From: Thiotrichales bacterium 35-46-9
Lineage (GTDB): Bacteria; Pseudomonadota; Gammaproteobacteria; Thiomicrospirales; Thiomicrospiraceae
Assembly: GCA_002281095.1 (NCBI GenBank)
Contig: NCFI01000010.1
Span: 1-32,767, forward strand
Length of the DNA stretch: 32,767 bases
Direction: 5' to 3'
Shown: positions 1 through 32,767 of the stretch, piece after piece
How positions within the stretch are numbered: the first letter of the stretch is position 1
How the letters are laid out: each line of letters starts with the position of its first letter
The notes under the pieces: generated by a model
The model's database searches: none
Seen by the model: the letters and a program-made list of their open reading frames with translations, nothing else
Told to the model about the DNA's origin: nothing
Program-made: the position numbers and the translations under genes

Positions 1-1260
1 GCCAATGTCGCTGCGATAGAAAGCGCCGTCAAAACGCACTTGATTTAACGCTCGATAAGCGGCTTGCTGTGCCAAAGAGACGCTATCACCCAGTGCGGTA
101 ATGCATAATACGCGTCCGCCGTTGGTAACAATCTGCTCTCCTTGTTGGCTAGTGCCTGCTTGGAATACTTTGGCACCATTGGCTTCTGCAGCTGGAATTC
201 CGGTAATGATATCGCCTTTACGAGGCTCTTCGGGATAATTGGCGGCAGCCATGACGACACCCACCGCTGCGCGGTTATCCCAGTCGGCAGTGGTGGTGTC
301 GAGTTTGCCAGCGAGAGCTGCTTCGACTAGCTCAACCAAGTCGGATTGCAAGCGCATCATAATGGGTTGTGTTTCGGGATCACCAAAACGGCAGTTGAAT
401 TCGAGTGTTTTCGGATTGCCTTCTGGGTCAATCATACAACCAGCGTAAAGGAAGCCAGTATAGGGTGTGCCTTCAGCCGCCATGCCATCGAGCACAGGGC
501 GAATAATGCGCGTCATGATACGTTCTGCCACACTGTCGGTTACAACGGGTGCAGGAGAATAAGCGCCCATACCACCCGTGTTCGGGCCTTTGTCACCATC
601 GTCACGAGCTTTATGATCTTGGCTACTGGCCATGGCCAAGGCGTTTTTGCCATCGCACATGACAATAAAACTGGCTTCTTCACCCGTTAAGAACTCTTCT
701 ACTACTAAACGCGCACCAGCAGAACCAAACTTGCCACCTAAAATATCACCCACAGCGGCTTCCGCTTCAGCAAGTGTCATAGCCACAATCACACCTTTAC
801 CCGCTGCTAAGCCGTCGGCTTTGAGGACGATGGGAGCGCCTTGCTCACGCACATAAGCTAGGGCTTCAGCTTGTTGTTCGCCCGTGAACACTTGATAGAA
901 TGCAGTTGGAATGGCGTGACGCGCCATAAAGTCTTTGGCAAACGCTTTAGAGCTTTCTAGCTGCGCCGCCGTTTTGGTCGGACCAAAAATGGCTAAGTTA
1001 GCCGCACGAAAGGCATCGACTACGCCAGCAGCGAGTGGTGCTTCAGGTCCCACCACAGTTAAGGCAATGTTATTCGCTTTTGCAAAAGCGACGAGTGCGG
1101 CTACATCGGTTGCACCGATAGCCACGTTTTCACATTTGGCTTCTTGTGCTGAACCGGGATTACCGGGCGCAACAAAAACTTGGTTAACGCGAGTCGATTG
1201 AGCGAGTTTCCAAGCGAGGGCGTGTTCACGGCCGCCATTACCGATAACAAGAATATTCAT
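1..1260 (-). CDS. purD: Phosphoribosylamine--glycine ligase (GAR synthetase), 3' end cut by window edge
   Basis: Cytosolic ATP-grasp enzyme that joins glycine to phosphoribosylamine, the second step of purine synthesis. Reading the minus strand from the ATG at 1260 gives an open frame of 420 codons with no stop before the window edge. It opens with the typical PurD start MNILVIGNGGREHALAW and contains VVGPEAPL, ADGLAAGKGV (ATP-grasp) and NTGGMGAYSP, and then a FNCRFGDPETQ metal/ATP site. It ends in the window at YRSDIG, so about eight residues of a usual ~428-residue protein are missing. It lies near purH on the same strand, as in many proteobacteria, but with an msrB-type gene in between. 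Identity is clear from the motifs. Confidence 0.96.
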   Translation of the reverse strand, partial: MNILVIGNGGREHALAWKLAQSTRVNQVFVAPGNPGSAQEAKCENVAIGATDVAALVAFAKANNIALTVVGPEAPLAAGVVDAFRAANLAIFGPTKTAAQLESSKAFAKDFMARHAIPTAFYQVFTGEQQAEALAYVREQGAPIVLKADGLAAGKGVIVAMTLAEAEAAVGDILGGKFGSAGARLVVEEFLTGEEASFIVMCDGKNALAMASSQDHKARDDGDKGPNTGGMGAYSPAPVVTDSVAERIMTRIIRPVLDGMAAEGTPYTGFLYAGCMIDPEGNPKTLEFNCRFGDPETQPIMMRLQSDLVELVEAALAGKLDTTTADWDNRAAVGVVMAAANYPEEPRKGDIITGIPAAEANGAKVFQAGTSQQGEQIVTNGGRVLCITALGDSVSLAQQAAYRALNQVRFDGAFYRSDIG

Positions 1261-1284
1261 CTAGATGGTTTCCAAATTGGTCGA

Positions 1285-1971
1285 TTAATCGGGTATAAAT
1301 TTTAGTACCTTGCCATTAATGCAATAGCGCTTGCCTGTTGGGGGTGGGCCATCATCGAAGACGTGGCCTAAATGGATGCCCGAACTGGCGCTACGCACTT
1401 CGACACGTTTCATGCCATGGCTGTTATCTTCATGATAGGTAATCGAACCTTCGATCGGATTAAAGAAGCTGGGCCAGCCCGTACCACTGTTGAACTTGGT
1501 GTCGGTGCGGAAAATGGGTGCACCGGTAATGGGATCAACAAAAGTACCGGGGCGTTTTTCATCTAAGTGTGAGCCAGTGAAAGGACGCTCCGTACCTTGC
1601 TCGAAAGCAATGCGTTGCTGTTCGGGGGTGAGCAGTTGAAAGCCGAGCCATTGCCAAAAGCGCGGTTTGTCACCTTCATAGCCGGTGTAGCGCGATACTT
1701 CCTTGTTGTCTTGGAATAAGACAATAGTAGGTGTGGCAAACAAGGGCTTCTCTAGCGTTAGTCCAGTAGGAGCTTGCGCAGAAACAACTTCACGAATGGG
1801 CAGTTCTGCGCGCCAGTCGGTCATGATATCGCGTTTGAATTGAGCACAAAAACCACAGTCTGGTGCGGTAAAAACGATCAGTTGTCGGTTGTCATTCACG
1901 GCAGCTTTCTCCTGAGCGCAAGCACTGAGAGATAATAGGAAAAAGAAGAGTAAGGCGAGCCTTCTTAACAT
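1285..1971 (-). CDS. Lipoprotein fusing a thioredoxin-like domain to methionine sulfoxide reductase B
   Basis: A 228-residue predicted lipoprotein: a hydrophobic leader runs to the lipobox L-S-A-C18. Residues ~28-110 look like a thioredoxin fold with a CGFC redox pair (C39, C42) and a cis-proline at P81 (ATPTI). Residues ~115-228 are an MsrB/SelR domain that should reduce methionine-R-sulfoxide, with SGTGWPSFF, HLGHVFDDGP and the catalytic C217 in RYCING. The four zinc cysteines of E. coli MsrB (CLIC, CGNC) are absent, and the usual resolving-cysteine position is Thr164. C217 is therefore the only cysteine in the MsrB half, and its sulfenic acid may be reduced by the CGFC of the same chain, as in the multidomain PilB of Neisseria (inference). 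Probably periplasmic and membrane-anchored repair of oxidised proteins. It lies between purD and purH on the same strand. Confidence 0.9.
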   Translation of the reverse strand: MLRRLALLFFFLLSLSACAQEKAAVNDNRQLIVFTAPDCGFCAQFKRDIMTDWRAELPIREVVSAQAPTGLTLEKPLFATPTIVLFQDNKEVSRYTGYEGDKPRFWQWLGFQLLTPEQQRIAFEQGTERPFTGSHLDEKRPGTFVDPITGAPIFRTDTKFNSGTGWPSFFNPIEGSITYHEDNSHGMKRVEVRSASSGIHLGHVFDDGPPPTGKRYCINGKVLKFIPD

Positions 1972-1983
1972 ATCTGTTTCCTT

Positions 1984-2036
1984 GTGAGTAGTGAAGCGTT
2001 AGAAGTTGCTTCTCACGCCTCACTCAAGACTTCTCA
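1984..2036. repeat. GTGAGG-type imperfect palindrome, copy 1
   Basis: The gap between purH and the MsrB fusion gene holds an imperfect inverted repeat. The left arm GTGAGTAGTGAAGCG partly matches the reverse complement of the right arm CTTCTCACGCCTCAC. The core GTGAAGCGT...CCTCACTC..GACT..TCA recurs at the 3' end of pth (23058-23136), so the two look like members of one short dispersed family. No protein is encoded. Confidence 0.5.
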
Positions 2037-2042
2037 GTAAAA

Positions 2043-3623
2043 TTAATGGCGGAAATGACGCATACCGGTAAAGACCATGGCCATGCCATGCTCATTAGCA
2101 GCATCGATCACTTCTTGGTCGCGCATTGAGCCACCTGGTTGAATGATACAGCTAATGCCAACCGATGCGGCATTGTCGATACCATCTCGGAAAGGGAAGA
2201 AAGCGTCTGATGCCATGACCGCACCTTTCACTGCTAAACCAGCGTGTTCTGCTTTAATGGCGGCAATGCGTGCCGAGTTGACACGGCTCATTTGACCCGC
2301 GCCGACACCAATGGTTTGACGGTTTTTGGCATAAACAATCGCATTAGATTTAACGTATTTCGCCACTTTCCAAGCAAAAATGAGGTCATGCATTTCAGCT
2401 TCTGTAGGCACGCGTTGCGTGACAATTTTCACATCCTGGCTAGCAATCATGCCCATATCCGCCGATTGCACCAATAAGCCGCCATTCACACGTTTGTAGT
2501 CGAGGAAGCTGGCGCGTTGTTCTGGGAACTGACCGCAAGACATGACGCGTACATTCGGCTTGCTGGCTGAAATCGCCAAAGCTTCTTCACTAACGCTAGG
2601 CGCAATAATCACTTCGACAAACTGACGACTGATAATCGCTTGCATGGTAGCCGCATCTAAGGGACGGTTAAAGGCAATAATGCCGCCGAAAGCTGATTCA
2701 GGATCGGTTGCGTAAGCAAGGTCATAAGCTTTGCCAATCCCTTCTTCGCTGACGGAAACACCACAAGGATTGGCGTGTTTAACGATGACACAAGCCGGTT
2801 TGACAAAGGATTTAACACATTCCAGTGCTGCATCGGTATCAGCAATATTGTTATAAGACAACTCTTTACCCTGCAGCTGACGTGCGGTAGCGATGCTGGC
2901 TTCTTTGGCGTTGCGTTCAACATAAAAGGCTGCTTTTTGGTGTGGGTTTTCACCATAACGCAACTCTTGTGCTTTCACCAATTGCGTATTAAAGGTGCGC
3001 GGGAAGTCAAGTGGTTGCTCGAAAGTGCCTTCACCCAAACGTGAACCAAAGTAGTTGGCAATGGCGCCATCGTAACGGGCGGTGGTTTCGTAGGTTTTAA
3101 TGGCTAAGTCAAAACGCGTAGCGTGCGAGAGTTGACCTTGATTGGCTTGCAGTTCTTCTAACACACGACCATAGTCTGCAATATCAGTGATCACTGCCAC
3201 GTCAGCATGGTTTTTGGCTGCGGCACGCAACATAGTCGGGCCACCAATATCGATGTTTTCGATGGCGTCTTCTAAACTACAATCGGCTTTAGCAATGGTT
3301 GCTTCAAACGGATACAAGTTAACGACCAATAAGTCGATTGGCTTAATACCGTGTTCAGCCATGACGGCATCATCGGTACCGCGACGACCCAGTAAGCCAC
3401 CGTGCACTTTAGGGTGCAGGGTTTTAACACGACCATCCATCATTTCGGGGAAGCCCGTGTAGCTAGAAACTTCGGTTACCGGAATACCCGCTTCTTGAAT
3501 GGCTTTGTAAGTACCGCCCGTCGATAAGAGTTCGACACCTAGCGTATTTAGGTTGCGGGCAAAATCAATCAGGCCGGTTTTGTCGGAAACACTCAGTAAG
3601 GCGCGACGAACAGGTTTAAGCAT
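2043..3623 (-). CDS. purH: Bifunctional AICAR formyltransferase / IMP cyclohydrolase
   Basis: Catalyses the last two steps of de novo IMP synthesis in the cytosol. The product is 526 residues, close to E. coli PurH (529). The N-terminal MGS-like cyclohydrolase domain opens with [12 protein letters not shown] and has STGGT and [16 protein letters not shown]. The C-terminal formyltransferase domain has [11 protein letters not shown], the catalytic K-H pair in [21 protein letters not shown] and, near the end, the region around [12 protein letters not shown]. An in-frame ATG lies upstream at 3674, but the ATG at 3623 is chosen because it gives the canonical N-terminus and has a GGAG ribosome binding site just upstream. 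It follows fis by 67 bases on the same strand, a common fis-purH linkage, and may be co-transcribed with it. Confidence 0.97.
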
Positions 3624-3690
3624 GTGGGGCTTCTCCAGGTGAAGAGGATTCAAAAAGAGGTGGCTTGAAAGCAAATAGAACCTAAGGTTT

Positions 3691-3936
3691 TCATTCGCTT
3701 TCTGTCAAGCCGTATTGTTTCAGTTTTTTGTTTAAGGTATTACGATTAATACCCAGCCAACGCGCCGACATGCTTTGATTGTGTCCAGTACGGCGCATGA
3801 CAAAATCTAATAGTCCACGCTCCATCTCTTGTGTCATGATGGCGTGCAGATTGCTGGGAATTTCACCATCTAACGTGGCAAAATAATGCTCCAGAACCGA
3901 CTGCACGGACTGGTGTAAGCTATGAGGCGTGGACAT
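3691..3936 (-). CDS. fis: Fis-family nucleoid DNA-binding protein
   Basis: An 81-residue protein ending in the Fis helix-turn-helix: [20 protein letters not shown] then [17 protein letters not shown]. This C-terminal half is near-canonical. It is shorter than E. coli Fis (98), lacking part of the N-terminal beta-hairpin arm that contacts the Hin/Gin recombinases; short Fis proteins are usual outside the enterics. In E. coli Fis bends DNA and activates rRNA/tRNA promoters during fast growth. It sits directly upstream of purH here, whereas in E. coli it follows dusB. No strong Shine-Dalgarno precedes the ATG, so the start is less certain than the identity. Confidence 0.93.
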
Positions 3937-3974
3937 GCGATGATGAGTGTCGTAGAGTTAATGCTAAGTTTGTT

Positions 3975-4003
3975 ATTTTAATCGAAAATGCGGTTAAAGT
4001 TAA
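3975..4003 (-). promoter_or_regulatory. Candidate sigma-70 promoter for fis(-purH)
   Basis: On the minus strand a -35-like TTAACT (4003-3998) is followed after 17 bases by a -10-like TAAAAT (3980-3975). This would start transcription about 30 bases before the fis ATG. The match is good but the region is AT-rich, so it is only a candidate. The divergent ferredoxin gene must share this 105-base region. Confidence 0.4.
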
Positions 4004-4041
4004 GAATTGAATGAGTCAAGCATTCATTAAAAGGAGTCTTT

Positions 4042-4395
4042 ATGTGGGATTGGTTGTGGAAACGGGGTCAGTCGAGCTATTTGTCTCCACAAGCGTTGCA
4101 AGGGCTACCGCCTGCATTGATTCAATTACAAGGACACCCCGATCAACGCTGGCAGGGAGAGCGTTCCTTGCTAGACGCCTTGGATAAAGCCGATGCGCCG
4201 GTTAGGTCGAGTTGTCGCAGCGGTAATTGCGGTGCTTGTCTAGCTTATTTAGAAACGGGGGAGGTGGGTTACACTAAGGAAGTGACTTTTCCCTTAGAAG
4301 CAGGAGAGGTGTTAATGTGCTCTTGTGTGCCCTTGTCGGCCATTCGTATTCGCCTGCCTGATAAGCCCGTTGGGGCAAGACGTCGCACAAAATAA
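4042..4395 (+). CDS. Small plant-type 2Fe-2S ferredoxin (YfaE-like)
   Basis: A 117-residue soluble protein with a plant-type [2Fe-2S] motif: C58-x4-C63-x2-C66 in CRSGNCGACL, with the fourth ligand at C93 or C95 in GEVLMCSCVP. The spacing and the GEVLMC-C ending resemble E. coli YfaE, which maintains the class I ribonucleotide reductase cofactor. The residues before the motif (GERSLLDALDKA) fit the usual ferredoxin helix. A good ribosome binding site (AAGGAGT) lies 7 bases before the ATG. No nrdAB gene is adjacent, so the partner is unknown; a general electron-transfer role is equally possible. It converges on rpsT with a shared bidirectional terminator between. Confidence 0.88.
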   Translation: MWDWLWKRGQSSYLSPQALQGLPPALIQLQGHPDQRWQGERSLLDALDKADAPVRSSCRSGNCGACLAYLETGEVGYTKEVTFPLEAGEVLMCSCVPLSAIRIRLPDKPVGARRRTK

Positions 4396-4410
4396 GGAAA
4401 AGCAAATATA

Positions 4411-4436
4411 AAAAAGCCGACACTGGGTCGGCTTTT
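4411..4436. terminator. Bidirectional terminator between ferredoxin gene and rpsT
   Basis: A symmetric hairpin: AAAAAGCCGAC (4411-4421), loop ACTGG, then GTCGGCTTTT (4427-4436). The A-run on one side and T-run on the other make it a rho-independent terminator on both strands, serving the two convergent genes. Confidence 0.9.
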
Positions 4437-4461
4437 CATTGGCTAAATTCACTACTGTGAA

Positions 4462-4731
4462 TTATTTAGCAACCATCGCTTTAACACGCGCATTCAAACG
4501 GCTTTTCATACGAGCTGCTTTGTTTTTGTGAATGATGTTTTTGCGTGCAATGGTATCGATCTGAGCTTGAGCGGTGCGGAAAGCAGTCATCGCTGCAGCG
4601 TGGTCACCTGTGGCGATTGCTTCTAGGGTGCGACGAACTAAAGTTTTAGTTTTAGATTTTTGAGCAACGTTGCTTAAACGGTTGCGTTCTGCAATCAGTA
4701 CACGTTTTTTAGCTGATACGATATTTGCCAT
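4462..4731 (-). CDS. rpsT: 30S ribosomal protein S20
   Basis: An 89-residue, lysine/arginine-rich S20: it begins MANIVSAKKRVLIAERNRL and carries the characteristic KSKTKTLVRRTLEA, RKNIIHKNKAARMKSRL and a short basic C-terminus. S20 binds 16S rRNA early in 30S assembly. The length is that of the family (about 87). A ribosome binding site AAAGGA lies 9 bases upstream of the ATG. It is a single-gene unit, convergent with the ferredoxin gene. Confidence 0.98.
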   Translation of the reverse strand: MANIVSAKKRVLIAERNRLSNVAQKSKTKTLVRRTLEAIATGDHAAAMTAFRTAQAQIDTIARKNIIHKNKAARMKSRLNARVKAMVAK

Positions 4732-4798
4732 GTTGTTTTTTCCTTTGAAATTGGGTAATCCGTAGACGCTTGCAATCCATCAATAAGGAGGAGATAAA

Positions 4799-4864
4799 AT
4801 GCAAAAGAAGCATTATGCCCGTTTGTTCAACTTAGGTCAAGGTTATTATCGAGTTAACCGCTGA
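4799..4864 (+). CDS. Candidate small ORF (21 residues) with strong ribosome binding site
   Basis: An ATG at 4799 opens a 21-codon frame ending in TGA at 4862-4864. A near-perfect Shine-Dalgarno TAAGGAGG lies 6 bases before the ATG, stronger than that of most genes in this window. The peptide begins MQKKHYARLF and ends GYYRVNR; it is basic and rich in tyrosine, with no signal peptide or membrane segment. It diverges from rpsT and precedes the TauE/SafE gene by 69 bases. I do not recognise it. It could be a small protein or a leader peptide; no attenuator hairpin is evident between it and 4934. Confidence 0.4.
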   Translation: MQKKHYARLFNLGQGYYRVNR

Positions 4865-4933
4865 GTTTAGCTCGAAAAAAAGGGTGGATTCCGTTACAAT
4901 TCAAACCTAAGAAATAAATTAAGTTGGATTTTT

Positions 4934-5704
4934 ATGGTGATTTGGGCGTGGTTAGGCGCCATTTTAATTGGCTTAAGCTTGGGGTTGCTGGGGTCGGGTG
5001 GTTCCATTTTAACCGTGCCTGTGCTGGTGTACCTGGTTGGTCAGGATGAGAAGGTTGCTTTTGCTGGTTCATTAGCGATTGTTGGCTTAATTAGTCTTGT
5101 TAGCGCTTTTGCTTATGCACGCAAAGATATGGTTGACTGGCGCAGTGCTATGTTTTTTGGCTTGCCAGGCATGGTTGGCGCCGTGTTTGGTGCCTACATG
5201 GCGCGTTATATTCCTTCCTGGATGCAAATGCTGCTTTTCGCAGCTTTATTGTTGGTTGCGGCATGGCTCATGTTTCGACCGATCAATTTAGATGATGCTC
5301 CGAGTGAGCCACGAGCTTTTTGGAAGGTCGGTCTAGATGGGTTGATCGTTGGCGCATTGACTGGACTGGTTGGTGTTGGTGGTGGGTTTCTCATCATTCC
5401 TGCTTTGGTGTTGCTAGGTGGCTTGTCCATGAACGTTGCTGTGGGTACTTCGTTGGTGATCATTGCCATGAAGTCCGCCAGCGGGTTTTGGGAATACCTG
5501 CACGTATTGGATGATTTGAATCTGTCTTTGGATTGGAGCTTAATTGGCTTGTTTTCCTTACTAGGAATTGCGGGTGCTCAATTGGGTCAGCGTTTGAATA
5601 GTCGTTTGCCGCAAGTTTTGTTGCGACGTTTGTTCGCGGTGTTTTTATTGTTTATGGGCGCTTTCATTGCATGGCGCAATCTTCCACAACTATTAGGAGT
5701 GTAA
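4934..5704 (+). CDS. TauE/SafE-family membrane permease (candidate sulfite/anion exporter)
   Basis: A 256-residue inner-membrane protein with about eight hydrophobic segments. It has the two-half layout of the TauE/SafE family: GLSLGLLGSGGSILTVPVLV in the first half and GALTGLVGVGGGFLIIPALV in the second, the internal glycine-rich repeat of this fold. Family members include sulfite and sulfoacetate exporters; many have unknown substrates. In this Sox-bearing genome a sulfur anion is plausible, but nothing in the sequence fixes it. It opens a closely packed run of seven genes; the next gene starts 4 bases after its stop. The ribosome binding site is weak. Confidence 0.88.
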   Translation: MVIWAWLGAILIGLSLGLLGSGGSILTVPVLVYLVGQDEKVAFAGSLAIVGLISLVSAFAYARKDMVDWRSAMFFGLPGMVGAVFGAYMARYIPSWMQMLLFAALLLVAAWLMFRPINLDDAPSEPRAFWKVGLDGLIVGALTGLVGVGGGFLIIPALVLLGGLSMNVAVGTSLVIIAMKSASGFWEYLHVLDDLNLSLDWSLIGLFSLLGIAGAQLGQRLNSRLPQVLLRRLFAVFLLFMGAFIAWRNLPQLLGV

Positions 5705-5707
5705 TCA

Positions 5708-6268
5708 ATGAAAATGATCATTGGGTTAGCTGCGTCATTCTTACTTTCGTCTCCTTTGTTGGCTCAAGGGGCTGAAGTGGACATGATGAAAAAAGCTGTT
5801 TTTGCTGGTACTAACGGTATTTCCGATAGTATGCAAACCAGCATCGCTGACTTGTTGCTACAGCGTAAATGGCAAGCGAATGCTAAAGGTCAATTGATGG
5901 AAGCCAAGTGTGGCGTGGTGCCTCATAAAACCCAAGTTATCGATTTAAATGCTGATGGTGTGAAGGAAGTGATGCTATTGGTGGGTAACGAATGCTCTTC
6001 AGGAAAAATTGGTCAAACAGTTTACTTGTTCAATCAGTTGGCGGATGGTAAGGTGCAACGTCAGCTGGGCTTTTCGGCCAGTGGCTATAAGGTGTTAACA
6101 GCGAAAACCCAAGGTGCTTGGCCTGATTTGCTTTTTTTAGGTACGGGCGAGTGTCAGCCAGTATGGCGCCATCGTGCAGACTCGGGACGTTATAACTTTA
6201 ATCATTTGTACGAAGCCAAGCCACAGGCCTGTATGGTTGGGCAAATGCAAGTTCATGGCAACAACTAA
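5708..6268 (+). CDS. Secreted protein of unknown function
   Basis: A 186-residue protein with a clear signal peptide (MKMIIGLAASFLLSSPLLA, cleavage likely near AQGA-E). The mature part has four cysteines (in AKCGVV, NECSSG, GECQPV and QACMVG), suggesting one or two periplasmic disulfides. The stretch DLNADGVKEVML resembles the calcium-binding loop of FG-GAP/VCBS-type repeats, but only one is seen. I do not recognise the family. A ribosome binding site AGGAG (5694-5698) overlaps the end of the permease gene. Its 3' end overlaps the TtcA-like gene by 14 bases, so it is part of the operon. Confidence 0.75.
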   Translation: MKMIIGLAASFLLSSPLLAQGAEVDMMKKAVFAGTNGISDSMQTSIADLLLQRKWQANAKGQLMEAKCGVVPHKTQVIDLNADGVKEVMLLVGNECSSGKIGQTVYLFNQLADGKVQRQLGFSASGYKVLTAKTQGAWPDLLFLGTGECQPVWRHRADSGRYNFNHLYEAKPQACMVGQMQVHGNN

Positions 6269-7013
6269 GGCTTACTCGCTACCCAAATCACTGTTAAAAG
6301 TGGTTGGGAAAGCAGTGGTGCAGCATCAGATGATCCAAGAAGGTGATCGGGTGTTGCTGGGCTTATCGGGGGGTAAAGACTCTCTGACCCTGTTACTGGT
6401 GTTGAAACATTTGCAACGTCATGCCCCCATTTCATTCGAGTTGGCTGCCTGTACCGTCGATCCTGAAATTCCCGGTTTTGACCCTTCGCCTTTGGCGTCG
6501 TTTTTGTCTGAGCTAGGTATTCCTTACTTTTATGAAAGTCATGGCATTATGGCGCAGGCTGAATCTTCAATGCAGGGAGATTCTTTCTGTTCTTTTTGTG
6601 CTCGTATGAAACGCGGTATTTTATATTCGGTGGCGCGTCGCGAGGGCTACGGTGTTTTGGCATTGGGACAGCATTTGGATGATATGGCGGAAAGTCTGTT
6701 CATGTCGATTATGTATCAGGGCAAGTTACAGACGATGAAAGCCAATTATGTGATTGATGCTGGTGATTTGCGCGTTATTCGCCCGTTAATGTCGGTGCGA
6801 GAATCGCAAACCCGCGCTTTTGCTGAGTCGGCCGATTTACCAGTCATTAAAGATAATTGTCCTGCCTGTTTTAGTAAACCTCAGCAGAGGCAACGCATTA
6901 AAGCCCTTCTTCATGCTGAGTCGCAACTTAACCCGCAACTTTTTGCCAATATTCAGGCGGCTATGGCTGCTTTAGTTGCTGATCGTGGAACGCATCGTGA
7001 CGAATCAACGTAA
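6255..7013 (+). CDS. TtcA-like PP-loop tRNA thiolation ATPase
   Basis: A 252-residue cytosolic protein with the PP-loop ATP pyrophosphatase signature SGGKDS (residues 38-43), a CSFC pair, LALGQHLDDMAESLFM and NCPACF before QQRQRIKALL. TtcA uses an [4Fe-4S] cluster held by a CxxC plus a third cysteine to make 2-thiocytidine at tRNA position 32, and the layout here is the same. It is shorter than E. coli TtcA (311) and differs in key places (GQHLDD for GHHRDD, CPAC for CNLC), so it may be a paralogous subfamily. The ATG at 6255 is chosen because the frame upstream is not conserved-looking and lies in the previous gene. Overlaps both neighbours. Confidence 0.83.
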   Translation: MATTKAYSLPKSLLKVVGKAVVQHQMIQEGDRVLLGLSGGKDSLTLLLVLKHLQRHAPISFELAACTVDPEIPGFDPSPLASFLSELGIPYFYESHGIMAQAESSMQGDSFCSFCARMKRGILYSVARREGYGVLALGQHLDDMAESLFMSIMYQGKLQTMKANYVIDAGDLRVIRPLMSVRESQTRAFAESADLPVIKDNCPACFSKPQQRQRIKALLHAESQLNPQLFANIQAAMAALVADRGTHRDEST

Positions 7014-7893
7014 AGCAGATTGGTTCATTCGTGTACTGACGGGCTTAAGTCGTTTGCCTTTGCCGCTTGTACACGGACTAGGTTGGCTGTTAGGCCATCT
7101 CTATGTGCTTTTTCCCAGTCGAGATAGGCGTGTTACTTGGGTAAATCTGGGTATTGCTTTTCCTGAGTTGACAGCTTGGCAGCGCTGGCGCTTGATGCGT
7201 CTGTTTTTTGCTGAGTTAGGTAAGACGGCTTGTGAGCTGGGATGGATGTGGTTAGCTAAACCAGAAGCCTTGTTTGCACAGATCAAACAAGTGAAAGGCC
7301 TTCATTTGATGGAAGCTGCGCTTGCCCAACAAAAAGGGGTGTTGTTATTAACACCGCATTTTGGTGCTTGGGAGTTAGCGGGTTTATTTTGGGCTTCAAC
7401 CCATGGTATGGCGAGCCTCTATCAACCCTCTGACTATCCTGAGATTGAAGATTTTGTGCGTGAGGCGCGTCAACGCACGGGGGCTAAATTAGTACCCACC
7501 GATATGTCGGGCGTGCGTGCCTTGTTGGCTACCTTAAAGCAAAACCAAATTGCCGGTATTCTACCCGACCAAGATCCTGGAGAGAACGGCGGTGAGTATG
7601 CTCCTTTTTTTGCCCTGCCTGCCTATACAATGGTATTGGCGGGTCGTTTAGCGAGCAAAAGCCAAGCCCCGGTATTGTTTACCTGGTGCGAACGCTTGTC
7701 TTGGGGGCGTGGTTATTGTTTGCATGTTTTGCCTGCCAGTGATGCGATTGCAAGTAAGAATTTAGCTGACTCAGCGCAAGCAATGAATGCCGACATTGTC
7801 CGTTATGTCGCGCAATGTCCTCAACAATATATATGGAATTACAAACGCTGGAAGCGACAAGCAGATGGAAAAGACGTGTATGAGTCTTGTTAG
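6997..7893 (+). CDS. LpxL/HtrB-family lysophospholipid/lipid A acyltransferase
   Basis: An inner-membrane-associated acyltransferase of about 298 residues. It has an N-terminal hydrophobic stretch (LPLVHGLGWLLGHLYVLF), RRVTWVNLGIAFPE, the catalytic HX4E motif in LLTPHFGAWELAG, GVLLL before it, and ILPDQDPG plus a WNYKRWKRQ ending. This is the pattern of LpxL/LpxM, which add secondary acyl chains to lipid A; the exact acceptor cannot be told. The start is unsure: GTG 6997 has a GGAA six bases upstream, while in-frame GTG 6985 and TTG 6976 are alternatives. All overlap the TtcA-like gene, so translation is probably coupled. Confidence 0.87.
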   Translation: MTNQRKADWFIRVLTGLSRLPLPLVHGLGWLLGHLYVLFPSRDRRVTWVNLGIAFPELTAWQRWRLMRLFFAELGKTACELGWMWLAKPEALFAQIKQVKGLHLMEAALAQQKGVLLLTPHFGAWELAGLFWASTHGMASLYQPSDYPEIEDFVREARQRTGAKLVPTDMSGVRALLATLKQNQIAGILPDQDPGENGGEYAPFFALPAYTMVLAGRLASKSQAPVLFTWCERLSWGRGYCLHVLPASDAIASKNLADSAQAMNADIVRYVAQCPQQYIWNYKRWKRQADGKDVYESC

Positions 7894-10021
7894 GGCATTA
7901 ACTCAGCAACTTAGGCTAAGTTTACTGGCATTTATGTTGCCGATCTTCATGTTGTTTCAGTCGAATGGTTGGGCGGAAACATCTCCTTTGTCTGCTGAGG
8001 TGTCAGCACCGATTGAAGCTTGGAAATTGGAGCGCCTGCCATCTGATTGGTGGCGCGCTTTTGAACAGGCCGATCAGACTTCGCTAACGGTCAAGTTGCA
8101 AGCACTTCATGCACGCTTGATGGCTGAAATTGCCTTACAGCCCGCTGAGTTACAGAATGATTTGGCTAATCAAATGGACGCTATTCGTTTGAATAGCCGT
8201 GCTTACGTCGATTTGCGTCAAAAAGAGCCTACATTAGGCAAACAGGAATTAAAGTCGGCCTCGTCTTACACTTTGGCGCAATGGTTAGATTTATTGCAAG
8301 CGGTGCGTTTAGCAAAACAAGCTCAACAAAAAGAACAATATGCGTTGGATCAGCTGAGCGCTCAGCTGGATGCCATTGCTGGTGAGGCTGATGACGCAGC
8401 AGCAGCTTACGTTAGCGAAAGTCAGCAAGGGAAGTTGTCTCGATTGGTCGTGATGATTGAACGCCGTTTTGCTTGGTTGGTGGTTGGTCAGTCTTTGCGT
8501 TTGCAACGCTTGTCTTTGGAGAAAGAAAGTCAACGTCTGGATAAATTAATTGAGCGATGGCAAGCAGCGACACAGCAGTTGTCTCTAGCAGAAGCTGATG
8601 TGAAGCAGGTTAGCAGTGATCTAAGCAAGACACGAGCTGAACTGGAAAAACAGTTCGATCGCTTGCGCTCAGCTCAAGCCAGTGCGGCATTGGTATGGGG
8701 TGATGATGCACTCAGTCGAGCGAAAGCGCATCGCCAACAGGTCAACGCTTTGTCGGCTAATATCGAGTTATTAATGGCACGCCTTTATATGCAGTGGAAC
8801 GAGCGATTATTGGCTTATGTTAATGCTCGTTTGGATACGGCTTTTGATTGGGAAAAATCATTACGTATGCCACTGGAAACTTGGCAATCGGACTGGCAGG
8901 CTTTTGAATCCTTACGTGCGCAATTGAAAAACCAGTTAGAACATCGACGCGAACAAGTGCAAACTGACTTTTTGGCATTGAGTGAGCATGAATCGACGGA
9001 AGTTAATCCGAGACAGTTGAGTCAGGTCAAACACGATTATCAAGAAGTCTTGCAACAGTTATCGAACGAACAAACCTTATTGAAAAGTGCGGATGGTTTA
9101 TTAAAAGATTTATCAACACTGGATGAGCTGCAAGTGGCGTTATTGCTGGCGCATGATGGCGTTTGGCGCAATCGTTGGCATAGCACGATGCAGTTAATGC
9201 GTGATGTGACTAATCAGAGTGTTGAGTTACTCACCACTACCTTGTTTAAAGTGGGCGACACACCCGTAACCAGCATGGGCTTGTTGCGGGTGGTTATGTT
9301 CATTATGATCGCTTGGTGGATCAGCTTTTGGCTACGCAAGGGATTAACGACGGTTGCGGCTCGTAACGAGAAAATTGCACGTCATACGACCTACACCCTT
9401 GGTCGTCTCATTCACTATATCATTATGGTTATCGGTATTGTGGTGGCATTGTCGTCAGTGGGTATCGACTTCTCTAGCCTAGCATGGATTGCCGGTGCCT
9501 TATCGGTCGGTATTGGTTTTGGCTTACAAGATGTGGTTAAGAACTTTGTCGCTGGTTTAATTGTGATGTTTGAAAAAACCTTGAAAGTGGGCGATTACAT
9601 AGAATTGCCTTCGGGTATTTCCGGGACAGTGAAAGAAATCAGTCTGCGTTCGACTTTGATTATTACGGGCGATAATTTGGAAGTAGTGGTACCCAATGCG
9701 GAGTTCACTTCGGGGCGTGTCGTTAACTGGACATTATCGGATTTATACCGTCGCGTACACATTCCGTTTAATGTAAGTCTTGCTTCGGATAAAAAAGAAG
9801 TCGTTGATGCGGTTTTGCAAGCCGCCAAACAGGTTCCTTACAGTATTCAAGAAGGGCGTCGTCAACCCCAAGTGGTTTTGTCCAGTTTAGAAGGTAAAAT
9901 GTCGTTTGAATTATTGGTGTGGATTAAGCAAGGAACGGTGAACCATGCCTATGGTGTGAAAGCATCTTATTTGTGGCAAATTGAGTCAGCGTTACGTCAG
10001 CGAGGCATTGAATTGGTATGA
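7880..10021 (+). CDS. Large MscS-family mechanosensitive channel with periplasmic coiled-coil domain
   Basis: About 713 residues. A signal peptide (residues ~8-31, ending near GWAETS) is followed by ~450 residues rich in Gln, Leu, Ala and Glu with coiled-coil character, presumably periplasmic. Next come transmembrane helices (VVMFIMIAWWISFWL; LIHYIIMVIGIVVALSSVGI) and then the MscS pore helix and beta domain: WIAGALSVGIGFGLQDVVKN, FVAGLIVMFEKTLKVGDYIE and VPNAEFTSGRVVNWTL. This is an MscK/YjeP-like layout, shorter than those ~1100-residue proteins. The ATG at 7880 has GGAAAAG upstream and leads straight into the signal peptide; 7865 is an alternative. It overlaps the acyltransferase gene by 14 bases and the next gene by ATGA. 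Role: osmotic protection. Confidence 0.9.
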   Translation: MSLVRALTQQLRLSLLAFMLPIFMLFQSNGWAETSPLSAEVSAPIEAWKLERLPSDWWRAFEQADQTSLTVKLQALHARLMAEIALQPAELQNDLANQMDAIRLNSRAYVDLRQKEPTLGKQELKSASSYTLAQWLDLLQAVRLAKQAQQKEQYALDQLSAQLDAIAGEADDAAAAYVSESQQGKLSRLVVMIERRFAWLVVGQSLRLQRLSLEKESQRLDKLIERWQAATQQLSLAEADVKQVSSDLSKTRAELEKQFDRLRSAQASAALVWGDDALSRAKAHRQQVNALSANIELLMARLYMQWNERLLAYVNARLDTAFDWEKSLRMPLETWQSDWQAFESLRAQLKNQLEHRREQVQTDFLALSEHESTEVNPRQLSQVKHDYQEVLQQLSNEQTLLKSADGLLKDLSTLDELQVALLLAHDGVWRNRWHSTMQLMRDVTNQSVELLTTTLFKVGDTPVTSMGLLRVVMFIMIAWWISFWLRKGLTTVAARNEKIARHTTYTLGRLIHYIIMVIGIVVALSSVGIDFSSLAWIAGALSVGIGFGLQDVVKNFVAGLIVMFEKTLKVGDYIELPSGISGTVKEISLRSTLIITGDNLEVVVPNAEFTSGRVVNWTLSDLYRRVHIPFNVSLASDKKEVVDAVLQAAKQVPYSIQEGRRQPQVVLSSLEGKMSFELLVWIKQGTVNHAYGVKASYLWQIESALRQRGIELV

Positions 10022-10644
10022 GTAGATATGAAAACCCTTGGGATCAGCGTTTTGCCAGTGTGCAGGGGTTTATGTATGGAGAAGCCCCCAACGCTTGGAT
10101 TGCCAGTCAATTACCTCAGTTGCCAAAGGGTGCATCGGTGTTGGCAGTGGCAGATGGTGAAGGTCGAAATAGTGTCTGGCTGGCGCAGCAAGGTTATCGT
10201 GTCAGTAATTGGGACTATTCTTCGGTTGGATTAAGCAAAACACAAGCACTTGCTCAGGCTGCAGGGGTACAGGTGGTGACGCGACAATTGGATTTAATCC
10301 ATGATGCATTACCCGAAGAGACGTTTGGGGCCTTGGTTGCTAGCTTTTTTCATGTTCCTAAGTCAGCTCAAGCGCTCTGTTGGCAGCGCCTGTTTGCTCG
10401 CTTAAAGCCGGGTGGTGTCTTGGTGGTACAAGTATTTGATGAGTCGCAGTTGCCCTTAACCAGTGGCGGTCCTAAGTCGCTGGACTTACTTTATAATTTA
10501 TCTACCTGGCAAAGTTTGTTGCAACACTGGCAAGTCGAAGTCTGTGAAGTGGCAGAGGTTAATTTAGATGAAGGCAGCCACCATCAGGGGTTGGCTCAGG
10601 TCATCAATATTAAAGCGGTTAAGCCCGTTGAGGAGCATCAATGA
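10018..10644 (+). CDS. SAM-dependent methyltransferase (TehB/UbiE-like fold)
   Basis: A 208-residue cytosolic class I methyltransferase. Motif I is degenerate: VLAVADGEGRNSVWLAQQG with AVADGEG in place of the usual DxGxGxG. Then comes NWDYSSVGLSKTQALA (motif II), and LARLKPGG-type LFARLKPGGVLVVQVF as motif IV/post-I. It resembles the TehB-like group often annotated only as class I SAM methyltransferase; the substrate is unknown. The ATG overlaps the channel stop (ATGA), and its own stop overlaps gmhA the same way, so it is translationally coupled on both sides. Confidence 0.85.
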   Translation: MSRYENPWDQRFASVQGFMYGEAPNAWIASQLPQLPKGASVLAVADGEGRNSVWLAQQGYRVSNWDYSSVGLSKTQALAQAAGVQVVTRQLDLIHDALPEETFGALVASFFHVPKSAQALCWQRLFARLKPGGVLVVQVFDESQLPLTSGGPKSLDLLYNLSTWQSLLQHWQVEVCEVAEVNLDEGSHHQGLAQVINIKAVKPVEEHQ

Positions 10645-11234
10645 ATATTCGGCAATTATGGCAAGCAGAGTTGGCTTCAGCCGCACAAGTGTTGCAAGCC
10701 TTGCAGCAAGACTCAGTATTGCTGGATGATTTTGAGCGCTGGGTAGAAAGTTGCGAACAAGCGTTGCGTGCTGGTAATAAGCTGTTATTTATTGGTAATG
10801 GCGGCAGTGCAGCAGATGCTCAACACTTGGCAGCCGAGTTGGTGGTTCGATTTAAGCTAACGCGGCGCGGGCTGCCAGCCTTAGCATTAACAGTCGACTC
10901 ATCGGCATTGACGGCTATTGGTAATGATTTTGGCTTCGATCAGCTATTCTCGCGCCAAGTTGAGGCGCTGGGCGCTGAAGGCGATGTGTTGATTGCCCTA
11001 ACCACTAGTGGTAATTCAGAAAATGTATTAAAAGCAGTTCCTGTAGCGCAAGCGATGGGTATTCAGGTGGTGGCAATGACGGGTGCCTCAGGCGGCAAAA
11101 TAGCGAAAATGACTGATATGTGTTTGCGTATGCCGAGTGATGATACGCCACGTATCCAAGAGGCTCATACCTTGTTGGGTCATATGTTGTGCGACCTATT
11201 AGAGCAACGAATGTTCACTAGTGAAAAAGCTTAA
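10641..11234 (+). CDS. gmhA: Phosphoheptose isomerase (SIS domain)
   Basis: A 197-residue SIS-domain enzyme that converts sedoheptulose 7-phosphate to heptose 7-phosphate, the first step of ADP-heptose for LPS inner core. It has FIGNGGSAADAQHLAAELV, TSGNSENVL and TPRIQEAHTLLGH. The expected zinc/catalytic residues H62, E66, Q173 and H181 are all present, which separates it from the related replication factor DiaA, where the corresponding residues are altered. In E. coli diaA sits between yraN and dolP; here that slot is empty and this gene lies 18 kb away in an envelope operon. It closes the seven-gene run; a perfect 12-base palindrome TTCACTAGTGAA lies at its 3' end. Confidence 0.93.
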   Translation: MNIRQLWQAELASAAQVLQALQQDSVLLDDFERWVESCEQALRAGNKLLFIGNGGSAADAQHLAAELVVRFKLTRRGLPALALTVDSSALTAIGNDFGFDQLFSRQVEALGAEGDVLIALTTSGNSENVLKAVPVAQAMGIQVVAMTGASGGKIAKMTDMCLRMPSDDTPRIQEAHTLLGHMLCDLLEQRMFTSEKA

Positions 11235-11314
11235 TTAATGCTATTATTCAAGCCCAGTTAGACTGCGAAAGATACGAATTAACTGCGTCTAAATTACGTA
11301 AAAAAGATATTGAT

Positions 11315-12226
11315 ATGACTGACCAGAATGAGTTGATAAGTTTCGCGGCAGAAGAAATCCGCGTTCCTGAGCAAACACAAGCACCTTGGCGTGTTTTGGT
11401 GGTGGATGACGATGGTGAAGTGCATCAAGCCACGCGATATGCATTGGAAGGCAGGCTTTTATTAGGTCGATCTATCAACTTAATCCATGCTTACAGTGCA
11501 GCTGAAGCTGAAGAGCTGTTACGACAAATGCCAGATATTGCGGTGGTATTGCTGGATGTGGTGATGGAGTCTGATGATAGTGGTCTGTGTTTGATCGACC
11601 TGATTAGAGATCAGCTCAATTATCGTTGTTTGCGTATCATTCTGCGTACTGGTCAGCCAGGTACCGCACCTGAGTCAACATTGGTGGCGCGTTATGATAT
11701 TCATGATTATATGCTGAAAACCGATGTAAGTCATGAAAGGCTCGTGACCAGTTTAACGACCGCGGTCAGAACTTATCAACAGTTGGCTAATATGGCCTTG
11801 ATGGAGCGTCAATTAGCATCGGCGGTGCGCGCTGTCGATCGTTGTTTAGATTTGCATCAGCCTGAAACCTTTGCCCAATTCTACTGTCAGCAACTCAAGA
11901 GTATTTATCAGCTATCCCCATTAATGGCCGTATTTTGGTTGCCAGGGGCTGTTGAAAGTGCGCGTATTGTGGCGGCAGATGAAAGTCATCAAGCTTGGTT
12001 AGGTCAGGCACTGTCTTCTCTGTCGGCAGAGGCCGACTTAATTGAATATGTTCAAGAAGCGATGCAGTCAGGATGTGTCAATCACACGGATTGTTTGTTG
12101 CTTGGTTCGGCTCAACACCGTTTGTTGGTGTTGTTATCGGATGATAATATTGCTGATCACGTACTGGCGGAGAGTTGGCAAGTCTTTCATTCATTAATGG
12201 GTGTTTGCTTCAAGCACGTTTGCTAG
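11315..12226 (+). CDS. Response regulator, receiver plus DUF3369-type region, no output domain
   Basis: A 303-residue cytosolic protein. Residues ~26-150 form a receiver domain with the acidic cluster VLVVDDDGE, the phospho-acceptor aspartate in VVLLDVVME, the threonine in ILRTGQPG and the lysine in YMLKTD. The stretch LRTGQPGTAPE...YDIHDY is typical of receivers that precede DUF3369. The remaining ~150 residues fit a GAF-like DUF3369 region. Proteins of this type usually continue into HD-GYP or another output module; this one stops, with neither a DNA-binding nor an enzymatic domain. The gene starts 80 bases after gmhA and leads a four-gene operon with its probable kinase next, 14 bases downstream. 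Confidence 0.88.
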   Translation: MTDQNELISFAAEEIRVPEQTQAPWRVLVVDDDGEVHQATRYALEGRLLLGRSINLIHAYSAAEAEELLRQMPDIAVVLLDVVMESDDSGLCLIDLIRDQLNYRCLRIILRTGQPGTAPESTLVARYDIHDYMLKTDVSHERLVTSLTTAVRTYQQLANMALMERQLASAVRAVDRCLDLHQPETFAQFYCQQLKSIYQLSPLMAVFWLPGAVESARIVAADESHQAWLGQALSSLSAEADLIEYVQEAMQSGCVNHTDCLLLGSAQHRLLVLLSDDNIADHVLAESWQVFHSLMGVCFKHVC

Positions 12227-12240
12227 GCGGTGTTTCGGCC

Positions 12241-13872
12241 ATGACGAACCCAAGTCGTTTACCATCTTGGTTGCGTTGGTGGCAATCGCTTAGGTTGCGC
12301 TTACTTTTTACGTTACTGACCGTGATGTTCGGTTTTTATATTTGGATAGAGCATAACGTTGCATCGGTATTGACGGATGTCGCACTAGAACATAGCAAAA
12401 GTAGTATTCATCTTACCTCCGAAACACTTAACCTTGCGATTACCCCTCACACCACCTTAACTGGCCTTAGAGGGCTGGATGACTACTTCAATGAGTTGTT
12501 GAAGTATGATGGTGGTGGTTTGGTTTATTTAGGGCTTTATGATGAGCATGGTGTGGTGTTAGCGGGAGCAGGACTCGAATTTTATAATACAGAAGCCAGT
12601 CACTTACCCTTATCAACTCAAATTCAACGAGGTGTGGTGCATGTGCGTCAGCCCATTTTAATTTTGAATGATCAAGTCGGCGAATTGCGTTACGGTTTAT
12701 CCCTATTGGCTTTTGATCAGAATATTAAGCGTATTCACCAGAATAATTTGTGGGTATTATTTTTAGCTGTTTTATTGGTGGTTGCCGCACTACTGTTAAG
12801 CTTCACATGGGTTAATCAGCGCTTTTCGCGTTTAATGAAAGCCAGTCAGGCGTTGGCCAAAGGGGATTATCAGGTTAGAGCCCCCGTTGAGCATCAAGAT
12901 GAATTAAGTTTGTTGGCTCAATCTTTTAATACGATGGCTGATGCAGTAGCAACCCGTATTCATGCCTTAGAGTCAAGTCAAGCCAAAGTAGAACAGTTGA
13001 ACGCTGAGTTAGAAGCGCGTGTTGCTGAGCGTACGCAGGCCTTGACTAGTGCCTTACGTACACTCGAAGATACCCAACAACACTTAATCCAGTCGGAAAA
13101 ATTGGCGAGCCTAGGAGCATTGGTTGCCGGTATTTCTCATGAGTTAAATACGCCTGTGGGTAATGCGTTAACAGTGGTGACAACATTAGCGGACAAGCAT
13201 CGCACTTTCCTAGAGATAGTGAATGCTGGTCAACTACGCAAATCAGATTTAGAGGCTTATGTTGCCAGTGTACAGGAAGCAGAGCGTTTAGCGAGCCGTA
13301 ATTTGCGCAAAGCGTCGGATCTGATACACAGCTTTAAACAAGTGGCTATTGATCAAACCAGTTATCAGTGTCGAGAATTTAAGCTGTTGGCGATGGTGGA
13401 AGAAGTGCTGATGACCATTAAGCCGATGATGCGACATTCGAACGTAACCATTATCACCGATATTCCAGCACGTCTGTCCTTGCGTAGTTTTCCTGGTCCT
13501 TTGGGACAAATTATTACCAATATGGTAGCTAATGCGTTAAGTCATGCATTTGATGAGCAGAGTCGTTTGGCGCAAATTCGTATTATTGCAGCTCTTAATG
13601 ATGATAGGGATTGGGTTCATTTAACGATAGAAGACAATGGTAAGGGTATTGCACCAGAGCATCTGAAAAAAGTATTTGATCCTTTTTTTACTACCCGTTT
13701 AGGTCAGGGTGGCAGTGGTCTGGGATTGCACATTGTACACAATTTGGTGACGGGTATTATGGGAGGTAAGATTATCGTTGAAAGCCAGCTGCAAAAAGGA
13801 ACGCGATTTATCATGAAGTTACCCGTGAATGCGCCTCAATTAAATCATCAGAGTGGGCAGACTTTATTATGA
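12241..13872 (+). CDS. Membrane sensor histidine kinase
   Basis: About 543 residues. TM1 (LRLRLLFTLLTVMFGFYIWI) is followed by a periplasmic sensor of ~135 residues, TM2 (WVLFLAVLLVVAALLLSF), a HAMP domain (LMKASQALAKGDYQVRAPVE), a coiled coil (AKVEQLNAELEARVAERTQA), a HisKA-like region with the phospho-histidine in LVAGISHELNTPVGNA, and HATPase_c with DNGKGIAPEHL, FFTTR and GGSGLGLHIV. All kinase boxes are present. The ATG at 12241 is chosen because it leads directly to TM1 and has TAGGCGG about 10 bases upstream. Its ATGA overlap with the porin-like gene suggests coupled expression. The ligand is unknown; the downstream porin-like and PstS-like proteins hint at an anion or other small solute (inference). 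Confidence 0.93.
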   Translation: MTNPSRLPSWLRWWQSLRLRLLFTLLTVMFGFYIWIEHNVASVLTDVALEHSKSSIHLTSETLNLAITPHTTLTGLRGLDDYFNELLKYDGGGLVYLGLYDEHGVVLAGAGLEFYNTEASHLPLSTQIQRGVVHVRQPILILNDQVGELRYGLSLLAFDQNIKRIHQNNLWVLFLAVLLVVAALLLSFTWVNQRFSRLMKASQALAKGDYQVRAPVEHQDELSLLAQSFNTMADAVATRIHALESSQAKVEQLNAELEARVAERTQALTSALRTLEDTQQHLIQSEKLASLGALVAGISHELNTPVGNALTVVTTLADKHRTFLEIVNAGQLRKSDLEAYVASVQEAERLASRNLRKASDLIHSFKQVAIDQTSYQCREFKLLAMVEEVLMTIKPMMRHSNVTIITDIPARLSLRSFPGPLGQIITNMVANALSHAFDEQSRLAQIRIIAALNDDRDWVHLTIEDNGKGIAPEHLKKVFDPFFTTRLGQGGSGLGLHIVHNLVTGIMGGKIIVESQLQKGTRFIMKLPVNAPQLNHQSGQTLL

Positions 13873-15053
13873 AGATGCGCATATGGGATAGCAAAATGTT
13901 ACTCATCTTATTGGTGTTGTTAACGGGTAGCAAAACTCATGCAGATTGGCATGGTTTTGCTTCGGTGAGCGGAGTTTGGTTCTCCAATCCGAATGCAGAT
14001 TTTGTTTACAATAATCTTTCTAGTGGTGCAGGGCGCACGCACACAGTTGATTTTGGTTTAGACACCAATCTGGGTTTGCAGTGGAGTGGCTCACCTGTTT
14101 CAGGTGTGCGACTGAATGGTCAGGGGGTGCTTGCTCGCGATGCAGCTAATCGCTTTACGCCAAGCGTAACACTGGCAAATATGGCGTTAGACATCAATCC
14201 TGCTTTTTCTCTAACGCTGGGGCGGGTACAGAATCCCAATTTCCTGTATTCAGATTATCGTCATGTGCATTATGCTTTGCCTTGGTTACGTCCACCGCGA
14301 GAAGTTTACGGTATTACCAGTATTTTTAATTATGACGGTGCGCAGGCCAATATTGATCTGGTGCGTCACGGTGACTTTGGCTTACGCTTAACGACCGGAC
14401 TAGCCCAATCGAATACGGATTATTCTCGTGATGGCGGCGAGACGGTTGATCGACTCAGAGCAACGCAGATGGGTTATGCTTCCCTAGCATGGCGAGCGTC
14501 GGACTGGCTAATTAAACTGAGTTATGAGCAGGGTAATTTGTTCACGAATAATGCGCGTATTGATCAGGCGATGCTAGCGATTGCACAGTCGGATTCCCTG
14601 CTTGCACAACAAATGGCATTAGATGGTAAAGACTATCGTTTTATGGCGTTCGGTGTACGCTATGATACCGATGACCATTTGTGGTTATTCGAGGCTGCCC
14701 ATCGGGATCTGGATGCCTATTTTGGTCGACGTTCGGGCGTTTATACCACTTACGGGCATCGTTTGGGTGTTTATATGCCTTATATCACATTGGCACGTAC
14801 TTGGACTGAGGTTAATAGCAGTAACCATCCCGTAGCCCAACAACTTTACGATAGTGTCAAGTATTCACTCACTTCGCTTACATTAGGTATAAGCTATGAG
14901 TGGTCGTCTCGAATGACGGTGAAGGGTGAAGCGCAATGGCTTAAACCTGATGCAGGAAGTCGCTGGGCCTATGAAAAATATAGCAGTTCCTATAATTTTG
15001 CTGCGCCCAGTGAAGATATTTTGTTGTCCATCGGCGTGAGTACGGTATTCTAA
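13869..15053 (+). CDS. Porin-like outer-membrane beta-barrel protein
   Basis: A 394-residue protein with a signal peptide (cleavage near THA-D25). The mature sequence alternates polar and hydrophobic/aromatic residues and ends in ...STVF; a C-terminal phenylalanine is the classical outer-membrane barrel signal recognised by BAM. Segments such as LGLQWSGSPVSGVRLNGQGV, ALDINPAFSLTLGRVQNP and SLTLGISYEWSSRMTVKGEA read as barrel strands. It resembles porin-type proteins encoded beside histidine kinases and short PstS-like proteins, but I cannot name its substrate. Its ATG overlaps the kinase stop, and only 2 bases separate it from the next gene. Confidence 0.8.
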   Translation: MKMRIWDSKMLLILLVLLTGSKTHADWHGFASVSGVWFSNPNADFVYNNLSSGAGRTHTVDFGLDTNLGLQWSGSPVSGVRLNGQGVLARDAANRFTPSVTLANMALDINPAFSLTLGRVQNPNFLYSDYRHVHYALPWLRPPREVYGITSIFNYDGAQANIDLVRHGDFGLRLTTGLAQSNTDYSRDGGETVDRLRATQMGYASLAWRASDWLIKLSYEQGNLFTNNARIDQAMLAIAQSDSLLAQQMALDGKDYRFMAFGVRYDTDDHLWLFEAAHRDLDAYFGRRSGVYTTYGHRLGVYMPYITLARTWTEVNSSNHPVAQQLYDSVKYSLTSLTLGISYEWSSRMTVKGEAQWLKPDAGSRWAYEKYSSSYNFAAPSEDILLSIGVSTVF

Positions 15054-15055
15054 CC

Positions 15056-15562
15056 ATGAGGCGGTTGAGTTTTGGTCTGGTGTTGCTGTTCTTGACGGGT
15101 CTACCTTGGTGGGCTTCAGCTAATTGGCAAATTGTCACGCACCGAGATTCTGAAATAACACCTCTGCAGTTGAGCGATGTTAGGCTGCTTTTTTTGGAGG
15201 GGTTGGTTCAAGGTAAGTCGCCACAATTAATTGACCTAAGCGATGAAGTTTTGCGTGGCCAGTTTTACGAGTCAGTGCTGGGTATATCACAAAACCGGTG
15301 GCGTGCTCATTGGGCTAAACGGGTATTTACAGGTAGTCGCCAATTACCCAAACAGTTCGCTCTGGATTATATAACGCATTATTTGGATACCAATCCGAAC
15401 GCTGTTGCCTATTTACCTAACGAAATACAGATTCCCGAGACGCTCAAGGTGATTTACTGTTCACCGCATCAAGGCGCCACGATGGAGGGCTCTGGTTGTG
15501 CTCCAACGTTGTCAGTTCATAGCCGTTTGGTCAAGAAACCATTTGTTAATGGCGTCGATTAA
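15056..15562 (+). CDS. Short PstS-like periplasmic substrate-binding-type protein
   Basis: A 168-residue secreted protein (signal peptide to about ASA-N23). The core resembles the short 'phosphate ABC transporter substrate-binding' proteins: VTHRDSEITPLQLSDVRLLF, LSDEVLRGQFYESVLG, RWRAHWAKRVFTG and NPNAVAYLP. It is about half the length of PstS, so it cannot have both lobes of a classical binding protein, and no ABC transporter genes are adjacent. In this operon it may act as a ligand-sensing partner of the kinase or of the porin-like protein (inference). The last 17 bases overlap the end of the convergent ispB gene. Confidence 0.78.
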   Translation: MRRLSFGLVLLFLTGLPWWASANWQIVTHRDSEITPLQLSDVRLLFLEGLVQGKSPQLIDLSDEVLRGQFYESVLGISQNRWRAHWAKRVFTGSRQLPKQFALDYITHYLDTNPNAVAYLPNEIQIPETLKVIYCSPHQGATMEGSGCAPTLSVHSRLVKKPFVNGVD

Positions 15563-16514
15563 CCGCCAGCTCTGCCAGCTCAATTAATGCCGTTTTGTAA
15601 GGACTCTCTGGTAATACAGACAGGGCATCAATGGCACGATCTGACGCTGCCAGTGCTTGCTTTAGGGTGTCCGCTAGGGCTCCTGTACGATGAATAATTG
15701 CGGTAATCTGTGCTAGGTTTTCATCGCTGCCTTGTGCGATGGCCTGGCGAATTAATTGCTGTTCTTCTGGTTCGGCTCGTGCCAGTGCCAAGATCAAGGG
15801 GAGTGTGGGTTTGCCTTCGGCTAGGTCTTTACCCAGTGATTTGCCTAACTCGCTCTCATCGGCACTGTAATCGAGCACGTCATCAATCAGCTGATAGGCA
15901 TTACCCAGCTCTTTGCCGTAACTTGCAAGTGCTGCTTCAGTGGCTGAATCCTGATTAGCTAACACAGCACCCAGTTGAGCCGACGCTTCAAAGAGTTTGG
16001 CTGTTTTTCGGTAAATAACTTGAAAGTAGCGCTCGCTATCTGTGTCTGGGTCGTGACAGTTTAGCAATTGAAGTACTTCACCCGCTGCGATGACATTGGT
16101 TGCTTCGGCCATAATGGACAAAATGCGCAGGTTTTGTGGTTCGACCATCAGTTCAAATGAGCGTGAGTATAAAAAATCGCCCACCAGTACGCTGGCCGCA
16201 TTACCCCAATTGGCATTGGCGGTAGCTTTACCACGACGCGTATCCGCTTCATCAACGACATCATCATGCAATAGTGTCGAGGTGTGAATAAACTCAACGA
16301 CAGCGGCCATGGTGTGATGGTGTGCACCTTGATAGCCGCAAGCCTTGGCTGCTAGCAGCAACATTAACGGACGCACCCGCTTACCGCCACTTTGAATAAT
16401 GTGGTGACCAATTTGGTTAATCAAAGCGACATCCGAACTCAAACGTGTCAGGATCAGTTGATCGGTTGCGTGTAAATCATCGGCAACGCAGGCGCGTATG
16501 CGATTAATGCTCAT
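15546..16514 (-). CDS. ispB: Polyprenyl (octaprenyl-type) diphosphate synthase
   Basis: A 322-residue trans-prenyltransferase, the same size as E. coli IspB (323), that builds the isoprenoid side chain of ubiquinone. It has GGKRVRPLMLLLAAKACG, the first aspartate-rich motif in LLHDDVVDEADTRRGK (D84 onward) and the second in YQLIDDVLDYSAD (D210-D214), with KSLGKDLAEGKPTLPLILAL between there and the C-terminus. The exact chain length cannot be read off reliably. Its usual neighbours rplU-rpmA are not seen. The 3' end overlaps the PstS-like gene on the other strand by 17 bases. Confidence 0.94.
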   Translation of the reverse strand: MSINRIRACVADDLHATDQLILTRLSSDVALINQIGHHIIQSGGKRVRPLMLLLAAKACGYQGAHHHTMAAVVEFIHTSTLLHDDVVDEADTRRGKATANANWGNAASVLVGDFLYSRSFELMVEPQNLRILSIMAEATNVIAAGEVLQLLNCHDPDTDSERYFQVIYRKTAKLFEASAQLGAVLANQDSATEAALASYGKELGNAYQLIDDVLDYSADESELGKSLGKDLAEGKPTLPLILALARAEPEEQQLIRQAIAQGSDENLAQITAIIHRTGALADTLKQALAASDRAIDALSVLPESPYKTALIELAELAVNRRH

Positions 16515-16552
16515 AACATAGGCTTCGTTGGTGAATAAAAATCATTAGGGCG

Positions 16553-16667
16553 CATTAAAAAACCTAAAAAGGATAGGGGTCTGGGGGAAGGGCTACAGTT
16601 TAGTAGCAAGAACCTCTTTAGTGATACCCTTCCACCAGCCAAATAATAAACTAGGAATGCTAAAATT
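16553..16667 (-). repeat. Dispersed ~115-bp structured repeat, copy A
   Basis: Read on the minus strand this gap between dedA and ispB contains, in order: TTTTAG-x-T-x-CC, GTTTATTATTT, the arm CTGGTGGAAGGG (16638-16627), ~29 less conserved bases, TGTAGCCCTTCCCCCAG, ACCCCTATCC and TTTTTTAATG. The same ordered blocks with near-identical spacing occur at 32061-32178 on the plus strand. The arms pair as a 12-base stem with one mismatch. It lies 57 bases downstream of dedA. No coding potential is seen. It could be a REP/MITE-like element or a terminator-associated repeat. Confidence 0.6.
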
Positions 16668-16724
16668 GAGCGAAGCGAAGTCTTTAGCCAATCCCATTAT
16701 TGTAACCAAAGCGATAGCATGGGT

Positions 16725-17348
16725 CTATGCCAGTGTTTCATCTTTAGTGTTTTTCTTGCGATTTCGCTTCCATAGCCAATAGCCTAACATACTGGTGATG
16801 AGTAGCCCCAGTGCTAACCACGCCCCCATTTCGCTTTGATCGGCAAGCCACCCGAGTATGAAGCCTGGAGCAAGATAAGCAGGTGCCCAAATCATGGCAG
16901 AAACCACATTCCAAGCAGTAAACTTCTTTTGTGTCATCCCTAAAATACCGGCTAAAACAGGAATAGTGGCACGTAGTGGGCCAAAGAAGCGTCCAATTAA
17001 AATTGAAATGCCACCCCAGCGGGTAAAAAAATTCTCGCCGTGCACCACCCAGTCTGGATGCTTGCTTAATGGCCACATATTTAAAATTCGGTAGCGATAG
17101 TGTTTGCCAATCCAAAAACTTAAACCATCGCCCACAACGGCTCCAACAACACACCAAAAAATCACTAACCAAGGATCGAGTACATCGGTCGCAATCAGTC
17201 CACCCAGCATGAGCATAAACGGCAAGCCAGGAACAATAATACCTAAAATAACCATCGACTCAACAAAGGCAATCAGAAAAATGACCCACCATGCATGCTC
17301 TTGATGCGTGATTACCCACTGGTTGATTAAGTCGATGTATTCAGTCAT
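16725..17348 (-). CDS. DedA-family (VTT/SNARE-associated) inner-membrane protein
   Basis: A 207-residue integral membrane protein. It shows the DedA pattern: FVESMVILGIIVPGLPFMLM with the conserved E and PG near the N-terminus, a re-entrant glycine-rich segment (GAVVGDGLSFWIGKHY), FTRWGGISILIGRFFGPLR with the essential arginines, PVLAGILGM and a C-terminal helix followed by a basic tail (RNRKKN). DedA proteins support membrane homeostasis, with undecaprenyl-phosphate or phospholipid flipping shown for some. The substrate here is unknown. It follows a secreted unknown gene by 6 bases and is probably co-transcribed with it. Confidence 0.92.
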   Translation of the reverse strand: MTEYIDLINQWVITHQEHAWWVIFLIAFVESMVILGIIVPGLPFMLMLGGLIATDVLDPWLVIFWCVVGAVVGDGLSFWIGKHYRYRILNMWPLSKHPDWVVHGENFFTRWGGISILIGRFFGPLRATIPVLAGILGMTQKKFTAWNVVSAMIWAPAYLAPGFILGWLADQSEMGAWLALGLLITSMLGYWLWKRNRKKNTKDETLA

Positions 17349-17354
17349 GCTGTT

Positions 17355-18167
17355 TTAGCTGCGTTTAAATTGGTTGATCAGTTGATCGAATTTTTTAGCG
17401 TCGGGGCTGTCGTTAAGATCTTTGCTCAGTAAACGACGGCTTTTTTTTGCGTCTTCGATAATTTTATCTATGGCTTGGATCATGAAAAATCCGTAACTAT
17501 CCTCGTTCATGGTGGTAAAGTCTCGTTGTGTCGCAAACCAAAGCTGCTTTAGTTTAGGCTCGGCAGCGAAACGTTGTTGTAGGTGTTCTAGTAGTTTGTT
17601 GGTATTGGCCAAGCGTTTAGGGATAGGATAGATATTAAAGTTGGCGCCTTGGTAGGCATCGTACTCCATAATGATTAATTCGCTGACGCGTGCTAAATCA
17701 TTCATGCCACGTTCTTTAACAATGCGTTGTCCTTCGGTTAGGCGATCGCGTTCAATGACAGGGTGGCGATCGACCCATTTAAGAAAGGTAAGTAACCAGT
17801 TTTGACGTTCGTAATAACGATTGTAGCCAACAGCCCAAGGGTAAAGCTGTAAATTAGAAAAGACTTCTTCTTTTTCGGTGCGCAGCACGTCTGGGGTTTG
17901 CCAACCCACAGTATCGTTGGTGTTTAGGGCGCAGCTAATGCCCGATGAAAAGGCTTTGCTGGCAATGATTGATTGTACATAAACATTGGTTCGTTTTTCA
18001 TTAACGATAGCCACAACCTTGCCTTGTCCATAAGCATCGTCATCAATATTGATGGCTGGCATATCAATCCACACACGGTCGCCTACTTGGGGTGTGTAAG
18101 CAAAAACATGACCACTAATCAGCCATAAGAATGCGGCAATCGTTGTGCCAACGAGTTTTTGTTTCAT
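17355..18167 (-). CDS. Secreted protein of unknown function
   Basis: About 270 residues with a signal peptide (MKQKLVGTTIAAFLWLISGH, cleavage near VFA-Y). The ATG at 18167 is chosen over the longer frame because it starts the signal peptide and has a GCAGGTC ribosome binding site. The mature N-terminus (QVGDRVWIDMPAIN...GQGKVVAIV) looks like a small beta-barrel, perhaps Tudor/SH3-like. The rest is mainly helical and charged (DRLTEGQRIVKERGMNDLAR; IIEDAKKSRRLLSKDLND). One cysteine is visible. I do not recognise the family. It lies directly upstream of the DedA gene and divergent from rlmKL. Confidence 0.75.
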   Translation of the reverse strand: MKQKLVGTTIAAFLWLISGHVFAYTPQVGDRVWIDMPAINIDDDAYGQGKVVAIVNEKRTNVYVQSIIASKAFSSGISCALNTNDTVGWQTPDVLRTEKEEVFSNLQLYPWAVGYNRYYERQNWLLTFLKWVDRHPVIERDRLTEGQRIVKERGMNDLARVSELIIMEYDAYQGANFNIYPIPKRLANTNKLLEHLQQRFAAEPKLKQLWFATQRDFTTMNEDSYGFFMIQAIDKIIEDAKKSRRLLSKDLNDSPDAKKFDQLINQFKRS

Positions 18168-18269
18168 GAAATTGACCTGCTTTGAATTATGAATGCGCCC
18201 TAACAGGTTACAATAATGCACAATGCGTTGTGGTGCAAGCAGTTGCCACTGAAAAATATAGGGACAGTT

Positions 18270-20492
18270 ATGGACAAGGGTTTAGCCAGTTGTAGTCGTG
18301 GTTTGGCGCCACTGTTAGCTGATGAGTTAAGATCGCTCGGATTGGAAGTGAAAGAAGCACCTCATGGTGTCTGGTTTTGGGGTGGTTTAGCAGCAGCTTA
18401 CAAGGCGGTGTTGTGGTCACGTTTGGCCAGTCGCATCATGTTGGTGCTCTGCGAAGGCGAAGTTTTGTCCGAGCCAGATATGAAAGACTTGGTGAGTGGG
18501 ATTGAGTGGTCGAAATGGTTAACACCAACGGGTCGTATTGCTATTGAGTTTCACGGTAAGCTACCCTTTGTACGCAACACTCAATTTGGTGAACAGAAAG
18601 TCAAAGACTATATTGTTGACTGGTTTCGAGAGCAGCATGGTGAACGTCCATCGGTAGATACGGAACAGCCGGATGTGCGGTTACAAGCGTGGGCAGATCA
18701 TGGACGTTTTTCCTTGACTGTTGATATGTCTGGCTATGGCTTACATGCACGCGGTTATCGTATTGAAGCTGGTGCTGCACCCATGCGTGAAACCTTGGCA
18801 GCTGGTTTGTTAATGAAAGCGGGTTGGCTTGACATGGCATCGCAAGGCGGTACTTTGCTTGATCCTATGTGCGGTAGTGGTACTTTGCTCATCGAAGGTG
18901 CGTTAATGGCGGCAGATGTTGCGCCTGGGTTGATGAAGGCGGATCGTATGGGATTTCGTCGTCACCTGTGTTTTGATGCCGCTCTCTGGTCAAGTTTGGT
19001 CGATGAAGCGAAAGCGCGCAAACTTGCAGGATTGAAAAACTTACCTAAGTTGATTGGTTTTGATTTAAATCAGTGGGTGCTGCAAAAAGCGATGGATAAC
19101 GCTTATCGTGCAGGAGTGGGTGAAGCCATTCATTTTGAGCACTTGCCGCTGGGTAAATGGCATAATCCCGGTTGGACAAAAGGGCTGGTGATTACCAATC
19201 CTCCTTATGGAGAGCGTCTAGGTGATGAGGCTTCACTTAAACCGGTATATCAGCAATTGGGTCAGGTGTTATTACAAGAGTGTGGCGACTGGCAAGCAGC
19301 GATTTATACCAGTAACGAAACGCTCGGTCATTGGTTGGGTTTGCGCGCAGAAAAAATGCATGCTTTTGCCAATGGGCCGCTTGAAGGTAAGTTGTTGCGC
19401 TTGACGGTCAATGAACAAGCGGTGAAAGTCACGCCCATTAATATTGGGCTAAATTTGGTTGCGGAAGTGGTGCAAGGGCGAGCGAACCTCGCACAAACTG
19501 ATGGCGCGCAAATGTTTGCCAATCGCTTGCGTAAAAATTTGAAAAATCTAGGCAAACAAGCACAAAAAGAAGGGGTTTATGCTTATCGTGTTTACGATGC
19601 GGATATGCCTGAATATGCTTTTGCCATTGATATTTACCATGCAGAAAAAGATGACTGGGTACAGGTGCAAGAATATGCACCACCGCGTTCAGTCGATGAA
19701 AAAGCAGCACGTCGCCGTTTGTTCGAGGGTATGTCGGTATTGCCGGAAGTGTTGGCTATTCCGGCGGAAAACTTTCATTTTAAGCGTCGCCAAGTGCAAA
19801 AGGGCGATCAACAGTATGAAGTGCAGTCAGACGAGCATTTATACGATTGGGTGAAGGAAGGCGATTGTCACTTTTTGGTCGATTTAACGGGGTATCTTGA
19901 TACGGGGTTGTTCTTAGATCATCGTCCGATTCGGCTATGGTTAGCGCAACAGGCCAAAGATAAGCATTGTCTGAACTTGTTTTGTTACACCGGTAGCGCC
20001 AGTGTCCACATGGCTAAAGCTGGGGCAAAAAGTGTCACCAGTGTCGATTTGTCGAAAACCTATTTAGCTTGGGCGCAAGAAAATGCGGCTGATAATGGTC
20101 TGCCTTACCAGGGTCAAAAGTTACATTGGGAGCGTGATGATGTGCTCGATTGGTTAGATGCGATGGCCAGCTTGCCTGTGCACGCTCGTCCACAGTACGA
20201 TTTGATTTTTTGTGACCCACCCAGCTTTTCTAACTCCAAAAAAATGGAAGGCACGCTAGATGTGCAACGAGACCACGTTAAGATGATTGCGGATATGGGT
20301 ATGTTATTAGCACCAGGCGGGACTCTGGTTTTTTCCACTAATCTACGCGGTTTTAAGCTGAATCAGTCCGCTATGGATGAAATGGGTTGGCAAGTGACCG
20401 AATTGTCTAAAATGAGTATTGGTTTTGATTTTGCACGAAATCCGAAAATTCATCAGGTATGGGGCTTGCAAATAGCAGGGGATGCGCTATAA
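18270..20492 (+). CDS. rlmL: Bifunctional 23S rRNA methyltransferase RlmKL (m2G2445 and m7G2069)
   Basis: About 740 residues (E. coli RlmKL 702). An N-terminal THUMP domain (SCSRGLAPLLADELRSLG; FEHLPL later) leads to the RlmL half with LLDPMCGSGTLLIEGALMA and the N6/N2-type NPPY motif in VITNPPYGERLG. The C-terminal RlmK half has LNLFCYTGSASVHMAKAGA, SVDLSKTYLAWAQENAADNG and DLIFCDPPSFSNSKKM. Together they methylate two guanines in helix 74 of 23S rRNA in E. coli. An in-frame ATG exists at 18216, but 18270 gives the canonical start and has TAGGGA six bases upstream. The tRNA-Gln promoter overlaps its last codons. Confidence 0.96.
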   Translation: MDKGLASCSRGLAPLLADELRSLGLEVKEAPHGVWFWGGLAAAYKAVLWSRLASRIMLVLCEGEVLSEPDMKDLVSGIEWSKWLTPTGRIAIEFHGKLPFVRNTQFGEQKVKDYIVDWFREQHGERPSVDTEQPDVRLQAWADHGRFSLTVDMSGYGLHARGYRIEAGAAPMRETLAAGLLMKAGWLDMASQGGTLLDPMCGSGTLLIEGALMAADVAPGLMKADRMGFRRHLCFDAALWSSLVDEAKARKLAGLKNLPKLIGFDLNQWVLQKAMDNAYRAGVGEAIHFEHLPLGKWHNPGWTKGLVITNPPYGERLGDEASLKPVYQQLGQVLLQECGDWQAAIYTSNETLGHWLGLRAEKMHAFANGPLEGKLLRLTVNEQAVKVTPINIGLNLVAEVVQGRANLAQTDGAQMFANRLRKNLKNLGKQAQKEGVYAYRVYDADMPEYAFAIDIYHAEKDDWVQVQEYAPPRSVDEKAARRRLFEGMSVLPEVLAIPAENFHFKRRQVQKGDQQYEVQSDEHLYDWVKEGDCHFLVDLTGYLDTGLFLDHRPIRLWLAQQAKDKHCLNLFCYTGSASVHMAKAGAKSVTSVDLSKTYLAWAQENAADNGLPYQGQKLHWERDDVLDWLDAMASLPVHARPQYDLIFCDPPSFSNSKKMEGTLDVQRDHVKMIADMGMLLAPGGTLVFSTNLRGFKLNQSAMDEMGWQVTELSKMSIGFDFARNPKIHQVWGLQIAGDAL

Positions 20493-20493
20493 T
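20466..20493 (+). promoter_or_regulatory. Strong sigma-70 promoter for tRNA-Gln
   Basis: TTGCAA (20466-20471), a 16-base spacer, then a perfect TATAAT (20488-20493). It would start transcription near 20500, just before the mature tRNA at 20513. The -10 box overlaps the TAA stop of rlmKL (20490-20492). Confidence 0.8.
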
Positions 20494-20512
20494 ACGCAAA
20501 TAGCAAATTGAT

Positions 20513-20587
20513 TGGGCCGTCGCCAAGCGGTAAGGCAGCGGGTTTTGATCCCGCCATGCGTTGGTTCGAATCCAGCCGGCCCAGCCA
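20513..20587 (+). tRNA. tRNA-Gln (anticodon TTG)
   Basis: A complete 75-base cloverleaf with encoded CCA. The acceptor arms are TGGGCCG (20513-20519) and CGGCCCA (20577-20583), followed by discriminator G and CCA. The D stem is GCC/GGC, the anticodon stem GCGGG/CCCGC encloses loop TTTTGAT (anticodon TTG, glutamine CAA/CAG), and the T arm is GTTGG-TTCGAAT-CCAGC. A tRNA-Gln directly before prs is a common gene order in beta/gammaproteobacteria, though the usual lolB-ispE genes are missing upstream here. Confidence 0.97.
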
Positions 20588-20643
20588 TCAAACTGACACT
20601 TCTCTGCTTTCACAGCAAAAAGTCCCAAAAGGAACTTTTCATC

Positions 20644-21618
20644 GTGGCTAAAAACGAATTCATTATCTTCTCTGGCAATGCGAATCTAGTTCTTGCCGAA
20701 AGAATTGCTCAATCCCTTTCTATGCATCTTGGCGAAAGCACCGTTGGTCGCTTTAGTGATGGTGAGATTCAGGTCGAGATTAAAGAATCTGTACGTGGTA
20801 TGGATATTTACGTCGTGCAACCTACTTGTACGCCCGATCCTGCTGGTAATCTCATGGAAATGTTGGTTATCATTGATGCTCTGAAGCGTGCTTCGGCTAA
20901 ACGCATCACGGCGGTCGTGCCTTACTATGGTTTTGCCCGTCAAGATCGCCGAGTCAACTCAGCGCGCGTGCCCATTACCGCCAAACTGACCGCCAATATG
21001 ATTGCGGCTGCTGGCGCGGATCGTGTGTTGACCGTCGATCTGCATTCAGACCAAATTCAAGGCTTCTTTGATATTCCGGTAGATAACGTCTACGCTTCGC
21101 CTTTGTTTATTCAAGATATTCGTGCATCGGGTCGTCCGGTGCGCGTGGTATCACCTGATGTGGGTGGTGTGGTGCGTGCGCGTGCGATTGCCAAACAGTT
21201 AGATGCTGATCTGGCCATTATTGATAAGCGTCGTCCGCAAGCGAATGTCGCCGAAGTGATGAACATTATTGGTGATGTGGATGGGCAGCATTGTATTTTA
21301 ATTGATGATATGGTTGATACAGCAGGGACCTTGTGCAAAGCAGCTGCGGCTCTGAAAGAGCGTGGTGCATTAAGTGTGCGCGCTTATGCGACTCATGCGG
21401 TATTGTCAGGGCCAGCTATTAAAAACTTGAATGAGTCCGTCATTGATGAGTTGGTTGTTACGGATACCATTCCTTTGTCGGTTGCAGCGCAAGAGTGCGA
21501 AAAAGTACGTCAACTCTCTATCGCCCCGTTATTAGGTGAGACAATTCGTCGTGTTCATGAAGAAGAGTCCGTCAGTTCGATGATGGCTTCTTTTGTTTCG
21601 CCGAAAAATCCAGTATAA
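20644..21618 (+). CDS. prs: Ribose-phosphate pyrophosphokinase (PRPP synthase)
   Basis: A 324-residue cytosolic enzyme making PRPP for purine, pyrimidine, histidine and NAD synthesis. Seen are [29 protein letters not shown], the flexible-loop [30 protein letters not shown] and the PRPP-binding loop [14 protein letters not shown]. Length is like E. coli Prs (315). The start is a GTG at 20644 with AAAAGGAAC upstream; the open frame extends back through the tRNA but that part cannot be coding. Expression may come by read-through from the tRNA promoter. Confidence 0.97.
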
Positions 21619-21619
21619 T
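21591..21619 (+). promoter_or_regulatory. Candidate promoter for rplY
   Basis: A perfect TATAAT (21614-21619) overlaps the prs stop codon. A poor -35 (TTTTGT, 21591-21596) stands 17 bases upstream. It would start a leader of about 100 bases before rplY. The -10 is convincing; the -35 is weak. Confidence 0.5.
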
Positions 21620-21632
21620 TGTGAGCTTTTCT

Positions 21633-21704
21633 GAGCGCCTAACGATTGTAAAGAGTTAGGTGTTCGTTCCTGTGCAGGGGATGGTCGCGTCCCTGTACGT
21701 TTTT
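21633..21704 (+). promoter_or_regulatory. Structured 5' leader of rplY (candidate L25 autoregulatory leader)
   Basis: Two consecutive hairpins precede rplY. The first pairs GAGCGCCTAAC (21633-21643) with GTTAGGTGTTC (21655-21665), 11 pairs with two G-U. The second pairs GTGCAGGG (21672-21679) with CCCTGTAC (21691-21698) and is followed by GTTTTT, which looks like an intrinsic terminator. Position and form suggest attenuation or binding of L25 to its own mRNA; L25 leader motifs have been described in Gammaproteobacteria. Whether this one belongs to that family is not settled here. It could instead simply terminate prs transcription. Confidence 0.55.
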
Positions 21705-21728
21705 AACTGACACATTTTGGAGTCTATT

Positions 21729-22313
21729 ATGACAACTCGTATTTGGGAAGCGCAAGCGCGTACAGATGAAGGGAAAGGTGCGAGCCGCCGCCTACGTCAC
21801 GCGGGTTTGGTTCCTGCCATTATTTACGGTGCTGACAAAGCGCCAGCTAGCGTTACGCTAAACCATAACTTTTTAGTACACGCTTTTGAAGATGATGCCG
21901 TGTTCAACAGCCCCATTACCGTTAAAGGTTTGGCTGATGAAGAAGTTGTGGTCATTAAAGCAGTACAACGTCATCCAGCTAAACCACAAATTTTGCACGT
22001 TGATTTACAGCGTTTAGATAATGCGCGCAACATTTATAAACGTATTCCGTTGAACTTCATCGGTGCTGATATTGCTCCAGGGGTGAAAGCCGGTGGCGTG
22101 ATGACCTTCTTCCAAGTAGATGTTGAAGTACGTTGTTTGCCTGCTAACTTGCCGTCTGTGATTGATGTTGATGTGTCTAAAATGGAAGAAAACACGCGTA
22201 TTCGTTTGTCAGACTTGGCGTTACCAGAAGGCGTTCAAGCGACTGCCTTGTTGCATGGTAACTCGGATTATGACCAAGCGGTTGTAGGCCTAGGAAAATC
22301 TAAGAAACGCTAA
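21729..22313 (+). CDS. rplY: 50S ribosomal protein L25 / Ctc-type
   Basis: A 194-residue long-form L25 (TL5/Ctc type): an N-terminal 5S rRNA-binding domain (GKGASRRLRHAGLVPAIIYG; HPAKPQILHVDLQRLD) and an added C-terminal beta domain (GVKAGGVMTFFQVDVEVRCL; LPSVIDVDVS) that the 94-residue E. coli L25 lacks. The ATG at 21729 has TTTGGAG upstream. The prs-rplY-pth-ychF order is widely conserved. A structured leader precedes it. Confidence 0.96.
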   Translation: MTTRIWEAQARTDEGKGASRRLRHAGLVPAIIYGADKAPASVTLNHNFLVHAFEDDAVFNSPITVKGLADEEVVVIKAVQRHPAKPQILHVDLQRLDNARNIYKRIPLNFIGADIAPGVKAGGVMTFFQVDVEVRCLPANLPSVIDVDVSKMEENTRIRLSDLALPEGVQATALLHGNSDYDQAVVGLGKSKKR

Positions 22314-22343
22314 TCTTTTGCTGTGCTTTGCTCATTCGTTGTT

Positions 22344-22403
22344 GCATAGTGTGCTCGAACTGCGTCATGTACTGATGTACACTCCTTGTTCTGTGCACTA
22401 TGC
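22344..22403. repeat. 60-base imperfect inverted repeat between rplY and pth
   Basis: Outer arms GCATAGTG (22344-22351) and CACTATGC (22396-22403) are perfect complements. Inside, GAAC pairs with GTTC and TGTAC-TGAT-GTACA forms an inner hairpin, so the whole segment can fold as one interrupted stem. There is no T-run after it, so it is not a typical intrinsic terminator. No ORF is seen in the 172-base gap apart from the pth ribosome binding site. Confidence 0.5.
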
Positions 22404-22485
22404 GCCTAGACTGAGCTAAAGCTCGCTGCAGATGGAAATCAGTAACAATTTTTTAAAGTTGTTTGCTTAAAAAAGGAAAGCCAGT

Positions 22486-23061
22486 ATGGTGCCGCGACTC
22501 ATTGTTGGCCTGGGAAATCCGGGTAAAGAATATGAGGCTACGCGGCACAATGCTGGCTTTTTCTTTGTTGATGCATTGGCAGAAGCGTGGAAAGCGCATT
22601 TTGCCATGCAGACCAAATTCTTCGGTCAGGTCGCGAAGGCACAGGTTCATGGAGAGGAAGTATGGTTACTCAAACCCACCACCTTCATGAATCGTAGTGG
22701 TATGTCGGTAGCGGCACTGGCTCAGTTTTATAAAATTCCCGCACAAGCGGTGTTGGCGGTTCACGATGAGCTGGACATTCAGCCCGGCGAAGCCCGTTTG
22801 AAAATGGGTGGCGGCGCGGGTGGGCATAATGGCCTTAAAGATATGATTAAGGCGTTAGCAACGCCAGAATTTATGCGTTTGCGTTTGGGTATTGGTCATC
22901 CGGGTCATGCGTCTCAGGTAGCCAATTATGTGTTGCATCCTTTTGCTAAGCAGGAGCGTGAAGCGTTAGATGATAGCATTGCGCGAAGCTTGCATGTCAT
23001 GGATTGGGTCATGACCGATAAATTACCCCTAGCCATGAACAAATTACACACTAAGCAGTGA
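22486..23061 (+). CDS. pth: Peptidyl-tRNA hydrolase
   Basis: A 191-residue cytosolic enzyme that releases peptides from peptidyl-tRNA that has dropped off ribosomes. It begins LIVGLGNPGKEYEATRHNAGF with the catalytic H21, has LLKPTTFMNRSG, then AVHDELDIQPG with D94, and GGGAGGHNGLKDM. Length matches E. coli Pth (194). An AAAGGAAAG ribosome binding site precedes the ATG. Its stop codon lies inside a GTGAGG-type palindrome (23058-23136). Confidence 0.97.
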   Translation: MVPRLIVGLGNPGKEYEATRHNAGFFFVDALAEAWKAHFAMQTKFFGQVAKAQVHGEEVWLLKPTTFMNRSGMSVAALAQFYKIPAQAVLAVHDELDIQPGEARLKMGGGAGGHNGLKDMIKALATPEFMRLRLGIGHPGHASQVANYVLHPFAKQEREALDDSIARSLHVMDWVMTDKLPLAMNKLHTKQ

Positions 23062-23136
23062 GGGGTGATGAGTTGAGGGTGAAGCGTAATGCGTTATTTA
23101 CACCTCACTCTCGACTCATCACTGCTTACTCCTCAC
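23058..23136. repeat. GTGAGG-type imperfect palindrome, copy 2
   Basis: The left arm (GTGAGGGGTGATGAGTTGAG then GGTG) is largely complementary to the right arm (CACCTCACTCTCGACTCATC then ACTGC...CTCCTCAC). The stem is about 26 bases with mismatches and an eight-base insertion in the right arm. The core GTGAAGCGT...CCTCACTC..GACT..TCA also occurs at 1984-2036. It supplies the stop codon of pth and fills most of the gap to ychF. Confidence 0.55.
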
Positions 23137-23152
23137 ATAAGGAAAACGAAAA

Positions 23153-24244
23153 ATGGGTTTTAAATGCGGTATTGTTGGTTTGCCTAATGTGGGTAAATCG
23201 ACCCTGTTCAATGCGCTAACTAAAGCAGGTATTGCTGCTGAAAACTATCCTTTCTGTACCATTGAACCCAACGTCGGTATCGTGCCTGTACCTGATCCTC
23301 GTTTGCAGGTGCTAGAAAGCATGGTTAAGCCGGAGAGAGTGCTGCCGGCTACTATGGAGTTTGTCGATATTGCCGGTATTGTGGCGGGTGCTTCTAAGGG
23401 TGAAGGGCTAGGCAATAAGTTTTTGGCACACATCCGTGAGGCGCAGGCGATTGCGCAAGTGGTACGTTGTTTCGAGTCAGATGACATCATTCACGTGGCG
23501 GGTAAAGTTGACCCTTTATCGGACTTAGAGGTGATCAATACCGAACTGGTATTAGCGGACATGGAAAGCCTTGAAAAAGCGTTAGTGCGTGTCGAAAAGC
23601 CTGCTAAAGCCGGTGACAAATTGGCGTTGGCGAAAAAGCCGGTTATTCAACAAGCCTTAGCGGGTACGCATGAAGGTAAGCTGGTGCGTGAGTTGGGCTT
23701 GAGCGATGATGAACAGGCGTTGTTACAGGATTTGCATTTGCTCACCATTAAACCGATGATGCTGATTGCCAATGTGGCAGAAGATGGTTTTGAAAATAAT
23801 CCGTTGCTCGATGCTGTGCGTGCGCGTGCCGTTGAATTGGGTGCAAATGTTGTACCCGTTTGTGCGGCGATTGAAGCTGAAATTTCCCAATTAGATGATG
23901 ATGAGAAGTCGATGTTTTTGGCGGAAATGGGGCTGGAAGAACCCGGTTTGAATCGGATTATTCGTGCTGGTTATGAATTGTTAGGCTTTCAGACGTATTT
24001 TACCGCCGGGGTGAAAGAAGTGCGTGCTTGGACCATTCCTGTTGGCGCGACAGCGCCACAAGCGGCTGGCGTGATTCATACCGACTTTGAACGGGGCTTT
24101 ATTCGCGCTGAAGTGATGTCTTATGATGATTTCGTTGCTTACAAAGGCGAAGCGGGCTGTAAAGAAGCCGGGAAATTACGCCTAGAAGGTAAAGAGTATT
24201 TAGTAAAAGATGGCGATATTATGCATTTCCGCTTCAATGTGTAA
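23153..24244 (+). CDS. ychF: Redox-regulated ribosome-associated ATPase YchF (Obg family)
   Basis: 363 residues, the exact family length. P-loop [18 protein letters not shown], the switch region [20 protein letters not shown], a coiled-coil insert, [10 protein letters not shown] in place of the GTP-specific NKxD (NVAE gives ATP specificity) and a C-terminal TGS domain ([30 protein letters not shown]). YchF binds ribosomes and affects oxidative stress responses. It ends a conserved prs-rplY-pth-ychF block and is followed by a strong terminator. Confidence 0.97.
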
Positions 24245-24268
24245 AGGCATTAAGAAAGTGCTGATATG

Positions 24269-24296
24269 AAAAAGGAAGCTTATAGCTTCCTTTTTT
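24269..24296. terminator. Terminator after ychF (bidirectional with queE)
   Basis: AAAAAGGAAGCT (24269-24280), loop TAT, AGCTTCCTTTTTT from 24284: a 12-bp stem followed by T6. The matching A-run makes it usable on both strands, fitting convergent ychF and queE. Confidence 0.9.
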
Positions 24297-24311
24297 ATTG
24301 CCGTTAACCTG

Positions 24312-24947
24312 TTACTCAATGCCTAGCATTTTATGCGTCTGCAGGCTGAGCTTCCATTGTGGATGTGCTTTGCAGTAATCGATGCAAGCTTGCGTATAGT
24401 TGGTGGCGAGCCCATCAATGGGTTGAAGATAGAAATGACGAAAATGGAGATGGACAAAGTCTGCTGGATCGACAGGGTGCATGGGTTGTGGCCATACCAG
24501 TTTCAGCTCGTCGCCTGAAGTAATGAGCAGACTGGTATTTGCCTTGGGGCTGACACATAACCAGTCTGGTTGCGCTTGCAAGGCGACAGTTCCGTTCGTT
24601 TCCATGGCAATGACAATGTTTAGCGCGTGCAGAGCATCTGCCAGCGGCTGATCGAACTGCAGGGCTGGCTCACCCCCAGTTAATACACAAAAGACTGCTG
24701 TAGCGCTATCCTTGGGCCAAAGAGATAAGATGGTTTGTGCTAAAGCCTCAGCTGTGTATTTGCCGCCTAGGTTGCCATCCGTGCCGACAAAGTCGGTATC
24801 GCAAAACTGACAAGTGGCTGCTGCTCTACCTGACTCTAGCCCATTCCATAAATTACAGCCGGTAAAGCGACAAAAAATGGCAGGGCGTCCTGCATGCTGA
24901 CCTTCGCCCTGGAGTGTGTAAAAAATTTCTTTGACGGTATAGGCCAT
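24312..24947 (-). CDS. queE: 7-carboxy-7-deazaguanine synthase (radical SAM)
   Basis: About 211 residues. Makes the 7-deazaguanine core of queuosine and preQ0 from carboxytetrahydropterin. The N-terminus VKEIFYTLQGEGQHAGRPAI leads into the cluster motif C-x14-C-x2-C (CNLWNG...TCQFCDTDF), the expanded variant known from Burkholderia QueE rather than the classic CX3CX2C. Then LTGGEPALQ and METNGT follow. The ATG at 24947 matches the family start; a GTG at 24962 is possible. No queC/queD lies nearby. It is convergent with ychF and downstream of the sox cluster terminator. Confidence 0.95.
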   Translation of the reverse strand: MAYTVKEIFYTLQGEGQHAGRPAIFCRFTGCNLWNGLESGRAAATCQFCDTDFVGTDGNLGGKYTAEALAQTILSLWPKDSATAVFCVLTGGEPALQFDQPLADALHALNIVIAMETNGTVALQAQPDWLCVSPKANTSLLITSGDELKLVWPQPMHPVDPADFVHLHFRHFYLQPIDGLATNYTQACIDYCKAHPQWKLSLQTHKMLGIE

Positions 24948-25010
24948 GTTGATGCAATTCACTCAATCGAAAATCAATCGCTTATTTTACTGTTATTAGC
25001 GCTTAAGCAG

Positions 25011-25041
25011 CAAATAAAAAACCGATCCAAAGGATCGGTTT
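25011..25041 (-). terminator. Terminator of the sox operon
   Basis: On the minus strand AAACCGATCC-TTT-GGATCGGTTT is a perfect 10-bp stem with a three-base loop, followed by a T-rich run (TTTATTTG). It lies 29 bases after the soxA stop. Confidence 0.92.
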
Positions 25042-25069
25042 AATCACTGAATTGATTATTGGTCTTCGA

Positions 25070-25954
25070 TTACTTACGGTAAGCTGGACCATTCAGAGTC
25101 AATCCATTGCTCATGTAAGATTCATAAAGCTCTAGCGCTTTAAACTCTTTACCATTTGCAGGGAATGGGAAGCCACGAACTGATTCAATACAGCCAACGT
25201 AACGTTGTTGTAGAGTAACGATGTTACCAGCACTCGCACGGTACACTGGGAAGTGAGTAACGTGACCTAGCATGGGTGATAGGATTTCAGAGCGAATTTT
25301 ACGCCCAGCACTGCTGACGTGACAATTAGCACATGACTGATTCAACTGACCACGACGGGTATGGAACACCATTTCACCTAATTTGTAAGCTTCCAACGCA
25401 CCAGGAGAATCAATTTTGACGCTGATTTTTTGACCGCGAGACTCATCTGCTAGGTAAGTGAGCAAATCGCTTAGTTCTTTATCTCTGCCTGCATACGCAT
25501 AAGGTTTTTCACCATTTGCTGTGCGACATTCATTGATTGCTTGCTCAAGGTTAATCACTTCACCACGTGCGTCATCAAAGTAAGGATACATAGCCTTCAC
25601 TTTTTTGAGGTCGCCATTTAGGCCAGCGCAGGTGTTGTAAGTTTTTCCGTTGGCAAACGGTTTGTTCCAAAGTTTCTTGCCTTCGTCAATATGTTCAACG
25701 TAAGGTGGGAACTCTTCGACGCTTTTGAACTGCTGGTAAGCATCATCACTGAAGATCAGTGCGCCATGACCAAAGTCATCCAGCGTAATGGGTTTACCAT
25801 CAATTTTATTACTGCCGTGCATATCCATCATGTACTTGATCATCGCTTGACGATCAGCTTCTGGATTAACGGTTTTTGCATCATTTGCAGTTGCAGTCAT
25901 ACTGCCTGTTGCAAGTGATAAGAATAGGGTTGTTGTGAGCAGTTTATTATTCAT
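25070..25954 (-). CDS. soxA: Sulfur-oxidation c-type cytochrome SoxA (monohaem type)
   Basis: A 294-residue periplasmic cytochrome with a signal peptide (cleavage near TATA-N24). With SoxX it oxidatively couples thiosulfate to the SoxY cysteine. One haem site is present (C208-A-N-C211-H212). The first haem site of dihaem SoxA is missing; in its place C109 and C143 probably form a disulfide, as in monohaem SoxA. C255 (RYVGCIESVRG) should be the modified haem-ligating active-site cysteine. A GGGGAAA ribosome binding site precedes the ATG. It is the last gene of soxXYZA; a perfect hairpin separates it from soxZ. Confidence 0.95.
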   Translation of the reverse strand: MNNKLLTTTLFLSLATGSMTATANDAKTVNPEADRQAMIKYMMDMHGSNKIDGKPITLDDFGHGALIFSDDAYQQFKSVEEFPPYVEHIDEGKKLWNKPFANGKTYNTCAGLNGDLKKVKAMYPYFDDARGEVINLEQAINECRTANGEKPYAYAGRDKELSDLLTYLADESRGQKISVKIDSPGALEAYKLGEMVFHTRRGQLNQSCANCHVSSAGRKIRSEILSPMLGHVTHFPVYRASAGNIVTLQQRYVGCIESVRGFPFPANGKEFKALELYESYMSNGLTLNGPAYRK

Positions 25955-26001
25955 TTTTTGATTTCCCCTATGGTGGGTCTAGCTTCTGATAGAAGGGGGT
26001 A

Positions 26002-26029
26002 GAACAGGCGAACTCACGCTCGCCTGTTC
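26002..26029 (-). promoter_or_regulatory. Intra-operon hairpin between soxZ and soxA
   Basis: A perfect 10-bp stem GAACAGGCGA / TCGCCTGTTC with an eight-base loop, starting 12 bases after the soxZ stop. It is not followed by a T-run on the minus strand, so it more likely stabilises the soxXYZ mRNA or marks a processing site than terminates fully. Confidence 0.6.
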
Positions 26030-26041
26030 AAGCTTAATGGC

Positions 26042-26356
26042 TTAAGCTAGGTCTACGGTTTGAGTACCCGCATCACCTTTGTTAGAAGTACAAGAAACTT
26101 CTACTTTGTCACCAGCTTTACCAGTTACACGGAAAGCCAAGAATGGGTTTTGAGAAACCGCACCTGACCATTCTGCAACCATTGCTGGAGCGCCATTTAC
26201 TTTAGCTGTTACTTCGTTGATGAAGTCAGCTGGGTAAACTTCGCCAGTTGCTTTGTTTTTACGCGTACCAGTTTCCATTGGGTGCTTGAATAGCGCTTTG
26301 ATCTCAAAAGCGTCACCCTTGTTTTCTGCTTTTAGGCGGAAAGAAATGTCAGCCAT
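26042..26356 (-). CDS. soxZ: Thiosulfate oxidation carrier subunit SoxZ
   Basis: A 104-residue protein without a signal peptide; SoxZ is exported by riding with Tat-targeted SoxY. The family pattern is clear: KGDAFEIKALFKHPMETGTR, GEVYPADFINEVTAKVNG, SGAVSQNPFLAFRVTGKAGD and KVEVSCTSNKGD. SoxYZ carries the sulfur substrate between Sox enzymes on the SoxY C-terminus. AAGGA ribosome binding site. It follows soxY by 62 bases. Confidence 0.97.
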   Translation of the reverse strand: MADISFRLKAENKGDAFEIKALFKHPMETGTRKNKATGEVYPADFINEVTAKVNGAPAMVAEWSGAVSQNPFLAFRVTGKAGDKVEVSCTSNKGDAGTQTVDLA

Positions 26357-26418
26357 GATGTAAATCCTTAAATTTGTTTGTACGATGATTAAGTTAAGTC
26401 AGTGTGCTGTGCGCGAAA

Positions 26419-26886
26419 TTAACCGCCACAACCACCGATAGTTACTTTAACTTCTGACTTAGCTTTGTACAGCTTGCCACCAGCTTTCACAACAGCAACG
26501 ACGTCTTGAGTTTCACCCATTTTCAGACGAACTGAAGTAAAACCAACGCCAGCACCAGAGAATTTAGCAGTACATGCTAAAGGAACTGGATTTTTCACCG
26601 CGAAAACAGCAATTGATTCAACACCTTTCATCGCTGAAGCGTCAACTTCAACTGGTACAACAGCACCGTTTTCTGCAATTGATGGCGCTTTCAATTTAAC
26701 GTCTGCAGAGTCAGCAGCGTTAGTAGCACCGAAAACAGCGGTCATGCCATCATCAACAGTTTTAGTAGCGAATGCTTTTTCATTCCAAGCAGCTAAAACA
26801 GTGTTAGGCGCTAGAATACCAGCGTTAACAGCAACTGCAGTTGCGCCAGTAGCTAGACCAGCTTTTAGGAAAGTTCTGCGTTTCAT
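26419..26886 (-). CDS. soxY: Thiosulfate oxidation carrier protein SoxY
   Basis: 155 residues. A twin-arginine signal (MKRRTFLKAGLATGATAVAV) for folded export, then the SoxY Ig-like domain, ending in the swinging arm IGGCGG whose C153 carries sulfane and thiosulfate intermediates. Forms a heterodimer with SoxZ. An AAGGAGA ribosome binding site is present. Second gene of soxXYZA. Confidence 0.97.
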   Translation of the reverse strand: MKRRTFLKAGLATGATAVAVNAGILAPNTVLAAWNEKAFATKTVDDGMTAVFGATNAADSADVKLKAPSIAENGAVVPVEVDASAMKGVESIAVFAVKNPVPLACTAKFSGAGVGFTSVRLKMGETQDVVAVVKAGGKLYKAKSEVKVTIGGCGG

Positions 26887-26921
26887 GCTTAGGTTTCTCC
26901 TTAGCGAGAGTGGTTATAAAA

Positions 26922-27302
26922 TTAAAGGGTGTACATAAAATCAACAATTTTGTTGATTTCATCGTCAGTTAACACTTTGTGCTTACCGAAAGGCAACATT
27001 TGAGATTCTGGCATCAATTCAACACCTGGCTTACCCCAAATTTTGTCAAACAGCTTTTGACGGTCAGGATAACGGGCTTGCATGGCCATCAAGGGAGGGC
27101 CAATTTCGCCTGGTTCCTCGCCACCAGCAATCATATGACAAGCGATGCAGTTACCTTTAGAGTTGCTGAAAGCAAGCTTTTTGCCTTCTTCAACTGTTGA
27201 TAGCTTCTTCTCTTCTGCTGCAGTTGCAACACTTGCGGTTGCCATAATGGTTGTGACCAATAGGGCTTGAGCAAGTTTGCTTACCCACTGAGATTTCACC
27301 AT
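26922..27302 (-). CDS. soxX: Sulfur-oxidation c-type cytochrome SoxX
   Basis: 126 residues with a signal peptide (cleavage near TATA/AEE, residue ~29). One haem motif C52-I-A-C55-H56 and a probable axial methionine M102 in SQMLPFG, both standard for SoxX. The ATG at 27302 is preceded by a perfect AGGAGG. SoxX pairs with SoxA and takes the electrons from sulfur conjugation. First gene of the operon; a candidate promoter lies 75-110 bases upstream. Confidence 0.96.
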   Translation of the reverse strand: MVKSQWVSKLAQALLVTTIMATASVATAAEEKKLSTVEEGKKLAFSNSKGNCIACHMIAGGEEPGEIGPPLMAMQARYPDRQKLFDKIWGKPGVELMPESQMLPFGKHKVLTDDEINKIVDFMYTL

Positions 27303-27383
27303 GTTTTCCTCCTGTTCGGGTTTTTGCGGGCCAGATACCAAAAGTAGGTTTATTGTGAGCGTTAGCATCTGGTGCTTGGCAAT

Positions 27384-27411
27384 AGATTACCAACAGTGAG
27401 AAAAAACGCAA
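27384..27411 (-). promoter_or_regulatory. Candidate soxXYZA promoter
   Basis: On the minus strand TTGCGT (27411-27406), 16 bases, TAATCT (27389-27384), giving a start near 27377 and a 75-base leader to soxX. It overlaps a T-rich hairpin (27396-27421: GTGAAAAAAC-TTGC-GTTTTTTC-T-CAC) that may end bepA transcription or bind a regulator. No sox regulator gene is nearby. Confidence 0.4.
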
Positions 27412-27481
27412 GTTTTTTCACTCGATTGTTGATTGGGATGTTTAATGAGTACATAAAAAAAAATAATATTTGACGAAACTG

Positions 27482-28870
27482 CTACAGATTTTCACGCGCT
27501 TTTTGCTGTGTTTCTAACCAGGTTTTTAGCAGCAAAATATCGTTTTTTAATGCAAGTGAATGATTGTTTGTTAAGGATTTTTCGGCTCGATCTATTTGTA
27601 TTTGGCCCAGCTTAAGTGATCCAATACCGGCATAGGCTTTTGCCATAGCGTAGGCTTCTTGCGCACTGTCGTTGCGTTGATTCCAAGCTTGAGCAATTCG
27701 TTTCCAAAACTCCCAGCTTTCATTAAATCTTGCGGCGCTTGGTGTGAGCAGGTCAATCACGCTGGATGCTTGCTGTTGTTCGAGTAGCAGATCGGCATAA
27801 TGTAGTAGGAGCGCGCTGTTGTTTGGGTGCAATTCAATCAGTGATTTCCAGGCTGAGTGGTTTATGTTTTTGCTGGCTTGCAATTGAATGATGTCTGACC
27901 ATAGGTGCTTGGGCAGGGCGTGACATGGAGGGGAGAGGCTTTGTGTTTTATGGGTTTGCAGCAATTTGAGGTGGCTTTGATAACAAGCCAGTTCGCTAGA
28001 GAGTTTGTCATTGCTTTCTGTTTTGCCTGTCAGGTTTTGTATGCGAAGCTTGGCTAAGGCAAGCGTGTTGTCTTGTTGTCGTGCTTGGTAGCTTAGGGTT
28101 CGTGCACGTGCGCGACTATCGTTTAAGCGCTTAGTGCTGACAGGGTGTGTGAGTAGCATTTCGGGTATTTTACTGTCGTTACGATAGCGATTGGATAGTG
28201 TGTCGAAGAAGTCGGCCATGGCATTGGGGTTGTAACCAGCAGCAGCAAGAACATCAATGCCAGTTCTATCTGCTTCCCATTCGTGATCGCGCGAAAAGGC
28301 GAGTTGTTGCTGAGCATTAAGTGCCATGCCGCCCATCATAATGCCCATACCTGCCTGTGGGTTTTGACTACCGACAATTAAGGCGCCAACAATACTGCCC
28401 AAGGTGGTGAGCATGCCTTTTTTGCCTTGATCAAACATGCGTGAAATGTGTTCTTGTTGTACGTGTTGTATCTCATGCGCCATGACGGCAGCGATTTCAT
28501 CTTCTGTTTTGGCGGCTAAAATTAATCCTGTGTGTAAAGCGATAATGCCGCCGGGACCAGCAAAGGCATTGATGTTATTGTCGTTAATCAGGTAAAACTG
28601 ATAGTGGCGATTGGTGCGTACATGGCGTAGCAGGCGTTGGCCAATGGTACGTACATAATCATTGAGTTCGGGATCGGTGACCAAGTCTGCTTGGCTGTAG
28701 ATCATTTCTAAGAATGCGAGCGATAGAGTGTCTTCAGCTTGACTGCTGAAAGTGGCACGGTTAGGGCTACCCAACTCGGGTAGGTTAAGTTTTGGTTCTT
28801 CTGCAAGCAGGCTTAAACTACTTAGGACAAGCAAGCAGAAGCTGAGCGCTTGTCCTAGCAAGGTGTGCAA
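27482..28870 (-). CDS. bepA: BepA-like periplasmic M48 metalloprotease/chaperone
   Basis: About 462 residues (E. coli BepA 487). A signal peptide (LGQALSFCLLVLSSLSLLA) leads to the M48 protease domain with zinc motif H132-E-I-Q-H136 in AVMAHEIQHVQQEH, the third ligand E199 near DHEWEADRTG and a capping H242 in LLTHPVSTKRL, which aligns with regulatory H246 of E. coli BepA. The C-terminal ~170 residues are helical and fit the TPR domain. BepA assists or degrades LptD and BAM substrates. The start is taken as TTG 28870, which places the signal peptide at the N-terminus, one base after the stop of the upstream gene; a start further upstream would overlap that gene. Confidence 0.87.
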   Translation of the reverse strand: MHTLLGQALSFCLLVLSSLSLLAEEPKLNLPELGSPNRATFSSQAEDTLSLAFLEMIYSQADLVTDPELNDYVRTIGQRLLRHVRTNRHYQFYLINDNNINAFAGPGGIIALHTGLILAAKTEDEIAAVMAHEIQHVQQEHISRMFDQGKKGMLTTLGSIVGALIVGSQNPQAGMGIMMGGMALNAQQQLAFSRDHEWEADRTGIDVLAAAGYNPNAMADFFDTLSNRYRNDSKIPEMLLTHPVSTKRLNDSRARARTLSYQARQQDNTLALAKLRIQNLTGKTESNDKLSSELACYQSHLKLLQTHKTQSLSPPCHALPKHLWSDIIQLQASKNINHSAWKSLIELHPNNSALLLHYADLLLEQQQASSVIDLLTPSAARFNESWEFWKRIAQAWNQRNDSAQEAYAMAKAYAGIGSLKLGQIQIDRAEKSLTNNHSLALKNDILLLKTWLETQQKARENL

Positions 28871-28871
28871 G

Positions 28872-29459
28872 TTATGCGCCCCAGTTTTCCATGATGCGTA
28901 CCACACGTTTAACACCGTCAACATCACGGGTAACGGCTACGGCGATACGCTGTTCTTCAGTAGTCATTAATCCCATTAGGTAAACGCTACCGTTTTCTAC
29001 CACAATAGTCAGATGTTTCGATTTAAAGTCGCGCGTAGTGGCTAGTTTTGTACGTACTTTGCTGGATAAGTAACTGTCTTCGGTAATTTGTGTCAGTGTC
29101 AACTCACTACCGACAGTTAATTCATTAATGACATTTTTAATGCCGGGAGCGGATTGGGCTGCTTGATGTGCTAAGGCACGAATGTTATCAAATGGAACTT
29201 GACCCACCAATAGCACCACTCCGTTATACACGGTAAAACGGATGCGGTTTGGGCTGGCATTCAGTTTTTGTTGAGCAAGAAGTTCGTTAATGCGCTGTGC
29301 TGCAGCATCATCCTGAGCGACTTGTGCCTGTGAGCGACGGTCTTCACTGATGGCCATAGCACCGGCACCGACACCAGCACCAATAACAACGGGAGCAGCA
29401 ACACAGCCAGAAAGCAAGGTGATAGCAGTAAGGCTAATGAGTAGGGGTTTTAATAGCAT
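28872..29459 (-). CDS. dolP: DolP-like outer-membrane lipoprotein with two BON domains
   Basis: 195 residues. Lipobox L-S-G-C19, then a glycine/alanine linker (VIGAGVGAGAMAISEDRRSQ) and two BON domains: RIRFTVYNGVVLLVGQVP...VKNVINEL-type and SKHLTIVVENGSVYLMGLMT ending DVDGVKRVVRI. Matches E. coli DolP/YraP (191), which binds anionic lipid at division sites and supports BAM function. The lpoA-yraN-x-dolP order of E. coli is kept here, minus diaA. It is immediately followed by bepA, another OM-biogenesis gene. Confidence 0.92.
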   Translation of the reverse strand: MLLKPLLISLTAITLLSGCVAAPVVIGAGVGAGAMAISEDRRSQAQVAQDDAAAQRINELLAQQKLNASPNRIRFTVYNGVVLLVGQVPFDNIRALAHQAAQSAPGIKNVINELTVGSELTLTQITEDSYLSSKVRTKLATTRDFKSKHLTIVVENGSVYLMGLMTTEEQRIAVAVTRDVDGVKRVVRIMENWGA

Positions 29460-29471
29460 CAGTTAGGTCTC

Positions 29472-29843
29472 CTAGTAAGCTGACGAGGCATCAAAGGCCG
29501 AACAAATCCATTGTGGCGATTGATGGTTGGTGTCAAATAATACTACATCAAAGCGTAAGTTGCAGTGTTGATACTGCGGATGAGTGAGTAAAAAGTAACG
29601 GCTACATTGAATAATTCGTTGCTGTTTAAGCGGTGTAATACTTTCTGCGGCAGAGGCATAACGGGTTCGACTTCGACTGCGCACTTCGACAAAGACGAGT
29701 GTTTGGTCGGCTGTTAAGCAAATTAAGTCAATTTCACCTTGTTTGCAACGAAAGTTACGCTGAATGCAAGTGAGGCCTTGCTGCACTAGGTAGGTGGCGG
29801 CTAGGGACTCACTGGTTTGACCTTTGGTAAGCGTGCTGGTCAT
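29472..29843 (-). CDS. yraN: YraN-family (UPF0102) endonuclease-fold protein
   Basis: 123 residues. Contains the PD-(D/E)xK-like core KQGEIDLICLTADQTLVFVE then VRSRS, and PLKQQRIIQCSRYFLLTHPQ, the standard UPF0102 pattern. Biochemical role is not established. Its start overlaps the lpoA stop by ATGA (29840-29843), so translation is coupled, the same arrangement as in E. coli. Confidence 0.94.
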   Translation of the reverse strand: MTSTLTKGQTSESLAATYLVQQGLTCIQRNFRCKQGEIDLICLTADQTLVFVEVRSRSRTRYASAAESITPLKQQRIIQCSRYFLLTHPQYQHCNLRFDVVLFDTNHQSPQWICSAFDASSAY

Positions 29844-31135
29844 GGCTGCTTGCGATTGATTAATCGGCCATCTTGAATTTGCATCCAGATGAGTTGACGA
29901 TGTAATTGATTATTTTGGTTCGTCAGCTTGCCAGTTTGCGTGTTGGCTGAATGGGCTAAAGGATTGGCCAGTAATTGATAACTATCCCAGCCGAGAGCTT
30001 CAAATAGGCTGGTTGGTGCTGGTGTATTAATGAGATAAGGTGGCGTCAGTACTGAGACGCCATTGAGTTCAGGCTCATTGAATGGGTCAGTGCTTTTACT
30101 GGGTAGTAGTCGACTGGTGGCATAGACAGGCCAGTTAATACGGTAGTAACTTAAACTGGGCATGATCGAACGGAGTTGTTTGGCGTTGCCTAAAAAAATG
30201 AGTGCTTGTACATCTTGACGCGCTTGGGGTGGGCTGTCAGAGAAATCGCCTCTGACTAAGTTGGTAAGGCGTTTAATCCGATCTTGACTGGATTGAATGC
30301 CACCTTCGCGGATAAGCCAATCTCGTAAGTCGGGATTCTGTTTTTCTACGGTTACACTGGTTAGATTAAAGGACAGCGCTTTGGCTTTTTGGTTGAGATA
30401 GGCAAGTAAACGCTGATCTCCAGCATCATTGCTGGCTACCACCAGCAGTTGGCCTAGTTGTGGTTGGAATTGCGTGAGCAGTTGATCGATTTCATCTTCA
30501 AGGGGAAGCCCAATTTGTAATGAGGAGGTTGGGGTGTCGAGTCGGTTGAGAAAAATATGGCGTTCACTTGTCAGCGATTGAATGCTTTGAATATCGCTTT
30601 TGGTTAAGGGCCCAATGATCCAGTCTGCTGAGTAGGCATTGGCTTTTTGCATCAAGGCTTCACCACTCAGCGCATCGTGAAGCAATACGAGTTGTAAATG
30701 AGGGTTGTGCGGCTGGTGTTGATGCGCAGCACGAATGCCTTTTTCAATATCTCGATTGACTTCAGCTAGGCTGGGGCGATCGGGAAGGAGAACAACCACT
30801 TTTCTTAAGTTTTTTTGCGCTTGTTTGATGCTTTCTTCATTCACTGCTGGGCTAGCTGATGCCAGTGGTGCTGTGGTTTCATCTGTTGTTATGAGTGTCT
30901 TGGTGTTTTCTGGGACAAGGATGTCAACCACTTTATTGTTTGGCACAGGTTGATTTTCTGTTGCGACGATGGGTTTAGTGGGTGCTGGCACAGCAGTTTT
31001 AACTGGTTCATTCTGCGTGGGTTGAACGACTGGGGCGGGTGCTTTGGTTTGGTTACTGCTGCCACAGCCTGTTAACGTTAGAGAGAGCGGAATCAAAATA
31101 GCCAAAAGGTGTGTGTAAGAGAAGCGGTTATTCAT
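29840..31135 (-). CDS. lpoA: LpoA-type penicillin-binding protein activator (short form)
   Basis: 431 residues. Lipobox T-G-C24, a proline/threonine-rich linker to about residue 70, then a periplasmic-binding-protein-like domain (KVVVLLPDRPSLAEVNRDIE; SADWIIGPLTKSDIQSI; ALIFLGNAKQLRSIMPSLSY). That is the C-terminal domain of E. coli LpoA, the outer-membrane activator of PBP1A. The ~250-residue N-terminal TPR domain of E. coli LpoA (678) is absent. Whether this short form activates a PBP is inferred from family and synteny with rsmI and yraN. It is divergent from rsmI with only 37 bases between the starts. Confidence 0.88.
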   Translation of the reverse strand: MNNRFSYTHLLAILIPLSLTLTGCGSSNQTKAPAPVVQPTQNEPVKTAVPAPTKPIVATENQPVPNNKVVDILVPENTKTLITTDETTAPLASASPAVNEESIKQAQKNLRKVVVLLPDRPSLAEVNRDIEKGIRAAHQHQPHNPHLQLVLLHDALSGEALMQKANAYSADWIIGPLTKSDIQSIQSLTSERHIFLNRLDTPTSSLQIGLPLEDEIDQLLTQFQPQLGQLLVVASNDAGDQRLLAYLNQKAKALSFNLTSVTVEKQNPDLRDWLIREGGIQSSQDRIKRLTNLVRGDFSDSPPQARQDVQALIFLGNAKQLRSIMPSLSYYRINWPVYATSRLLPSKSTDPFNEPELNGVSVLTPPYLINTPAPTSLFEALGWDSYQLLANPLAHSANTQTGKLTNQNNQLHRQLIWMQIQDGRLINRKQP

Positions 31136-31172
31136 AATATACTAGCGTCTTAAAAATAAGGGTGAATGAAAC

Positions 31173-32069
31173 GTGCAACAAACAACATGGGTTTTGCCCG
31201 GACAATTATATATGGTGGCAACGCCAATTGGTAATTTAGCTGATATGGGAGCGCGTGCACAGGCAATATTATCGCAGGTCGATATGGTTGCGGCTGAGGA
31301 TACACGTCATACAGGGCAGTTGTTGAGTGCGTTGGGTATTCGTAAGCCCATGATGAGTGTGCATGATCATAATGAGCGTGCGCGCTCGCAGGAAGTGGTC
31401 AAGCGCTTGCAAGCAGGGGAATCGGTGGCTTATGTTAGTGATGCGGGTACACCCGCTATTTCCGATCCGGGCGCTTTGTTGGTGCAAGCGGTTGCGGATG
31501 CGGGTATTAACGTGGTTTCTGTTCCTGGTGCCAGCGCCGTGCTCACCGCCATTGCTGCTTCGGGGTTAGATGTGCGTGCGGGATTTTGTTTTTTGGGATT
31601 TTTACCGACAACGCAAAAGGCGAAGCTAGCATGGCAAAGTGAATTAGCGCAAAGCCATCGGGTGAGTGTTTTTTTTGAGGCGCCACATCGTATTATGGAT
31701 ACACTCGCTTGGTTGGCCGAGGTTTTTCCGCAACGTCAGTTGGTATTGGCGAAGGAGTTGACCAAGTTGCATGAGCGTTTTGTCCGCGGCACTTCAGAGG
31801 AGGTGTTGACTGCATTACAGGAGAATCCTGATTGGCAACGTGGTGAGTTTGTGTTGTTGTTGGATGTCGCGGCAGTGGTTGAAAGCGATGAACCCGTTGT
31901 GTCTTTGCGTTTGACTGAGTTGCTGTATCCGTTATTAGCTGAATTGCCCTTGTCGCAAGCGGTGAAGTTGGTCTGTAGTATGACGGGTCTGAAAAAGAAG
32001 CAGGTTTACGACTTAGCGCTGCAATGGCAGGCGGATACCTCTAAAAACCCCACTTCGTGGAATTTTTAG
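31173..32069 (+). CDS. rsmI: 16S rRNA 2'-O-ribose C1402 methyltransferase RsmI
   Basis: 298 residues, SAM-dependent tetrapyrrole-methylase fold. Seen are LYMVATPIGNLADMGARA, VAAEDTRHTGQLL, AYVSDAGTPAISDPGALL and VPGASAVLTAIAASGL, and the family pattern FFEAPHRIMDTL and LAKELTKLHERFVRG. Methylates C1402 in the ribosomal P-site decoding centre. The start is GTG 31173 with AAGGG about 10 bases upstream. Divergent from lpoA and followed by rnpB, the conserved proteobacterial order. Confidence 0.97.
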   Translation: MQQTTWVLPGQLYMVATPIGNLADMGARAQAILSQVDMVAAEDTRHTGQLLSALGIRKPMMSVHDHNERARSQEVVKRLQAGESVAYVSDAGTPAISDPGALLVQAVADAGINVVSVPGASAVLTAIAASGLDVRAGFCFLGFLPTTQKAKLAWQSELAQSHRVSVFFEAPHRIMDTLAWLAEVFPQRQLVLAKELTKLHERFVRGTSEEVLTALQENPDWQRGEFVLLLDVAAVVESDEPVVSLRLTELLYPLLAELPLSQAVKLVCSMTGLKKKQVYDLALQWQADTSKNPTSWNF

Positions 32070-32071
32070 AG
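32039..32071 (+). terminator. Terminator-like hairpin over the rsmI stop codon
   Basis: CTCTAAAAA (32039-32047) pairs with TTTTTAGAG (32063-32071), with an inner CCAC-TTC-GTGG stem separated by a two-by-two mismatch. The stop TAG (32067-32069) lies in the right arm. The T-run is inside the arm, so termination is plausible but not certain. Confidence 0.55.
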
Positions 32072-32178
32072 TCTCCACGTTTATTTTATTTCTGGTGGAA
32101 GGGATTAAATTAAAGGGCTATATGTATTTTTCGTGTAACCCTTCTCCCAGCACCCCTTCCCGTTAGGGTTTTTAGATG
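32061..32178 (+). repeat. Dispersed ~115-bp structured repeat, copy B
   Basis: Same ordered blocks as 16553-16667 (minus): TTTTTAGAGTCTCC, GTTTATTTTATTT, CTGGTGGAAGGG (32092-32103), ~30 variable bases, TGTAACCCTTCTCCCAG, CACCCCTTCCC and GGGTTTTTAGATG. The arms pair with one mismatch and one G-U where copy A has G-C. It begins in the rsmI stop region and fills the gap before the rnpB promoter. No ORF is seen there. Confidence 0.6.
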
Positions 32179-32240
32179 TCATCAAGCATCTAACGTCGTT
32201 TGATGGTGTTGTGAGTGTGACTGTTTTGGCATTTTCTTTC

Positions 32241-32269
32241 GTGACTTTGGTGCAGCGACCTGCTAGACT
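32241..32269 (+). promoter_or_regulatory. Candidate rnpB promoter
   Basis: GTGACT (32241-32246, four of six to TTGACA), 17 bases, then TAGACT (32264-32269), placing the start at the mature RNase P RNA 5' end near 32276. Confidence 0.6.
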
Positions 32270-32275
32270 GCCTGC

Positions 32276-32635
32276 GAGTGGATTAAACAATCGCTGGCAG
32301 GTAACTGCTGGAGGAAAGTCCGGGCTCCATAGGGCAGGATGCTAGGTAACGCCTAGGCAGCGCGAGCTGACGGAAAGTGCAACAGAGAGCTGAACCGCCG
32401 AAGTAACGCAAGTTACTGGTAAGGGTGAAAAGGTGCGGTAAGAGCGCACCGCAGGACTGGCAACAGGACTGGCAGGGTAAACCCCATCCGGAGCAAGACC
32501 AAATAGGGGAACCATTCATGCTTGCATGAATAGAGATGGCCCATCTCGTTCCCGGGTAGGTTGCTACAGGTGTTGAGCGATCAACATCGCAGACGAATGA
32601 TTGTTCACGACAGAACCCGGCTTATCGATCCACTC
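32276..32635 (+). ncRNA. rnpB: RNase P RNA, class A
   Basis: About 360 bases. P1 pairs GAGTGGAT (32276-32283) with ATCCACTC (32628-32635). Conserved core blocks occur in order: GAGGAAAGTCCGGGCTCC, then AACAGAGAGCTGAACCGCC, GGGTGAAAAGGTGCGGTAAG, GGTAAACCCCATCCGGAGCA, and near the 3' end ACGACAGAACCCGGCTTAT. It is the catalytic RNA that trims tRNA 5' ends. The ends are set by P1 and are accurate to a few bases. Confidence 0.97.
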
Positions 32636-32672
32636 AATTTCTCTCTTTTTTCTGCTGAAACTGTCGCTTTTT

Positions 32673-32700
32673 TTGAGCCTTTTGCTCAATTTTTCTTTTT
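32673..32700 (+). terminator. Rho-independent terminator downstream of rnpB
   Basis: TTGAGC (32673-32678), loop CTTTT, GCTCAA (32684-32689), then a long T-rich run. The short stem with a strong T-tract fits an intrinsic terminator for rnpB. The remaining bases to the window end are AT-rich with no gene seen. Confidence 0.75.
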
Positions 32701-32767
32701 TCTTCATCGCGTTTTTGTCAATCTCATATTTTGCATGACTGTCTTCTTGTATGTATTTTGTTTAGTC

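Follow-up and report, generated by a model that had tools for sequence, protein, structure and literature searches.

The window, a stretch of 32,767 nucleotides analysed as a whole, contained two complete copies of a gene-less DNA repeat, designated A and B. Copy A (16548-16695, forward strand) lay between dedA and a polyprenyl synthetase gene, both on the reverse strand. Copy B (32033-32183, reverse strand) lay between rsmI and the RNase P RNA gene, both on the forward strand. Elsewhere in the window, by eye, a run at 25070-27368 resembled soxA, soxZ, soxY and soxX, which fits a sulfur oxidiser, and 1285-1971 appeared to encode a fusion of thioredoxin-like and methionine sulfoxide reductase B domains.

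Extent and structure of copies A and B

The initial annotation had described A and B as a structured repeat of about 115 bp, with ordered sequence blocks in common, on opposite strands and in matching orientation to an upstream gene. The blocks, strands and orientation were confirmed. Local alignment of A with B scored 56, while 2000 dinucleotide shuffles gave a mean of 18.0 and a maximum of 33; chance similarity was thus ruled out. The length was not confirmed. When the copies were aligned with their flanks, similarity broke off abruptly at GGTGACCTCTAAAAACCC and, at the opposite end, at ...GGGGTTTTTAGAGGTGCC(C), so both copies are wider than first reported and the element is about 151 bp long. 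A covariance model matched A at 16548-16694 with 106.6 bits (profile HMM, 90.8 bits), among the more diverged copies, and B at 32034-32183 with 161.4 bits, among the best.

From left to right, the element consists of a terminal inverted repeat (TIR), a small CCCTAACGGG hairpin, a central hairpin CTGGGGGAAGGG...CCCTTCCACCAG, an A-rich spacer and a foldback, GGGNACTCTAAAAATTCCACGAAGTGGGGTTTTTAGAGRTGCC, in which an internal copy of the TIR lies opposite the terminal one (32033-32077 in B, reverse strand). Some copies carry a 23-bp unit, CACCTTGCGGTGCACTAAAGTGT, after the left end, singly at L003:1432 and L052:1474 and four times in tandem in one copy of a sister species (L113:322-414).

The 12-base inverted repeat noticed earlier was present in both copies, with arms at 16581-16592 and 16627-16638 in A (hairpin 16581-16638, forward strand) and at 32092-32103 and 32139-32150 in B (hairpin 32092-32150, reverse strand). 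Its G-C to G-U difference between A and B had been taken as a sign of selection for structure. Across 36 aligned rows the central stem was near-invariant, 98% paired, with a conserved internal mismatch and zero double (compensatory) changes. The lone G-C to G-U difference is therefore weak evidence of structure, and selection on the 12-base stem is not proven. Both-side changes occurred in 6 of the 13 foldback pairs; most were U-A/G-C exchanges at one position or A-U/G-C exchanges at a second. This covarying foldback lies mostly beyond the coordinates first reported.

The near-invariant central stem and the covarying foldback would agree with a family of structured non-coding or cis-regulatory RNAs kept for their fold. 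However, the central stem was free of compensatory changes, and no Rfam family matched the element at gathering thresholds, the matches in the window being RNase P and one tRNA only. Single-sequence folds of the reported stretches only modestly outperformed shuffled sequences (z -1.4 to -2.1). The copies also occupy lineage-specific sites with target duplications, and both window sites are empty in relatives. An RNA family is accordingly very improbable.

Copy number, distribution and insertion sites

The initial annotation had predicted many intergenic copies with compensatory changes. The genome-wide scan proposed there, with a covariance model built from 37 aligned rows, found 79 copies of an interspersed family at E <= 0.01 in the window's 1.83-Mb draft genome (144 contigs), and compensatory changes were confined to the 3' foldback. 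A blastn search with copy B gave 41 matches, and a pattern search gave many additional copies in the same genome. Pairwise identity in a subset of 25 copies of this genome averaged 76% (range 64-91%), which indicates that they are not recent identical duplicates. No conserved reading frame was evident in the alignment of copies. Contig borders fell within copies or just past a TIR in G003 (L095, L096, L099-L101, L103-L105), in the window's genome (C77) and in G001 (C169 and C148). The copy counts are therefore lower bounds, and intact copies of an insertion sequence (IS) may be absent from the assemblies.

Each of the four species sampled from the genus carried the family, with 79, 80, 24 and 34 copies; the assembly of one of them, G002, is only 81% complete. 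No copy was detected by blastn in 53 relatives outside the genus, apart from one 19-base match in genus g2, which sits in a pilin-like gene and was rejected as chance. The covariance model likewise found no copy in four of these 53 genomes, which represent other genera. A pattern scan of GTDB genomes, which demanded exact arms and in which the window's own genome may be lacking, picked up two named MAGs and no others, JN10.006 (JACXUY) and DYST, the latter labelled Thiomicrospira cyclica. Plasmids gave no more than short, weak matches in a distant blastn search, and plasmid-borne copies were rejected. Viral contigs contained no copy by exact pattern. The family is thus restricted to the genus within this sample.

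Most copies had TIRs of about 17 bp at both ends, GGTGACCTCTAAAAACCC // GGGTTTTTAGAGGTGCCC. For the 36 copies that retained both ends, agreement between the bases just outside was set against shuffled flank pairings. The best length of a target site duplication (TSD) was 4 bp, with 73% agreement versus 32% in shuffled pairings (z = 10.6). This setting was the top of many offsets and lengths scanned and its neighbours were nearly equal, while the signal was far above the multiple-testing level. Perfect 4-bp TSDs flanked 16 of the 36 copies. Agreement at 5 bp, counting the terminal C, was also strong (z = 10.2). The TSD would thus be 4 bp, or 5 bp with the terminal C; this is not finally settled, and 4 bp fits IS relatives flanked by TTAA and ATTA. 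Copy A was flanked by CATTA on both sides, at 16543-16547 and 16695-16699 (ATTA if 4 bp), and the flanks of B showed no recognisable TSD.

Both A and B were absent from the orthologous sites of two sister species, G001 and G003. The flanks of A aligned to one G001 contig at 5715-6710 and 6714-7369, with 3 bases between the aligned blocks, no element and a single target copy, CCATAATTG. The empty site of A is nearly base-exact. That of B is not, because the window's genome has about 75 bp on the right side of B that are missing in G001.

High copy number, intergenic placement and a hairpin with a conserved mismatch are also features expected of a REP/BIME-type palindrome moved by a Y1 (RAYT) transposase. 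This explanation is contradicted by the TIRs and TSDs and by the length, about 151 bp versus 20-40 bp. The Y1_Tnp domain (PF01797) was absent from the window's genome and from G001. In G002 and G003 a single Y1 protein each was found, in open frames of 142-144 aa, IS200-like by size. The probability of a REP-type origin is close to nil. The broad initial label of a REP/MITE-like or RNA element is therefore strongly supported in its MITE (miniature inverted-repeat transposable element) part, given the TIRs, TSDs, empty sites and IS5-type ends, and is not supported as a strict REP or as a stand-alone RNA element.

Probable partner insertion sequence and proposed mobilisation

IS remnants in G001 started with GGGCACCTCTAAAAACC and continued into the N-terminal portion of an IS5-type transposase (DUF772, E = 2e-10). 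TIR matches beyond the known copies led to G001 contigs in which GGGCACCTCTAAAAACC was followed by MNLFDLFAHEYRAKRIDQKDPLL... and the N-terminus of a DUF772 transposase. One remnant of about 470 bp retained both TIRs, and C187 and the end of C212 carried other fragments. The TIR core was identical between the degraded IS5 and the MITE. Among NCBIfam models the G001 fragment was nearest to IS5_4, its short length keeping it below the cut-off. A search across the class recovered an intact relative of 377 aa in another family, which matched NF033581 (transpos_IS5_4) with E = 1.2e-87 and 293.9 bits against a cut-off of 140 bits and was 49% identical to the G001 fragment. The sequence GGGCACCTCGAAAAACCCC sits 40 bp ahead of its gene. 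Further IS5-type loci from this search had ends of the GGGAACCTCTAAAAACC / GGGCACCTCTAAAAATT type, and two more elements with such ends had 4-bp TSDs, TTAA and ATTA.

Within the genus, the partner transposase domain PF01609 gave 0 matches in four genomes. PF05598 (DUF772) was missing from the window's genome and occurred across the genus as fragments in G001 only. The genus yielded no intact transposase with these ends; collapsed IS copies may be missing from the draft assemblies. MITEs usually, though not necessarily, share their genome with an intact autonomous partner. Viral contigs did not contain the IS5 fragment. Orphan TIRs in the window's genome (C63 and C19) were considered as IS copies; those examined were truncated MITEs or lone ends beside ordinary genes. 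At L096:419-628 in G003, a TIR/foldback adjoins a stretch whose reverse strand resembles, by eye, an IS21 IstB-like ATPase.

A degraded IS with the same ends and the N-terminal part of an IS5 transposase in a sister species, together with intact relatives elsewhere that have these ends, makes an IS5 (transpos_IS5_4)-mobilised MITE the best reading. A and B are very probably two insertions of one MITE moved in trans by an IS5-family transposase sharing its ends. The common part of MITE and IS is the TIRs alone, and the MITE interior is not a deleted IS. In the proposed mechanism, the TIRs of the element would be recognised in trans by the transposase, which would have moved it and duplicated 4 bp of target at each insertion. 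Surviving copies are mainly intergenic, often right after a stop codon and usually with the foldback end toward that gene, where the foldback may affect the 3' end of the upstream transcript. Since partner IS fragments occurred in one sister species only and not in the window's genome, movement there has probably slowed or stopped.

Foldbacks were also found on their own in G003. Foldbacks of 44 bp with TIRs at both ends stood alone at L097:392-435, with TAAG duplicated, and at L106:366-409. A 64-bp element with the same TIRs (L094:485-548) had a perfect TTAT duplication. These stand-alone forms suggest that the foldback may be a transposable unit in its own right. A further reading builds on the perfect 4-bp duplications at one 44-bp and the 64-bp foldback. 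It proposes a modular IS5-type MITE family, in which such TIR-bearing foldbacks are units that also serve as the right-hand end of the 151-bp element. The family would have moved through one genus as a transposable 3'-end module and deposited stop codons, short C-terminal tails and possibly terminators downstream of genes. We regard this reading as rather unlikely.

Effects on gene ends and relation to known systems

Insertion of B changed the end of a gene. The rsmI frame (31173-32069) overlaps copy B, and its last approximately 11 codons and stop (DTSKNPTSWNF plus stop, 32033-32069, forward strand) lie within the element. The protein ends ...ALQWQADTSKNPTSWNF* in the window, while in the element-free G001 the tail is shorter and different, ...ALQWQQKNQ*. 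The altered rsmI tail is encoded by MITE B.

Gene context was analysed on about 402 kb with simple, naive ORF calls. Of the copies, 34 lay in tandem, 10 in convergent and 9 in divergent gaps, and 2 were inside ORFs. The median distance from stop codon to element was 3.5 bp for ORFs of reasonable length ending nearby. The foldback end pointed toward the stop in 31 versus 13 cases among all facing stops, and toward the upstream stop in 17 versus 6 tandem gaps after in silico excision (p = 0.035). Closeness to stops was 13 observed versus 12.8 expected from short intergenic gaps, and targeting of stop codons was rejected.

These biases, the outward-facing GGGTTTTTAGAG at both ends and the foldback helix with its both-side changes could reflect a domesticated, portable terminator or 3'-end element, whose copies still move, or once moved, as MITEs but would be kept because outward U-rich hairpins end transcription and protect upstream mRNA 3' ends. 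However, a consensus terminator scan gave no terminator for either A or B and one for copy L030. The U5 tract is conserved yet lies partly within the foldback stem. Closeness to stops equals the short-gap expectation, the gene calls are crude, and divergent gaps hold copies too. Maintenance of the TIRs or gene conversion, and not an RNA function, may also account for the covariation in the foldback. Domestication of this kind is unlikely to explain the family. Given the foldback bias and the expected stop closeness, a terminator role of the element is a reasonable hypothesis with weak support, plausible but unproven.

The element explains a recurrent feature of a genus of uncultured sulfur oxidisers and connects a family of MITEs with a named group of transposases. 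Insertions of this kind change gene ends, as in rsmI, and may break assemblies; nothing known is overturned. MITEs themselves are well known, and this is a new MITE family of the IS5 type. In the open-licence literature searched, few papers dealt with MITEs and IS5 together, and none described a MITE from Thiomicrospira.

Several known systems are comparable. RUP of Streptococcus pneumoniae, a non-autonomous element of 107 bp with about 108 copies, is the classic example of linking a MITE to its partner IS, IS630-Spn1, through common ends and target sites (PMC2229807). The probable partner here is IS5 with a 4-bp target, in contrast to IS630 with a TA target (PMC2229807). SPRITE and other small repeats with terminator-like hairpins, covered in a 2024 review, are similar in form (PMC10969869). 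The terminator role is putative in the present family, whose U-tracts lie at least partly within the foldback stem. The transpos_IS5_4 group (NF033581) has the TIR GGG(C/A)ACCTCTAAAAACC and 4-bp TSDs at two loci; its IS is about 1.2 kb long with a transposase gene, whereas the MITE has the ends alone. QMITE1 and QMITE2 of Coxiella burnetii, with 45 and 78 copies, are likewise gammaproteobacterial hairpin-forming MITEs (PMC5896051). Their insertions affecting annotated functional genes are at gene 3' ends, and one, in enhC, is in-frame and supplies a C-terminal tail (PMC5896051). By description, QMITE2 is set apart by duplications of 7-9 bp and TIRs of 23-29 bp, compared with 4 bp, about 17 bp and IS5-type ends in the family described here (PMC5896051).
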